Notes under the pieces: generated by a model
What the model was told of the DNA's origin: nothing
Seen by the model: only the letters and a program-made list of their open reading frames with translations
Databases searched by the model: none
Part shown: piece by piece, positions 1 to 64,000 of the stretch
Layout of the letters: every line of letters starts with the position of its first letter
Position numbering within the stretch: position 1 is the first letter of the stretch
Program-made: the position numbers and the translations under genes
From: an uncultured Verrucomicrobiota bacterium
Lineage (GTDB): Bacteria; Verrucomicrobiota; Verrucomicrobiia; Opitutales; Opitutaceae
DNA length: 64,000 nucleotides
Assembly (NCBI GenBank): GCA_903904685.1
Contig: CAIVDS010000045.1
Coordinates: forward strand, 22,410-86,409
Direction: 5' to 3'

Positions 1-472
1 CGGTGAAAGTCTTCACGCGGGCGAATGAGCCCATGCTGGCGTTGATCACTTTTTGCGAAAACAGGTCGGCGCAGTCGGGTGAGAGCAATACGCGGTCAAA
101 CGCGAACCAATCGGCCACACGCAGGAGCGTGCCCACGTTGCCAGGATCCTGAATGCCGTCGAGCGCGAGAGTGAGGCCGCGCGTGAATTCGTCCGCCTTT
201 GCCACTGATCGCACGATGCGGCCTACCGCAAAAATTTCAGAAGGAGTTGGCAGGTGGCTGATACGCGCCATCTCCGCGGTGGTTATCTCGATGGATCGCG
301 CGCTGGTCGGCCCAGCCCATGCAGGTGCAGTATAAAATTCGACGAATGTCGTGCCGACGGCGAGCAGTTCAGCGATGACCTTGGGATTCTCGACGACGTA
401 AAGGCCCTCCGCTTCGCGGTGTTTTTTTTCGCGCAGGGAGCACAGTCGGGTGATCTGGGCCTTGGTTAGCAT
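1..472 (-). CDS. TrmH/SpoU-family RNA methyltransferase (partial, runs off left edge)
   Basis: Reverse-strand translation from ATG at 472 gives MLTKAQITRLCSLREKKHREAEGLYVVENPKVIAELL...RGLTLALDGIQDPGNVGTLLRVADWFAFDRVLLS; the LDGIQDPGNVGTLLR motif is typical of SpoU methyltransferases. Confidence 0.85.
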   Translation of the reverse strand, partial: MLTKAQITRLCSLREKKHREAEGLYVVENPKVIAELLAVGTTFVEFYTAPAWAGPTSARSIEITTAEMARISHLPTPSEIFAVGRIVRSVAKADEFTRGLTLALDGIQDPGNVGTLLRVADWFAFDRVLLSPDCADLFSQKVINASMGSFARVKTFT

Positions 473-582
473 CCGGCGAGCAAGAGCCGCTGCGCCCCGG
501 AAGGCAATTTCAGGAAACGTTTTGTTTTTGCTCTCGTCCGTTCTCGCTGCGATGTCTTTAGGCGAACCTTCTCGACTTCCCT

Positions 583-825
583 ATGAACGCAAAAATATTT
601 TTTCGCACTCTGGGTTTCCTGCTTATTCTTTTACTGGTGATCCTGATCAGCACGGAGAACATCCAGCAGATTGACTTCCACTTCTCTCTCCTGCGCGACA
701 AGCCGGTCCGTGCACCGGCGGCTTTCGTGTATTTCGCGCTGTTTGCAGTCGGTGTTGTGGGGGGCACTCTTTTGCACGGTGGCGGCTCCGGAGGAGCAGC
801 CGGTTCTTCCAGGAGCAAAAAATAA
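583..825 (+). CDS. LapA-domain (DUF1049-like) small membrane protein
   Basis: 80 aa; FFRTLGFLLILLLVILISTENIQQIDFHF followed by a second TM segment and a short basic tail, LapA-like topology. Confidence 0.6.
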   Translation: MNAKIFFRTLGFLLILLLVILISTENIQQIDFHFSLLRDKPVRAPAAFVYFALFAVGVVGGTLLHGGGSGGAAGSSRSKK

Positions 826-867
826 CCGCCCGCTTGCGCCTCGTCGTTTCCTTAACCCAACCTTCAC

Positions 868-2073
868 ATGAAACGCATCGCTTCCGTCTGTCTGGTGCTT
901 GTCCTTTTCGCCGCCCCTCTCCAGGCCGTCGCGTCGGATTCCCTCTCTGCGCCCGTTGTGGATAAATCGCCGGCATCTCCCGTCGCGCATGCGGTCAGCA
1001 CGGTGACCGGCATCGCCATCTCCCCGTTGCTTGGCACGGGCGCGTATGGCGCCTACCAGTGGTATGCCGCTAAGACATCCGAGCAGAAGGCGGCGTTGCC
1101 ATGGTATGCGCAGACTGCTTTTTGGCTGCCCGCGTTGCTTCTCGTAGGGGCCTGCGCCGCCAAGGACAGTCTTGGTGCTGTTCTCCCTCCCGGGATGAAG
1201 AAGCCTCTCGATGTTCTCGAAACTATCGAAAACAAAGCCACCGGCCTTGTCGCCGCCGGCGCGGTCGTGCCGTTCACGATGGGTACGCTGTCGAAGATGA
1301 TTGCCGATTATCACGTCGCGCATCCGGTGATGCCCTCGTCTGGGCTCGCGACCATCCTGCTCGGGTCCATCGACTGGTCGTGGTTGCTCAACATCCTCAC
1401 CGTCCCCCTCGGCATCGCGGTCTTCGCGCTGGTGTGGATGGCTTCGCACGCGATCAACGTTCTTATCCTTCTCAGCCCATGGGGGGCGATTGATGCCGCG
1501 CTCAAGGGCGCTCGTACCGCCCTGCTTGGGCTCATCACAATCACCGCCACGCTCAATCCTTGGCTGAGTGCGATCCTTTCGCTCGTCGTCATTGTGATTG
1601 CCTATTTTGTTGCCGGTTGGGCCTTCCGTCTCACCGTCTTCGGCTCGATTTTTTCATGGGAATTCCTCACCGGACGGAAGACCCGGTTCACTCCGGGTCA
1701 GAGCGAAAACAAACTCTTTTCCGGTGCCCGGCTGACAAAAGACAATGTGCCGGTGCGCAGTTATGGTCGCCTCCTCAACGAGCCTGAAAGCGGGAAATTG
1801 ACCTTTGCCTATAAGCCTTGGCTCATCCTTGCCGAGCGCACCGTCACGGTGTCGCTGTCCTCGCCTTCCGTGGGCAAGGGATTCTTTTTCTCAACGATTC
1901 GTGACGGCGATCGTACCGCCTTTATCCTTCCGCCGCGTTACCGCGGCCACGAGGATGCCGTCGCTCGCATTTACCATCTTTCAGGCGGTGTGCAGGATGC
2001 CGGCCTGCTCAAGGCCTGGGGTTCCATAAAAGAGCTTTTCGGTGGCAGCGCGGCCAAGGCGCAGGTGACGTAA
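868..2073 (+). CDS. hypothetical multi-pass membrane protein with signal peptide
   Basis: 401-aa ORF; N-terminal signal MKRIASVCLVLVLFAAPLQAVAS and several hydrophobic helices; no family recognised. Confidence 0.75.
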   Translation: MKRIASVCLVLVLFAAPLQAVASDSLSAPVVDKSPASPVAHAVSTVTGIAISPLLGTGAYGAYQWYAAKTSEQKAALPWYAQTAFWLPALLLVGACAAKDSLGAVLPPGMKKPLDVLETIENKATGLVAAGAVVPFTMGTLSKMIADYHVAHPVMPSSGLATILLGSIDWSWLLNILTVPLGIAVFALVWMASHAINVLILLSPWGAIDAALKGARTALLGLITITATLNPWLSAILSLVVIVIAYFVAGWAFRLTVFGSIFSWEFLTGRKTRFTPGQSENKLFSGARLTKDNVPVRSYGRLLNEPESGKLTFAYKPWLILAERTVTVSLSSPSVGKGFFFSTIRDGDRTAFILPPRYRGHEDAVARIYHLSGGVQDAGLLKAWGSIKELFGGSAAKAQVT

Positions 2074-2349
2074 AACCACGGCAAATCTACCTAGATGCGC
2101 CTTAATCCCGGTATCACGAACCGATGGCTCATTTAAACGCTCAGGGCTTTTCGTTTCCGCTTCTTGGCCTGATGGTCGCGAGGAGTGCTCTACGACCAAT
2201 TTCAAAACTTGAGAACGCATTTGCTGCTGATTAGCATATGGGCTGCAGCCTGTTTTATTAAGAACGGCGTGAGGTTGCCTCAAATTGGCGGACACGAGTT
2301 GAGCTTTTAGGAAAGACTCAACGACGACAGCAAAGAAACAGCTTGGGCA

Positions 2350-2423
2350 ACGCCGCGGAGCTATGACGAGGCGTTCAAGTTAGAAGCGGAACGCCTGTGG
2401 CAGGGTGGTGGCGTCATCGACAG
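2350..2423 (+). pseudogene. possible IS3-family OrfA N-terminal relic
   Basis: Translation ..RSYDEAFKLEAERLWQGGG.. resembles the N-terminus of IS3/IS911-type OrfA; no intact ORF around it. Confidence 0.35.
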
Positions 2424-2506
2424 CAAGATGGTCGTCAGGGCAACGCCCATGCCCAGAAGCGTGAAGAAAATCTGGGCGGGTAGTTTTGATGGAGACGGGT
2501 TTTATT

Positions 2507-3715
2507 TCACCTGAATTTTAGCCAGCCATATTCCTTGGCGATGCACAGGATGATCTCGTCGGGAATTGATTCCCCCTTGCGGTCGTTGTAGAGCACCACG
2601 GCACCCTGCCTCGTCTCGACGGTGCCAGTGAACTGCGCCTGAAATCCGGCGTTGGTTCCGCTCGCGCGGAAAATCGCGTTGGGCTGGCCTGGTTTTTCCA
2701 GAACCAAACCCAGGCCCATCGTCTTCCATTGGCTGCCCGGGACGAGGGTCAGCATCTTGTCGACCGCGTCCTTGGAAAGGATCTTGGTCGAACGGCCGGC
2801 GTAGGTGTCCTGAACATCCATGATGAACCGAGCGAGGTCCTCCGCATTGGTCCATAAACCGGCGGGAGCCTTTTCGGGGTAATTATTCCATCCCCAAGGC
2901 AGATACTCAAACTTGCCGCTTTTCGCCATCGCGTCGTTCCAAGGGCCGAAGGCATGCGCGGCCAGCGCCACTTTGTCGGCCGGCAATGGGCACTCAAAGG
3001 TGCTGTTCACCATGCCGAGCGGCTTGAACACCGTATCGCGCATGTAGTCCTCAAAGGATTGGCCGGACACATCGATGAGCAGTTGCTGGATGATGCAGTA
3101 GCCGCCGCCCGAGTATTCCGTTTTGGTCCCGGGAACCCAGTTAACCCGGATGGGCGGCGTGGTGGCGGGCGGCTTGCCATTGAGAATATCAAGCAGGGAT
3201 GGAATGGGTTCGCCCTGATGATAGCCCCAGAAGCCGCCGATATTGATCCCGCCCATGTGTGCGATCAGTCGGCGCAATGTGACTTTCTCAACCTTGGTCA
3301 GTTCACTTTCAGGAACCTTCCACGACGTCAGTTTCGTGTTCACGTCGTCGTCCAGAACAAGGCGCTTTTCATCCACCAAATGAAGGGCTCCGACCGCCGT
3401 GAAAACTTTACTGATCGACGCCGCTTGGAACAACGTGCGTGGCGTCACCGGAATCTTACCGTCCGCATCCGCAAATCCATACCCTTTTACTTTCACGATC
3501 TTTCCCCCGTCAACAATCGCGATGCTCATCGCCTTAATTCCCGATTTCGCCATCGACTGGATGATGTAGTCGTCGATTTTGTCCGTCACCGGCGGAGCAG
3601 GGACACTTTGGGTGGCGGGAGGCGAACTTGTGGTTTCCGCAGCACGAGACGAACTCAGCAGGACAGAGCCCTGCGAGAGGAGAAGGGCCATGATCAGGAT
3701 CGGGGTCGTTTTCAT
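2507..3715 (-). CDS. serine hydrolase, class C beta-lactamase/esterase family
   Basis: 402 aa, signal peptide, SxxK motif in TLFQAASISKVFTAVGAL, YSGGGY motif. Confidence 0.9.
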   Translation of the reverse strand: MKTTPILIMALLLSQGSVLLSSSRAAETTSSPPATQSVPAPPVTDKIDDYIIQSMAKSGIKAMSIAIVDGGKIVKVKGYGFADADGKIPVTPRTLFQAASISKVFTAVGALHLVDEKRLVLDDDVNTKLTSWKVPESELTKVEKVTLRRLIAHMGGINIGGFWGYHQGEPIPSLLDILNGKPPATTPPIRVNWVPGTKTEYSGGGYCIIQQLLIDVSGQSFEDYMRDTVFKPLGMVNSTFECPLPADKVALAAHAFGPWNDAMAKSGKFEYLPWGWNNYPEKAPAGLWTNAEDLARFIMDVQDTYAGRSTKILSKDAVDKMLTLVPGSQWKTMGLGLVLEKPGQPNAIFRASGTNAGFQAQFTGTVETRQGAVVLYNDRKGESIPDEIILCIAKEYGWLKFR

Positions 3716-3737
3716 ATTGAGGAGGAGTAAACTGAAA

Positions 3738-3772
3738 AGCCGCCGCGTCCTAAAACGCGGCGGCTCTTTTGC
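3738..3772 (-). terminator. Rho-independent terminator downstream of moxR-like gene
   Basis: Perfect 10-bp stem AGCCGCCGCG/CGCGGCGGCT (3738-3747/3756-3765) with short T-run on the minus strand. Confidence 0.75.
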
Positions 3773-3780
3773 GCCTTGGC

Positions 3781-4812
3781 TCAGGCGGCCTTGGAATCGA
3801 CCGTCTCGGGCACAGATTTAAGGAGGCGGGCGACCATCTCGTCGGCATTCACGCCTTCGGCCTGAGCGGTGAAGTTCGTGTAAATGCGGTGCCGCAGCAC
3901 GGCACGGGCGACCGCTCGGACGTCTTCCACTGTCGCCTGCGGATTGCCGCGCAGGAGCGCACGGCTCTTCGCGCCAAGGGCCAGATACTGGCCGGCACGG
4001 GGACCAGCGCCCCACGCGATGAACTTCTTGGTCATCTCGGGCGCGGTCTCCTTGTTGGGATGAGTCGCGCTCACCAGGCGCACGATGTAGTTCAGCACAT
4101 GGTCGCTGATCGGCACCTGACGGACCGCCTTACGCAACTCGAGCACGTCTTGGCCGCTCAAGACCGACTCCGGAGTTGGCAGACCACCGGCGGTCGTGCT
4201 CTTGATGATTTGGTGCAATTCCAAGTCGGACGGGTAGTCGACGTAGAGGTTGAACATGAATCTATCGAGCTGCGCCTCGGGCAGAGGATAGGTGCCTTCT
4301 TGTTCGATGGGGTTCTGTGTGGCCATGACCATGAACGGCTCTTCAAGTTTGTAGGTCTTCTTGCCCACGGTGACGCTTTTTTCCTGCATTGCTTCCAGCA
4401 GCGCGGCTTGGGTCTTGGGAGGGGTGCGGTTTACTTCGTCGGCCAGGAGCAGGTTCGTGAAGACCGGGCCCTGCACAAAGACGAACTGCTTTTTACCGGT
4501 GACGTGATCCTCCTCAAGGATTTCGGTCCCGGTGATATCGCTTGGCATCATGTCGGGGGTGAACTGGATGCGCTTGAAGTTCATCGAGAGCGTTTTGGCG
4601 AGCGTGCTTACGAGGAGGGTTTTCGCGAGGCCGGGCACGCCCACGAGAAGGACGTGGCCGCCGGCGCACATGGCGATGAAAACCTGTTCGATCAGGTCTT
4701 CCTGCCCGACGATGACTTTGCGCAGCTCGACGAGCAGCTTTTCGCGTGCGAGACGTGCGGCCTCGATGGATGCGGCGGCGGTGGGGGTATTCAGGGTGCT
4801 TGGATTGCTCAT
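3781..4812 (-). CDS. MoxR-family AAA+ ATPase
   Basis: VIVGQEDLIEQVFIAMCAGGHVLLVGVPGLAKTLLVSTLAKTLSMNFKRIQFTPDMMPSDITGTEI; FVQGPVFTNLLLADEVNRTPPKTQAALLEAMQE is a MoxR hallmark. Confidence 0.97.
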   Translation of the reverse strand: MSNPSTLNTPTAAASIEAARLAREKLLVELRKVIVGQEDLIEQVFIAMCAGGHVLLVGVPGLAKTLLVSTLAKTLSMNFKRIQFTPDMMPSDITGTEILEEDHVTGKKQFVFVQGPVFTNLLLADEVNRTPPKTQAALLEAMQEKSVTVGKKTYKLEEPFMVMATQNPIEQEGTYPLPEAQLDRFMFNLYVDYPSDLELHQIIKSTTAGGLPTPESVLSGQDVLELRKAVRQVPISDHVLNYIVRLVSATHPNKETAPEMTKKFIAWGAGPRAGQYLALGAKSRALLRGNPQATVEDVRAVARAVLRHRIYTNFTAQAEGVNADEMVARLLKSVPETVDSKAA

Positions 4813-4867
4813 AGGTAAAGGGATGGTTGAGTGAGTTAAGAAATCAGACAGCGTGAAAAGTGGTTTC

Positions 4868-5443
4868 TTATTGAGGCACGACAATGTTGAATTTGAGTTC
4901 GATCCATGGAGGGTGCTCGCGTTGAGACAGGCCGGCGTCCTGAGGGACCACAACCGGTTCGATGCGGATGTCCTTCGGCCCGCCTTCGCCGGGGCTGCGC
5001 CAGTGGAACGCGCCCGGATACATCCGCGAATAACCGTCGACCAGCGAGCCGAGGTGCGAGCCGGACGTGATTTTCCCGAGTAGTGCGGTGAACGTATATG
5101 TCTGGCCTAGGCGCAGGTCGCGCTTTACCGTGCCGGTGGGCGTGAGCGCAAGCGGCTGTCCGTCCACCTGAAGCCTGAGTAAGCCGGCCAGCAGCTTCGC
5201 CTGCGCGGTGAAAAATGCGTCAGCCTCGGCGTCGTCGATGTGTCCATCGCCGTTGGTATCCATCGCATGGAATTGCATGAGCACGGCGCGCTCGGTGAGG
5301 CCGAGGCGGTAACTCACGTTAAACATCCCGTCTTTGACCGACAGGCGGAACTCACGGTCAACATGGTCCACCGGCGACTCGTGCGCCCAGGCAACAGGAA
5401 CCAGCGCGGCCAGCAGGAGAAGAACGCGGGAAAAGGTGTTCAT
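4868..5443 (-). CDS. secreted protein with one EF-hand motif
   Basis: Signal peptide MNTFSRVLLLLAALVPVAWA; DTNGDGHIDDAEADAFF matches an EF-hand loop; ATGA overlap with upstream gene. Confidence 0.75.
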   Translation of the reverse strand: MNTFSRVLLLLAALVPVAWAHESPVDHVDREFRLSVKDGMFNVSYRLGLTERAVLMQFHAMDTNGDGHIDDAEADAFFTAQAKLLAGLLRLQVDGQPLALTPTGTVKRDLRLGQTYTFTALLGKITSGSHLGSLVDGYSRMYPGAFHWRSPGEGGPKDIRIEPVVVPQDAGLSQREHPPWIELKFNIVVPQ

Positions 5444-8184
5444 GGTTTTTCTCCTTCCCGGCGAAGGCCATAGGCGAAGGCGGCCGGCAGCGGGTGGATG
5501 TCGAGGCCGGATGAAAGCAAGGCGGCTATCCACGGTGATTTTTGCAGGACCGCGAGGCGGTCCCGGTAGGCAGTCGGATTGGAGAAGGCGGCGGCCTGCA
5601 CCGCGCCTTGCAGCACGGCGAAGTCGGACGCGCCCAGCCCGGTTACGATCAGCGGGTCGTCGCGCTTGAGTTCAGCAAAGGCCAGCAGGCATGCCAGCTG
5701 GGTTCCGGGCGTGCCATCGGCGAAGCGTTGGCGCACCTCGGCCTCTGCGCCGGCGTCACCCTGCCGCAGGGCGGCGAGGGCTAGATAGAGGCGCACTTGC
5801 TCCAAGGTCTCCGGCACCAAGGGGGCCCCCTCGGGACTCTTGAAAAACGTTTCCGGGGTGCGGCGCAGTTTGGCGAGGGACTCGCGCGCGGTCGGCAGAG
5901 AATAGCGGCCGAGCGCCCATACGGCTTGGCCGCGCACGGGCATCGGCGCAGTCGGATCCTCGGCCAAGGAGACGAGCACCGGCACCGTGGCGGGCAAGTC
6001 GCGCCGGCTCGCGATATGACACAGTTGCGTGGCGAGGAACGGATCGGCGGTTCGCCCCAGCAGATCGGCCAGCCCTTGGCTGGCGGCGTCGCCTGGGATT
6101 TTTTCCAGCGCGAGCGCCAGCTTGAGCAGCACACCCACGTTTTGCTCGGTCTTCACCCAGCGCAGAAGCGGGGCGGCGAAACGCGTCTCGCCATACGCGC
6201 CGGCGGCATCGATCAGCGGCGGCTGCGCCTCGCCATTCTCCGAGACCATTGCAAAAATAGTGTCGGCGAGTTCCGGCACCGGCTGCGTGACGAGCGCATC
6301 CAGCGCCACACCCACCACGCCGCCGCCAGGTTCGTCCAGCGCGGCCTTGATGATCGCACCGCGTTGCGGCCACTTCATTTTGGCGACGGCGAACAAGATC
6401 GCGCGGCGCAGCGTGGTGTCGGTGGTGCGGTGGTAGACGTCGAGGATGGCTTGTCCGACCCTGGGTTCATCCGGCCATGACTGGGAGGCGGTGGCGAGGC
6501 GGGTTAGCACCGGGGTTTCCTGCTCGACGGCTGCGAGGCGGACGAAAGCGTCCAGGGATTTCGCGCCGGCTGGGGCGTCGGTGGCGGCCAGTCGGCCGAG
6601 GGTTTCGATGGCGACGGTGCGGACCTCCGGTTGTGGGGCCGAACATTGGGCCATCGCAAAATCCACGGCGCCCGTCGCGGAGGCGTCGGCGATCAGATGA
6701 AGAAGCGCCGCATCCGCCGCCGGATCGGCCGCGATGGCCGGGTTGGTGGACAGGGCTACGACAGCTTGGCGGAAAGCCGTTTCGTGCTGGCGTTCGCTAC
6801 GGGTTCGGAGCCACCAGCCGAGACTGTGCGAGATCAATGTCAGTTTCCCGAAGGCTGGCTTGGGGTTGGTGGCCTGGGAGTTGAGCCACTCGATCAAAGG
6901 CACGGGGGCGATGCCGACCATGGCCTCGGGGAGAGCGTCGGGCCATTTTTTCCAGGCGAGACCCACAGCAAGGCGATGTTGGTCGGCGACGCCCTCGGGT
7001 GTGTAAAACAGATGAAACGCCTCCGGCTGGTAGAGACGCAGGATTTCGCCGAAGGAACGACGGCTGTTGCCGACGGCGGCCATGATCTCGTGCAACGCCT
7101 CGGCACGGGCGGGCTTGCGCTCGTCGAGGAACTCCGCGCCGGCCAAGGCGGCGGCGATGCCGAGTTCGGAGGCGTCTTTCACCAGGGAGGCTGGGATCTC
7201 GGCGTCGTCGTCCTGATCCACCAATTGCTCGATCACGGTGCGGGTGGAGCCGGGGGAGTGTTTGAACTCGTAGCGCGGCCACATGTCCTGGGCCTTGTGG
7301 AACCAGTCGGGGATGGGGCCGGTGCCGGAGTGGTGATAACGGGTCTTCAGATCGCCGTCTTGCACTACGGCCAGCAGGCGCATCGTCTGGCCGGCCATCT
7401 TCCAAGGACCCGGCAGCCGGGGGCTGGTCTTGGTCGCCTTGATCCAAGTCTGCGAGGCGGAGGGAGCGCCGATGGATTTCCACGGGAGACGGATTTCAGC
7501 CGTGTAGCCCGTGTCGGTGTCGGACGGATCGTTGATCGTGGAGGGCGTGCCGTCGGCCTTGGGCTTGAGATGCACGGCCATCGCGACGGTATTCGGGCCG
7601 TCGTCCTCCAGATATTCCTGGCGGTTGAAAAGGATGCCGTAATTAACCATGGAACTCTTGGCGATGGGCCACGCGGGGTCGACGGTGACGCACCAAATGT
7701 CGTTGAACTGGTTGAGCGCGTTATGATGCAGCTCCCAGAAAAAAAGGGGATCGCCAAACGTGACGAAGAACTCGGCCACATCGACCTTGGAGTCCTTCTG
7801 AAAGATGACCGCGCCCTGCCGCTGGCGACCGGGCGGGCCCTTGCGGACGTCGGTGCCGAGGGCGACGAGATTGGTGTCGAAGGTTTCGTAGCCGATGTAG
7901 AGATACTGGCTGTCCCAAGTGTATTTTACCGTCATCCGGGGAACGTCGCTTTTCTCGCCGGCCTTGCCCACGAGGACGTTGACCGCCACCGGAATGGCGT
8001 CGCGCCAAGCTGGTTTGTCGAGGCGTCCGTCAATCACCAGAGGCGTGGTGGTTTCATACACCGGGGTGGCCGCCGTGCCGGTCGCAGGTTCAGCGGCGCC
8101 CTCCATGGGACCTCCGGGAGTCGGGTCATTCGCCCAGACGACGGAGGCGGCGAGCAGAAAAGCGAGCGTGGGAAAGGGTCTCAT
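5440..8184 (-). CDS. secreted CBM9-like domain plus HEAT-repeat-like protein (~914 aa)
   Basis: Signal peptide MRPFPTLAFLLAASVVWA; PLVIDGRLDKPAWRDA...VKYTWDSQYLYIGYETFD is CBM9-like; C-terminal half is repetitive HEAT-like helices. Start at 8184, not the 9393 ORF extension. Confidence 0.85.
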   Translation of the reverse strand: MRPFPTLAFLLAASVVWANDPTPGGPMEGAAEPATGTAATPVYETTTPLVIDGRLDKPAWRDAIPVAVNVLVGKAGEKSDVPRMTVKYTWDSQYLYIGYETFDTNLVALGTDVRKGPPGRQRQGAVIFQKDSKVDVAEFFVTFGDPLFFWELHHNALNQFNDIWCVTVDPAWPIAKSSMVNYGILFNRQEYLEDDGPNTVAMAVHLKPKADGTPSTINDPSDTDTGYTAEIRLPWKSIGAPSASQTWIKATKTSPRLPGPWKMAGQTMRLLAVVQDGDLKTRYHHSGTGPIPDWFHKAQDMWPRYEFKHSPGSTRTVIEQLVDQDDDAEIPASLVKDASELGIAAALAGAEFLDERKPARAEALHEIMAAVGNSRRSFGEILRLYQPEAFHLFYTPEGVADQHRLAVGLAWKKWPDALPEAMVGIAPVPLIEWLNSQATNPKPAFGKLTLISHSLGWWLRTRSERQHETAFRQAVVALSTNPAIAADPAADAALLHLIADASATGAVDFAMAQCSAPQPEVRTVAIETLGRLAATDAPAGAKSLDAFVRLAAVEQETPVLTRLATASQSWPDEPRVGQAILDVYHRTTDTTLRRAILFAVAKMKWPQRGAIIKAALDEPGGGVVGVALDALVTQPVPELADTIFAMVSENGEAQPPLIDAAGAYGETRFAAPLLRWVKTEQNVGVLLKLALALEKIPGDAASQGLADLLGRTADPFLATQLCHIASRRDLPATVPVLVSLAEDPTAPMPVRGQAVWALGRYSLPTARESLAKLRRTPETFFKSPEGAPLVPETLEQVRLYLALAALRQGDAGAEAEVRQRFADGTPGTQLACLLAFAELKRDDPLIVTGLGASDFAVLQGAVQAAAFSNPTAYRDRLAVLQKSPWIAALLSSGLDIHPLPAAFAYGLRREGEKP

Positions 8185-11100
8185 GGGGCGGCGGTGGTCT
8201 GGCGTTTGAGGACGGGATCGCCCCAGACGGCGACGGCGAACCTGTTGCCGTCGCCGGCGTCGGTCACCACAAGACGCAGCCGGTTTACGCCGGTTACGTC
8301 GAGGTCGATATTCTTGGACGCGTCGAGGCCGGAGAGTGTCTGCGAGGACCAGAGTTTCTTGCCGTCGGCCTCGACCTCGAAGACGACCGAGCCGCGGCCG
8401 TCGGTGACGGCGTCGACCCCGACTTTGGCGGTGAAGCGGGTGAACTGTCGGTTGAGCGGGAATTCGAGCAGGCTGCGCGCGAAGACGCCGATGCCGTTGG
8501 CGAAGGACTGGGTGCCGATCCTGAGCGGCCCGCCCACGATGTTGCGGGCGAAACGGGGCGAGCCGACGCTTTGATCGGCGTGCAACGGACCGACGGCGGA
8601 GAGCGGGAACACCCCCGTGCGACACTCGAACACGCGCCAAGCGGCGGTGTTGGAGGCGGTGAGGTAGCGCACCTCGATGTCGGCTTGCGGCCGGCCGGCG
8701 AGCAAAGCCGCATCGATGACGAAGACGGCCTCGCGCAAGCCGCCGGAGAGCTCGGCTTCGGTGCGGTGAAGATCCCAGGTGCCAGCGGGTTTTCCGTTCA
8801 CGACGATCTCGGCCTGCTGGCCGGTGGCGTCGAGCAGGTAATGTTTGCGCAGCACAAGGCCGGCGCCGGCGGGAACATCGACATGGAAGCGTTCGGAGCC
8901 GCCTGCGGCGAAGGTGAGACCCTCGGAGGAACGCGTTTCGCCCGTGGCTGTGCGACCGGCGAGCGTGGCGGGTGTGCCGCCGGTCTGGACGTAGGCCTGC
9001 CGCGCACCGGTGGCGGGAGTGAATGCGGCGAGCACACACTGCGGCCAGAAGATTTCGGCGCCGTCGCGCACGCGGAGGCGGCCGAGGGCAAGTGCGACGG
9101 GTTCGCCCGCCTCTGCGAGAGTGAAGCGGCAGGGAATCTTGCCGACGGCATACCAACCGTCGGTCACGGGAACGGTTGTGCCGAACAGATCCTCGGCGGC
9201 GGCAACCTTGAGGCCGGTGCCGGCAAAGGAAACCTGACCGGCGTCGTTGTTGCGCCAGAGGATCGCGGACGTGCAACCGTCCTTCGTCTGACGGATGAGA
9301 CTGCGGGTGCGGCCGGGGATAATGTCCTGCACCTCGGTCTCGGCCACGGGCACGGAGTCGTCGAGCCAGGCGCGCATGCGGGTCATGGCCCACCAGGCGG
9401 GTTTCAACTGGTAGGTGAGCGGCTTCTCCGACATCGGGGGGATGAGCAGGTCGCGGCGGTAGGCCAGACCGAAGCCGAGGCGGACATAGTCGCCGTTGCG
9501 AATGGTAAGGGCGGAGCGGATACCCGGGCGGTCCAGCAGAAGCGCGGTGCGCGCGAGGTAGGCGGCCTGATCGAAGGCATCGAGGCCGGTGCCGCCCTTT
9601 TCGACGGCCCAGTCGAGTTCCGTGAAGAGGATGCTCTTGCGTTCGACGGTGCCGGGCGGGTTGAGCACGGCGTCCAGCTCGCGGCTGTAGCCGACCACGC
9701 CGGCGTCCTCGGGCGAAAGGCGGCCGACATCGAGGCGTACGTTGACACCGGTGATGACGTCGAGGCCACCGTGCTTGGCAAGTTCGGCGACGTAGTTGAC
9801 GGCGGTATCCTTGGCGAGGCCGCCGAGGATGAGGGGTTTGGTCGGGCCATAGAGGCGTCGCCAGTGATCGGCAGCCTTGAGGAAGGGGATGAATTTTCCC
9901 GATTCAAAACCCATCGGACCGGCGCCGTCGGGGCCGTCCCAGATGATCCAACCGGCAACATCGTCGCTCGCGCCGCGCATGAGTTCGCCGACGTAGTTAT
10001 CCCAGTCGTCGAGGCGAGCGGGAATCAGGAAGGTATTCACGGCATGACCGCGGTCGCGGAGCATGCGCACGAACGAGCCCGCCTTTAACTGATCGAAGCC
10101 GGGGCCGGCGGCCCAGTAGGCGGAATAGCCGAGGAGCATGTAGGGATCGGAGCCCGCGTCGGTGACGACGTGTGCGCGCTGACGGACGGTGTCGAGCTGG
10201 AGATTGCCGGGGTGGTATTCCACCCAGTCCCAATCCTCGTCCACGAAACTGAAGCGTTCGCCGATGGGTTTGCGCAATTCCCATTCGTTGGTGAGGCGAT
10301 TAGCCCAGTCAGCGCCAAGAGTGGCCACCGGGTCGGCCACGAGCAGATCTTCCTCGATGGATGCGAGTATCTTCGGGGCGGCGGATTTAGCGGAGGTTTC
10401 GTCGGCGAGGGTTGCCTTGAGGATGTAGAACCCTTGGGGAAAGTCCTTGGCGAGCGTCATGGTTTGCCTGGTGCCTGGGGCGAGTTCGATGACCTGGTCC
10501 AGGCCGGCCACTCGGGTGCCGCGCCAATCGAAGAGGCCGCCGGAGAGCATCACGCGCCGAGGCGAGGTGACGTCGCGGTTGGCGACGACAACTTCAACGG
10601 GCGCACCGGGGGTGTGGAGGTTGGACTCGCCGGTGCGCTCAAAGATGAGATCCATGCGCGCTTCGGGCTTCAGGTGGGTGCTGACGACGATGTCGTCGAC
10701 GAAAATCCGGCCGGTGTCCTTGGTCGCATCGGTGGCATCCACGGCGAGGTGCACTCCGAGCGGATAGTTGGGCACGAAGCCGAGCGAGGGCATGGTTTCG
10801 GCCCAGTTCGGCGCGACGGGTGGCAGGTGGAATTTCAATTCTCGCCAGCCGGTCCAGTCCACGCGGACGGCGTTTTGCAACGCGCCGTCCTCGGTGCGGG
10901 GGAGGAGGAGGTTCCACTGTGCATCTAGAAGCCCGTGGTTGATGCCCTTGCGATCACCGATGACGGGGTAGACCAACGCGCCGGAGTTGTCGCCGTAAAC
11001 CCACATCGAGAGCTCGACCGGCACGCCCGGAAGCGCCGGATCAATCGATATAAAACGACGGGCGGACTCCTCGCGGTCCCATTCGATGAGCAGGGAGCGC

Positions 11101-13139
11101 CTGCCGCCGTGCGCCTGCTCGGTGCTGGTGCGGGCGGCGGTCTCGCCATCGGCGGGGGCGGTTCGCACCTCGCGGGCCTTGAGGCCGAGGTAGCCGCGGT
11201 CGCTTTCAAAATCGGCCACGGTCGCGCGGCTGTCGGGCTGGGTAAGGATGAGCTGGCGCGTGGTGGAAACGGAACCGTCGGCGACATCATAGGCGGTTGC
11301 CTGGAGGGTAAACGGCGCGGCGCGTTTCGCGATTGCCGCCGCGTATTTCGCGAGATCGAGGCGGACGGTTTTTGCCTCGCCGGAAGACAGGGCGAGATCG
11401 GCCTGGCCGTCGGCCGCGGATTCGCCGGCGCGGTCAAGCAGGCTCCAGTTAAGCTTGACCTGACGCGGGCCGGTGAGCGCGGAATTTTGCACGGTGACAT
11501 CGGAGCCGAGCGCGGGTTGCCAGCGGTGCCAGGGATCGTCGTAGCCGAGTTGGACGGAGAGCATGCCGCTCTGCGCCTGCTGGGTGAAAACCTGGATGGG
11601 GCCGAGCAACACGGTGCCCTTCGCGCCGGGGGCGGCCTGGAGGCGGAAAGCGGTGAGTTCGAGGGGAAAATCAATGCCGTCGGTGGTGCCGTTGGGGGTG
11701 TTGCCGCCAAGTCCTCGGCCGGGGAGATCGACCTCGACGTAGCGCCAGCCTGTGAAGTCGAGGACGGCGAGTTCGCGTTCGCCCTCGTTGGTGCGCTTCC
11801 AACCGCTGTTGGAGGTTTCGGCGCCAGTGGTGTAATCAAGGAACATCGCGAAGAGGCGGGTCTGGCTGCCGTCGCCTTTGATCCAGAAGCCGGCCCGGTA
11901 GGCGTCGCCCGGCAGGTAGCGCTGGCGGCCGTTGTAGACGGCGGCGTCGCCGGTGTAGTCGATGCGGAGCGCGTGGCGGGCTCCGGGCGGAGCGTCGGCG
12001 GACGCGACGATGTCGGCGGGTGCGATGCGCGCGGTGGTTTGAGCGAGGGGTGTGGCGCGCTGGGCTTCGCCCTGCACCCAGCCGACCCAAGTGCGGTCGG
12101 TCAGCGGCATCGGGGCGCCAACGGTGAACCAGCGGCCGTAAACATCGCTGAAGTCGTCGAAGAGGTAACGGCAGTTGCCCAGCACAAGCGTGGCGTCGAG
12201 GCGCGCGGAGAGGGCGGCAAGTTCGGACGACAGCACATCGCCGGTGATCTTGAAAGGAGGGAGAAACGCGCCGAGGTTTTCGGGCGCGAGGTCGAGGAGA
12301 ACCTCCTTGGATTCATTGGCGGCGAGATCCAATTGGAACTCGCGGTCGGCGACCGCGTTTTCGTTGCGGTCGGTCATGGTGACGCGGGCGCGGACTTTGG
12401 CGGGCGCGGCGGAGAAGTTGCGCAGATCGAGGAACACGCCCACCGGGCCGCCAAACTCGCGGACGCCCGGGCCGGCGAGGCCGATGGCGGCGAGGCCGGG
12501 CGGGGGATTCGAGGCGGGGAAGAAGCGGAGATCGTCGAGGCCGATCACGCCGTCGATTTTTTCGCTGCGCGCGGATGCGTAGATGGCTAGCCGATGCCAC
12601 GACCAGGGGCTGTCGGTTGGCGTGGCCGGGATGTCGAATGAAAATTCCTTCCAGCTGGCGAAATCGAGTTTTATGCGCGGAAGGACGAAATCGGACGTGC
12701 TGACGACTGTCGGTGCGCGGCGTTTGTTGGCGGCCCCGGGAACATCGAACCGTGCGCGCTTGGGCGTGCCGGTTGGCGCGCGACTGACATCGGCACCCGT
12801 CTGTGTGACGGCGTTGCGCAGGGTCAGCTCCAGCTCGTGGTCGGAGTCGTTGCCCTTCACCCACAGTTTCAACACGCCCGGTCCCACCAAGGCCCGGGGT
12901 TTGTCGCCCAGGTCAAGCTGGGCGGCGCGGATGCGTGGGTTGAGGTGATAGGTGAGCTTCGCGGAAGCGAGGCCCACCTTGGCATCGGTGGTGTCGGCCT
13001 CGCTGATGATCTGCGGGGATGACGGCAGGGGCGCGGTGAAGTTCTCCACCAGCACATGGGCCTGGGCAAAGGCGGCGGCCGCGGATGCGAGGAGCAGGAG
13101 CGCGAAACGAAGACGGAACATGGTGAGCGGACGGATCAT
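8181..13139 (-). CDS. giant secreted protein (1652 aa): three internal beta-sandwich-like repeats, TIM-barrel-like region, C-terminal NPCBM-like domain
   Basis: Signal peptide; C-terminus SVGSPRFARNIVGGPLRIGTQSFANGIGVFARSLLEFPLN...FTAKVGVDA is NPCBM-like; coupled by ATGA on both sides. Confidence 0.85.
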   Translation of the reverse strand: MIRPLTMFRLRFALLLLASAAAAFAQAHVLVENFTAPLPSSPQIISEADTTDAKVGLASAKLTYHLNPRIRAAQLDLGDKPRALVGPGVLKLWVKGNDSDHELELTLRNAVTQTGADVSRAPTGTPKRARFDVPGAANKRRAPTVVSTSDFVLPRIKLDFASWKEFSFDIPATPTDSPWSWHRLAIYASARSEKIDGVIGLDDLRFFPASNPPPGLAAIGLAGPGVREFGGPVGVFLDLRNFSAAPAKVRARVTMTDRNENAVADREFQLDLAANESKEVLLDLAPENLGAFLPPFKITGDVLSSELAALSARLDATLVLGNCRYLFDDFSDVYGRWFTVGAPMPLTDRTWVGWVQGEAQRATPLAQTTARIAPADIVASADAPPGARHALRIDYTGDAAVYNGRQRYLPGDAYRAGFWIKGDGSQTRLFAMFLDYTTGAETSNSGWKRTNEGERELAVLDFTGWRYVEVDLPGRGLGGNTPNGTTDGIDFPLELTAFRLQAAPGAKGTVLLGPIQVFTQQAQSGMLSVQLGYDDPWHRWQPALGSDVTVQNSALTGPRQVKLNWSLLDRAGESAADGQADLALSSGEAKTVRLDLAKYAAAIAKRAAPFTLQATAYDVADGSVSTTRQLILTQPDSRATVADFESDRGYLGLKAREVRTAPADGETAARTSTEQAHGGRRSLLIEWDREESARRFISIDPALPGVPVELSMWVYGDNSGALVYPVIGDRKGINHGLLDAQWNLLLPRTEDGALQNAVRVDWTGWRELKFHLPPVAPNWAETMPSLGFVPNYPLGVHLAVDATDATKDTGRIFVDDIVVSTHLKPEARMDLIFERTGESNLHTPGAPVEVVVANRDVTSPRRVMLSGGLFDWRGTRVAGLDQVIELAPGTRQTMTLAKDFPQGFYILKATLADETSAKSAAPKILASIEEDLLVADPVATLGADWANRLTNEWELRKPIGERFSFVDEDWDWVEYHPGNLQLDTVRQRAHVVTDAGSDPYMLLGYSAYWAAGPGFDQLKAGSFVRMLRDRGHAVNTFLIPARLDDWDNYVGELMRGASDDVAGWIIWDGPDGAGPMGFESGKFIPFLKAADHWRRLYGPTKPLILGGLAKDTAVNYVAELAKHGGLDVITGVNVRLDVGRLSPEDAGVVGYSRELDAVLNPPGTVERKSILFTELDWAVEKGGTGLDAFDQAAYLARTALLLDRPGIRSALTIRNGDYVRLGFGLAYRRDLLIPPMSEKPLTYQLKPAWWAMTRMRAWLDDSVPVAETEVQDIIPGRTRSLIRQTKDGCTSAILWRNNDAGQVSFAGTGLKVAAAEDLFGTTVPVTDGWYAVGKIPCRFTLAEAGEPVALALGRLRVRDGAEIFWPQCVLAAFTPATGARQAYVQTGGTPATLAGRTATGETRSSEGLTFAAGGSERFHVDVPAGAGLVLRKHYLLDATGQQAEIVVNGKPAGTWDLHRTEAELSGGLREAVFVIDAALLAGRPQADIEVRYLTASNTAAWRVFECRTGVFPLSAVGPLHADQSVGSPRFARNIVGGPLRIGTQSFANGIGVFARSLLEFPLNRQFTRFTAKVGVDAVTDGRGSVVFEVEADGKKLWSSQTLSGLDASKNIDLDVTGVNRLRLVVTDAGDGNRFAVAVWGDPVLKRQTTAAP

Positions 13140-16100
13140 TTGGCCTCCTTCGAAGTTGTCTTGGCGGGCGCTGGAACCCAGATGGCGGTGATATTTTTAA
13201 ATTCCGCGTAGGTGCGCGGACCTCGGCTGAGGTCGGTCCGGGCATAACCGGTGTGGACGAAGAGCTGGTCGCGCCACTTGAGGACGGAGAGAACCTTCTC
13301 CTTCAGCTCGGGGCCGGCGAAGCGGGTGTCGGGCTCGCCGTCGGCGCGGCGCAGCACGAGCAGGCCTTTTTCCGTGGGGACGAGGAGTTGGGTTTGCGTG
13401 GCGATGGGCTGGCCGCTTACGCGGACGCCGAGCGAGCGTTTCCATTTGGTCGCGCCGTCGAGGCCGATGAAGGCGAGGCCGCCTTGTTCGCTGGCGAAGG
13501 CGATGCCGTCGGGAGCGACGACGGGAGCGGTCGAGATGTAGCCGCCGAGGGGTTGATTCCAGAGTTCCTTTCCGGTCACGGCATCAAAGGCGCGCATCGC
13601 GCCGGCTTCGTCACCGAGATAAACGCGGCCGTCGTGAACGGCAGGCGTGGAACGGGTGAGTTGCGCAACGGGTGCCTTCCAAAGGAGACGGCCGGACTCG
13701 GCATCGACCGCATAGAGAGTGCCATCCCAGGAAGGGACAAACACGCGGCCGTCGGCGAGCGCGGGCGCACCGCGGACTTTGTTTCCGGTTGCGAATTCCC
13801 AGATGAGGATGCCGCTGTCCACGTCCACCTTGTAGAGATGGTGATCATCGGAACCGAAGAAGACGTCGTCACCCTGCGGGGCGGGCGAGGAGTAGATGCG
13901 GCCGTCGGTCGCGAAGGACCAGAGGTAGGTGCCGTTGTCGGCCACGGCGTGAAGCTTGTAATCCGCCGAGCCGACGAGGAGGCGTCCACGATGGCGGGCG
14001 GGCGTGGTCGTCGGCGTGACCGTGGCGAGCGTCCATACTGGACCGAGTTGGAGCCGATTGGCGCGAGGATCGGGTTTCTGGCCCCGCACGACAGGCTCGG
14101 ACGCGGGCGCATAGACGGAGCGGATCGCCCCATCGGGGTCGGCAAGCGAAAACATACCGTCGATCACTGTGGCGCCGGAGGCGAATGGAGGGAATGGGTT
14201 GATGCGGAAGCCGCTGCCAAAAGGGAGCCACGAGCCGGTGAGATCGGTTGGTAGTTTCGCGGGAACGCGCGCCGTGGTGCCCATCAGCATGGGGACGGCG
14301 TCGGGATCGGCCGCGGCGGCGTCGGCGGGTTTGCCGCCGTCGAGCGGCCCGTAGACCTCGATCTCGGTGATGGAATCGGTGTGGGCCGCGTAGTAGCTGG
14401 GAATGATCTTGAGTGCGTCGGTGTGCAGGGGTTGCGGGAAGTGCACCACGATAAAACGCCGTTTGTTCATGCGCACGAGGCCGACGGACTGCGGGGCTTT
14501 GATCTCCAGGTTGTCGGCGAGAATGCTGATCATCGGATAAACATTCTCGGGGGTCGCGTTGTTGAGGTAGATGACGAGGTGCGAGATGTAGGCGGGCTTG
14601 GTGAGGGTGACGGAGAACGCCATCGGGTCGGGGGCGTTGGTCCAGGTGTTGCCGACATCATCCAGTTTGCCGTTCTGGAGAAAGGCCGCCTCCTGCGTGT
14701 AGATCATCGCGGTCGAGGTGATGCCCTGGGCAAAGCCGGCGGTGCGGTTGCGCGTCATGAGGCGCTCGCGGAGCTGAGGGGGGATGCGCTCATACTGCAC
14801 GCGGATGTCCTTCACGTACGTTTGAACGACCGCCTGGAGCTCGGCGTTGGCGAGGAGATTGGCCGATGGGAAACGCACGGCGCGCAGGCTGGCGGCGTCC
14901 ACATGCACGCGGCCTCCGGAGGCTTCGAAGCCGACCTCGATCGTCTTGGTGTCCGCCATGGTTTTGAGGGCGAGGCGACCGAAGGTCCACTCGCCGGGGC
15001 GAGCGGAATATTGCGAGCCGGTGAACGTCTGCTTCTCGCCTTCGAGCATGGTGCCGGCGGTGAGGCGTCCGTTGGCGTCGTCGGCGCGATACCAGAACTC
15101 GAGCAGATAGGTCGCCGAGGGAATCACCCGGCCGGCGAGTCGTTGGGTGACAAGGTGGCCGGCGTCGAGTTGGAGCGAGAGCTTTCCGGTCTTGGCGGGA
15201 GCGGAGAGGATGACGGGGGGCTGGGCGGTCTCCCAGCCGGCGGAGGTCTCGAAGTCTCCGTTGGCGAGCTGCTCGATGCCCATGCGCAAGACGCCCTTGT
15301 AGTCGTCGGGTCCGTCGCTGCCTGCGGGGAAAAATTCATCGGAGGAATCCGCGTCGCGCAGGCGGGCGGCCGCGAGGTAGGCGGGGTAGTCGCCGCCTGG
15401 AAGCTCGTGGTGTTCGCGCAGACGGGTCTGCCAGACCGGTTTTCCAGCGGCGTCGAGGCGGACGATGGCGCCGTTGTTGGCCCCAGCCACGAGTTCGTCG
15501 CCGTTGGGCGCGAGCACGGAGAAGAACGGCTGCTTGAAGTTCCAGAGCGTCCTGCCGGTGGCGAAGTCGATGGCGCGGATGAGGCCGTCGCGATCGCTGC
15601 GGTAGAAACGGGTTTGCGCATCGTTGAGCGCGTCAAGCTGAGGCAGCCAGACGGTGGAACCGACGAGGTTCCACCGGATTTGTCCGTCGGCGGAATAACG
15701 CGCGGCGGTCTTTGGCGTGGCGACGAGCCAGCCGCCATCCTTCAGCGCAAGGCGGCTGGAACCGGCGTCGGGCGTGTAGGCGCCGAGCGTGCCGTCGTCG
15801 CGCAGGGGCGCGCTCACGCCGGCGGTGCGGACACGCGGCGTGGCGGCATCGGGCGGCCAGACCACGCTCCATTGCTTGGGAGCGGTGTAGTTACCGGGAT
15901 CCTCGTTGTTTTGGAGGAGAACCTTGCCGGTGCGGGCGTCGAGGACCTTGGGGGTGTGGCGCCAGAGGTAGTCCTTGGTGCCGGGTTTCACGCCTGGGGT
16001 GGAGCCGGCGATGATCTCCTCGCTGTAAACGAGACGCCCGCCGTCCGGACTGAGGGCGAAGTTGCCCACATAAACGCTGGAGCCGAAGGATGAGGCGACA

Positions 16101-19100
16101 CTCTGCTCGGCCTCCTCGGGATAGGCGGCGATGGCTTCGGCCCGGTCGTGGAACCAGAGTTTTTTGCCGTCGAAATCGAGCGCCATCAGGCCGGTGAGGC
16201 CGCGTACGACGATCTCTCGAAGCTGGGTGTTGACGACGATCTGCAGCTCGGTGTTTTCCGCACCCTCAAGGTTGGGCAGTCCGTAGGATTCGTGGAACCG
16301 GGGGCGCTCGGTGGAGGCGAGTTTTTTGGCGACGGTGCCGTCCTGTCCGTTGACGAGGAAGAGAAAGAAGCCCTGACCGGTGGCGGCGACGATGCGTTTG
16401 CCGCCATCGATCCAGCGGGTGAAATAAACGTTATGCTCGGGCAGGAACTGCTTCCAGAGGAGCTTACCTTCGGCTGAGAAACAGAACAGATTGTGGCCGA
16501 AGCCGAAGGTGCCGATGACGATGCGGCCGGTGGCGGGATCGACATCGAGGGAACGCACGCGGTCCTCGGCGCTGAGGGCGTCGCGGAGAGACGCGGGTTC
16601 TTTGCCTGCGGTGGTCACTGCCGGAGGAGTTGCCGGCGCCTGATAGTTTGCGCGGGCGAGGGAGCGTGTTTCCGCAGGGCCGGCGATGTCGGGAAACGCG
16701 GCGATGCCGGCCGCGAGACCGGAGTCGTCATTGGCAAGAATCGTGACGGTGTCGTGGGTCGTCGAAAAGGCCCGGCGGGTCCAGCCGATCACGGCTTTTC
16801 CGGAGGCGGGGAAGTTGGAGGAGATGACCTCGGGCAACACATCGCGGCGGGCGAGGGCCTCGATCAGGCGGTTTTCGTAGCGGCGGCCGAGGAGGATGAG
16901 CGGAGCGTCAACGAAGATGCCGGGATCGACAAGATCGCCGCGCCAGAGGCGGCCGCCGTCGAGCACGGGGATTTCGCCCCAGTCGTTGGGGATGCGCACG
17001 ACGTCGGAGACGGCGGCGATGGTCACGGCGCGACCGCGGGCCTTGAGGGCTGCGGCGAGCTTCTCCGCGTGGGGGCGGGTCCACGGTTGCTCGGCATCGA
17101 GGGCGATCACGATGCCCGGGGAATCCTTGGCGGACGCGTCGCCGGTGATAAATTTATGAATACGGTCGGCGTCGTGAATCCACACGGGACGGTTGTCCAG
17201 TTTACCGGCGACGGCGGCGGAAACCGGCGGGGTGACGTCGATCTTCGCCTCGGAGACGGCGCCGCTGATGAGTTCGCGCACGCGGAGCTTCCAGGCGCCT
17301 GAGGCGAGGTTGACGGGGACGCGCCAGGCCATTTCGAACGCTGGTTTGGCGGAGCGGAAGACGTGGAGCTGTTCCTTGCCGGCGGCGTCGAGCAGGGTGA
17401 TTTCGAGCGGGAAGGCGGCGTCGATGGTCTCGCCGCCGGCATTGGCGACCGAGGCGCGGAAGCTCAGATCGGTGCCGGCAGCGAGCCGGTCGGCGACCTT
17501 GAGCGCGACTTTGTCGATGGCGGAGGGCAGGAAGGCGAAGACTTTGCCGGGAATGGAACGCATGTCGGCGTCGAGCGTCATCCAGTCGCCGTCGGTCTTC
17601 ACGTCGACGCGGTGCATCTCAAGCACGTCGTAGGCGAAGGCGGGGCGAATGGGAAAGCGGAGCGGCGCGATCGAGGGGGCTTGGTAAATGGTCTTGTTCA
17701 AGCCGGTGAAGCCGGTGGGCGCCCAGTTGGGAATGACCATGTATTCGCCCTGGCCGCAGCGCAGCCAGTCGGGGCCGACGATCAGGTTGTGAATGGCGGC
17801 CGGCTTGGTCTTTTTGGCCAGGAATTCCCGGAGGAGCTTGGTGGTCTCCTCGGTGCGGTCCCAGACCATGGAGGTTTCGAAGTCCACGTAGCGGGGAAAG
17901 GCGCCGCCGAGCTTGTCGTCGTATTCGTCGAGATCGGAGTCGAGGCGAACGATGCCCTCGATGGGCAGCTTGCTGGAACGCTCGACGACAACGGTCTTGC
18001 CGGTGGCGACCAGACGCTTGAGGGCGGTGAGGATTTCGGGCGAGGCCTCGTCTTCGTAGTAATAGCCGGGGGCGAAGATCACATCATAGTCGAGCCCCTT
18101 GCCCTCTCGGATGTGGCGGTCGTAAAGGAAGTCGGCGGGAAAGCCGGCGCGGATGCACGAGACCCACAAACCCTCGGCGGTGAGGCTGAGGCGGTTGGGT
18201 TTTCGTTCGGCGAGGTAGTCGGACTCGCGCGAGTAGAAGACGGCGACCTTGCGGTAGCCGCGATTAAGCGAGGTGAAGAAGTCGCCGTAGGGAGTGAGGA
18301 GCCGATCCGCGATGTCGCGGACGGTTTCCCGGTTATCGAGCGGGTCGGGGTTCTCTGGGGTGACGTCGATGGTGAAGAAGCTGAGGCCGTCGAGTTTTTG
18401 CGAGAGGCCGAAGAGCGTCTGGCGGAGGAGGTGTCCGCCGAATAGTCCGCTGGCGCCGAAATTGTGGATCTGAGTCCAGACGGGCAGGTCGTCGCGAAAC
18501 CGCATAATGTTGGCAAGCATCGGAGCGAAGACCGGACGGTCACCGTAACCACCGTCCTTATACATGACGGTGGCGGCGAAATCCAAATGGGCGAAGACCT
18601 GCTCGGGGATGCCCATGCCGGCGATGTTGCCGCCGTTGGAGCCCATGGCGCGGTATTGCGTCCAGTTTTTCGAGCCGGGGGCGGCCTCCTTCACGGCGGC
18701 GCTCATGCGGGTCGTGAACTGTTCCCAGTCGGAGTCGCGGAGGGCAGGCCAGGTGCGGAATTTGGCGAGATCCTCGTAGTTGCGCTGACTAGCGGGGCGG
18801 CCGATGAAGCGGTCGAGGGCCTTGGTGGCGTCGGAACTGGTCATGCCGGGGAATTGGGCGCGGTAGCGCAGTTCCTGCGCGTTGAAGAAGGCGGCGACGA
18901 CGGAACGGGGCGCGCCGTTGTCGCTGGACTCGTAAACCTCGTCGTAAAGGCACACGCCGCGGAAGGCGGGGCTATGGCGCAGCGCGGCAGCCTCGAGGCT
19001 GGAGAAACGTTCGCAGGCGTCGAGGATGTGCGGATCGCGCGGCAGCATCGAGTCGTTGTAGGTGAAAAGATTTTCGTAGAACGCCAAGTTCCGGCGGACG

Positions 19101-21379
19101 GCGGCGTTGAGCACGCGGTCGCGGCCGCTGGGCTGATAATAGGTTTCCCACGGGCCGAGCTCGGGGCGCTCGCGCACGACCTGCTCGAGGTCGAGGTTGT
19201 GCCGATGAACACGGCTGATGTCGTAGCTCATTCCCATGAATGTGTTGTAGCCCATGGCGGTGATCTCGGAGACAAGGGTCTCCGCGCCCTCGCCGCTCTT
19301 GATGATGCCGCCGTAACTGAAGGACGAATGGCTGCCGCCGAGGACGTTGTATTTGCCGTTGAGGAGCGTGGTGAAATGCGTGCGCGGTTCCGGTTCGACG
19401 AGTTCGATCGCAAGCGGGGCGGCGGAGCGTGTGCCGATCTTTGCCTCGACGCGATAGCGACCGGCTGCGAGCGAGAGGGATTGCGCGCCATCGAGCTGCA
19501 CGATCAGCGTCTGCCGCTTTTCGACGGCGGCGGATTTCTCGCGCAACAGCGGCAGGCGCGTGCCGGTCTCGTCCACGAGGTCCACCTCGACGGGCGCGCC
19601 GTCGGCGCGCGGTTCCCGGGTGAGCAGCGTGAGGCCGAGCCAGAACGTTTCGCCGCGATAAAAGGCATTGCGTCCGCGGGGCGTGAAGAGACCTAGCCCC
19701 GCGGGTTGCGGGATGGCGATGGACACCCATTGCTCGGCAAAGAGCGGTTTGCCGTTTGAGTCGGCCGGGCGCACGCCGAGGCGGAGGCGGTAGACGCCGG
19801 TGGAAGCGGCGGACGGAAGCGTGAAGCTGACCGCGCCATCGGCGCCTGGCTTGATCGCGAGGGCAATCCAGTCGCTGCCGCCGTAAGGCTGGAGTTCGGC
19901 AAACGGCGTGGCGTTGGCCAGAGGGTTAAGGAGCGACTGGGTTTCCACGGCGCTGGCGGCTTCATCGGCGGCGGCCTCTGTTTTATCGGCGAGGGCGGAG
20001 GCGGTCGCGACGCGGTCTTTCGCCTCGGCGAGAAGCTTGATGGAAGCGGCGAGTTTTTCGCGGGCGGCGGCCAGATTTTGTTTTGCCGCGGCTGGAGTCT
20101 CGCCGTCCGGATCGGTCGTTCCGGGTGTGGCCGACGGAGAAGAGGGGGCATCCTTTTGGGCGTCGGCTTCGGCGGTCTTGGCGGCCTGCCATGCTTTTTC
20201 GGCATCGTCGGACGTCTTTTGGGCGGTCTGCAGGTCGCGCCTGGCGATCGAGGCGGCGCGGCGTGTCTGGGTGGCGGCACGGTTGGCCGTGAAGGCGGGC
20301 GTTGCATCGATGGCGCGGATGCGCCCGGTGGCGGTCCCGCCCGGGACGAAGTGCCGGGTGGCCAGCTCGGCGACGAGGGCGCGCTGCGCGCCGACGGACG
20401 CATCCGGGATGTCCACACGGAAAGATTTATAGGGCAACGGGGCGGCGGAGAGCGCCAGCGCCGGACCGGGTTTGGTAACGAGAAACTCGAAGGGCTCGCG
20501 GCGGGGATACAGCAGGAGCTGGCGGATGGAGCCTTGGTCGTGATCGCCCCATGTGTATTGATTGATACCGGTGACGATGGCGCGGCTGCCGACATCGCCG
20601 ACAAAGGGGAAGCCGTGGAGCGGAATCTCGATGAGATTTTTGTCCACATGGAGGCCCTCGATTCCCTGTCCGCCGCCCGCGCCGGCGGCGACGCCGCCGG
20701 CGCTGAGGTGAAACGTGAGTCCGACGGGATGGACGAGGTAGCCCTTGCCCTCGGTATTGGCGGGCAGCCAGAGGGTGAGCGGCGCGAATTCCTCAAAAAT
20801 TGGCAGCAGTTCGCGCACGCCATCCTTGCCGGGCGCATCGGCATTGGCGGCGTCGCGCAACGTGAGGTTAGGCAGCGGCGTGGTGCGCATCGTCATGGGC
20901 AGGTCGGACTCGTCGGGATTGGCGAGGTAGGCGCGCAGGGTGACGGGGTAGCACTTCAGCTTGAGCACGCCACCGTCGACGATGAGCTCGGGGTCCGAGG
21001 TGGTGACGGCACCGCCGGCGTCGACGGCGAAGGCGTGGTTGCCGGGCCAGATCACATGTGCGCCGGGCTTGAGGTCGGGGCGCGCGACGGGCAGGCGGTC
21101 GATGTATTTGCCTTGGTAATACCGTTCAAAAACAGGGGCGTCGTCCACGAGGATGTTGCGGCCCCAGCCGGTGTAATCGATGCCAACCTGCCGCATTTCG
21201 ACGCCATGCGAGGTCGAGACGGGGTTTAGGATGGGGCGCTGCTTCTCCAGTTTGTCCACCGTGAGGCCAGTCTGGTCGTAGGGCACGAGACGTATCTCGA
21301 CCGGCACGGCACAGGAGAGGACGGGAAGTGCCAGCGCCAGCAGGAACAGGGGGAGAAGGCGGGGGGCGGACGGTGTCAT
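13136..21379 (-). CDS. giant secreted multidomain protein (~2747 aa): glycoside-hydrolase-like region, PQQ-like beta-propellers, F5/8-type-C-like region
   Basis: Signal peptide MTPSAPRLLPLFLLALALPVLSCA; C-terminal repeats LVGSADYKLHAVADNGTYLWSFATDG / VFFGSDDHHLYKVDVDSGILIWEFATGN / VFVPSWDGTLYAVDAESGRLLWKAPV are PQQ_2/BamB-like blades. Confidence 0.85.
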   Translation of the reverse strand: MTPSAPRLLPLFLLALALPVLSCAVPVEIRLVPYDQTGLTVDKLEKQRPILNPVSTSHGVEMRQVGIDYTGWGRNILVDDAPVFERYYQGKYIDRLPVARPDLKPGAHVIWPGNHAFAVDAGGAVTTSDPELIVDGGVLKLKCYPVTLRAYLANPDESDLPMTMRTTPLPNLTLRDAANADAPGKDGVRELLPIFEEFAPLTLWLPANTEGKGYLVHPVGLTFHLSAGGVAAGAGGGQGIEGLHVDKNLIEIPLHGFPFVGDVGSRAIVTGINQYTWGDHDQGSIRQLLLYPRREPFEFLVTKPGPALALSAAPLPYKSFRVDIPDASVGAQRALVAELATRHFVPGGTATGRIRAIDATPAFTANRAATQTRRAASIARRDLQTAQKTSDDAEKAWQAAKTAEADAQKDAPSSPSATPGTTDPDGETPAAAKQNLAAAREKLAASIKLLAEAKDRVATASALADKTEAAADEAASAVETQSLLNPLANATPFAELQPYGGSDWIALAIKPGADGAVSFTLPSAASTGVYRLRLGVRPADSNGKPLFAEQWVSIAIPQPAGLGLFTPRGRNAFYRGETFWLGLTLLTREPRADGAPVEVDLVDETGTRLPLLREKSAAVEKRQTLIVQLDGAQSLSLAAGRYRVEAKIGTRSAAPLAIELVEPEPRTHFTTLLNGKYNVLGGSHSSFSYGGIIKSGEGAETLVSEITAMGYNTFMGMSYDISRVHRHNLDLEQVVRERPELGPWETYYQPSGRDRVLNAAVRRNLAFYENLFTYNDSMLPRDPHILDACERFSSLEAAALRHSPAFRGVCLYDEVYESSDNGAPRSVVAAFFNAQELRYRAQFPGMTSSDATKALDRFIGRPASQRNYEDLAKFRTWPALRDSDWEQFTTRMSAAVKEAAPGSKNWTQYRAMGSNGGNIAGMGIPEQVFAHLDFAATVMYKDGGYGDRPVFAPMLANIMRFRDDLPVWTQIHNFGASGLFGGHLLRQTLFGLSQKLDGLSFFTIDVTPENPDPLDNRETVRDIADRLLTPYGDFFTSLNRGYRKVAVFYSRESDYLAERKPNRLSLTAEGLWVSCIRAGFPADFLYDRHIREGKGLDYDVIFAPGYYYEDEASPEILTALKRLVATGKTVVVERSSKLPIEGIVRLDSDLDEYDDKLGGAFPRYVDFETSMVWDRTEETTKLLREFLAKKTKPAAIHNLIVGPDWLRCGQGEYMVIPNWAPTGFTGLNKTIYQAPSIAPLRFPIRPAFAYDVLEMHRVDVKTDGDWMTLDADMRSIPGKVFAFLPSAIDKVALKVADRLAAGTDLSFRASVANAGGETIDAAFPLEITLLDAAGKEQLHVFRSAKPAFEMAWRVPVNLASGAWKLRVRELISGAVSEAKIDVTPPVSAAVAGKLDNRPVWIHDADRIHKFITGDASAKDSPGIVIALDAEQPWTRPHAEKLAAALKARGRAVTIAAVSDVVRIPNDWGEIPVLDGGRLWRGDLVDPGIFVDAPLILLGRRYENRLIEALARRDVLPEVISSNFPASGKAVIGWTRRAFSTTHDTVTILANDDSGLAAGIAAFPDIAGPAETRSLARANYQAPATPPAVTTAGKEPASLRDALSAEDRVRSLDVDPATGRIVIGTFGFGHNLFCFSAEGKLLWKQFLPEHNVYFTRWIDGGKRIVAATGQGFFLFLVNGQDGTVAKKLASTERPRFHESYGLPNLEGAENTELQIVVNTQLREIVVRGLTGLMALDFDGKKLWFHDRAEAIAAYPEEAEQSVASSFGSSVYVGNFALSPDGGRLVYSEEIIAGSTPGVKPGTKDYLWRHTPKVLDARTGKVLLQNNEDPGNYTAPKQWSVVWPPDAATPRVRTAGVSAPLRDDGTLGAYTPDAGSSRLALKDGGWLVATPKTAARYSADGQIRWNLVGSTVWLPQLDALNDAQTRFYRSDRDGLIRAIDFATGRTLWNFKQPFFSVLAPNGDELVAGANNGAIVRLDAAGKPVWQTRLREHHELPGGDYPAYLAAARLRDADSSDEFFPAGSDGPDDYKGVLRMGIEQLANGDFETSAGWETAQPPVILSAPAKTGKLSLQLDAGHLVTQRLAGRVIPSATYLLEFWYRADDANGRLTAGTMLEGEKQTFTGSQYSARPGEWTFGRLALKTMADTKTIEVGFEASGGRVHVDAASLRAVRFPSANLLANAELQAVVQTYVKDIRVQYERIPPQLRERLMTRNRTAGFAQGITSTAMIYTQEAAFLQNGKLDDVGNTWTNAPDPMAFSVTLTKPAYISHLVIYLNNATPENVYPMISILADNLEIKAPQSVGLVRMNKRRFIVVHFPQPLHTDALKIIPSYYAAHTDSITEIEVYGPLDGGKPADAAAADPDAVPMLMGTTARVPAKLPTDLTGSWLPFGSGFRINPFPPFASGATVIDGMFSLADPDGAIRSVYAPASEPVVRGQKPDPRANRLQLGPVWTLATVTPTTTPARHRGRLLVGSADYKLHAVADNGTYLWSFATDGRIYSSPAPQGDDVFFGSDDHHLYKVDVDSGILIWEFATGNKVRGAPALADGRVFVPSWDGTLYAVDAESGRLLWKAPVAQLTRSTPAVHDGRVYLGDEAGAMRAFDAVTGKELWNQPLGGYISTAPVVAPDGIAFASEQGGLAFIGLDGATKWKRSLGVRVSGQPIATQTQLLVPTEKGLLVLRRADGEPDTRFAGPELKEKVLSVLKWRDQLFVHTGYARTDLSRGPRTYAEFKNITAIWVPAPAKTTSKEAK

Positions 21380-21380
21380 T

Positions 21381-22202
21381 TCAATGAGTATAAACAAACA
21401 TGAGCAGGTTGGTCGCCCATTGATACATGATCTCGCGCTGGCGGTTGTCGCCACCGTGGCCGATGCCTTCGCCGATGGGGTTAGAGGCGCTGGGGGGGGA
21501 GCTGATTTCCCAGCCGCAGCCGTCGTCGTTGGGGCTGAAGAAAACGGCGGGGCGGCCTTCGCTCAGGTAGTATTGCCAAGTGCGGTTTTCAAAATCAGCT
21601 TCTCCAGGCCAGGGGGTTTCGTAAATCATCTTGAAGGTGTCGCTGACGACAGGGTCCTCCTTGAGGAGAAGGCACGGCTCGCTGCCGGGGATCATCTTGC
21701 CGACCTCGGGACGGACGGTCTCCGTGAAACCACTGCCGCGCAGGTAGCAATCGTCGAGGATCAGCGTGCCGCCGCGCTCGATCCAGCGGACGAGGTTGTC
21801 GGTTTCCTTTTCGTTGAAGCTCCAGCGGGTGTGCGAAGTGAGGTAAATGACGGTGTGCTCAAACAGTTCGTCGGTGGAGACGTCGAGTCCGGCGGGGCCG
21901 TTGTAGGTGGGCAGATCGGTGCGCTTGCCGACTTGGTAGAGCATGTAGGGGATCGCGGTGGGGTCGGTGTTCCAGTCCACGCCGGGCATGGCGGGCTTGA
22001 TGCCGCGCACGCAGATCTTGTTGCGGGCATCCTTGTCGCCGGAGGCGCCGCGGGTGCGGGCTTCGTCGGAGGAGACCTCGGTGCTGTTCATCTGCCGGGC
22101 GCGTTCGGCCCAGGAGGTTTGGGCGTTGGTGGAGGTGGCGAGCAGGACAAACGCCAGTGCGAGCAGGCAGACGGCGGGGTTCATCGCAGGGTGCGGTTTC
22201 AT
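21381..22202 (-). CDS. DUF4159-domain protein, secreted
   Basis: Signal peptide; VIYLTSHTRWSFNEKETDNLVRWIERGGTLILDDCYL...YQWATNLLMFVYT is DUF4159-like. Confidence 0.9.
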   Translation of the reverse strand: MKPHPAMNPAVCLLALAFVLLATSTNAQTSWAERARQMNSTEVSSDEARTRGASGDKDARNKICVRGIKPAMPGVDWNTDPTAIPYMLYQVGKRTDLPTYNGPAGLDVSTDELFEHTVIYLTSHTRWSFNEKETDNLVRWIERGGTLILDDCYLRGSGFTETVRPEVGKMIPGSEPCLLLKEDPVVSDTFKMIYETPWPGEADFENRTWQYYLSEGRPAVFFSPNDDGCGWEISSPPSASNPIGEGIGHGGDNRQREIMYQWATNLLMFVYTH

Positions 22203-22203
22203 G

Positions 22204-24024
22204 TTAGTTTATTCCTCCACTCAACAGGTTGAAATAATCGGCTTGGGCGTCGCCGGCGGCGGCGGGCGCGACCTCCTGATCGGCGCGCACCTTGAGATCC
22301 TGTTTTTCGACGGGTCGCGGCTTTTCGGTACGCACGGTCTTGACGGGGTCGACGAGCAGATCGGTGGCACGTTTGACCTTTTGCAGGCCGCCAAGCAGGT
22401 CGGGAGTGCCGAAACCGAACTGCTTTTCCATGAAGCCGGACAGGTCGGGGCGCACGACGATGATTTCGACGGGCAGCGACTTGCCGATGCCGGGGCCTGT
22501 CTCGGTGTTGTTGTCGCGGGCGGTGAGCGTGATGGTGATGCGGTCGCCGGGTTGGAGGGCGGGATCAAGGGCCTTGAACATCTCGGCAAAGCGGCCTTTC
22601 ACGAGGTCGCGGGCGGGTTCGATGCGGCGTGGCACGGCACCTTCGCGCGGCGCGCGGCCGAGCAGGGCGTCCACGGTATCGATATGGTAGTCGAGGTTGA
22701 CCTCGGTCACGCCGAAGTCGTCCTCGGCCACCCAGTCCAGAACGAAGTTGGCGGCCTCCTCGGCCAACATGGTGATCTGACGGTTGCGCAGGGTCACGCG
22801 CACGGTGGGCGGCGCGTCGGTCTGCACGGCGAGCTCGAAACTCACGGGGTGTTCCATCTCGAAGCCTTTGCCTAGGATGCCGGTGAGGTGGATGGTTGCG
22901 CGGTCGGGCTTCGCGAGGGTGAATCCGAAGTGGGCGAATCGTCCGCTGACGGAGAGCGCCTGGCGAGAACCGTCGGCCCACTCGACGTAGCAGAGGTCGG
23001 GATGCAGATTGGTGGTGGCGGCGAAACTTACGAGCGCGGACGTGCCGGCAAGGCCGGCCACACGGGGCAGGCGTCCGGTGAGGGTGCGGGCGGGTTGGCC
23101 GGTATAGACGGGCGGTGCGAGCTCGTAATTGATCGCGTTGATCTCGGGCAGGTCGTCGACAAGGACTTTGTACGACGGCGTGCTGCGGCCACCGTATTCA
23201 AAGGTATAAGTGAAGGACTCGGCGGACTTGGCGACCGTGAAACTTGTTTTCTGCTGGTTGAGAACGAGGGCGGTCGTCTCGGTCAGCTTCGTCTTCAAGT
23301 CGGTCCGGTGCAGGCGCACGTCGGTGCGGCGGGCGCCCCGGACCTCGATGGAAAGTTCCACGGGACGTCCGCGCACGATGGCGGTGTCGCCGGGGCGGAC
23401 GTTGAAAGTGACGGGGAAAAGCGTGTCGAGCACGGTGGCGTAGGCGTCCTGCAGACGACGGACGCGCTCGTTGACGGCGGCTGAGGCAAAGACGAGGCAG
23501 AGCAGGACGGCGAGCGCGACGGTGCCGGCGGCGGAGAGCAGGCGCTTGGACCGCTTCAGGTCAACCAGCGAATGGAACCGCAGACTGGAAAGGCGGGTGG
23601 CGGTTTGCGCGAGCAGCAGGGCGACGAACTCGGGGGAATAGCCGAGTTTCCCTCCCTTTGCCTGCGTGTCGATGACCTCGCGGCCGAGTTCGAGGGAGCC
23701 GATGAGCTGGTTGTCGAGTTTGCCATGAAGCGACTCGATGACGTGGGCCTCGCGGAGGATCGCGATGCGGCGGAGCAGCGGGCGGCCGAGGCGGAGGCAG
23801 GCGGTGACGACACCGTAACCGGCCGCGAGCACGAAGAGGACGAAGAGCGGCCAGTCGGGGAGCTTGAACGCCCAGTCGAGGGCGAACCACGCCAGCAACG
23901 TGCCAGGAAGCGCCAGCACGGCAAGGGAGAGGCCGTGAAGGACGGCCCAGCGCTTGCGGAAGGCGCCGAAGCGGGCGACCTCGCGATGGAGAGCGTCGAG
24001 GCTGGATTGAAGTTCGTGGCTCAT
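22204..24024 (-). CDS. DUF4175-like membrane protein
   Basis: Two N-terminal TM segments followed by a large beta-rich region; position between VWA and DUF4159 genes; TGATG overlap with upstream gene. Confidence 0.65.
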   Translation of the reverse strand: MSHELQSSLDALHREVARFGAFRKRWAVLHGLSLAVLALPGTLLAWFALDWAFKLPDWPLFVLFVLAAGYGVVTACLRLGRPLLRRIAILREAHVIESLHGKLDNQLIGSLELGREVIDTQAKGGKLGYSPEFVALLLAQTATRLSSLRFHSLVDLKRSKRLLSAAGTVALAVLLCLVFASAAVNERVRRLQDAYATVLDTLFPVTFNVRPGDTAIVRGRPVELSIEVRGARRTDVRLHRTDLKTKLTETTALVLNQQKTSFTVAKSAESFTYTFEYGGRSTPSYKVLVDDLPEINAINYELAPPVYTGQPARTLTGRLPRVAGLAGTSALVSFAATTNLHPDLCYVEWADGSRQALSVSGRFAHFGFTLAKPDRATIHLTGILGKGFEMEHPVSFELAVQTDAPPTVRVTLRNRQITMLAEEAANFVLDWVAEDDFGVTEVNLDYHIDTVDALLGRAPREGAVPRRIEPARDLVKGRFAEMFKALDPALQPGDRITITLTARDNNTETGPGIGKSLPVEIIVVRPDLSGFMEKQFGFGTPDLLGGLQKVKRATDLLVDPVKTVRTEKPRPVEKQDLKVRADQEVAPAAAGDAQADYFNLLSGGIN

Positions 24025-26288
24025 CAGACCATCCCCCTTCGTTTGCGCAGCCAGCAGTCGAGGCAGACCAGCGTGATCAACAGGATCATCGTGAGCGGAA
24101 GATTCCACAGGGCGACGACGACAGTCTCGCTCACGCGGCGAGGCGTGAGATCAAGGGAGCCGAGCAACGAGGCGGAGTCGGCCGCGGTGAACGCGCGTCC
24201 GCCGGTGGCAGTGGCGAAAGCGGTCATCGCCGGGAGGTTGGCGCGCGGGTCGTCGAGTTCCTCGAAGCCGGTGCCGGCGATGATTTTTTCGACGACGGTC
24301 TTGTCCTTGTGCGTGACGGCGACCTCCCAAGAGCCGGCCTCGTCGAGGGGAATTTCGTAGTCGTAGACGCCGGGCGTGTCGCGACCGTCGCGCGGCAGGT
24401 AGTGTGTCACGCGTCGGGAGGGGCTGGTGACTTTCACGCGAACGTTGGCGCCGCGCACGGGCTGGTAAACCCCATCCACCAAGCGCGTGCTGAGCTTGAG
24501 GGTGCGTCCGACGGCGACGGAGGATTGCTGGCGGGTGATCTGCGGACGGTCTGGTTCGAGGCGCGGGTCGGGCGCGAGGGCGCGGAGGGCGTTGCCCCAG
24601 AATTTGCGGTAATAATCCTCGCCGACGGCGGGGCGCATCATCTCCCAGCGCCAAGTGGTGTCGATGGCGAGGCCGAGGACTTGGCCTCGGCCGACGTTTT
24701 GCACGGCGATGACGGGCATGGGGCCTTCGGGAAGGTCGCGTATGGCGAGGAGGCTGGCGCCGGGCTTCACCTTGCCGACGTGGTTGTTGCCATCGAGCGC
24801 GGGCAGGTCGAACCAGGCCTCGCGGTTGGCGGCCGGGTCGCCCTCGAGCTGCATGATCGGGTTGCTGAGGCCGGCGACGGTGGGGGTGATCTTGAAGGGC
24901 TTTGGGATTTGCGGCGCGTTGGTCGCCTCGATGACGAAGGGCGCGAGGCGGGCGAGGGCGGAGTCCTGATACTGGCCGGCGGCGTAGGCGCTGCGGCCGC
25001 CGAGCATGATGAGCCCGCCGCCACGACGGCTGACGAACTCGCCCAGCCACTGCATCTTAGTTTCGGCGGTGTCGCCGCCCTCGCGGAAATAGGAACGAGG
25101 GATGTCGCCGATGATGATGATGTCGTATTTGTAAAGATCGGGCTCGGCGCCGGGAAGGCCGTCTCCGGCGTTTTTGTGCTGGAGCGGACCCTGCGCATAC
25201 CAGCCGCCCTTCGGCAGGAGCGTGAGCGTGGAGAGATCGACCACCGGATCTCGGGAAAGCCACTGGCCGAGGAGCTTCCGCTCGTCGCGCGGGATGTCGA
25301 GGTAGAGCACGCGTATCCGGGCATTGATGACATTCACGCGGTGCTCGGCGACCTGCAGGGCCTGGCTGACGGAATTTTTGACCCCGTCCACGACCACGCG
25401 GTAAACATGGTCGCCTTCGCGGTCGGGTTTGACGACGAAGGAAACGTCCGCCGGGTCCTTGCCGAGGCGGACGTTTTCACGGATGCCGACGGGGTCGGCG
25501 CGGCCATCTTCCATCAGGCGGACGGTAACGGCCTGCTCGCCGAGGTCGTTGGAAGAGAGCGTGGCCGACAGGCGCAACTCGTCGCCGAGGCGGACGTAGT
25601 TGGCGGCGCTGGAGATTTTGATGCGGGCGAGGCGGGGGGCATCGGGCGAACCAAAAACAACCGGGAAAACCGGCAGGCGGCGGGCCGCGAGCATGGGCGC
25701 GAGCAATTCGCCGCGATCGCCGGCGGTATCATTGCCATCGGTGAGGACGACGATTGCGCGCAGATCGTTTTCGCGCCGGGCGGTCTCGGCGATGGCATCG
25801 ATAAGCCGGGTGGGGCGCCCGGGTTCGGCCGCGAGGCTGGCGGCTTCGAGGCGCCAGTTGAAATCATAGCGGACGAGGTCGGCTTTGTCCGCGAGGGCCT
25901 TGAGCGGGCCGGCGGCAAACGCGCGCGCGGCTTCAAGGCGTCCCTGGCCTGCGGCGGCGTCCTTAAGTCCCATGCTGGCCGAGGTGTCGGTGAGCACAGC
26001 GATGGTCGGGCGGAGGTTGCGCTCCAGCGTGAGGCGCAGTTCGAGCTGGCAGAGCATGAGCGCGAGGAGCGCCACGCCGGCGATGCGGATGGCGGCGAGA
26101 CCGAGGCGCATCCTCCAGCTCATGACGTTGTGCGGCATGAAATTCAGGCCGACGGTGACAAGGCCGGCAAGCGCAAGAATCGCCATCGCCCACACGGGCA
26201 GCGGGGCGGAGGAGTGCCAGAGCCAGTGGGTGACGCTTTCGATGGAGCCGGGCGAATCGATGCCGAGGAGTTTCAGCAGGTGGTTCAT
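24024..26288 (-). CDS. VWA-domain membrane protein with glutamine-amidotransferase-like region
   Basis: MIDAS-type DTSASM motif; YKYDIIIIGDIPRSYF...FVSRRGGGLIMLGG is GATase-like; N- and C-terminal TM helices. Confidence 0.88.
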   Translation of the reverse strand: MNHLLKLLGIDSPGSIESVTHWLWHSSAPLPVWAMAILALAGLVTVGLNFMPHNVMSWRMRLGLAAIRIAGVALLALMLCQLELRLTLERNLRPTIAVLTDTSASMGLKDAAAGQGRLEAARAFAAGPLKALADKADLVRYDFNWRLEAASLAAEPGRPTRLIDAIAETARRENDLRAIVVLTDGNDTAGDRGELLAPMLAARRLPVFPVVFGSPDAPRLARIKISSAANYVRLGDELRLSATLSSNDLGEQAVTVRLMEDGRADPVGIRENVRLGKDPADVSFVVKPDREGDHVYRVVVDGVKNSVSQALQVAEHRVNVINARIRVLYLDIPRDERKLLGQWLSRDPVVDLSTLTLLPKGGWYAQGPLQHKNAGDGLPGAEPDLYKYDIIIIGDIPRSYFREGGDTAETKMQWLGEFVSRRGGGLIMLGGRSAYAAGQYQDSALARLAPFVIEATNAPQIPKPFKITPTVAGLSNPIMQLEGDPAANREAWFDLPALDGNNHVGKVKPGASLLAIRDLPEGPMPVIAVQNVGRGQVLGLAIDTTWRWEMMRPAVGEDYYRKFWGNALRALAPDPRLEPDRPQITRQQSSVAVGRTLKLSTRLVDGVYQPVRGANVRVKVTSPSRRVTHYLPRDGRDTPGVYDYEIPLDEAGSWEVAVTHKDKTVVEKIIAGTGFEELDDPRANLPAMTAFATATGGRAFTAADSASLLGSLDLTPRRVSETVVVALWNLPLTMILLITLVCLDCWLRKRRGMV

Positions 26289-28570
26289 GCGCCGTCCTCC
26301 GTGCCGCGTTGTTTTTCCCGGCGTGCGCTCAGGATGTAGCCGATGAGCGCCTCGACGACGTAAGCGATGACAAGGAGCCAGACAAAGAGACGCCAGAACT
26401 CGCCGCCGGCGGGGACAAGATCAAGCGGGTCGGAGAGGCCGGCCACTTTGACGGGTCCGCCAAGGAAGCCGGCGAGCTCGGGGCCGGAGGCGACCGTCAT
26501 GTCGCTTTCGCGCGGGTCGGTGTGGACGGTGATGTTGCGCGTGTGGCCCGCGACCACCCCGGCGGTGCGGGGCTTGTAAAGCTGGAACGTACCGGCGGGA
26601 AGAGCCGGAACAATCACGGTTTGCTGCGGGCTGACATCGAGCAGGATCGGCAGACGCGAGGTGCCGCCGACGGAGGTGAGTTCGAGTTGCGTGGCAAAGG
26701 CGAAAGCGGGCTCCGAGACGTCGAGCACGGCGGGTTGCAACGCGGTGAGTACATCGGGAGGCAGCACCCGGAGCTGGCCGGTGAGGTGGTCGACGAGACG
26801 CCACATGAGCGAGGGGAAGACGCGGGTGCGGGCGAGGTTGCCCCGGTCGAGCTCGAAGCCGAAGGCGAGGAAGGCGACGCGGCCTTTTTCGAGTGGCATC
26901 TCGACGGCGAGCGGGCGTCCGTCGGCCCCGGCGAGCATGACGCTGGCGGCGTCGGCGAGGGAAAGGAGGGCGCGCGTGCGGGTGAACCGGATGGTGGCGA
27001 GGTCGCCTTGCAGGTGGTCGCGGAAGGGAGCGAGCCACGGATGCGTGCCGAGATCGGCGGCGAGCGCGAGCGCGGGTGCCGATTCGCGGTCGTTGCCGAG
27101 TTGGACGGGCGACAGGCCGGGGCGCTGCGGGTCGGCGCTGAAGAAGAGGCGGTTGAACTGGAGGGCGTTCACGCCACCGGAACCGACCATGAGGAGCGAG
27201 CGGCCTTGGCGGACAAAGGTGTTCAGGTCTTCGATGGCCTGCGCGGGCAGGCTGCTGACGTCGTAGAGCACGATGAGTTCGAAACGGCTGAGCGCCTGCC
27301 CGGCGAGCGTGTCGGGGGTGACGACGGTGGTGTCGATTCCGGTGCCGTTTGCGCGGCCAAGCTCGCGGCCTGGGTTGAGAACGTAGCGGAGAATGGTGGC
27401 TCCATCGACGGTTTCCTCGACGGGCGCGTTGGCGGAAGCAGGGCCTGCGGCGGGCTGGCCGAGCCCAGCCAGAGAGACGTTGGCCGCGACGGCCTGACCG
27501 GCGCCGTTGATAATGAGAACGCGGCGGGTATCGGCGACGTTGAGGGGAACGCTGAAGGTGTCGTCGAAGGGGAGCGCGTCGGGGTCGCGAAGACGGACTT
27601 GGGCGACGGTGCGGACGGAGCGGTTGACGGGCGTGGTGAGGTCCACGACGGCCTCGGCGCCGGGTTCGAGCTGGAGCTCGGTGACGGCTGGATCGGGCTG
27701 GTTACCGATCACAAGCTGGACCTTGGCCGTTTTCGTTTCAGAACCGCTGTTGCGCAGCCGGGCGAGGATGTGGGCGTCGTCGCCGACTTTCACGCGGCCG
27801 CCGCGCACGCTGGCGTCCGTGAAGGCGAGGTTTTCGTTTGCCCCGCCGGAGAGGTTGACAAAAATGAGGTCGAGCTTCGCGCCTAGATCGGCGCGGGCGC
27901 GGACGATGCGTTCGAGATCCTTCTGATTGCGGGTGGCGAAGGCGGTGTCGCGGAAGTCGGTGAGGACGACGATCTGGGATTTTACTTCGCGGCGTCCGCG
28001 CACGAGGTCGGCGGCGGCGGCGAGCGCATGGAGCAGGCCTTGGCCGGAGCCGTCGACCGGGGCGGCCAGGGCGGGGGAGGTTTCCAGCGCGGTGAGCGCG
28101 GTGGTCGCGCCGGGCTGGAGGTCGGAGAGGACGCGGGTCTGATCCACGGCAGCGATGAGCGCAGCCTGACTGGGCGCGGCGATCCCGGAAAGAATCTGTT
28201 TCGCCTTGCCTCGGGCGAGTTCGAGCAAGGTGACCTGGCTGGCGCCGGCTGGATTTTTGACGGACATCGCCATGCTGGCGGAACCGTCGATGACGACCAC
28301 GAGGTTGCGCGGGGCGGGGGAGAGGGAGAAACCCGGCGTGAACAGGCGGGCCATCGCGAGCACGAGCAGCAGGAGCACGAGCAGACGCAGGAGGAGCTGC
28401 CACTTGTCGATGAGGCGGGGCGCGAAGGTGTTGGTGCGTTCGTCGCGCATCAGCAGCCGCAGCGTCGGAAAATCGCGAACAGGGAATTTGTGTTTGGCGA
28501 TGAGGTGAAGGGCGACAGGAACGCCCAACGCGGCCAGACCGGCCAGCATCGCGGGAAAAAGGAAATTCAT
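26285..28570 (-). CDS. BatA-like N-terminal membrane region plus VWA-domain protein
   Basis: MNFLFPAMLAGLAALGVPVALHLIAKHKFPVRDFPTLRLL is the BatA-type N-terminus; VVVIDGSASM MIDAS motif; ATGA overlap with downstream gene. Confidence 0.9.
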   Translation of the reverse strand: MNFLFPAMLAGLAALGVPVALHLIAKHKFPVRDFPTLRLLMRDERTNTFAPRLIDKWQLLLRLLVLLLLVLAMARLFTPGFSLSPAPRNLVVVIDGSASMAMSVKNPAGASQVTLLELARGKAKQILSGIAAPSQAALIAAVDQTRVLSDLQPGATTALTALETSPALAAPVDGSGQGLLHALAAAADLVRGRREVKSQIVVLTDFRDTAFATRNQKDLERIVRARADLGAKLDLIFVNLSGGANENLAFTDASVRGGRVKVGDDAHILARLRNSGSETKTAKVQLVIGNQPDPAVTELQLEPGAEAVVDLTTPVNRSVRTVAQVRLRDPDALPFDDTFSVPLNVADTRRVLIINGAGQAVAANVSLAGLGQPAAGPASANAPVEETVDGATILRYVLNPGRELGRANGTGIDTTVVTPDTLAGQALSRFELIVLYDVSSLPAQAIEDLNTFVRQGRSLLMVGSGGVNALQFNRLFFSADPQRPGLSPVQLGNDRESAPALALAADLGTHPWLAPFRDHLQGDLATIRFTRTRALLSLADAASVMLAGADGRPLAVEMPLEKGRVAFLAFGFELDRGNLARTRVFPSLMWRLVDHLTGQLRVLPPDVLTALQPAVLDVSEPAFAFATQLELTSVGGTSRLPILLDVSPQQTVIVPALPAGTFQLYKPRTAGVVAGHTRNITVHTDPRESDMTVASGPELAGFLGGPVKVAGLSDPLDLVPAGGEFWRLFVWLLVIAYVVEALIGYILSARREKQRGTEDGA

Positions 28571-28661
28571 GTGGGGCTAAATCCGGCGGATTGTCCCGCA
28601 CGTCGGTCGACATGACGGAGGTAGCTTGGCGCAAGTTTCAAAGTTGTGGCGTTTTTTAAAG

Positions 28662-29609
28662 TTACCTCGAGCGCTGGCGGCGGAAAAGCAGGTAGTCACG
28701 CAGGACGTTCTCGATCGGTTCCGCAGTGTCGACGAAGCGATAATCGGCACCGGCGGACGCGCAGCCGTCCTTGACGGCAGTGCGAAAGCTTTCGAGGCGG
28801 TCAAGGTAGGTTTTGCGGAGGCGCAGTGGATCGGTCATGAGCTGCGCCTCGGTTTCGAGATCGCGAAAACTAGTGAGTGCCTGGAAGGGGAACTTAACCT
28901 CGTCGGCATCGAGAAGGTGAATGACGATAACATCGTGGCGGCGGGCGACAAGGTGGCGGATGCCGTCGATCACCGATGCGATGCCGCTGTGGCAGTCGGT
29001 GATGAGCATGATCACGCCGCGGCGGGTGAGGCGCTGGACGATGTTTTTCAGCGTTGGGCCGAGGTCGCTGGGGCCGCCGGCCTTGAGGGACTCCAGCTTG
29101 GCGAGAATGGTGAAAAGATGCCGCTTCCCCTGCTTGGGCGGGAGGAAGTCGCGCATCTCGGTGTCAAAGGTGATCAGGCCGGCCGAGTCCTGCTGGTGGG
29201 CGACCAAGTGGCACATGGCGGCGGCGAGGTAGGAGCCGTATTCGAGTTTGCCGAGGCGGTTGCCGTCCTCGGGCAGGTAGCCCATGCTGCCGCTCACATC
29301 GAGCAGGCAGACGACGTTCATATTAGACTCCATCTCAAAACGCTTGACGTAGTAGCGTTCGGTACGGGCGAGCATCTTCCAGTCGATGGTGCGCAACTCG
29401 TCGCCTGGCGCGTAGTCACGGTGGTCCATGAACTCGACGCTGTAGCCGTAGTCGGGGGAGCGATGACGCGAGGCATACATGCCTTCGACGAGTAGGCGGG
29501 CCTTCAATTCAATGCCGGCGATAGAACGCAGGATTTTGGTATCAAGAAAGCGGGTGGGTGCGGTCTTCAGCATTAGCTCAGTAAGTGGCGATCTCGCCGG
29601 CAATTTCAA
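28662..29609 (-). CDS. DUF58-domain protein
   Basis: GMYASRHRSPDYGYSVEFMDHRDYAPGDELRTIDWKMLARTERYYVKRFEMESNMNVVCLLDVSGSMG is the DUF58 signature. Confidence 0.95.
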   Translation of the reverse strand: MKLPARSPLTELMLKTAPTRFLDTKILRSIAGIELKARLLVEGMYASRHRSPDYGYSVEFMDHRDYAPGDELRTIDWKMLARTERYYVKRFEMESNMNVVCLLDVSGSMGYLPEDGNRLGKLEYGSYLAAAMCHLVAHQQDSAGLITFDTEMRDFLPPKQGKRHLFTILAKLESLKAGGPSDLGPTLKNIVQRLTRRGVIMLITDCHSGIASVIDGIRHLVARRHDVIVIHLLDADEVKFPFQALTSFRDLETEAQLMTDPLRLRKTYLDRLESFRTAVKDGCASAGADYRFVDTAEPIENVLRDYLLFRRQRSR

Positions 29610-29776
29610 ATCAAGGGGGCGACAAGGGGCAGGGGATTCATTTTGAGAGGTATGAACTTACGACGCTTATACAAGCTCCAGATTACAGCCGGTGCTTATT
29701 TTAACAAAAGGGTCTTTCCTAGCTGAGTCGCTTTCCGGCGCGATCCGTCGGATCCCTGTGGAGGGATGCTAACGCC

Positions 29777-30124
29777 TCAGCGCGACCTGCGGCTGGTGGG
29801 AACGGCGGGCGCGGCACTCGCCTGCGCTGTGGCCTGGCTTACCGTTAGGTGAAGTAAATCGTCGGGATGCGTTTTCTCGCGTTCGCTTTGGAGGTATTTT
29901 TCACCTTTGTGCGCCACCACGACCAGTTTCACGGTGTGAGCGCCTGTCTTGATGAAAAACGCGTCGGTGCCGGCCTCGATGCGGGCAATCGCTGCGGCTT
30001 GGGAATACTTCCATTGTGTGCGATCAGAATTAACCCCCGCGATGGATTCGATGCGTTCGAGCGGGTCGCGGCTGTATGCGCGATTGACGGAGGAGACGGA
30101 GCGTTGGTGACGAAGTCGTGCCAT
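29777..30124 (-). CDS. DUF3892-like protein
   Basis: RIESIAGVNSDRTQWKYSQAAAIARIEAGTDAFFIKTGAHTVKLVVVAHKGEKYLQSERE resembles DUF3892; internal ATG at 30124 chosen over ORF start at 30322. Confidence 0.6.
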   Translation of the reverse strand: MARLRHQRSVSSVNRAYSRDPLERIESIAGVNSDRTQWKYSQAAAIARIEAGTDAFFIKTGAHTVKLVVVAHKGEKYLQSEREKTHPDDLLHLTVSQATAQASAAPAVPTSRRSR

Positions 30125-30304
30125 GGAGAATCTTTGGTTGGTGATTGGGGCCTTGTGGCGTGTCGCTGCCGGTTTGCGGCAAGGTTGTGGAGGAACAGAA
30201 TAAGTGCACGTCGCGACAAAGTCCACCTGTGTTATGGGTTCCCTCCTGCGTGGGATGCTCACGGGAATTGACCCTCCGGGGGCGCACCGCATAACCGAGC
30301 CCCA

Positions 30305-31621
30305 TTGAACCACATCAGCCAATCCATCATCGAGCCCCAGCCGCCCGTGAATTCCACGCGTCGTGTGTTACTCGCCAGTCTAGCGGGCACCACCATCGAG
30401 TTCTTCGATTTCTACATCTATGCGACGGCGGCGGTGCTGGTTTTCCCAAAACTGTTTTTTCCGGCTTCCGATCCGGCATCGGCCACGCTGCAGTCCCTTG
30501 CCACCTTTGCCCTCGCATTTTTCGCCCGTCCGGTGGGCTCGGTGGTGTTCGGGCATTTTGGGGATCGTATCGGTCGCAAGGCCACGTTGGTCGCCGCTCT
30601 ACTGACCATGGGTTTGTCCACGGTGTTCATTGGACTGCTGCCCACCTATGCCTCGATCGGCATGCTTGCGCCTGCCCTGCTCGCCCTGTGCCGCTTTGGG
30701 CAGGGGTTTGGCCTTGGCGGTGAATGGGGCGGGGCAGTTTTGCTCGCGACTGAAAACGCGCCGCCCGGCAAGCGGGCATGGTATGGCATGTTTCCGCAGC
30801 TTGGCGCGCCTCTCGGATTTCTCGCTTCGGGAGGTGTTTTCCTGCTGCTTTCAGAAAATCTAAGCGACGCGCAGTTTCTCCGCTTCGGCTGGCGGCTTCC
30901 GTTTATTGCGAGCAGCCTGCTCGTGTTGGTGGGGCTTTATGTGCGATTGAAGATCACCGAGACTCCGGCGTTTCGGGAGTCCATGGAGAAACGGGAGCGG
31001 GTGGCAGTGCCCATCGTCACGGTGTTCCGCAGCCATGCGCGGGCCTTGGTTCTCGGCACGTTGATCGCGGTGGCGACCTTTTTGCTTTTCTACTTGCTCA
31101 CGGTGTTCTGCCTGAGCTGGGGCACCAGTAAACTGGGTTACAGTCGTGAGGAGTTTCTTATTCTCCAGATGATAGGCGTCTTGTTTTTCGCGGTCACGAT
31201 TCCTTGGTCGGCCGTGCTGGCCGACCGTTATGGCCGCCGGTTCGTCCTCATGCTGGTCACGGCGGGCATCATCGGGTTCGGCTTGGTGTTTGGTCCGCTG
31301 TTTCAAGCGGGATTGGCCGGCGTGGTGCTGACGTTTATACTAGGCTTTGCGCTGATGGGCATGACCTATGGTCCGCTCGGCACTCTGCTCTCGGAATTGT
31401 TTCCCACGGCGGTGCGCTACACCGGCTCGTCGATGACGTTTAATCTCGCCGGTATTTTGGGCGCATCGCTGGCACCCTCGGTCGCCACATGGTTGGCCAC
31501 GAATCACGGGTTGCCGTCGGTAGGCTATTACCTGAGTGGCGCCGCTTCGTTGACCCTACTGGCGCTCTGGTGGAGCCGCGAAACCCGTGAGGGGGTCTGC
31601 GTGGAACCGGTGGGAGTTTAA
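30305..31621 (+). CDS. MFS transporter, metabolite:H+ symporter (MHS)-like
   Basis: 12-TM pattern; ASLAGTTIEFFDFYIYATAAVLVFPKLFFP, GHFGDRIGRKATLV and GFGLGGEWGGAVLL are typical of the MHS family. Confidence 0.93.
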   Translation: MNHISQSIIEPQPPVNSTRRVLLASLAGTTIEFFDFYIYATAAVLVFPKLFFPASDPASATLQSLATFALAFFARPVGSVVFGHFGDRIGRKATLVAALLTMGLSTVFIGLLPTYASIGMLAPALLALCRFGQGFGLGGEWGGAVLLATENAPPGKRAWYGMFPQLGAPLGFLASGGVFLLLSENLSDAQFLRFGWRLPFIASSLLVLVGLYVRLKITETPAFRESMEKRERVAVPIVTVFRSHARALVLGTLIAVATFLLFYLLTVFCLSWGTSKLGYSREEFLILQMIGVLFFAVTIPWSAVLADRYGRRFVLMLVTAGIIGFGLVFGPLFQAGLAGVVLTFILGFALMGMTYGPLGTLLSELFPTAVRYTGSSMTFNLAGILGASLAPSVATWLATNHGLPSVGYYLSGAASLTLLALWWSRETREGVCVEPVGV

Positions 31622-31643
31622 CCATGCTAGCGCCCCGCAGGTA

Positions 31644-32579
31644 TCAGGGTCTGGTTTGTGCTCGTTTCGGTTCGTATCGTTGCTTGCGCAACGCGCGTGG
31701 ACTGAGGCCAAAGTGGCGCTTGAACATCTTGGAGAAATGGAAGGTGTCATCATAGCCTACCTCCTCCGCGATCTCCGCCACGGTGCGCTTTGGATCCGCC
31801 AGGAGGTGTGCGGCATGCTGCATGCGCTGCTGGATCAGGCAGGTGATCGGCGGAACCTGGAACGCCCGCTTGAACTGTGCGCAAAAATAGGGGACGGACA
31901 TGCCCGCCAAGGCGGCCAGACGATGCAGATCGATAGGCTCCGCATAATGACTTCTGATGTAACCGTGCGTGGTCAGCAGGCTTTGCTCGACCCATGATCC
32001 GGTGTCGGGAGCCTCTAGACTTCGAGCGATGGCCCGAAGTCCGTTTTCCAGCAAGTTGCCCGCGATCACGGCGTCAGGCCGGGCCTGCGACACGAGTTCC
32101 GCATGAATATCATTCAGGCTTTGCTGGAACTGCACCATAAGGGAGGCCGCGACAGCGAATGGCGTCCGCACCGGCAGGCCGGTGGATTTCAGAATCCTTT
32201 TTATCCGCCGTCCTTCGCAGTGAATCCACGAATGGGTGAACTCTTGCTGGCGATTGCCATAATGCTGCGGCACTCCCGCCGGCCAGATGATCATGGTTCC
32301 GGGCGCTTCTGGCGTTTCCGTGGTCGTTGGCCGCACTCCCATCTGCGCGGCATCATGAAAAATCATGATCAGGCAATCCCCGGTGCCCTTGGGGCGATCA
32401 ATCATGCAGGGACGCATCCATTCGCGAATGCCGATGCCGCTGATGCTGATTTCCACCGTGTCCAACGGACGCGGCACAAAGAAACGCCGCAGGCCCGTTC
32501 CTGGACTGGATTCAAAATTGGTGGCGAGGGTGCCGGTCATCGGCAGAAAATCAGAAAACACATATTTTTGATAAGACAT
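31644..32579 (-). CDS. AraC-family transcriptional regulator
   Basis: C-terminal HTH: HRLAALAGMSVPYFCAQFKRAFQVPP...VAEIAEEVGYDDTFHFSKMFKRHFGLSPRALRKQ. Confidence 0.95.
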   Translation of the reverse strand: MSYQKYVFSDFLPMTGTLATNFESSPGTGLRRFFVPRPLDTVEISISGIGIREWMRPCMIDRPKGTGDCLIMIFHDAAQMGVRPTTTETPEAPGTMIIWPAGVPQHYGNRQQEFTHSWIHCEGRRIKRILKSTGLPVRTPFAVAASLMVQFQQSLNDIHAELVSQARPDAVIAGNLLENGLRAIARSLEAPDTGSWVEQSLLTTHGYIRSHYAEPIDLHRLAALAGMSVPYFCAQFKRAFQVPPITCLIQQRMQHAAHLLADPKRTVAEIAEEVGYDDTFHFSKMFKRHFGLSPRALRKQRYEPKRAQTRP

Positions 32580-32662
32580 GACATGGATAACCCGTCTCGA
32601 AACATGATATAAACACTAAAACACCCGGGCGCACCGTCCGGCATCCTCACCCTGCTGATCTT

Positions 32663-33739
32663 ATGAATCCTTCGATTTTCTCCCCTTCACTTGGCGGCCT
32701 GCCTTTGCTCAGTCGCGCCCGCACCCGGTCGATCAGCCCGGAAAATCCCACCGGCGAGAAAGGCTGCGGAGGCATGGCCACCGAGGGGGCCGGCGCGGGT
32801 TGCGCGCGGGATCTGGGGCCTGGCTGGAAGATATCCCCCTGTTGGAATATCCTGCCAAAGACCACCTATCAACTCGCCGACATCGTCGGCCCAGGGGTGA
32901 TTCAGCAGATATGGATGACGCCGACCGGTAGCTGGAGGCAGCTCATTCTGCGCATCTTCTGGGACGATCAGGAGCACCCGGCCGTTGAGTGCCCGATCGG
33001 CGATTTTTTTGCCAACGGCTGGGGACATTATGCGCCCATCATCTCGCTTCCGGTGTGCGTGAATCCGGGCAGCGCGTTCAACTGCTACTGGCCGATGCCC
33101 TTCCGTAAGCGGTGCCGCATCACCTATGAGAACATCGGTGACGAGTCGTGCCGGCTGTATTTTCAGATCAATTACGCCTTGCAGGATATCCCGATGGATG
33201 CGGCGTATTTTCATGCCCGGTTCCGCCGGGTGAATCCGCTGCCCTACAAGGAAGTCTACACTATCCTCGACGGTGTCGAAGGGTGGGGACACTACGTTGG
33301 TACCTACATGGCGTGGGGAGTGAATAACACCGGTTGGTGGGGGGAGGGGGAGATCAAGTTCTATCTCGACGGCGACGAATACCCGACGATCTGCGGCACC
33401 GGCACGGAGGATTATTTCTGCGGTTCGTATAACTTCGAGAACAAGGTCACTAAACAATACGAGGTGTTCAGCACGCCCTACGCCGGACTGCCGCAGGTGA
33501 TCAGGCCCGACGGCGTCTACAATTCCCAGACGAGGTTCGGCATGTATCGGTGGCACCTTATGGACCCGGTGCGTTTTGAGAAGGATCTGCGCGTCACCAT
33601 CCAAGCGCTCGGGTGGCGCAGCGGCGGACGTTATCTGCCTCTGCAGGACGACATCGCCTCGGTCGCCTATTGGTATCAGGGGCTTCCTAGTAAGCCGTTC
33701 CCACCGCTTCCCTCCCGCGATTATTTGGAGATCATTTGA
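32663..33739 (+). CDS. DUF2961 protein (glycoside hydrolase family GH172)
   Basis: SPENPTGEKGCGG...LADIVGPGVIQQIWMT...LRIFWDDQEHPAVECPIGDFFANGWG...GTGTEDYFCGSYNF are DUF2961 hallmarks. Confidence 0.92.
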   Translation: MNPSIFSPSLGGLPLLSRARTRSISPENPTGEKGCGGMATEGAGAGCARDLGPGWKISPCWNILPKTTYQLADIVGPGVIQQIWMTPTGSWRQLILRIFWDDQEHPAVECPIGDFFANGWGHYAPIISLPVCVNPGSAFNCYWPMPFRKRCRITYENIGDESCRLYFQINYALQDIPMDAAYFHARFRRVNPLPYKEVYTILDGVEGWGHYVGTYMAWGVNNTGWWGEGEIKFYLDGDEYPTICGTGTEDYFCGSYNFENKVTKQYEVFSTPYAGLPQVIRPDGVYNSQTRFGMYRWHLMDPVRFEKDLRVTIQALGWRSGGRYLPLQDDIASVAYWYQGLPSKPFPPLPSRDYLEII

Positions 33740-33951
33740 GTCAGGCTGCCGGCCCACGAATCCCGGGAGGCCATTTATTTTAGTGGGTGGACACGGAGCT
33801 TGCTTTGGCTGCGAGGTTGGCCGGCTGGCCGTCGCCCTCATTGGTGCAGCCGAAGGACGCGCCGCTCTTCATCGGCGAGCCTGCCGAGCCGAGGCCAAAA
33901 TAAACACGCTTGAGTTTTCAATGTAATGACCAAAAACGCCCTATAAATCAT

Positions 33952-36900
33952 ATGCTGCCCCGCACCTTTCTCACCCAGCTTGTTCCCGCCCGTGTCGCCG
34001 AGGCCATGCGCCGCGCCAAAGTGCTCATCTGGCGTCCGCTGGCCGGCGACATCCGTGTCGAGCAGGCGCCGGCATCGCTTGTTTTTCGCACGGTGAAAGA
34101 AGTCGCGCGCTCCGATTTCAAGCCGGTGCCGGCCACGTCGTTTCATTGGGGCCCCAAGTTTGCGCAGAGCTGGTTTCGGCTGACGCTGCCCGAGGCGACC
34201 GGTGCCGAGACACGTTATCTGCGTTGGGAAGACCAGGCCGAAGGCACGGCCTACATCGACGGCGTGCCGTATTCCGGTTTGGACGTCGCCCACCAGCAGT
34301 GCCCGCTGCCCGCTGGTGCGCGTGAGGTGTGGATCGAGTCGGTGTGCATCCGTTCCGGCATCTGGCTGGCCGGCGAGTCTATGCGGCTCGATGAGGAGGG
34401 CAGCCTTTATCTGCCTCCGCATTTCGTCACCCGTGACGACACGGCGTGGGCCGTCTATCACGATCTGAAAGTGCTGTTGGACTTGCTTGAGGCGGAGTAT
34501 CGCGAGTATCAGCCCGCGCATTCCGGGCACCCCAAGTCTCTTACCGATCCGGTGCGGCATAGCCAGCCGGCCTTCCGCGCCAGCCCGCTCTTCCGCCGCC
34601 TGTGCGACCGGCTCGACCGAGCGATTGATATCTTCGACCACGAGGGGCTCGCGCCTTTCGCGGTGGAGTTGAAAAAAATCTATGCCGGGTTTCCCGCCGC
34701 ACCCGATGCGATCAAGGCCATCCTGACCGGACATGCGCACATCGATCTCGTGTGGCTCTGGCCGGAACGCGTGGGCGAGTTCAAGGCCGTGCATTCCTGG
34801 TCCACGCAGGCGCGATTGATGAAAGAGTATCCGGAATTCAAATTCGGTTACTCGCAGCCAGCCAGCTACGAAGCGGTCGGCAAGAGATCCCCCGAGCTGT
34901 TGCAAAGGGTGCGCGGTCTCATCCGCGACAAGCAGTGGGATGCGACCGGTGCGGCCTACGTCGAGGGCGACACGCAGGTTCCCTGCGGCGAGGCGATCCT
35001 GCGCTGCCTGCGCATCGGCCAGGAGGAGTTCAAGGCGCTGCGCGGCACGGTGAGCGAAGTGTTCTGGCTGCCTGACGTTTTCGGCTACAGCGGCTGCATG
35101 CCGCAATTGCTGGTCGGCGTGGGGGTGAAGGGTTTTTTCACGAGCAAGCTGTCGTGGAGCACGGTGAACCGCTTCCCTCACTCCAGTTTCCGCTGGCAGG
35201 GTCCGGATGGCGCCGAGATCAACGCGCACATTGTTCTGCTCCATGATTACAACGAGGCGGTGAGCGTGCACAACATTCGCGAAGACGCGTTGCACCACCA
35301 GCAGTCTGCCATGCATCCCGAATTTCTCCAGCCGACCGGCTACGGTGACGGCGGCGGCGGTCCGACCGAGGAGATGATCGAGCGCGCCCGTCGCGTGTCG
35401 AATCTCACCGGCATGCCGCGCGTGGAGTGGGGCAACATCGAGCCGTTCTTTGACCGGCTCGCCAAAGTGAAGGCCGAGCTGCCGGTCGTGACCGGCGAGC
35501 TCATGCTGGAGCTGCACCGCGGCGTGTTCACCACGCACGGCGTGCTCAAGTCGGCCTTCCGGGCGTTCGAGCGCGCCCTGCAAGTGCTCGAGGCGGCGCA
35601 TGTCGTGCGCGGCCTCGGCCCCATCGACCGCCACTACTGGAAGCGCGCGAGTTTTTCGCATTTTCACGATTATATTCCGGGCAGCTCCATCTGGGAGGTT
35701 TACGCCGAGGCGATCCCCGAGTTGCAGACGCTCACGGCCAAGGCGCTGGCCGAGACGGCGAAAGTGTTGGGCGGCGGAACAACCAAAGGCTGGTTCAATC
35801 CGCTGCCGCTCTTGCGCACGTGGATCGATGGCGGCGTATGCTATCAACTCGCTCCGCTCAGCGGCGGACCGGTGTCGTCGTTGGCCATCAAGTCTGTCGC
35901 CTCCCCGAAGGCGTCCGCGACTTCGCTCGCAAGCGAGCGTGTCCGCGCGACGTTCGATGTGCAGGGATCGCTTGCCGCGCTCGTCATCGATGGTGCCGAG
36001 GTGGCGGTCACCGGGCACAGGCTCTGCGCCTATCCCGACCAACCGGCTTCGTTCGATGCGTGGGATGTTGACCGTGCCAACATGGTGAGCGGCCACGAGG
36101 CGCGTCTCGTTGGGAAACCGATTGTCGCGCACGACGGCCTCGTCGCCTCGGTGGCGTTCGCCTATGAGATCGCGAAGGCGAGCTGCGTGACGGTGATCTA
36201 CTCTCTGCGTGCCGGCGAGGCCGCGCTGCGCGTGCGTTACGAGGCGGACTGGCGCGATCCGCAACACTGGCTGAAGGGGATTTTCTCGAGCGAGTATCGC
36301 GGACGGGAAGCCCGTTACGGCGCGCCGTTCGGCAGCGTGTTGCGCGGCCAGTGGTCTGGTTATCCACGTGAGGAGGCGCAGTGGGAAGTGCCGGGCAGTC
36401 GCTGGATGGCGGTGTGCGACGACGCGCAGAGCGACGGCCTCGCGATCATCACCGAGGCGAAGTATGGTTTCACCACGCGCGAAGGCACGGTGGGCGTCAG
36501 TCTGCTGCGCAGCGCTCTGGTGACCGAAGCCGACCTGCATCCGCAGATTCGCACGACACCGGACCGGCCAAGATATTCCGACCTGGGTCGGCATACCATC
36601 GATCTCGCGCTGGCGAGATATGCGCCCGACTTGCCGGTGCACGATCAACCGGCGGCGCTGGCCGACACTCTGTTCACGCCCTGCGTGCCCTATGCGGGTG
36701 ATGCGATGATAACTGCGGATTTGGAGTGTATCGAAGGCTTATCCTCGCTGGTGCCTGCGTGGGCCGAGCCTGTCGAGGGCGGCTGGGTGCTGCGGTTGCA
36801 CGAGACGCTGGGTCGCCGCGGCAACGCGCGCATTGGTGTCGCCAAGGGCGCCAAAGGCACGCTGGTCGACCTGCTTGGGCAATCGCTTGCCGGCGCCAAG

Positions 36901-36969
36901 GCTGCTTCCGGCGAAGTCTCCCTGCCGATCGCTCCTTACCAGGTGCGTTCGGTGAAGTTTGAGCGTTGA
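33952..36969 (+). CDS. alpha-mannosidase, GH38
   Basis: GHAHIDLVWLWPERVGEFKAVHSWSTQARLMKEYPEFKFGYSQPASYEAV...FWLPDVFGYSGCMPQLL is the GH38 signature; ~1005 aa. Confidence 0.96.
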   Translation: MLPRTFLTQLVPARVAEAMRRAKVLIWRPLAGDIRVEQAPASLVFRTVKEVARSDFKPVPATSFHWGPKFAQSWFRLTLPEATGAETRYLRWEDQAEGTAYIDGVPYSGLDVAHQQCPLPAGAREVWIESVCIRSGIWLAGESMRLDEEGSLYLPPHFVTRDDTAWAVYHDLKVLLDLLEAEYREYQPAHSGHPKSLTDPVRHSQPAFRASPLFRRLCDRLDRAIDIFDHEGLAPFAVELKKIYAGFPAAPDAIKAILTGHAHIDLVWLWPERVGEFKAVHSWSTQARLMKEYPEFKFGYSQPASYEAVGKRSPELLQRVRGLIRDKQWDATGAAYVEGDTQVPCGEAILRCLRIGQEEFKALRGTVSEVFWLPDVFGYSGCMPQLLVGVGVKGFFTSKLSWSTVNRFPHSSFRWQGPDGAEINAHIVLLHDYNEAVSVHNIREDALHHQQSAMHPEFLQPTGYGDGGGGPTEEMIERARRVSNLTGMPRVEWGNIEPFFDRLAKVKAELPVVTGELMLELHRGVFTTHGVLKSAFRAFERALQVLEAAHVVRGLGPIDRHYWKRASFSHFHDYIPGSSIWEVYAEAIPELQTLTAKALAETAKVLGGGTTKGWFNPLPLLRTWIDGGVCYQLAPLSGGPVSSLAIKSVASPKASATSLASERVRATFDVQGSLAALVIDGAEVAVTGHRLCAYPDQPASFDAWDVDRANMVSGHEARLVGKPIVAHDGLVASVAFAYEIAKASCVTVIYSLRAGEAALRVRYEADWRDPQHWLKGIFSSEYRGREARYGAPFGSVLRGQWSGYPREEAQWEVPGSRWMAVCDDAQSDGLAIITEAKYGFTTREGTVGVSLLRSALVTEADLHPQIRTTPDRPRYSDLGRHTIDLALARYAPDLPVHDQPAALADTLFTPCVPYAGDAMITADLECIEGLSSLVPAWAEPVEGGWVLRLHETLGRRGNARIGVAKGAKGTLVDLLGQSLAGAKAASGEVSLPIAPYQVRSVKFER

Positions 36970-37024
36970 GCAATGATTCCCTCTCTCTTCCGCCATCATA
37001 TGGCGGCTGAAGGGGCGGTGGGCT

Positions 37025-37894
37025 TCACGCCTGCGACAGGCGGCGGTATTTCAGCGGAGTGATGCCAAAGCGTTTTTGAAAACAGCGGTGAAAATGGGAC
37101 ATGTCCCTGAATCCGCTGTTGAGGCAGACTTCTAGGACGGACAACGAACTTTCCCTGAGCAGAGACGTGGCGGTGCGCAACCGGAGTTCGTTAAGCAGTT
37201 GCACATAACTGCGGCCAAAGAGTTCTTTGACGAGGTGGGACACGCGGCTTTCCCCAAGGTGAAGCGTCTTCGCCAGATCACGCAGGTTTGCCGGCCCCGT
37301 GTGATTTCTATGAAGAAAACTTTGGATCAATTGCCGTCGGCCTGCCATATCAGACAGATCTTCCGATCCCGGCGTCCGCGTGTTTTTCAGCAGAGCCGAA
37401 GCTTGTGTGTGCCACTCCAAAAGACGTGAGCGCAGTTGGCGGAGGGATTCAAGGATCGCCTCTGCCTGGGGCTCTCCGATTTCGCACAGCTTCCGGGATT
37501 GCGCCGCGTTGATCGGGGTGCTCCGGACATCTCTGACGAGATGCCGGTAGTCGCCGGTGGTCCTGCTTTGGCCGGCAAACAAAATCCAGACGAGGCGATC
37601 ATTGATGAAGACCGGAACCACCCATTCCATAAAACCCGCATGGCAACGGTGGTAACGGCCTTCGGGCGAGCGCAAGATGTCCTTGCGAAGTCGGGTGATC
37701 TCGAAATCGACGCAGGCCCAGTCATGGCGCGCCTTGACGGCAATGCAGCAGGGCGAGCGATGTTTGAAACGTTCCGGCTGGAGAAATAAGCCCAGCGTAG
37801 AGCTTAGATCATGGACGACCACCTGCAGGTAGCTGAGCTTTTCAAAAGCACGGATAGCCCATTCGGGGTTTCCCAGTAGATCCGGTTGATGCAT
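37025..37894 (-). CDS. AraC-family regulator with PocR-like N-terminal sensory domain
   Basis: C-terminal HTH LSVLEVCLNSGFRDMSHFHRCFQKRFGITPLKYRRL; N-terminal HSPCCIAVKARHDWACVDFEITRLRKDILRSPEGRYHRCHAGFMEWVVPVFIN is PocR-like. Confidence 0.88.
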   Translation of the reverse strand: MHQPDLLGNPEWAIRAFEKLSYLQVVVHDLSSTLGLFLQPERFKHRSPCCIAVKARHDWACVDFEITRLRKDILRSPEGRYHRCHAGFMEWVVPVFINDRLVWILFAGQSRTTGDYRHLVRDVRSTPINAAQSRKLCEIGEPQAEAILESLRQLRSRLLEWHTQASALLKNTRTPGSEDLSDMAGRRQLIQSFLHRNHTGPANLRDLAKTLHLGESRVSHLVKELFGRSYVQLLNELRLRTATSLLRESSLSVLEVCLNSGFRDMSHFHRCFQKRFGITPLKYRRLSQA

Positions 37895-37971
37895 TGAATA
37901 TAGCTAAAAAAACCATGATTTAAGCCGGATCAGCAAGGAAAAGAGACGCTCCTTTGTGCAAGAATAGCGAC

Positions 37972-39417
37972 ATGACTAAAACCATCGATGCCTCTACGAC
38001 GCTCCAATCCCTCACCGGGTCGAAAACTTATGGACGTCCCGATGGCAGTTATGATCTCCGCCGGACTATCCGCGCGGAGACCGGCTACGACCTAGTGGTT
38101 GCGGGAGGCGGACCGGCGGGCGCGGCCGCCGCGATCTGCGCAGCCCGGCTCGGCGCCAAGGTTCTCTTGGTTGAATCCACGGGCTGCATGGGTGGCATGG
38201 GCTCGTCCGGTTTGGTCACGGCTTTCGATCCGATGGCCAACGGTGAACAGTGCTTGGTGGGAGGCTTTATGCTCGAATTGGTCGAGGCCATGTATGTGCG
38301 GGGGTTCATGTCGCCGGGCATCGATCCGAACTGTTGGCGGAAATATTTCCATCGCTGGTCTCCCTTCAAGGTGGAGGGATTGAAACTCCTGCTGGACGAG
38401 TTTGCCCTGGGCGCCGGGGTAGAAGTCCGTTTCTTCACGCGCGTGATCGATGCTGATACCGATGCGCAGGATGGCCGCGTCAATGGCGTCGTGTTAAGCA
38501 ACGTCGAAGGATATTCCTACGTGAAGGCGCGGACTTTCATTGATGCGACCGGCGATGCGATTCTGGCCGATCTTTGCGGAGTTGCCTGTCGCGAGGCCGG
38601 GCGAGACACGCCACGGATTATGCCGTCCACGCTGGCGTCGCTTTTTACCGGGGTGGACTGGATGGAGCCCCGGAAATCCGATCAAGAAGACTATCTGCCC
38701 AAGGCGCTTGAAGACGGGCATTTCACCCAATACGACCGCCACCTGCCTGGGATGAGCAAGGTGGGCCATCAGGTCGGCTACCTGAACGGCGGACACATGT
38801 TCAATCTAAACGCCTTGCGCTGCCGTGATCTCAGCGACGGTGTGATGTGGGGACGGAAACTCGCGCTCGAGTATACGGAGTTTTATAGGAAATACGTTCC
38901 CGGCTGCACGACCATCGAGCACGTCACCACGGCATCGCTGCTGGGCATTCGGGAATCCCGTCGAATCGTCGGGGAATACGAACTCACCATCGGAGATTAT
39001 CTGGCTCGGCGGGAATTTTCCGACCAGATCGGCATCTTCAACAAATTCGTAGATATCCACCCATACGATTGTTCCAAGGAGCAATATGAGCGTTTCTGCA
39101 CGGAGCGATATGCGTCCGCGCGGCTCAACGAGGGCGAGTGGTTTGGGATTCCCTATGGCATTCTCGTTCCCAAGGGCTGGAAAAATCTCTGGGTGGCGGG
39201 GCGGTGTGCCTCCAGCGATGTGCAGGTGCATGGCTCCATCCGCGTGCAACCGGCCGCCTCGATGATGGGGCAGGCGGCGGGAACCGCAGCCGTGCAAAGC
39301 ATACGGACAGGACGCGCCGCTGCCGATCTCAACACAGAGGAATTGGTGACAACGCTGAGAAATCACGGCGCCAACCTTCCCCAAGAAAATTTATCCCGAA
39401 CCTTAACGAAGATCTAA
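37972..39417 (+). CDS. FAD-dependent oxidoreductase
   Basis: YDLVVAGGGPAGAAAAICAARLGAKVLLVESTGCMGGMGSSGLV dinucleotide-binding motif; C-terminal NLWVAGRCASSDVQVHGSIRVQPAASMMGQAAGTAAV. Confidence 0.93.
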   Translation: MTKTIDASTTLQSLTGSKTYGRPDGSYDLRRTIRAETGYDLVVAGGGPAGAAAAICAARLGAKVLLVESTGCMGGMGSSGLVTAFDPMANGEQCLVGGFMLELVEAMYVRGFMSPGIDPNCWRKYFHRWSPFKVEGLKLLLDEFALGAGVEVRFFTRVIDADTDAQDGRVNGVVLSNVEGYSYVKARTFIDATGDAILADLCGVACREAGRDTPRIMPSTLASLFTGVDWMEPRKSDQEDYLPKALEDGHFTQYDRHLPGMSKVGHQVGYLNGGHMFNLNALRCRDLSDGVMWGRKLALEYTEFYRKYVPGCTTIEHVTTASLLGIRESRRIVGEYELTIGDYLARREFSDQIGIFNKFVDIHPYDCSKEQYERFCTERYASARLNEGEWFGIPYGILVPKGWKNLWVAGRCASSDVQVHGSIRVQPAASMMGQAAGTAAVQSIRTGRAAADLNTEELVTTLRNHGANLPQENLSRTLTKI

Positions 39418-39621
39418 GCCACTCGTGAACCGTTTCGTACTGGCTGAATACTCCCCAGTCTCGGCGGATGAGCTATAAAGCGTTTTGACCCACGGTCGAT
39501 TCGTGTGAGATGGAGGTTTGCGCACCCTCAAAAGATGAGAGGCGGATGTCATCGGCGTGTCGAAGCCGAAGCGCCAATCGGGTCGGGGGCGAGGTCGTGT
39601 TCGAGCGGGAAACGCGTTGGC

Positions 39622-40398
39622 TCAATCCGACGGGGTGAGGAGGGATTTGAGGGCGAAGAGCGCATTGCAAAATTCAGCGCCCTGTTGATAGCGGCAGCCG
39701 TATTGTTCGTAAATCCCCACGAGCCAAAAGCCTTCCAGCTCCAGTCGGGCGATAAGGTCGGAGAGGGGTGTAAAGCGCGGATTGCCGGGCATCAGCCCCG
39801 CCTCGACCACGATAAAGTCGATCGAATGGGTGGCCAGAAGGGGGGCCGCACCGGCAAGGACGGCCATTTCGTGGCCTTCGACGTCGATCTTAAGGAGATC
39901 AATATGGGAGACGGATGCGCAGGTGCAAAAGGCTGCGAGAGTGTCGGTTTGGATGGGGATGCGTTCCTCCGGCCGGGTCGCCGCGGCCAAAATGGCCGGG
40001 ACCATGGAAGACTGGTCCGAGCTTCCGTGGGCGTGTATCCAAGCCGGGCCTGTGGTGTCGGACAACGCGAGCGGATAGGCACTGGCCAGAGGATCTGAGG
40101 CAATGGCCTGCTCCAAACGCGCGAACGAGACAGGCACGGGCTCGAAGCAGATCAGGCGCGCGGCGGGGAAAAGCGGGCGGAGGCGGGCGTGGCTCTGGCC
40201 GACGTTCGCGCCGACGTCGAGGATGAGCGCCGGCCGCCATTCGGGCCAGTGGGACCGGATGGACTCGAACGCGTCGGCCCCTTTGGGAAGATGCGGCCTG
40301 CGATATATCTCATAACCCAGGCGCCCCAGCCAACTGCGCAGGGCCGTGCGGATGAAACGGGTGGGGGGCATGAAAACGATAGGGTGCTCAGGTTTCAT
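39622..40398 (-). CDS. FkbM-family methyltransferase
   Basis: LILDVGANVGQSHARLRPLFPAARLICFEPVP...IDLLKIDVEGHEMAVLAGA. Confidence 0.9.
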   Translation of the reverse strand: MKPEHPIVFMPPTRFIRTALRSWLGRLGYEIYRRPHLPKGADAFESIRSHWPEWRPALILDVGANVGQSHARLRPLFPAARLICFEPVPVSFARLEQAIASDPLASAYPLALSDTTGPAWIHAHGSSDQSSMVPAILAAATRPEERIPIQTDTLAAFCTCASVSHIDLLKIDVEGHEMAVLAGAAPLLATHSIDFIVVEAGLMPGNPRFTPLSDLIARLELEGFWLVGIYEQYGCRYQQGAEFCNALFALKSLLTPSD

Positions 40399-41500
40399 CC
40401 GGTGAAGGCCGAAGCGCCCAGTCGAGGGCACCGGCGACGTGTTCGAGGGGAAACGCAGCCTCTTGGGAGGTCGCGCCAGAGGAGGGCGCGATGATGGCGG
40501 AGGGGTGGTCGAGGGCCGCACCGAGACTCGCGATGTAAGAGAACGGGCATTCGGGCCACAGCAGTATCACGATCTTCGTGCCGGCGGGGCAGAGGAGCGT
40601 ATTAAAAAGATTGGAGCCTTCGACGCCGACGACCACCGCCGCTTCGCGGCAGGCGTGAAGGGCGCCGAGGTGGTCAGCTCCGTCGATTATCTCAAACCCG
40701 CGCGCGGCCAGCAGGCGCTCCAGATCGTCAGAGTTGGCGGGATGACGGGAGTAGCCTTTTCGGGACAGATATATCCTGCGGACGGGGTTTCGGGGACTGA
40801 GCAGGTTCTGGACAAATCGCACCAGCTCGGGTGTGTAGCGGGGCGTGAGGTGGGGGTGGCTGGTGAAGACCAGTTCGTCACAGACGTAGTCCTTTCTCAG
40901 GTCGGCATCCACGACTTTGGGCCCGAGATCCAGAGCCTTGATCAGCACCCGTGAACTGGAGGTGCGGGGATGGTAGATCAGCATGTGGTCGAACTCCTCC
41001 GCGCGATGGCCTGCTTCCAGCAACAGCTTCCAGCGCGGAAGCGCATCCGCAGCGAAGTGGGCGAAGCTTCCGCCCGACCAGCACGAGCCAATCAGCGCGA
41101 CGCGTCCGCGCAGTCTTACCTTGGGGTAGGGGCGTCGTCGGCGCATAATCGATCGGTTCGAAAAATTCGGGGGGAGGAAGGACTGCCGCCAAGCGGAGTC
41201 AGTCAACAAGTGGTCGCCTGGTGCGACCGGATGGGCGTCGGGACCGAGGACGCGGGCGCTGGCTAGTTCAAAGACTTCCAAGGCATGACGAATCTCGCAA
41301 GCGGACTCCGGCGGGATGTACTCCGGAAGCGGCGGCCCGAACCAGATCGGCGCGGCGGCGGGCAGGTGTTCCGCAGGATGAACTCGCGTGGTGAGGACAA
41401 GCTCCTTTCGAGGATACCGGGCGCAGCTCGTTTCATGGCGAGGCGGGCCGAAGAAACGAGAGTCCATGGGCAGGAGGCGGAGCATGCGTGCGGAGATCAT
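40388..41500 (-). CDS. glycosyltransferase family 61 (DUF563)-like
   Basis: NFAHFAADALPRWKLL-type motif, RRIYLSRKGYSRHPANSDDLERLLAARGFEIID, VVGVEGSNLFNTLLCPAGTKIVIL; start uncertain (41500 or GTG 41518). Confidence 0.8.
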   Translation of the reverse strand: MISARMLRLLPMDSRFFGPPRHETSCARYPRKELVLTTRVHPAEHLPAAAPIWFGPPLPEYIPPESACEIRHALEVFELASARVLGPDAHPVAPGDHLLTDSAWRQSFLPPNFSNRSIMRRRRPYPKVRLRGRVALIGSCWSGGSFAHFAADALPRWKLLLEAGHRAEEFDHMLIYHPRTSSSRVLIKALDLGPKVVDADLRKDYVCDELVFTSHPHLTPRYTPELVRFVQNLLSPRNPVRRIYLSRKGYSRHPANSDDLERLLAARGFEIIDGADHLGALHACREAAVVVGVEGSNLFNTLLCPAGTKIVILLWPECPFSYIASLGAALDHPSAIIAPSSGATSQEAAFPLEHVAGALDWALRPSPDET

Positions 41501-41982
41501 GCTAAAAGATGGTTCCACACCGGGAGGTGCGCGCGGGGCGGGAGACGAGTTCGTGGATGGCCGACGCGACTTGGGCGGGTGACCGGGCAGTCATGCAGGC
41601 GAGGTCGTGAGGGCGATAATACCGAAGTGGACTGGCCGCATTTGTGTGTTTTTGGGAGAGGTCGGCAGACGAATAATTGTACAGACGCGTCATGAGCGGT
41701 CGCGGGGTGAATGTCTCCCCGACGTCATTGATCTCGCAGAGCATCGGGTAGGACCGGTCCGGAGTTCATGGTGGCTAAGATCTTGCTCAAGGGTTCGATC
41801 GGAGGCGAGGCGAATCGAAAATCTGTGGACGGTTGACGGTGGGCTGATTCGGAAATGGCCGGGAGAAACAGAAAGAGGGGCGGAACGGCGATGACGACCG
41901 TGTGGAGACTGTGCGCGACCGCCACAATCTTCAGCGTGTGAGACCACGTGGTAGACCGTAGGCGGCCGAAGGAGGCGCGAAA

Positions 41983-42012
41983 AAGGCCGGTCCGTTTGCG
42001 GGACCGACCTTG
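41983..42012 (-). terminator. Rho-independent terminator downstream of PFK gene
   Basis: aaggccggtcc-gtttgc-gggaccgacctt hairpin immediately 3' of the minus-strand PFK gene, T-rich on the minus strand. Confidence 0.65.
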
Positions 42013-42042
42013 GGTTAAACCAATCGTTGTGCGTCGCGCTGC

Positions 42043-43302
42043 TCAGAGCTCGTAGGCGGCGAGCTGCTTCTCGATGCGGTTTTTGTCGAGCTTCGCGAAG
42101 GCGGGGAGGCCGTTGTCGAAGGGGACGGCGGTTTCGCCTTGGATGAGCGGCTGGGCGTAGCGCATGAACTGGTGGTTCATGCTGACGCCGTCCTCGTTGA
42201 TCCACTCGCGGGGGAGCTTCTTCACGCCGTTGGCGATCTCGCTCAAAGGAGCGAGGCCGGTCTCGACGGTGTAGTGGTCCTGGTCGCCGCGGAGGATCGT
42301 GACCATCTTGTCGGTTTCACCGGCGATGGCGGCCTTGACGGCGGCCTGACCGGCGAGGAACGCCTCGTCGGCATCGGTCTTGGAGCCAACGTGGACGGCG
42401 GCGCGCTGGGCCATGCCGAGCTTGACGGTGCGGGCCTTGATGCCGGGGAGGTTTTGCTCGACGAGACCCTGGAGATAATCGGCGGCGCCGCCCAACTGGG
42501 CATGGCCGAAGGAGTCGGTGGCCTCGGCGGCGGAGACGTAGTTGCCGTCGGCGTCGATCAGTCCTTCGCCAACGACGATGAGGCAGAATTTCTCGCGCTT
42601 GAGGACGCGTTGCACATCGGCGACGAATTTTTCGGTGCTGAAGGCGACCTCGGGGAGATAGATGAGGTGCGGGGCGTCGTGCGGGTGGTCCTTGCGCTTG
42701 GCAAGGGCGGCACCGGCGGCGATCCAACCGGCGTTACGGCCCATGACCTCGACGATCTGCACGAGATCGTGCTGGCCCATCGCCTCGTTGTCGCAGGCGA
42801 TTTCTCGGATTGTGGTGCAGATGTATTTGATGACCGAGCCGTAGCCGGGGCAGTGGTCGATGATGGGGAGGTCGTTGTCGATCGTCTTGGGAATGCCGAT
42901 GACGCGGAGCGCGTAGCCTTGCTGCTGGGCGAGCTTGGAAATCTTGTCGGCGGTGTCCTGGGAATCGTTGCCGCCGGCGTAGAAGAAGAAGCGGATGTTG
43001 TGGGCCTTGAAGACCTCGAGGACGCGCTCGTAGTCGGCCTGCTTCTTGAGTTTGTAGCGGCAGGTACCGAGGGCGGCGCCGGGAGTGAACTTGAGTCCGC
43101 GGATGGTCTGCTGGGACTCGGCGGCGAGGTCGATGAAGTCTTCCTGGAGGATGCCGAGAACGCCGTTGAGCGTGCCGTAAATCTCCTCGATTTCGACATG
43201 GTTGAGCGCTTCGGCGATGACGCCGGCCACGCTGGCGTTGATGACGGCGGTGGGGCCGCCGGACTGGCCTACGAGGACATTACCTGTGAGTTCTTCGGAC
43301 AT
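42043..43302 (-). CDS. 6-phosphofructokinase, probably PPi-dependent type
   Basis: QSGGPTAVINAS, FYAGGNDSQDTADKI, IGIPKTIDNDLPIIDHCPGYGS, VEVMGRNAGWIAAG; the PKTIDND motif is associated with PPi-PFKs. Confidence 0.92.
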   Translation of the reverse strand: MSEELTGNVLVGQSGGPTAVINASVAGVIAEALNHVEIEEIYGTLNGVLGILQEDFIDLAAESQQTIRGLKFTPGAALGTCRYKLKKQADYERVLEVFKAHNIRFFFYAGGNDSQDTADKISKLAQQQGYALRVIGIPKTIDNDLPIIDHCPGYGSVIKYICTTIREIACDNEAMGQHDLVQIVEVMGRNAGWIAAGAALAKRKDHPHDAPHLIYLPEVAFSTEKFVADVQRVLKREKFCLIVVGEGLIDADGNYVSAAEATDSFGHAQLGGAADYLQGLVEQNLPGIKARTVKLGMAQRAAVHVGSKTDADEAFLAGQAAVKAAIAGETDKMVTILRGDQDHYTVETGLAPLSEIANGVKKLPREWINEDGVSMNHQFMRYAQPLIQGETAVPFDNGLPAFAKLDKNRIEKQLAAYEL

Positions 43303-43412
43303 GTGCGTGTATTGGGTTAAAAAAGGGAGTGAAGAGAGAACGTGAAAGTGCAGGTTGGCGGCTGGCGTGCGCCGCTGGCAAACCCAAAGTGCGGGCGGGT
43401 GAACGAACTGGC

Positions 43413-44024
43413 TCAGGCCCGGGGCATCGCGGCGACTACGAGCGAGTAAACTTCATCCCAGTTGCGGGCGCGGAGGGTGTCGCCGAGGTGACGGTTGGTG
43501 GGGTTGTCGAAGGTGATGCAGGGGCGGCCGGCGGAGCGGTAGGCCTCGATGTTCTTCGGCGAGTCGTCGATGTAGAGGTCGGCGTTGATGGAGAGCTTGT
43601 CTTTCACGAAGCAGAGGTCGCGGTAGGGGATGTCGAAGCGTTCCAGCCACTCGGCGGTTTGGATGACCGACTTGCCGTGCAGGCCGCCGACGTAGAGACG
43701 GTGGGTGATGATGCGAATGTGGACGCCGAGCCGCGAGAGTCGGCGGAGGGTGTAGGCCGCGCCGGGGATGGCGGGGGCGGTTTTCAGCAACTCGTGTTCG
43801 TTGACGGCATGGCGGTGCAGCGCGTCATAGGTGAGGTCGTAGCCGCCGGGACCGCCGTGTTTGTCGAGGAGGCCCCATTCCTTCAGGCCGAACGAATACT
43901 CGTCGGTCAACTCTTCTGGTTTTTTTCCAAAATAGGCGGCGGCGATAGGTTTGAGGCCGCCGTAGAAATCGACCACCACGCCGTCGAGATCGAGGCCGAA
44001 GATGAAGGGAGCAGGGGCGGGCAT
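43413..44024 (-). CDS. 5'(3')-deoxyribonucleotidase-like HAD protein (NT5C type)
   Basis: FIFGLDLDGVVVDFYGGL...PAIPGAAYTLRRLSRLGVHIRIITHRL...LYIDDSPKNIEAYRSAGRPCITFDNPTN. Confidence 0.8.
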   Translation of the reverse strand: MPAPAPFIFGLDLDGVVVDFYGGLKPIAAAYFGKKPEELTDEYSFGLKEWGLLDKHGGPGGYDLTYDALHRHAVNEHELLKTAPAIPGAAYTLRRLSRLGVHIRIITHRLYVGGLHGKSVIQTAEWLERFDIPYRDLCFVKDKLSINADLYIDDSPKNIEAYRSAGRPCITFDNPTNRHLGDTLRARNWDEVYSLVVAAMPRA

Positions 44025-44034
44025 GGGTGAAGGT

Positions 44035-45459
44035 TTACAGCAATTTGCCGGGCTCGTAGGTAGCGGAGCCGGGGATTTTGCGGGCGAGCGGGGCGACGGT
44101 TTTGACGAACGTGTCCACCTGCTGCGGAGCGGCGCCGACGAAGCGTTTGCTATCGCTGAGAATCGCGCGGATGGATTTTTCGGAGAGACCGAGGCGGGTG
44201 TCGGCGGCGAGGAGGGCGACGAGGTCGGACTCGCCTTGACCGGTGCGGATGGCCTTGGCGGCGGCGAGGGCGTTTTCCTTGATCGCCAAGTGCGCGGTCT
44301 CGCGGCCGATGCCGGCTTTCACTGCTTCCATGAGGATCGTCGTGGTGGCAAGGAAGGGAAGCTGGCGCTGGTTTTCGGTGCCGATGGCGGCTTCGAAGAC
44401 GTCCATCTGGTTGAGGACGGCGAGGAGGGTTTCGAGGAGGCCGTCGATCGCGTAGAAGGCGTCGGGCAACGCGACGCGGCGGACGACGGAGCAGGACACG
44501 TCGCCTTCGTTCCACTGGTGGCCGGCGAGCGCGCCCGTCATCGTGACGTAGCCGGAGAGAATCGTCGAGAAGCCGCAGATGCGCTCGCAGTTGCGGGCGT
44601 TGACCTTGTGCGGCATGGCGGAGGAGCCAACCTGACCCTTTTGGAAGCCCTCGGTGAGCAAGCCTTGGCCGGCCATGAGGCGCAGCGTGGTGGCAAAGCT
44701 CGCGGCGGACGCGCCGATCTGGTGGAGGGCGGAGACAGCCTCGAAGTCGAGCGAGCGCGGATACACCTGGCCGACGGCGAAGAGGGAAACTTTGAAGCCG
44801 AGATGCTTCAAGATGCGGGCTTCGAGGGTGGCGACTTTCTTAGCGTCGTTGAAAAGCGTGAGCTGGTCGAGCTGCGTGCCGACGGCGCCCTTGAGCCCGC
44901 GCACCGGATAACGGGCGGTGAGTTCGTCGAGGCGGGTGAAGGCGGCGAGGAGCTCCTGACCGGCCATCGCGAAGCGTTTGCCGAGGGTGGTTGGCTGGGC
45001 GGGAACGTTGTGGGTGCGACCGGTGAGCATGAGCGTGCGGTATTGCCTGGCGCGCTTCGAGAGCTTGAGGAGAGCGGCGGCGGTCTTGAGGCGGACGACG
45101 GCGAGGGAGCGGGCGACCTGGAGCTGCTCGACGTTTTCGGTGAGGTCGCGGGACGTGAGGCCGATGTGGATGGACTCGCGTTTCGCCAGGGCGTTGAACG
45201 CCTCGATGCGGGCCTTCACGTCGTGGAGGGTGACGCGTTCGCGGGCGTCGATGTCGGCAAGGTCGATTTTCGACTTAACCTTCTCATAGTCGGCGATGGC
45301 GGCGGCGGGGATGGGCAGGCCGAGGTCGCGCTGGGCCTTCATGACGGCGATCCAGTAATCGCGCTCGATGGTGATGCGGCCGGTGGGCGACCAGATGTCT
45401 TTGATGAGCGGCGAGGCGTAGCGTTCGGCGAGGACGTTGGGAATGGCGGCGGTGGACAT
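44035..45459 (-). CDS. purB: adenylosuccinate lyase
   Basis: KESIHIGLTSRDLTENVEQLQ, signature QVGSSAMPHKVNARNCERICG, ~474 aa. Confidence 0.95.
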   Translation of the reverse strand: MSTAAIPNVLAERYASPLIKDIWSPTGRITIERDYWIAVMKAQRDLGLPIPAAAIADYEKVKSKIDLADIDARERVTLHDVKARIEAFNALAKRESIHIGLTSRDLTENVEQLQVARSLAVVRLKTAAALLKLSKRARQYRTLMLTGRTHNVPAQPTTLGKRFAMAGQELLAAFTRLDELTARYPVRGLKGAVGTQLDQLTLFNDAKKVATLEARILKHLGFKVSLFAVGQVYPRSLDFEAVSALHQIGASAASFATTLRLMAGQGLLTEGFQKGQVGSSAMPHKVNARNCERICGFSTILSGYVTMTGALAGHQWNEGDVSCSVVRRVALPDAFYAIDGLLETLLAVLNQMDVFEAAIGTENQRQLPFLATTTILMEAVKAGIGRETAHLAIKENALAAAKAIRTGQGESDLVALLAADTRLGLSEKSIRAILSDSKRFVGAAPQQVDTFVKTVAPLARKIPGSATYEPGKLL

Positions 45460-45477
45460 GATTGAAATGGTGGGTGA

Positions 45478-46590
45478 TCAGGCGGAGAGGCAGCGGACGG
45501 TCATCTCGCGGAGGACTTCCTCCTGCTCGTGCGGACGCTGGATGACTTCCTCAAAGGCGCGGATGAATTCCTGCTGGTTGTCGATGAGACGGCGGAGCGA
45601 GGGCAGTTTGGCCGAGCCGGCGAGTTTGCCGACATACCAGGCGTTTTGGCTGAAAAGGTTGAACGAACTTTTCTCGGTCGCGCCGACGAAATGGCGTCCG
45701 TAAGTAGACGCGGCCTTGGGCAGGCCGTCGATTCCGCGCTGACTGACGCGCACCTCGCCGGCGTCGGCGAGCGCACGGACTGGGAGGAGGATGCGGTTGC
45801 GGTTTTGCAGCGCGGCGATGATCGGGCGCGAGTCGCCGCCGGTGAAGAAATGCCGATGGAGCGCGGCGATTGTCCATTGGATGTCGTCGCTGAAAAACGC
45901 CTCGGCGGCCTCGAAGAAATCGCCTTCGGCGGTGCTGGCGGTGAGCTCGGTGACGTGGACCTCTTCGATGACGGCGGGTTTGCCGTCCGCGCCGTCGCCG
46001 GCGTAGGCGGCGAGCTTGCGTGTCTCCTCGATGAGCAGGCGGGTGTTGGCGCCGACCTTGGCGAGGAGGAGTTGCGCGGCGTTTTCGCCGAATGAGACGC
46101 CGAGTTCGCGGGCTTCCGCGAGGATCACGCCGGAGAGTGTCTCGGCTGCGCCGTCGGCGTCGCCACCGACGAGGGTGAAATCGCCGGTTTTTTCGCACCA
46201 CTTTGGGAAGGCGCGGCGGCGGTCCACGGGCGCGGCGGTGACGACCACGGCGGTTTCGCCGGGATTGATTTTTTCGAGGAGCTGCTGGAGATCCTCGACG
46301 AGTTTTAACGTGCTCTCGGCGCGCCCGGTGACGGAGTCGGCGAGGAAACTCACGTCCTTGAGCCAGACGACGCGCCGGCCGCCGAACATGGATACGGTTT
46401 GCACGCTGTCGCGGAAGCGGTTGATGGCGGCCTCAACCTCGCCGACGTTGCCGGCGAAGCCGCTGATGATTTCGCGGGAGAATTCGTCGGTGATATCCTT
46501 GGCGAGTTCGTCGTAGCGCGCCTTGCCTTGCCGGTTGACGAGGAAGTCATCGGCTCCGCAGATGAAGATGAAAGGCTTGGCGGCGGGCAT
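45478..46590 (-). CDS. holA: DNA polymerase III subunit delta
   Basis: MPAAKPFIFICGADDFLVNRQGKARYDEL...RRVVWLKDVSFL...GANTRLLIEETRKLAAYAG; three-domain delta-like organisation. Confidence 0.82.
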   Translation of the reverse strand: MPAAKPFIFICGADDFLVNRQGKARYDELAKDITDEFSREIISGFAGNVGEVEAAINRFRDSVQTVSMFGGRRVVWLKDVSFLADSVTGRAESTLKLVEDLQQLLEKINPGETAVVVTAAPVDRRRAFPKWCEKTGDFTLVGGDADGAAETLSGVILAEARELGVSFGENAAQLLLAKVGANTRLLIEETRKLAAYAGDGADGKPAVIEEVHVTELTASTAEGDFFEAAEAFFSDDIQWTIAALHRHFFTGGDSRPIIAALQNRNRILLPVRALADAGEVRVSQRGIDGLPKAASTYGRHFVGATEKSSFNLFSQNAWYVGKLAGSAKLPSLRRLIDNQQEFIRAFEEVIQRPHEQEEVLREMTVRCLSA

Positions 46591-46643
46591 CGCTGCACTG
46601 TGGGCGCGGGTTGGCGCACGAGGCAAGCGGGCAATCGCGCCGG

Positions 46644-48329
46644 CTATTTCGCGGTTGGGAGCGGCGGCGACTTTTCGGGTGGGAGAAACAGCCAGAAATG
46701 CTCGCGGTGGTCGCCTTGGCGGGCGCCGTCCCAGACCTGCCGCCATCCGGCAGGCGTATAAACGGGTCCCGTTTTGACGCGTCCCTGAATGAGCAGCACG
46801 TCGAACGGCGTATCGGGATCAAGTTCGCGGTGGATCGTTTTTACGCCGCAATAATAGAGCAGCATCGCGCTGGCGGATTCGTCGAGGCCGATGCTGGCGA
46901 TCTGGCGATAGTGCTCTGGAAGGCGGGGCTGCATCTCGGTGAAAACACCGCGGTAGCTTTTGCCGGCGTCCATCCAGGGTAGCCACAGGGTCGCGAACAG
47001 CAGCCAGCTCAGCGTGATCCCGGCCGCCATGCCCGTCAGGCCGCGTTCTTTTAACAGAGGCAGCCGCGACCATGACAGCAGCCAGGCGAGGGTGGCCAGC
47101 AAGGCGACGACGAAAGCCACGGAGTGAAATGGCATAACGTAGTCGCCGGGCAGTGAGCGGGTGAGGAATGCCCATTCAGGTGCATGGCCGGTGACTCGCA
47201 TGAGTATCCACACCGTCCAGAGAAAACCGGCGAGTATCGTGAAAAACCAACGGGATACGACGTCGGTGCGGCGGTTCAAAGTGTCTGGCAATGTCGCGAA
47301 GGCGGGCGCCGCGAGGACGGCCAGCGTCGCGAGCATGGGCAATCCGTAGCCGTTGCGGGCCGAGGCGGACACGAGCAGCACACCGAGATAAACGGAGAAC
47401 GCCACGAGGCCGAATTGGAGCGCGGCGCTGCGGCGGATTTCGCAGCGCCGCCGCCACACGGTGAGCGCCGCCAGCGGCAAAGCGGGGAAGGCGAACCACG
47501 GGAGGGTTTTCGGCCAGAACCAGGGATTGTTGCTGGCGCCCAGTTTGTTGACGGAAAAGCCGATGAAGCGACCGACGTTGTTCATCCAAAACCATTCGTC
47601 GAACAAAGGCGCCGAACGCAGATACAACGCCACCGGCCAGATGAGCAGCCAAGGCAGCGCCGCCACCAGCGCGATGCCGAGCGAGCGGGCGTAGGTTTTT
47701 TCGCGCCATTGGGAAAATAGCGCAGGCAGGGCGAGCGCGGTGACGCCGAGTACGCCGGGCACCAGCAGGCCTTTGGCGAGAAATCCCACGCCTACGCCAA
47801 GGCCGAGCCAGAGGCCGGCCGCGAGCGGGCGTTCGCGGGATAAGGCGAACCCGTAGCCGGCGATGGCGAAACCGGTGAGCATCGGCACATCGGTGAGCAT
47901 GATGTGGCTTTCATACACCAGTCCGAGACAGGACATCAGGACGAGGACGGCCGCGCAGCCGTGGCCCTCGCCCCACCAGCGCCGGGCGGTGAGGCCGACA
48001 AACAGGAACGTCGTCGCCATGAACAATCCGGTGGCAAGTCGGGCACCGTCGTGAAGTGGCAATCCAGCGGAACAACCCCGCGCCAGCAGCGCGGCCACCC
48101 AATAGTAGAGCGGCGGTTTTTCCATAAACGGTTCGCCAGAGGCGTGCGGCACGACCCAGTCGCCGCTTTGCATCATGTGGTGAACGATGCTGAAGATGTA
48201 GGTCTCGTCTTGTTTCCAGGGTTCGTGCCCGATCAGGCCGGGGAGCAGAAAGGCCGCGACCAGCAGGAGGAAAATGGCCAGGGGAAGACGAATAACGGAT
48301 GCCGCAGGGGCGGGAGAAGGGGACGACAT
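46644..48329 (-). CDS. glycosyltransferase family 39 / PMT (ArnT-like) membrane protein
   Basis: GHEPWKQDETYIFSIVHHMMQSGDWVVPHASGEPFMEKPPLYYWVAALLA is the GT39/GT83 N-terminal motif; multi-TM. Confidence 0.9.
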   Translation of the reverse strand: MSSPSPAPAASVIRLPLAIFLLLVAAFLLPGLIGHEPWKQDETYIFSIVHHMMQSGDWVVPHASGEPFMEKPPLYYWVAALLARGCSAGLPLHDGARLATGLFMATTFLFVGLTARRWWGEGHGCAAVLVLMSCLGLVYESHIMLTDVPMLTGFAIAGYGFALSRERPLAAGLWLGLGVGVGFLAKGLLVPGVLGVTALALPALFSQWREKTYARSLGIALVAALPWLLIWPVALYLRSAPLFDEWFWMNNVGRFIGFSVNKLGASNNPWFWPKTLPWFAFPALPLAALTVWRRRCEIRRSAALQFGLVAFSVYLGVLLVSASARNGYGLPMLATLAVLAAPAFATLPDTLNRRTDVVSRWFFTILAGFLWTVWILMRVTGHAPEWAFLTRSLPGDYVMPFHSVAFVVALLATLAWLLSWSRLPLLKERGLTGMAAGITLSWLLFATLWLPWMDAGKSYRGVFTEMQPRLPEHYRQIASIGLDESASAMLLYYCGVKTIHRELDPDTPFDVLLIQGRVKTGPVYTPAGWRQVWDGARQGDHREHFWLFLPPEKSPPLPTAK

Positions 48330-48348
48330 GCGAGTTGCCCGAGTCTGT

Positions 48349-49551
48349 TCAGCGTGCTTTTTTGAGGGCGTAGGCCATTGCCTCGCCGATTCGGTCGATT
48401 TGCTCATCGGTGTGCAAGGCGGAGATGGCCGTGCGGATGAGGTCCTTGCCGGGAGGGACGGCGGGGGCGACAGACATGACGGTGAACACGCCTTTTTCCA
48501 GCAGGGCTTTCCAAAAGGCGTAGGCGCGTTCCATTTCGCCGAGGACGATCGGCACGGCCGGCGTTTCGCTTTCCCATGTGTCGAGCCCGAGGGATTTGAG
48601 CATGGTTTTATAGCGGCGGGTGTTGGCCCAGAGGCGTTCGAGATGCTCGGGCTCGGTTTGGAGAACGTCCAGCGAGGCGCTGGCGATCGCGGCCTGCGCG
48701 GGGCTGAGCGCGGCGCTGAAGATGGTGTGTTTGCCGTGCGTGCGCATGTATTCGATTACGTCGCGCGAACCGGCGACGAAGCCGCCGGTGCTGGCAAGGG
48801 ATTTGGACATGCTGCCGCAGATGACGTCGATCTTGTCGTTGACTCCGAAGTGATCGACGGTGCCGCGTCCGCCCCGGCCGAGCACGCCGAAGCCGTGGGC
48901 GTCGTCGAGAACGGTGAAGCAGTTGAACTCCTCGGCGACGGCGGAAAGCTCAGGCAGGCGACAGATGTGCCCCTCCATTGAATAGACGCCCTCGATCACG
49001 AGCATCTTGGGGGTGGCGGCGGGGGCGGCGGACGCGACTGCGCGCATGTCGTCGGGGTTGTTGTGCGAAAAACGTTCGATCGCGGCGGTGGAGAGGCGGA
49101 TGCCATCCCATAGACACGAGTGAATGTTTTTATCGGCGAGAATGATGTCGCCCTTTTGGGCGAAGGCCGCGACGCCGGAGAGGCAGGAAAGGTAGCCGGC
49201 CGAGTGGACGTGACAGGCCTCGCGACCGAGGAAGGCCGCGAGTTTTTCCTCGAGTTCGAGGTGGTAGGCACGTGAGCCGTTGGCCGTGCGCGCTCCGGTG
49301 GTGCTGGTTCCCCACTGGAGCAACGCGGAGCGGCCCGCCTCGACGACCTTGGGATGGAATGAGAGTCCGAGGTAGTCGTTGCTCGCGAGCATGATCATGT
49401 CGCGTCCGTTCAACCGCACGCGGTTGCCCTGCTGGGCCTCCATCGCGTGATAGTAGGGCGCGTAGCGGAGCCGGCGTTTGGTCAGATCATCTTGGATACA
49501 ACGTTTGAGAATTGGCTTCTGGGAAGACCGGCCAAAGAAGGGAAGAGACAT
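48349..49551 (-). CDS. alpha-oxoamine synthase family PLP enzyme (serine palmitoyltransferase / AONS-like)
   Basis: MIMLASNDYLGLSFHPKVVEAG, GSRAYHLELEEKLAAFLGREAC, DDAHGFGVLGRGGRGTVDHFG, PLP Lys motif GSMSKSLASTGGFVAG. Confidence 0.92.
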   Translation of the reverse strand: MSLPFFGRSSQKPILKRCIQDDLTKRRLRYAPYYHAMEAQQGNRVRLNGRDMIMLASNDYLGLSFHPKVVEAGRSALLQWGTSTTGARTANGSRAYHLELEEKLAAFLGREACHVHSAGYLSCLSGVAAFAQKGDIILADKNIHSCLWDGIRLSTAAIERFSHNNPDDMRAVASAAPAATPKMLVIEGVYSMEGHICRLPELSAVAEEFNCFTVLDDAHGFGVLGRGGRGTVDHFGVNDKIDVICGSMSKSLASTGGFVAGSRDVIEYMRTHGKHTIFSAALSPAQAAIASASLDVLQTEPEHLERLWANTRRYKTMLKSLGLDTWESETPAVPIVLGEMERAYAFWKALLEKGVFTVMSVAPAVPPGKDLIRTAISALHTDEQIDRIGEAMAYALKKAR

Positions 49552-49565
49552 AGTGGAAAGACAAA

Positions 49566-50396
49566 TCAGGAGAGCTTGAAATAGCCAGCTTGGGCGGCGC
49601 GACGCCAGGAATTCGGAATGAGGCGGGCGAAAAGAGGTGACAGCCGGGCTTGAAAAAACGAACCCGTGCGCACCACGCCGCTGCTGTGGCGCCGCACGGC
49701 CCGGCAAAGGTCATCCGCCGCCATGGCCGGCAAGGGGGCCGCCGCAAGGGTCTCCTCAAGGCGCTGCCACACTTGACGGGCGCGGAGGTCTGTGGAATCG
49801 CTCGCGTGCTGGACTGCGTTGTTGAAAGGCGTGCGGAAATCCCCGGGACGGAAGTCGATCACAATGATGTCGGGGTTGGTGAGCTCGTAGAGCACGCTTT
49901 CGCTCCAGGCGGAGAGGCCGGCCTTGCAGACGTTGTAGCCGCTCATGTAGGGGATCGGAAACTCCGCGGCGAGGGAGCTGACGTTGACGAGGCAGCCGTG
50001 ACCGCGCCGGTCCATCTCGCCGAGGGCGAGGCGGGCCAGCGCAAGGGTCGTCTGCAACATGGCGTCGATCTGGCGGGACCAGAGCTCGGGTTCGGTTGAT
50101 GTGACCGCTCCGAACACGCCGTAGCCGGCGTTGTTTATGACAAGGTCGAAACCGCCGGCCTGACGCGCCGCCTCGGCAAAGGCTTCGGTGGCCTGCGCGC
50201 GATCATGGAGGTCGAGGACAACTGCGGTGAAACCGGAATGGCGGCGCAGTTCTTCCAAGCGCCCGGTCTCCCTTGCGGTGCCCCAGACACGCACGCCTTC
50301 GGCGAGCAGGTGTTCGGTGAATGCCCGGCCCAGTCCGGTGCTGGCTCCGGTAACGAATGCGGTCGTGCCTGCACCCAAAATCGACGGGTTTGCCAT
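49566..50396 (-). CDS. SDR-family NAD(P)-dependent oxidoreductase
   Basis: AFVTGASTGLGRAFTEHLLAEG, VINNAGYGVFG, YMSGYNVCKAG. Confidence 0.93.
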   Translation of the reverse strand: MANPSILGAGTTAFVTGASTGLGRAFTEHLLAEGVRVWGTARETGRLEELRRHSGFTAVVLDLHDRAQATEAFAEAARQAGGFDLVINNAGYGVFGAVTSTEPELWSRQIDAMLQTTLALARLALGEMDRRGHGCLVNVSSLAAEFPIPYMSGYNVCKAGLSAWSESVLYELTNPDIIVIDFRPGDFRTPFNNAVQHASDSTDLRARQVWQRLEETLAAAPLPAMAADDLCRAVRRHSSGVVRTGSFFQARLSPLFARLIPNSWRRAAQAGYFKLS

Positions 50397-50400
50397 GATT

Positions 50401-51663
50401 TCAGCGCGGGCGTTTCAGCACGATGCAGACGTTGGCTCCGCCGAATCCGCTGCTGTTGTTTAACACCACGCCGGGGGCGGTCGCGTGGGTTTGGCGAATG
50501 ATGTTCAGGCCTTCGCAGATCAGATCGAGCTCGGTGATGTGCGCAGACCCCGGCATGAAGCCGTCCCGCAGCGCGAGGGCGCAGAAGCCGGATTCCATCG
50601 CGCCGGCGAGAGAGCATCCGTGACCGGTGAGGGCTTTGGTGCTGCTCAGCGCAACTCGTGAAGCGTGTTCGCCCAAGACGGCGCGCAGGGCCTTGCATTC
50701 CGAGGCGTCGCCTATGGGCGTGGAGGTGGCGTGGGCGTTGACGTAGTCGATGTCCGCAGGGCCGACCTTGGCGGTGCGCAACGCATGGAGCATCGCGGTG
50801 CGCAGACCGGCGCCTTCGGGGTGGGAGATCGCGACGTTGTGGCCGTCCGAGGCTTGGCCCCAGCCGAGCACCTCCGCGTAAGGCGTCACACCGCGGCGAA
50901 GAATCTCCTCTTCGTTTTCGAGCACCAGAACGGTCGCGCCGCCGGTGCCGACAAAGCCGTCCCGCTGCCGATCAAAGGGCCGTGAAGCGGTCGCCGGATC
51001 CGGATTTGGGGACAGGGCTCGCATGCTGGCGAAGGGAAGGATGGTCTCGAGATTGCCATCCTCGGCACCGACCACGAACATGCGTTTCTGCCGGCCAAGC
51101 ACGATCTCGTCGTGGGCAAAACCGAGTGCGTGCGCAGAGGAGGCGCAGGCGGAGGCGAAGCCGGTGGAGGCGCCCTTGATCTTGTAGTTGGCCACGAGGT
51201 TGAACTGCACCGTGCCGGCGATGCTGGAGACGATACCCAAGGCGGGGCTCCTCATGACTCCCTGCGCGTGGATGCGGTTCAAAATACGCGACAGCATACC
51301 GGGCGAACCGCAGGATGCGGCGTAGAGACCGGTGTCATCGTTGGAAATATCGGACGGCTCCAGCCGGGCATCCTCGACGGCCTGCTGCATGGCGCAGGAG
51401 GCATAGAGGGCGTTGGGGCTGAGGCTGCGAAGCTGGTCCCGGCGCAGGCGGTAACGCTCCGGTGTCTTCCAATCCTCGGGTTCGTCGCCCTCGGTGGAAA
51501 AATCACGCACGGGAGCGGCGACCTTGACAGGGATTTCGTCCCGTTCAAAAGGCGCGTAGCGAACCATGCCGTGGCGCAATTCCCGGAGGCTTTGCGTCAC
51601 ACTGGCGGCGTCGTTTCCGATGCTGGTGATGAACCCCAGCCCGGTGATGAACACTCGGGGCAT
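50401..51663 (-). CDS. beta-ketoacyl-ACP synthase (FabF-like)
   Basis: VFITGLGFITSIGND, active Cys region GFASACASSAHALG, NAHATSTPIGDASE, KALTGHGCSLAGAMES. Confidence 0.94.
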   Translation of the reverse strand: MPRVFITGLGFITSIGNDAASVTQSLRELRHGMVRYAPFERDEIPVKVAAPVRDFSTEGDEPEDWKTPERYRLRRDQLRSLSPNALYASCAMQQAVEDARLEPSDISNDDTGLYAASCGSPGMLSRILNRIHAQGVMRSPALGIVSSIAGTVQFNLVANYKIKGASTGFASACASSAHALGFAHDEIVLGRQKRMFVVGAEDGNLETILPFASMRALSPNPDPATASRPFDRQRDGFVGTGGATVLVLENEEEILRRGVTPYAEVLGWGQASDGHNVAISHPEGAGLRTAMLHALRTAKVGPADIDYVNAHATSTPIGDASECKALRAVLGEHASRVALSSTKALTGHGCSLAGAMESGFCALALRDGFMPGSAHITELDLICEGLNIIRQTHATAPGVVLNNSSGFGGANVCIVLKRPR

Positions 51664-51677
51664 AAAAATAGTGTGGC

Positions 51678-52529
51678 TCAGGCCGTCGGGGGCGTTTCCT
51701 TAAAGCCGAACGTGAGGGTGATTTCCTCGGCACCGACGGCCTTGTCGGACCCCACGCGAACGTCGCCTTCGAAAACGATGATGGGTGCCTTGATGCGCTT
51801 GGGTTTGAGGCGGAGAGACAGAGTGTCGCCGGGCCGGCAGACGCGGTGACAGCGCACGCCGTCCGCCGAGGTGAAGAGCAGTGATCCCGAGTCCACCTTG
51901 TGGTTGGCATCATCCAATTGGCCGCTGACCAGATAAAGGACGCCCAACTGCCCGAGCGCCTCCAGCATCAGCGAACCCGGCATCACGGGGTTGCCTTTGA
52001 AATGGCCCTGCAAAAAAACCTCTTCGCCGGTGATGCGGTAGGTCGCCGAGATACTGGTTTTAGAAATGACAGCTTCGTCGATGAAAAGGAAAGGAGGCTG
52101 CACGGGCATCGCAGCCAGCACCGCTTCGTGATCCAGCCGGGCCGGAGGCGAATAAGGCAGCCCGCGGACCCGGCAATCCACGAAGGTCCGGATATCGCCC
52201 AGGGTGCGCAGTTGGCGGAGTTCATCGTTGGCGATGGTGAGCCCGCCGGCCTCCTCAAGCAGCATGACGATCTCCATCAGGGTGAGGGAGTCGATGCCAA
52301 GATCTTCAATCACCCGCAGATCGTCGCGATTAGCGGATGCGAGCTTGGGCCGGATTTCCGGTTCGATGTAGCGTTCAAAGACGCCTCCGATGAGGGCGGG
52401 CAGGCATTGGGGATCGCGGGTTCGCCGGTAAGCGACAGCCGCCATGACGGTCTCGGGAGAGCAGCGTCGCAGGCTTTCGCGCAACTGGGTTTCGGCTTCC
52501 GGGGAGAAGGTGGCTGGGTCTGGATTCAT
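51678..52529 (-). CDS. acyl carrier protein + FabA/FabZ-like hotdog dehydratase fusion
   Basis: N-terminal ACP motif VIEDLGIDSLTLMEIVMLLEEAGGL (Ser at 52287-52289); C-terminal PFLFIDEAV...GHFKGNPVMPGSLMLEALGQLG is FabZ-like. Confidence 0.88.
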   Translation of the reverse strand: MNPDPATFSPEAETQLRESLRRCSPETVMAAVAYRRTRDPQCLPALIGGVFERYIEPEIRPKLASANRDDLRVIEDLGIDSLTLMEIVMLLEEAGGLTIANDELRQLRTLGDIRTFVDCRVRGLPYSPPARLDHEAVLAAMPVQPPFLFIDEAVISKTSISATYRITGEEVFLQGHFKGNPVMPGSLMLEALGQLGVLYLVSGQLDDANHKVDSGSLLFTSADGVRCHRVCRPGDTLSLRLKPKRIKAPIIVFEGDVRVGSDKAVGAEEITLTFGFKETPPTA

Positions 52530-53792
52530 TTATTGAAGCAAGGTGTTTGACGGCGTCGGGCGAACGGTGTTTTTCACCGGCCGGCCGTTTTTGCTGGGCA
52601 TGGGTTCGTTGCCGAAGACCTCGCGAGCGGGAAACACTGAAGGCGGAAAAATCCAACTACGCAACGCTCTTAACAAGGCATGAAGCACTCGATTGCGGTG
52701 ATGGACGCCGACAAAGAGCGGTGTGCAAACGGCCCCGAGTTCGGCTTTCACCTCGTAGGCGGTCTGGCCGAAGTCCACCCGGTGAATGCCGCGTTTCTCC
52801 GCCTCCTCGATGATCCGGTAGAAGGCGTTGAAATAGAGGCTGGAGTCTTTTTTCACCCAGTAGTCGAAACCACTGTAGAGCGGGTGCAGGGTGTCGCGGT
52901 CGATGAGCACCAATTCGCAGGCCACGAGCTTGCGGACTCCGTCCACCTGGCGGTAGCCGAAGAGAAAAAACATCCGGTCGCCGAGCAGTCGCTCGACTTG
53001 CGGGAAGAATTCGCGGTTCAGGCGTTCGAAGACGAAGGCGGAGTTTTCCAAGACCTGCCGGTAAAGATCGAAAACCGCATCCTCCTGCCCGCGGCAGGTG
53101 GGAGATATTTCCCAAGTGAGGTGGTTTTGTTCGCCGACGGATTTGCGCTTCCTGAGTTTGTTGCGGTAGCGCGAGCAGATCGCGCCGAGGTAGCCGCCCT
53201 TGGCGAGGTCGGGAATGGCCAGGTAGGTGGTCGGCAGGCTTTCCGCGAAAAAAAAGCGTTCGGCCAAGGCGGGCCGGAGCCGGTCGGTCAGCGCGGTGTC
53301 GGGCTCCTTGATGAGCACCAGACCAATGTTCAACGAGTAGGCGCGACGGGTGATCTCATCGAACAAGCCGGCGAGCCGGACGGAATCCCAGCGTGCGGCG
53401 CGTTCTCCGGTGCCCAGCCCGAGCAGGTCTCCGCAGTTGGAGATGGGACTACCAACGACAAACACGCGCAGTTGAAGGAAATTCGGGAACACGTTGCGGA
53501 CGGAGGAGACGATGCGCTGCATCCGCGGTCCGGCCATGGTGACGAGGGAGACTTTGAACGTGAAACAGGGCGCCACGCAGGCCGCACCCTCGGCATCCTC
53601 GCCCACGAGGTAGTGCGTCTCCACGTCGGGCATCCCGGATGCCTCCGCCGCTGCCTGAAGCGCCTGTGAGCGCAGCGCATATTCGTCGCCGAAACACTGA
53701 GTCCAAGCGGTTGTCAACTCTGCGAGATGGCGCGTCCACCGATAGGTGGTCAGCGTCGTGGAGACCGGTCGATGTTCGATGGCGATAGGCAA
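52530..53792 (-). CDS. COG3146-like GNAT/peptidogalycan-type acyltransferase (candidate N-acyltransferase)
   Basis: 420 aa; SRYRNKLRKRKS, YRQVLENSAFVFERLNREFF, LYFNAFYRIIEEAEKRGIHRVDFGQTAYEVKAELG resemble GNAT-fold FemAB/COG3146 proteins; TTG start. Confidence 0.65.
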   Translation of the reverse strand: MPIAIEHRPVSTTLTTYRWTRHLAELTTAWTQCFGDEYALRSQALQAAAEASGMPDVETHYLVGEDAEGAACVAPCFTFKVSLVTMAGPRMQRIVSSVRNVFPNFLQLRVFVVGSPISNCGDLLGLGTGERAARWDSVRLAGLFDEITRRAYSLNIGLVLIKEPDTALTDRLRPALAERFFFAESLPTTYLAIPDLAKGGYLGAICSRYRNKLRKRKSVGEQNHLTWEISPTCRGQEDAVFDLYRQVLENSAFVFERLNREFFPQVERLLGDRMFFLFGYRQVDGVRKLVACELVLIDRDTLHPLYSGFDYWVKKDSSLYFNAFYRIIEEAEKRGIHRVDFGQTAYEVKAELGAVCTPLFVGVHHRNRVLHALLRALRSWIFPPSVFPAREVFGNEPMPSKNGRPVKNTVRPTPSNTLLQ

Positions 53793-53807
53793 TTTATGAT
53801 GACGGGT

Positions 53808-53889
53808 TTTGATCCCAAAGGAGGATCAAACGTATAGGAAACAACCGCCGGATCACAGGAAAAGTGATCGGAAACGATCAAAAAGATCG
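53808..53889. promoter_or_regulatory. cluster of GATC-centred inverted repeats in a divergent promoter region
   Basis: TTTGATCC-n7-GGATCAAA (53808-53830); GATCAC-n7-GTGATC (53851-53869); TGATCG-GAAA-CGATCA (53865-53880); CGATC-n5-GATCG (53875-53889). Confidence 0.6.
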
Positions 53890-54062
53890 GTTGATGGATT
53901 TAGCGCGGAGGTTTCCTCCACAGGATTACTCATGGTGAAATAGACTGAAAGGGAGGTCAGGACGTTCAAATAAATAGTGATGACGAGTCGGTTAACGGAG
54001 ATGTCGGGCTTTCGCAGCCTTGCCCTTGGGCGCACGAGGCTTCAGTTAATTTCTTTTAACCC

Positions 54063-55865
54063 ATGACTTCCGTCCAAGCCGCTGTGTCACCGGCCAGTTC
54101 ATCCCCCGTGTCCGATAACGCCTCTTGGGGACGTGATTTGGTGTTGCTGACGCTCGCGCTGAGCCTGTGGTTCGGACTGTTTTTGGGGAGCCGTCCGCTC
54201 AACAATCCCGACGAGGGGCGCTACACGGAGATTCCTCGCGAGATGGCGTCGACGGGCGACTACGTGACGCCGCGGCTGAACGGCGTGAAATATTTCGAGA
54301 AACCGCCGCTGGTCTACTGGTTGTCGGCGCTGACGTTCGAGGTCGTCGGCCCGCTGGCGGGCACGGATGGGGTGAACGAATGGACGGCGCGTTTATGGGG
54401 CGCGGTGTTTGCGCTGGTTGGCGGACTGATGACCTACGGCGCCGGCCGCGCGCTTTATGGAAGGGCGACTGGTTGGTGGGCGGCGCTCGTGGCGGTCACG
54501 TCGATTCTCTATTATGGGCTGAGTCGGATCATCCTGCTCGACATGGTGGTGGCGGTGACGATGGCGGGGGCGCTGTTTGCCTTTATCGTGGGCATTCGCG
54601 AGCCGGCGGGAACGCGGCGGAGGTGGCTGTTCATGGCGTTCTATGTGTGCATGGCGCTGGCAACGCTCACGAAGGGGCTGATCGGTTTTCTGCTGCCGTG
54701 CATGGTGGCGTTTGTGTGGCTGCTGGTGTTCAACCAGTGGCGCGCGCTGCGGCCGTGTTATCCTATCGTCGGCATGCTGGTGTTGCTGGCGATCGCCGCG
54801 CCGTGGCATGTGCTCGCGGCGTTACGCAATCCGAGTGTGGACGGGCTGGTCTGGCCGGGTTATGCGCACGGTCTGGATCTTCATGGTGCCGGCCAGGATC
54901 CGGGCTGGATGTGGTTTTATTTCGTGCGCGAGCATTTCCTGCGGTTTACAACGACGGAGCACGGGCGAGTCCAGCCGGCGTGGTTTTTCCTGCCGATTTT
55001 GGTGGGCGGTCTGTTTCCTTGGACGGTGTTCGCGGGGCAATCCGTATGGCGGTCGCTGGCCGGTGGCTGGCGCGAGCGCGGACGGCATCTCGAAGCCTGG
55101 TTTTTGGTGCTCTGGATCGTGCTGATCGTGGCGTTTTTCTCCAAGTCGCAGTCAAAGCTTATCACTTACATCTCGCCGGTGTTTCCGGCGGCGGCGGTGC
55201 TCATCGGGCATTATCTTGCGCAGGCGTGGGCGGAGCGGAGCTGGCGCGGGATGCACGCCGGGCTCTGGGTGTTTGCCGGACTCGCGCTGGCGCTGGCGGG
55301 CGCGGCGGCGTTTTTCCCACTACCGGCGAAGCAGGCGCCTCTTGAACCGCAATTGCTACCGTGGCGTTTTTTTGTCGGTGCGGTGATGGGTGGCGGTGCT
55401 CTCGCGGTCATCTTGTGCCTGCGGCGTGGTGCTGTTCGGGGCGCGTTGATCGGTCTTGTGGTGACGTGCGTGGTTTTTTTCGCTGCGGCCAACTTGGTCG
55501 AAGGGCTGTTCAATGAACGCTCGACCAAGTCGCTCGCGGCCGTGCTCAAGCCGCGGCTGCAACCTGCCGACGCCGTCTTTATCGTGAACGACTACGCCCA
55601 GGATTTGCCGGTTTATCTCGGGCGCACGGTGAGCGTGGTCAACTACGCCGGCGAACTGACTTACGGCATCGGGGCCGAGCCGCAAAAAACTGCAGCGCGG
55701 TTCATGGGGTATGACGCATTCTTCGGGCACTGGCGGGAGCCGGGTGTGGCTTATGCGGTCGTGCGCACGGACGGTTATAAGAAATTCTTTGCTGACGTGT
55801 CCGCGCCTTTTGCGGTGATTGCCGAAACGCCCCGATATGTTCTCGTGGTAAACCGTCAGCCCTAA
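54063..55865 (+). CDS. arnT: 4-amino-4-deoxy-L-arabinose lipid A transferase-like (GT83/PMT)
   Basis: FLGSRPLNNPDEGRYTEIPREMASTGDYVTPRLNGVKYFEKPPLVYWLSAL; start of an arn-type gene set. Confidence 0.85.
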   Translation: MTSVQAAVSPASSSPVSDNASWGRDLVLLTLALSLWFGLFLGSRPLNNPDEGRYTEIPREMASTGDYVTPRLNGVKYFEKPPLVYWLSALTFEVVGPLAGTDGVNEWTARLWGAVFALVGGLMTYGAGRALYGRATGWWAALVAVTSILYYGLSRIILLDMVVAVTMAGALFAFIVGIREPAGTRRRWLFMAFYVCMALATLTKGLIGFLLPCMVAFVWLLVFNQWRALRPCYPIVGMLVLLAIAAPWHVLAALRNPSVDGLVWPGYAHGLDLHGAGQDPGWMWFYFVREHFLRFTTTEHGRVQPAWFFLPILVGGLFPWTVFAGQSVWRSLAGGWRERGRHLEAWFLVLWIVLIVAFFSKSQSKLITYISPVFPAAAVLIGHYLAQAWAERSWRGMHAGLWVFAGLALALAGAAAFFPLPAKQAPLEPQLLPWRFFVGAVMGGGALAVILCLRRGAVRGALIGLVVTCVVFFAAANLVEGLFNERSTKSLAAVLKPRLQPADAVFIVNDYAQDLPVYLGRTVSVVNYAGELTYGIGAEPQKTAARFMGYDAFFGHWREPGVAYAVVRTDGYKKFFADVSAPFAVIAETPRYVLVVNRQP

Positions 55866-55873
55866 TCCATCCT

Positions 55874-57043
55874 GTGACCGCCACTGTGTCCAACGCCAGT
55901 CCCTTACTTCCGTTTCTCCCGCTCACGCGTCCGACCATCGACGATGAAACCATCGCCGGCGTGGCCGAGGTGCTGCGCTCGGGCTGGATCACCTCCGGCC
56001 CGCAGGTGAAGGCCTTCGAGGCGAAGCTCTCCGAGTATTTCGGCGGACGCCCGGTGCGCGCCTTCAACTCCGGCACGTGCACGATGGAGATCGCGCTGCG
56101 CATCGCGGGCATCGGTCCGGGTGCCGAGGTCATCACCACGCCGTTGTCGTGGGTGGCGACGAGCAACGTCATCCTCGAGGTCGGGGCGACACCCGTCTTC
56201 GTGGATATCGACCCGGTGACGCGAAACCTTGACCTCCGCCTCGTCGAGGCGGCGATCACTCCCGCGACGCGCGCGATCATTCCGGTGGATCTCGCCGGCC
56301 TGCCGGTGGATCGCGACCGGCTCAACGCCATCGCGAAGAAACACAACCTGCGCGTCGTCGAGGACGCCGCCCAGTCGTTTGGCAGCACGTGGAAGGGCCG
56401 CCGCATCGGATCATTCGGCGACTTCGTGTCGTTCAGTTTTCACCCGAACAAAAACATCACGACCATCGAGGGCGGCTGCCTCGTCCTTAACGACGAGCGC
56501 GAGGCCGGCCTCGCCGAGCAATACCGCCTGCAGGGCGTGATCCGCTCCGGTTTCGACGGGATGGAAGTCGAGGTGCGCGGAGGAAAGTTCAACCTCACCG
56601 ACGTCGCCGCCCGCGTGGGAATAGGACAACTGGTTCATCTCGACAAGTTCACGGCGAAACGCCGCGAGCTTGCCCGCGCCTACTTCGAGTTGCTCGACAC
56701 GCCCGCCGTTCGCGCGCTCGGTCTCGGCCTGCCGGTTCCCGATTTCACACAGAGCAACTGGCACATGTTCCAAGTGGTGCTGCCTGCGTGGCTCACGATC
56801 AAACGCGCCGACGTGATGGCCAAGCTCAAGGACGGGGGTATCGGCACCGGCGTGCATTATCCGGCGATCCATCTCTTCGCGCTCTACCGCCAGCTTGGCT
56901 GGACGGAAGGCGACTGTCCGCATGCCGAGCACACTGGGCGGAACATCTTGGCGCTTCCGCTGTTTCCAGCCATGACCCGCGCCGATATTACGCGTGTCGT
57001 CGGCGCCCTCGTCTTCATTCTTCAAGCCCACTCGAAACCATGA
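55874..57043 (+). CDS. arnB: DegT/DnrJ/EryC1 aminotransferase, ArnB-like
   Basis: LPFLPLTRPTIDDETIAGVAEVLRSGWITSGPQVKAFEAKLSEYFG; VVEDAAQSFGSTWKGRRIGSFGDFVSFSFHPNKNITTIEGG. Confidence 0.9.
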   Translation: MTATVSNASPLLPFLPLTRPTIDDETIAGVAEVLRSGWITSGPQVKAFEAKLSEYFGGRPVRAFNSGTCTMEIALRIAGIGPGAEVITTPLSWVATSNVILEVGATPVFVDIDPVTRNLDLRLVEAAITPATRAIIPVDLAGLPVDRDRLNAIAKKHNLRVVEDAAQSFGSTWKGRRIGSFGDFVSFSFHPNKNITTIEGGCLVLNDEREAGLAEQYRLQGVIRSGFDGMEVEVRGGKFNLTDVAARVGIGQLVHLDKFTAKRRELARAYFELLDTPAVRALGLGLPVPDFTQSNWHMFQVVLPAWLTIKRADVMAKLKDGGIGTGVHYPAIHLFALYRQLGWTEGDCPHAEHTGRNILALPLFPAMTRADITRVVGALVFILQAHSKP

Positions 57044-57999
57044 GCACTGTCCCCGCCGCCACCCTGCCGCTTTCCGTGGTCATCCCCGTTTTCAACGAGG
57101 AATCCAATCTCCCGCTGCTGTTCAAGCGGCTCTACCCCGTGCTAGACGGTCTCGGCAGGCGCTACGAGATCCTCTTCACCAACGACGGCAGCGCCGACCG
57201 TTCCCGCGAACTTCTCGCCGCGCAGTATGCCGCGCGTCCCGACGTTACGCGCGTGATCGAATTCAACGCCAACTACGGCCAGCACATGGCCATCATCGCG
57301 GCCTTCGAACGCGCGCGCGGCGCCGTGGTCGTGACGCTCGACGCCGACCTCCAGAATCCGCCCGAGGAAATCCCCAAGCTCCTCGCCGCCACCGACGCCG
57401 GTTTCGACTGCGTGGGCGGCGCGCGCCAGAACCGCCAGGACAGCGCCTTTCGCCGCTACGCCTCGCGCCTTGTCAATGTCGCCCGCCGTGAGATGACGAA
57501 CATCGAGATGACCGACCAGGGCTGCATGCTCCGCGCCTATTCGCACGACGTTGTTGCCGCCATCGTGCGTAGCGGCGCGATCAACACCTTCATCCCCGCG
57601 CTGGCCTATACGTTGTCGCAGAATCCCACCGAGGTTCCCGTCGCGCACGAAGAGCGTCATGCTGGCGTGTCGAACTATTCCGTTTACAAGCTCATCCGGC
57701 TCAACTTCGACCTCATCACAGCGTTCACCACAGCGCCGCTCCAGCTCTTCACGATGTTCGCTGGCTTTTGCTCGGCGGGCAGCCTCGGGCTGGTGTTTGT
57801 GCTGCTCTTCCGCCGGTTCGCGCTCAACCTCGACCGCGAAACCTTTGGTGTGTTCACGTTGTTTGGCATTCTGTTCTTCCTGCTCAGCGTCGCCATGATT
57901 GGCATCGGACTTATCGGCGAATACGTGGGGCGCACCTATCAGGTCGTGCGCGGTCGCTCCCGCTATAACGTGAGCCATGTACTTGAGACCAAGGAATAA
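57040..57999 (+). CDS. arnC: undecaprenyl-phosphate Ara4FN transferase-like GT2
   Basis: LSVVIPVFNEESNLPLLFKRLYPVL...LDADLQNPPEEIPKLL...TDQGCMLRAYSHDVV; C-terminal TM pair; ATGA overlap with arnB. Confidence 0.9.
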   Translation: MSTVPAATLPLSVVIPVFNEESNLPLLFKRLYPVLDGLGRRYEILFTNDGSADRSRELLAAQYAARPDVTRVIEFNANYGQHMAIIAAFERARGAVVVTLDADLQNPPEEIPKLLAATDAGFDCVGGARQNRQDSAFRRYASRLVNVARREMTNIEMTDQGCMLRAYSHDVVAAIVRSGAINTFIPALAYTLSQNPTEVPVAHEERHAGVSNYSVYKLIRLNFDLITAFTTAPLQLFTMFAGFCSAGSLGLVFVLLFRRFALNLDRETFGVFTLFGILFFLLSVAMIGIGLIGEYVGRTYQVVRGRSRYNVSHVLETKE

Positions 58000-58006
58000 T
58001 CCTCCC

Positions 58007-58915
58007 GTGACGACCAAGCCCCGCATTCTCTTCTTCGGCTACAGCGAAGTCGGTTACACCTGCCTCGACCTGCTGCTTTCCCGGGGCGACAACGTCGTCG
58101 CGCTCATCACGCACGAGGACAATCCCAACGAAAAAATCTGGTTCAAGACCCCCGCCGTCGCCGCTCGCGAGCGTGGTCTGCCGGTTTTCACGCCCGAATC
58201 CGTCAATAATCCTGAATGGCGCGAAAAAATCGCCGCCCTCAAGCCCGATCTTATCCTCTCGGTCTATTACCGGCACATGATCGGCACCAAGATCCTCGCC
58301 ATGCCCCGCCTCGGCGCTTGGAACATGCACGGTTCGCTCCTGCCGCGCTACCGCGGCCGCGCCCCGATCAACTGGGCGATTCTCCACGGCGAGCCGCGCA
58401 TCGGCATGACGCTCCATCGTATGGTGAAAAGCGCCGACGCCGGCGACGTGGTCGATCAGGAAGGCGTGGACATCGGCCCGCGTGATCCCGCCGAAGTCGC
58501 CTTCCGCAAGGTCATGCCTTGCGCCCGCATCGTCCTCGCCCGCCAGATCGACGCCTTGCTTGCCGGCACCGCCAAGGAGACGCCGCAGGAGGAGTCGCAA
58601 GTGACCTATTTCGGCGGCCGCACACCCGAGGACGGCCGCATTAACTGGCACCAGACCTCCGCGCAGATTTTCAACCTCATCCGCGCCGTTACCGATCCGT
58701 ATCCCGGTGCGTTCACCGACATTGGTGATGCGCGCCTCATGGTATGGTGGGCCGAGCCCGTCTCGGTCGCCACGGTGGGCAGGCGCGGCAAGCCTGGCGA
58801 AGTGCTTTCCGTCAACCCCACGGTCATCGCGACGGCAGATGGCTCGTTGGAACTCACTCGCACCGGCTGGCGCAACGGTGTCGCGGCAGCCTTGCAAGTT
58901 GGGCAGATTCTCTGA
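58007..58915 (+). CDS. formyltransferase (ArnA N-terminal-domain equivalent)
   Basis: ILFFGYSEVGYTCLDLLLSRGDNVVALITHEDNPNEKIWF; GAWNMHGSLLPRYRGRAPINWAILHGE; GTG start at 58007. Confidence 0.9.
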   Translation: MTTKPRILFFGYSEVGYTCLDLLLSRGDNVVALITHEDNPNEKIWFKTPAVAARERGLPVFTPESVNNPEWREKIAALKPDLILSVYYRHMIGTKILAMPRLGAWNMHGSLLPRYRGRAPINWAILHGEPRIGMTLHRMVKSADAGDVVDQEGVDIGPRDPAEVAFRKVMPCARIVLARQIDALLAGTAKETPQEESQVTYFGGRTPEDGRINWHQTSAQIFNLIRAVTDPYPGAFTDIGDARLMVWWAEPVSVATVGRRGKPGEVLSVNPTVIATADGSLELTRTGWRNGVAAALQVGQIL

Positions 58916-58936
58916 ACCCTCGTCCCTCTAAATCCC

Positions 58937-59974
58937 ATGCCACTCAAAGTCCTTATCCTCGGAGCCAACGGTTTCATCGGCAGCAGCCTCACCAGCGCCA
59001 TTCTCAAACAGAAGGACTGGGAGGTCTACGGCATGGATATCGGCAGCCACAAGCTCACCGCCAGTCTCGGCAACCCCCGCTTCACCTTTGTCGAGGGCGA
59101 CATCACCATCAACCGCGAGTGGATCGAGTATCACGTCAAGAAGTGCGACGTCGTCATCCCCCTCGTCGCCATCGCCAACCCGGTCCAATACGTCAAGGAT
59201 CCCCTGCGCGTCTTCGAATTGGATTTCGAGGCCAACCTCTCCATCGTCCGCCAGTGCGCGAAATACAAGAAGCGCATCATCTTCCCCTCGACCTCCGAGG
59301 TCTACGGCATGTGCCCCGACGCCGAGCTCGACGAGGCCACCAGCTCGATGGTTTACGGCCCGATCGAGCGCCAGCGCTGGATCTACGCCAGTTCCAAGCA
59401 GCTCCTCGACCGCGTCATCTACGCCTACGGCGTGCGCGACAACGTGGACTACACGCTCTTCCGCCCCTTCAACTGGATCGGGCCTCAACTCGACAACGTC
59501 ATGGAGCCGAAGGAAGGCAGCTCGCGCCTCTTCACGCAGTTCATCTCCAACGTCATCTTCAAAAAGCCCCTCCAGCTTGTGGACGGCGGCAAGCAGAGCC
59601 GCTCGTTCACCTTTATCGACGACGGCATCGACGCGCTCTTGCGCATCATCGAGAACAAGGACGGCAAGGCCTCCCGCCAGATCTTCAACATCGGCAACCC
59701 CGGCAACGACGTGAGCGTGGCCGACCTCGCCAAGCTCATCATCACCGCCTTCAAGGACTATCCCGACTACGCCGAGCATGTGAAGGCCGCCAAGGTCGTG
59801 AAGGTTTCCTCCGGTACCTACTTTGGAAAATACTACCAGGACATCCAGAAGCGCGTGCCCTCGATCTCGAACATCAAGAAGCAGCTCGGCTGGAAGCCCA
59901 AGGTGAACCTCAAGACCGCGATCAAGCTCACGCTCGACTACCACCTCGCGCACAAGGACTACTCGCTCGAGTAA
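58937..59974 (+). CDS. UDP-glucuronate decarboxylase-type NAD epimerase (ArnA C-terminal-domain equivalent)
   Basis: KVLILGANGFIGSSLTSAILKQKDWEVYGMDIGSHKL; PSTSEVYGMC; RPFNWIGPQLDNV. Confidence 0.92.
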   Translation: MPLKVLILGANGFIGSSLTSAILKQKDWEVYGMDIGSHKLTASLGNPRFTFVEGDITINREWIEYHVKKCDVVIPLVAIANPVQYVKDPLRVFELDFEANLSIVRQCAKYKKRIIFPSTSEVYGMCPDAELDEATSSMVYGPIERQRWIYASSKQLLDRVIYAYGVRDNVDYTLFRPFNWIGPQLDNVMEPKEGSSRLFTQFISNVIFKKPLQLVDGGKQSRSFTFIDDGIDALLRIIENKDGKASRQIFNIGNPGNDVSVADLAKLIITAFKDYPDYAEHVKAAKVVKVSSGTYFGKYYQDIQKRVPSISNIKKQLGWKPKVNLKTAIKLTLDYHLAHKDYSLE

Positions 59975-59991
59975 GTCTGGGCGCATCGGTC

Positions 59992-60906
59992 ATGCCCGTC
60001 CTCGCGCTCAAGGTTGATGTGGATACCGACCGCGGCACGCGCCTTGGCGTGCCGGCGCTCACCGCGATCTTCAAGCAGTTCGGCGCGCCCGCGTGCTTCC
60101 TGTTTTCGCTCGGGCCGGACAACACCGGCAAGGCCATCCGCCGTGTCTTCCGCCCCGGCTTCTTCCAAAAGGTTTCCCGCACGAGCGTCGTGCAGATCTA
60201 CGGTGTGCGCACACTGCTCAACGGCACGCTTCTTCCCGCGCCGCACATCGGCCGGCGCAACGAAGCCGTCATCCGCCGTGTGCGCGACGAGGGCTTCGAG
60301 GTCGGCATCCATTGTCACGACCACTTCTGCTGGCAAGACTACGTGCTCGACATGACGCTGGAACAGGTCCGCGCCGAGTTTGGCAAGGCCCGCGCGGAAT
60401 TTCGCCGCATTTTCGGCACCGAGGCGTTCACCGCCGGCGCGCCCGGCTGGCAGGCGTGCGCCAACAGCAAACAGATCTACGACGAGGCGGGGCTGCTCTA
60501 CGCGAGCGACACGCGCGGCGAGACGCCGTTTTTCCCTCGCATTGGCGGACGCGTTTTCGAGACGCTGGAGATTCCCAGCACGCTGCCGACTTTTGACGAG
60601 CTCATGGGCCGTCCGGAATATCCCGACGACAAGATCGTGGCGCATTATCTAAGCCTTCTGAGCGACGACCGGCTCAACGTCTTCACGCTGCATGCCGAGA
60701 TCGAGGGCATGGGCCGGATCGGGCTTTTTCGTGAATTAATGACAGCCTTGGCCGAGCGAGGGGTGAAGTTTGTGCGGATGGACAGCCTTGCGCACGAGGT
60801 GCTGGGCAACCGCGCCGCCGTGCCGGTGCGCGACTTGGTCATGGGCGCGATCGACGGTCGCTCGGGTTTGGTTGCGACTGAGGGCGTCGCCAGGCAACTC
60901 GGTTAA
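59992..60906 (+). CDS. arnD: polysaccharide deacetylase family, ArnD-like deformylase
   Basis: LALKVDVDTDRGTRLGVPALTAIFKQFGAPACFLFSLGPDNTGKAIRR...GFEVGIHCHDHFCWQDY; start at 59992 within the longer 58744 ORF. Confidence 0.92.
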   Translation: MPVLALKVDVDTDRGTRLGVPALTAIFKQFGAPACFLFSLGPDNTGKAIRRVFRPGFFQKVSRTSVVQIYGVRTLLNGTLLPAPHIGRRNEAVIRRVRDEGFEVGIHCHDHFCWQDYVLDMTLEQVRAEFGKARAEFRRIFGTEAFTAGAPGWQACANSKQIYDEAGLLYASDTRGETPFFPRIGGRVFETLEIPSTLPTFDELMGRPEYPDDKIVAHYLSLLSDDRLNVFTLHAEIEGMGRIGLFRELMTALAERGVKFVRMDSLAHEVLGNRAAVPVRDLVMGAIDGRSGLVATEGVARQLG

Positions 60907-60940
60907 GACGCGGCCTGACAGTTACACCCGCTCAGCCAGA

Positions 60941-60995
60941 AAAGACCCTCATTTTAATCCGCCCGTTTGAATGCAGTCCGACTCGGGTCTTTTTT
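60941..60995 (+). terminator. possible terminator of the arn operon
   Basis: AAAGACCC ... GGGTCTTTTTT with long internal loop, 35 nt after arnD stop. Confidence 0.45.
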
Positions 60996-61103
60996 GGTGA
61001 GCATCGGGCTTTTCGGACGGAGCGCGCTCACGAGTCTTTACTGGCGGGTCGCGCTGCCGTCGCCGGTTCGGGTTGTTGAGCATGCCAAAGGTGATACCGG
61101 GCG

Positions 61104-61137
61104 CAAAAAAACCGCCCATGCGAACAGGGGCGGTTTT
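61104..61137 (-). terminator. Rho-independent terminator of the pseudopilin-like gene
   Basis: 10-bp stem aaaaccgccc/gggcggtttt (61108-61117/61128-61137) with 7-nt A-run (T-run on minus strand). Confidence 0.8.
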
Positions 61138-61153
61138 GGGTGAGAGCGAAAAC

Positions 61154-61504
61154 TTACTGGATGTAAGTGAGCGTGCGGGTGCCGGCGATGCCCGAGATGA
61201 TGATTGGCGCGCTTTGGGTATAATCCTGAGGATAGCTTTCGTTGGCCACCGTTTGCAAAAATTTCACGTAGTTGCTTCCGCCGACCAACCCGACAATGGC
61301 CGCCTGGTTGGTACCGTTTTCGATGAAGAACTGGTCGGCGGCGGCACCGAGCTGGCGCATGTTGTTTAAAATCGCCTTGTCCTGGGCAGCATTACGGACC
61401 TTCTGGATGGCGGGCATGGCCAAGGCAGCGAGAAGTCCGATCATGACTATGACGACCATGATTTCGACGAGGGTGAAACCATTCCACGGGGTAGTATGTT
61501 TCAT
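61154..61504 (-). CDS. type II/IV pseudopilin-like protein with prepilin N-methylation motif
   Basis: MKHTTPWNGFTLVEIMVVIVMIGLLAALAMPAIQKVRNAAQDKAI; G/FTLVE prepilin cleavage motif. Confidence 0.92.
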   Translation of the reverse strand: MKHTTPWNGFTLVEIMVVIVMIGLLAALAMPAIQKVRNAAQDKAILNNMRQLGAAADQFFIENGTNQAAIVGLVGGSNYVKFLQTVANESYPQDYTQSAPIIISGIAGTRTLTYIQ

Positions 61505-61782
61505 AAATAAAAGGTAGAGGCCTTTCTGCGAACAGACTGATCCAGTCAGGTCCATATAGCAATATAGCTTCAACTCCCGCGGTTAATCTTATTTATCATA
61601 ATAATAATGGGCGGTTGGAGTCGTCCCCTATTTTAAAACTTCCGGGGCCGTATCTGCTGTTCATTGCCGACGGGCGCGTCACGAATACTCCGGCAACCGC
61701 ATAAATCCCATCGAGGACGGGGTTTTCCTCCTTGGCGGAGCAAACGATGCCAGCCACGCTCAGGGTGTTTGCATCCTATCCT

Positions 61783-63801
61783 ATGAACCCCTCCTCCTCG
61801 CCTCTTCGCTGGGGCATCCTCAGCACCGGCCGCATCGCCGGTGTATTTGCCCAGGGCGTCGCCGCCTCGAAAAGCGGTCGTGTCGTCGCCGTCGGCAGTC
61901 GCACGCCTGAGGCCGCGCAAATATTTGCCACTACCCATGGCATCGCTCGCGCCCACGGGTGCTACGAGGCGTTGCTGGCCGATCCCGAGGTCGAGGCCGT
62001 CTATATAGCCACGCCACACCCGCAGCACGCGGAGTGGGTCGTCAAAGCCGCCGAGGCGGGCAAACATATCCTCTGCGAGAAACCGATGGGACTCAACCAC
62101 GGCGAAGGCATGGTGATGGTGCAGGCTGCGCGCGAGCACGGTGTCGTGCTCATGGAGGCGTTCATGTATCGTTGCCACCCGCAGACGTCGAAGATTGTCG
62201 AACTCATCCGTTCCGGTGCGCTCGGCACGGTTGGAATGGTGCAGGCGGCATTCAGTTTTAAGACGGACTACAATCCGACCTCGCGTCTCTGGGCCAACGA
62301 TGCAGGCGGTGGTGGCATCCTCGATGTCGGTTGCTACGCCGTGTCGATGGCGCGACTGGTCGCCGGTGCGGCGTCAGGAAAGCCATTCCTTGATCCGGTG
62401 GCCGTCACCGGCGCTGGCGTGCTGCATCCGGAGAGCGGAGCCGACGTTTATGCGGCCGCCACGCTTTCCTTTGCCAATGGCGTGATCGCGCAGGTTTCCG
62501 CCGGTGTCGGGCTGACGCAGGAAAACGTCGTCCGCATCTACGGCACCGCCGGCTGGCTGCTCGTGCCCTCGCCGTGGGTGATCAACCGCGAAGGCGGCTC
62601 CTCAAAGCTGCTCCTGCACAAACCCGGCGCGTCCGCGCCCGAGGAGATAGTCGTCGAAGGCGGGCCGCTTTACGCGCTGGAGGCAGACGCCTTCGCCGCC
62701 GCCGTGCGCGCGGGTTTGCGCGACGTGCCGCAGATGCGTACCGACGACACGCTGGGCAACCTCGCCGCACTCGACCAGTGGCGCGCAGCCATCGGACTTA
62801 CCTACGCGACAGAAAAACCCGCGGCCTTCATGCATACGATCGCACGGCGGCCGCTTCGCCGGAATCCCCGCGCACCGATGCCCTGTGCGGCCGTACCCGG
62901 CATGGCGCGTCCCATGTCACGGCTCGTGATGGGCTGCGACAATCAGCGGACGATGCCACATGCCGCGGCGATGTGGGACGATTATTTCGAGCGTGGCGGA
63001 AACGCTTTCGACACGGCCTGGATTTATGGCGGCGGGTTGCAGGAACGCCTGCTTGGCCAGTGGATAAAAAACCGAGGCATCCGTGACGAGGTGATCGTGA
63101 TCGCCAAGGGTGGACATACGCCCTGCTGCACACCCGAGGGCATCACCCGGCAGTTGCATGAAACGCTTGAGCGTCTGCAAACCGGCTGTGTGGATATTTA
63201 CCTGATGCATCGCGACAACCCCGACCTGCCCGTCGGCGAGTTGGTCGATGCTCTCAATGAGCACGTGCGTGCGGGTCGCATCGGCATCTTCGGCGGTTCC
63301 AACTGGACCATAAAGCGTGTGGTTGCGGCCAACCGCTACGCGAAGCGCAAGGGGCAGCAGGGCTTCGGCGCACTCTCCAACAACCTCTCGCTCGCCCGCA
63401 TGGTCGATCCGGTGTGGAGAGACTGCGTTGCGGCGAGCGACGCGGCATCGCGCAAATGGCTCAAAAAAACGCAGCTCCCTCTTCTGGCATGGTCGAGCCA
63501 GGCGCGTGGTTTTTTCACCGACCGCGCCGGGCGTGACAGGACGTCCGATGCCGAGTTGGTGCGCTGCTGGTATTCCGACGACAACTTTGCGCGACGCGAC
63601 CGGGCGGTGTCGCTGGCGGCGAAGAAAGGCGTGGCACCCATCGCCATCGCGGCGGCGTATGTGCTGCACCAACCGTTCCCGACCTTCGCGCTAATCGGCC
63701 CGCGCGTGATCTCCGAGACGGTGAGCTCTCTGGAATGCCTTGGGGTGGAACTCTCACCCAAGGAAATCGCTTGGCTCAATCTGGAGCGTGATCGGATTTA
63801 A
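61783..63801 (+). CDS. bifunctional fusion: Gfo/Idh/MocA oxidoreductase + aldo/keto reductase
   Basis: N-term RWGILSTGRIAGVFAQGV...VYIATPHPQHAEWVVKAAEAGKHILCEKPMGLN; C-term RGGNAFDTAWIYGGGLQERLLGQWIK...DIYLMHRDNPDLPVGELVDALNEHVRAGRIGIFGGSNW. Confidence 0.92.
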   Translation: MNPSSSPLRWGILSTGRIAGVFAQGVAASKSGRVVAVGSRTPEAAQIFATTHGIARAHGCYEALLADPEVEAVYIATPHPQHAEWVVKAAEAGKHILCEKPMGLNHGEGMVMVQAAREHGVVLMEAFMYRCHPQTSKIVELIRSGALGTVGMVQAAFSFKTDYNPTSRLWANDAGGGGILDVGCYAVSMARLVAGAASGKPFLDPVAVTGAGVLHPESGADVYAAATLSFANGVIAQVSAGVGLTQENVVRIYGTAGWLLVPSPWVINREGGSSKLLLHKPGASAPEEIVVEGGPLYALEADAFAAAVRAGLRDVPQMRTDDTLGNLAALDQWRAAIGLTYATEKPAAFMHTIARRPLRRNPRAPMPCAAVPGMARPMSRLVMGCDNQRTMPHAAAMWDDYFERGGNAFDTAWIYGGGLQERLLGQWIKNRGIRDEVIVIAKGGHTPCCTPEGITRQLHETLERLQTGCVDIYLMHRDNPDLPVGELVDALNEHVRAGRIGIFGGSNWTIKRVVAANRYAKRKGQQGFGALSNNLSLARMVDPVWRDCVAASDAASRKWLKKTQLPLLAWSSQARGFFTDRAGRDRTSDAELVRCWYSDDNFARRDRAVSLAAKKGVAPIAIAAAYVLHQPFPTFALIGPRVISETVSSLECLGVELSPKEIAWLNLERDRI

Positions 63802-63863
63802 GTACGGTCGGCGCAGCTGATGACGGTGAGCGCCTCCTTTAAAAACTCGCGACTGGCCCCCTA

Positions 63864-64000
63864 GAGCCTGTCAGGCACTTTTTGGGTGAAGCATCTTTAA
63901 GGCTGTAGCCCTGGAGGAAGATGGGATGGAGGCTTGGGAGGGCGAAAACACGAGTGGGATACATCGGCGAGGTGAGCGACGAGGAATGGGCGTTCTGCCA
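63864..64000 (+). mobile_element. partial IS5-like insertion sequence / transposase 5' end (truncated by window edge)
   Basis: RBS-like ggaggaag then ATG at 63921: MGWRLGRAKTRVGYIGEVSDEEWAFC..; the SDEEWAF motif is typical of IS5/IS4-group transposase N-termini; candidate terminal repeat begins GAGCCTGTCAGGCAC at 63864. Confidence 0.55.

Follow-up and report, generated by a model that had tools for sequence, protein, structure and literature searches.

A predicted variant sphingolipid-type operon of Opitutae with a dedicated acyl carrier protein and fatty-acid module

Gene content of the operon

The window analyzed here comprises 64,000 nucleotides from an uncultured member of the Opitutaceae (Verrucomicrobiota; contig CAIVDS010000045.1; genome G000). 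It contains six same-strand genes on the minus strand between positions 46644 and 53792, which are separated by intergenic gaps of 0, 14, 4, 14, and 19 nt (Table 1). The compact operon described in an earlier note on this DNA is thus present at the positions and on the strand given there. Two genes start downstream of the longest open reading frame. The start of the PLP enzyme is the ATG at 49551, which is common to its orthologues, the TTG at 49707 being too early; the GT39 gene starts at 48329 according to comparison with the sister genome (G006), and 48407 is too early. Catalytic residues are intact in the ACP (serine of the DSL motif), the dehydratase (His and Glu of the FabZ-type GHF...LEA motif), the KAS (Cys-His-Lys-His), the SDR (TGxxxGxG and YxxxK), and the SPT-type enzyme (lysine in SMSKSL).

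Table 1 Genes of the operon and its divergent neighbour (window coordinates)
Feature	Position	Strand	Evidence or remark
GNAT (Acetyltransf_6) protein, 420 aa, first gene	52530..53792	-	PF13480 43.3 bits, PF04339 30.5 bits
ACP-FabZ fusion, 283 aa	51678..52529	-	PF00550 + PF07977
Beta-ketoacyl-ACP synthase (KAS), FabB/FabF type, 420 aa	50401..51663	-	active site Cys-His-Lys-His complete
Classical SDR, candidate 3-ketosphinganine (or 3-ketoacyl-ACP) reductase	49566..50396	-	PF00106
SPT-type alpha-oxoamine synthase (PLP enzyme), 400 aa	48349..49551	-	PDB matches, tree
GT39/ArnT-like membrane glycosyltransferase, 561 aa	46644..48329	-	NCBIfam PRK13279 65 bits
Divergent L-Ara4N (Arn) operon: ArnT, ArnB, ArnC, ArnA formyltransferase, ArnA dehydrogenase, ArnD	54063..60906	+	neighbour, outside core

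Relationship of the PLP enzyme to SPT

The PLP enzyme had been suggested to be SPT-like and not BioF or Kbl, and this was borne out by several comparisons. In a sequence search of the PDB, the SPT of Sphingobacterium multivorum scored 325 bits, compared to 223 bits for the best Kbl, 207 bits for cysteate acyltransferases, and 177 bits for the best BioF. Foldseek placed the S. multivorum SPT at rank 1 and a cysteate acyltransferase at rank 12. In a phylogenetic tree with SPT, BioF, Kbl, and HemA sequences, the enzyme falls into a clade (98/93) with Spt of E. coli BL21, to which it is 37% identical, and with the SPTs of S. wittichii and S. multivorum, while BioF, Kbl, and HemA lie outside. Forcing it together with Kbl or BioF was rejected by the AU test (p-AU 0.021 and 0.039, respectively), and, together with the tree, this led us to reject either identity; grouping with HemA was not rejected at 0.05 (p-AU 0.06).

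The enzyme carries the SPT-like residue blocks GAR.ANGS and SKSLAS.GGF, and the family residues K250 (PLP-lysine), H144 (stacking His), D217/H219, and R373 (carboxylate Arg) are conserved in the Opitutae alignment and align with those of SPTs. The Opitutae SPT clade sits on a long stem of its own, and the protein scores below the curated SPT cut-offs (375.7 of 640 bits for NF047600 and 335.4 of 500 bits for NF047599). It is the sole member of the enzyme family found in the window's genome. Orthologues in relatives show 60-89% identity, and some of these relatives additionally encode a distinct family member of the Kbl or SPT type.

Linkage of the fatty-acid module to SPT, and accessory genes

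The ACP-FabZ fusion consists of an ACP with a conserved N-terminal extension (LRESLRRCSPET...), followed by a FabZ-type dehydratase. S81, H176, and E190 are invariant in an alignment of 13 members, and E190 represents the FabZ-type Glu of the active site, not the FabA-type Asp. Orthologues occur throughout the Opitutaceae; in a genome search, the best 80 matches (with 236 more candidates) belonged, judging by their titles, to Opitutae/Verrucomicrobiota, apart from one MAG titled only "bacterium", and no such fusion was found on plasmids at 80% query coverage. The adjoining enzyme, previously termed FabF-like, is indeed a KAS, but the label is loose, since the protein is about equally FabB-like. 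Three further KAS homologues in the window's genome are just 33-35% identical to it.

Co-occurrence was surveyed in 289 Verrucomicrobiota genomes, with a threshold of E <= 1e-170 for the SPT clade. We found the SPT clade in 31 genomes and ACP-FabZ in 34, with both present in 30 of the 35 carriers (Fisher p 3e-35 by genome; 9e-8 after collapse to families), which identifies the SPT-tied chain-building module as a lineage-wide trait. KAS and glycosyltransferase genes usually lie near the pair. Since KAS adjoins ACP-FabZ in 79 of the 80 named genomes among the matches listed and SPT is near in many of them, the gene arrangement is not due to chance. The earlier proposal of a dedicated KAS and ACP-dehydratase therefore holds across the lineage. 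Carriers include the complete genome IMCC26134 (L188). The recurrent order in named Opitutaceae is a GT4 gene on one strand, then ACP-FabZ, KAS, SDR, GT28, GT4, and GT4 on the other, and finally SPT in the orientation of the first gene; beyond this family, the set is also present elsewhere in the class (L152, L153, from other families). No GT28 orthologue was found in the window's genome, and the best GT4 match there is 32% identical over a partial stretch.

One apparent SPT-only genome (G202) has the order ACP-KAS-SDR-GT4-SPT without the FabZ domain. Four genomes (G054, G055, G208, and G273) contain ACP-FabZ without this SPT, which shows that the KAS/ACP module is not strictly bound to that enzyme, and two family members (G135 and G305) have neither. 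In the sister genome G006, the equivalent site reads GNAT-ACP-SPT-GT39, with ACP-FabZ/KAS located elsewhere. The ACP half of the window's fusion is nearest to this lone ACP (75%, compared to <=65% for others). As the site keeps an ACP beside SPT where FabZ and KAS are absent, the ACP is marked as the likely partner of SPT.

For the first gene, the earlier label "COG3146-like" gave way to Acetyltransf_6: FemAB_like/PF04339 is barely reached (30.5 vs 27 bits), and the sister orthologue remains below the cut-off (24.7 bits). The suggested kinship with the bacterial ceramide synthase (bCerS) is contradicted at the level of sequence. Both BLAST (E 2.1) and hhalign (profile probability 0.95%) indicate unrelated sequences, which excludes the protein from the bCerS/Aca (YghO/CC_1154) family, and a bCerS profile search found no homologue in the window's genome but clear ones in the relatives G021 and G010. 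PF04339 was dropped as a bCerS marker, as a Pfam search with E. coli YghO gave no match. The only close orthologue of the GNAT protein is that of the sister (74-76%), meaning that close versions exist in just 2 of 56 genomes; the gene is a lineage-specific addition outside the conserved pathway. The protein is a candidate N-acyltransferase. An AlphaFold model of the protein alone was unusable (mean pLDDT 34.6), and a search of solved structures with it gave no match.

The SDR scored 105.8 bits against the NCBIfam KdsR model (cut-off 400). It adjoins KAS in the family and SPT in G004, and searches of 13 genus members failed to find an orthologue in 11; like the GNAT protein with its narrow distribution, it is thus not universal to the pathway. 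A CerR-type reductase could not be substantiated: the SDR is a classical adh_short protein, whereas E. coli CerR is of the Epimerase type, and no CerR-type gene was found among the operon genes. The GT39 protein has about 8 or more TM segments, and its sister orthologue matches PMT_2. ArnT and ArnB also lie near the operon in the sister genome, and the Arn operon possibly supplies sugar for the operon product.

Proposed pathway, alternatives, and comparison with known systems

We propose, with a probability of roughly 0.6, that the operon encodes an Opitutae version, operating on a dedicated ACP, of the bacterial sphingolipid-type (alpha-oxoamine lipid) pathways, and judging from its genes it probably makes sphingolipid-like membrane lipids. 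From the gene content we infer the following substrates, reaction order, and roles of GNAT, SDR, and GT39. On the ACP half of the fusion, the dedicated KAS and FabZ would complete an acyl chain, and either the SDR or a housekeeping FabG would carry out the ketoreduction. SPT would then accept the chain from this ACP and join it to an amino acid, which is most likely serine. The resulting 3-keto long-chain base would be reduced at its ketone, most likely by the SDR. In the window species and its sister, GNAT probably N-acylates the base and GT39 probably attaches a sugar donated by undecaprenyl phosphate, while glycosylation in other Opitutaceae is probably carried out by GT28 (MGDG-synthase-like) and GT4 enzymes. 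CqsA uses trans-2-decenoyl-CoA; a literature search on this enzyme gave no result. By analogy, FabZ might hand a trans-2-enoyl chain on the fused ACP straight to SPT, yielding 3-keto-sphing-4-enine and then a sphingosine-type 4,5-trans base without a desaturase. We regard this as unlikely, but, if true, it would account for the dehydratase-SPT carrier fusion and the absence of an enoyl reductase from the operon.

Alternatively, the enzyme may be SPT-like but use cysteate, alanine, or glycine, which would result in a sulfonolipid, a 1-deoxy-sphingolipid, or another alpha-oxoamine lipid. Alpha-oxoamine synthases switch their amino acid with few sequence changes, and the long stem of the Opitutae clade and the missed SPT cut-offs would fit such a shift. 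Furthermore, a Black Sea study discussed alanine use and proposed lysine use for SPT-like proteins (PMC11334938). We consider such a shift unlikely, given that the cysteate acyltransferases have a lower score and Foldseek rank and that neither the operon nor the neighbouring Arn genes include a recognisable cysteate-synthase-like gene. It is decidedly unlikely that KAS and ACP-FabZ form a separate fatty-acid module, whose unsaturated or special chains would go into membranes at large or into glycolipids, with SPT as a mere neighbour. The four genomes with the pair but without SPT, the FabN/FabO-type FabZ/KAS pairs that make unsaturated chains in some bacteria, and the resemblance of the neighbouring GT28 to glycerolipid glycosyltransferases would agree with it, but the strong co-occurrence and proximity with SPT in several families, the arrangements in G006 and G202, and the FabZ-type Glu of the dehydratase argue against it.

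That the PLP enzyme serves as the genome's BioF in biotin synthesis is very improbable: it is the single family member found there, but relatives with a second member retain its orthologue, the AU test rejects the grouping, and the genes around it belong to lipid synthesis and not to the bio set. An ordinary Caulobacter-type ceramide operon with a true bCerS homologue is barely conceivable, since similarity is absent and the profile detects bCerS only in relatives, even though both proteins are GNAT-like and near an SPT, and PF04339 matches the window's GNAT and a Caulobacter protein. A variant sphingolipid-type pathway on a dedicated ACP remains our preferred reading.

According to a recent survey, SPT-like genes of many phyla lack an adjoining bCerS or CerR, and their replacement by non-homologous enzymes was left open (PMC11334938). 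The locus is a tangible example from a widespread lineage: it links an SPT clade to a dedicated ACP, KAS, and dehydratase and offers a candidate replacement reductase, acyltransferase, and glycosyltransferases. The origin of the acyl chain, the reaction order, and the N-acylating enzyme become directly testable here. The linkage of the module to SPT is kept across the whole bacterial group, and no description of it was found in the literature searched; this search, whose coverage largely excluded subscription papers, revealed no relevant link between Opitutae and ceramides or between KAS and bacterial SPT.

Its own fatty-acid module sets the operon apart from the best-studied bacterial pathways. 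In Rhodobacteria, SPT is known to work with a dedicated ACP (PMC9386255). Like the Rhodobacterial cluster (spt, acpR, aasR, cerR/epi, bcerS/aca; Caulobacter, E. coli BL21), the operon encodes an SPT-type enzyme, a dedicated ACP, and a reductase of the NAD(P) type. In contrast, it has KAS and FabZ and no acyl-ACP synthetase (no AMP-binding gene of the AasR type was found among the six genes), an unrelated GNAT instead of bCerS, a classical SDR instead of the NDUFA9-like CerR, and a terminal GT39. The Bacteroidota SPT (S. multivorum, 3a2b/8guh) is the closest solved relative in sequence and predicted fold; however, Bacteroidota SPTs use acyl-CoA (PMC11324152), whereas the window's SPT is linked to a dedicated ACP, KAS, and FabZ. 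The cysteate acyl-ACP transferase of sulfonolipid synthesis in Alistipes shares fold and family and uses acyl-ACP, but its similarity is lower, and among the operon genes none could be recognised as a cysteate synthase. Enterococcal FabN/FabO and FabA/FabB constitute unsaturated fatty acid modules. As in these, a dehydratase is paired with a KAS in the operon, but here the ACP is fused to the dehydratase and linked to SPT and glycosyltransferases.

Operon setting and the SPT-type enzyme

We judge the locus to be a real and conserved variant of bacterial sphingolipid-type synthesis, with a product that is predicted from sequence. The compact six-gene lipid operon described in the earlier note is present on the minus strand of the window, which belongs to a 3.2-Mb draft genome. 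The genes are co-directional with intergenic gaps of 0, 14, 4, 14, and 19 nt, and every catalytic motif checked in the encoded enzymes is intact. A complete L-Ara4N (Arn) operon diverges 270 bp away; in the sister genome G006, too, the lipid operon has ArnT and ArnB close by.

Location and content of the features in the window and at loci compared with it
Feature	Position	Strand	Content
Lipid operon, window	46644-53792	-	GNAT (Acetyltransf_6), ACP-FabZ, KAS, SDR, SPT-type PLP enzyme, GT39
ACP-FabZ, window	51678-52529	-	conserved N-terminal extension of the ACP
Arn operon, window	54063-60906	+	complete; ArnA divided between two genes
Large-ORF cluster, window	8181-28570	-	very large ORFs, including a 2772-aa protein with PQQ/BamB-like repeats; 1652-aa NPCBM protein; BatA/VWA, DUF4175, and glutamine-amidotransferase-like proteins
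Lone prepilin-like protein, window	61154-61573	-	GFTLVEIMVVIVMIGLLAALAMP
Sister genome G006, L104	5980-9425		GT4, histidine kinase, and response regulator between GNAT gene and ArnT; not there in the window
Opitutaceae genome G021, contig C13 (L273, L289)	59176-67373		second, proteobacterial-type SPT ~7 kb or less from a clear bCerS homologue
Streptomyces sp. NBC_01001 plasmid, L260	4769-8051		consecutive alpha-oxoamine synthase, bCerS homologue, and epimerase-family gene

The PLP enzyme was compared with solved relatives by sequence search and by its profile version. Sphingobacterium serine palmitoyltransferase (SPT) ranked first in the sequence search (325 bits), followed by the Thermus alpha-oxoamine synthase (261 bits) and Sphingomonas SPT (241 bits), with Kbl (223 bits), cysteate acyltransferase (207 bits), and BioF (177 bits) further down. 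In a tree of 40 family members, the enzyme and its Opitutae orthologues share a supported clade (98/93) with Bacteroidota-type SPT, with other Verrucomicrobiota, and with proteobacterial SPT, E. coli BL21 Spt among them; BioF, Kbl, and HemA fall outside it. Constrained grouping with Kbl or BioF was rejected (p-AU 0.021 and 0.039, respectively), in line with the SPT-like identity proposed earlier; grouping with HemA narrowly escaped rejection (p-AU 0.06), and grouping with S. multivorum SPT was clearly compatible with the data (p-AU 0.20). The top structural matches of an AlphaFold model (mean pLDDT 73.5) are SPT. Because the protein scores below the NCBI SPT cut-offs, it is best called an SPT-type member of a separate Opitutae clade.

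The chain-building module and its carrier protein

The dedicated KAS and ACP-dehydratase postulated in the earlier note proved to be conserved together with the SPT clade. Across 289 genomes of the phylum, the clade occurs in 31 and ACP-FabZ in 34, with both in 30; the Fisher p values for this co-occurrence (3e-35 per genome, 9e-8 with carriers collapsed to families) serve as guides, since related genomes are non-independent. In the sole SPT-only genome (G202), ACP, KAS, SDR, GT4, and GT28 adjoin SPT, the ACP being without a FabZ domain; four genomes carry ACP-FabZ without an SPT clade member. Nearly all relatives in the family possess ACP-FabZ orthologues. Among the best 80 matches of the ACP-FabZ search (236 further candidates), the nearest named relatives of the window's genome are Opitutaceae MAGs, and KAS adjoins ACP-FabZ in 79 of the 80 named genomes. 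Their commonest complete order is a leftward GT4, then rightward ACP-FabZ, KAS, SDR, an MGDG-synthase-like GT28, GT4, and GT4, and finally a leftward SPT; other families of the class have the identical gene set at two loci (L152, L153). Further KAS copies in the window's genome are distant (33-35%) and further FabZ domains are present, and the operon copies are therefore extra rather than housekeeping.

At the equivalent site of G006, flanked by holA and the Arn operon, we found GNAT, a lone 143-aa ACP, SPT, and GT39. FabZ, KAS, and SDR are missing there, and ACP-FabZ and KAS lie on a separate contig. This lone ACP shares 75% identity with the ACP half of the window's fusion, and no other exceeds 65%; for the FabZ half, G006 is no nearer than the remainder of the genus. 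Hence, two histories can be drawn: the operon gained the cassette via the ACP along the window's lineage, or the cassette dropped out of the operon along that of the sister. The ACP is kept beside SPT under both histories, and this retention is the best sequence evidence that the operon ACP would feed SPT.

The N-terminal extension of the ACP (LRxSLxRCSPETxxAAxxFR), possibly a docking element, also occurs on lone ACP copies in G006, G032, G187, G202, and G316. Additional lone copies in G187, G032, and G316 (L163, L164, L167) are distant from SPT; those of G032 and G316 adjoin very large genes.

Proposed acylation, reduction, and glycosylation steps

The proposal that the GNAT protein resembles bacterial ceramide synthase (bCerS) did not hold. 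By sequence it falls outside the bCerS family, as neither BLAST against YghO (E 2.1), encoded by the aca/bCerS gene of the Rhodobacterial-type cluster in E. coli BL21, nor the family profile (probability 0.95%) gave a match. The bCerS profile search retrieved no homologue from the window's genome and clear homologues from the relatives G010 and G021, the arrangement in G021 suggesting horizontal acquisition of a Rhodobacteria-type cluster. The Streptomyces plasmid genes are likely an actinomycete sphingolipid cluster. A close GNAT orthologue occurs in the sister only, among 56 genomes examined. Distant relatives (24-27%) reside in operons of Nostoc, Agrobacterium, Sinorhizobium, and Roseomonas; several of these include class III aminotransferases and lipid-type genes, a context that would fit a putative amine N-acyltransferase.

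The SDR is classical and adjoins KAS in the family and SPT in G004; among 13 genus members searched, 11 yielded no orthologue. It is most likely the keto-base reductase, with ketoacyl-ACP reductase as the other candidate role. GT39 is ArnT-like. As no GT28 was found in the window's genome and the best GT4a match there (32%) covers only part of the protein, GT39 may have replaced GT28/GT4 in glycosylation in this genome; speculatively, the adjacent Arn operon could be the source of an undecaprenyl-phosphate sugar.

In Rhodobacteria, SPT is fed by AcpR (PMC9386255), the carrier role suggested here for the operon ACP. The Opitutae variant, apparently undescribed in the open-licence papers searched, is defined by its dedicated chain-building module.
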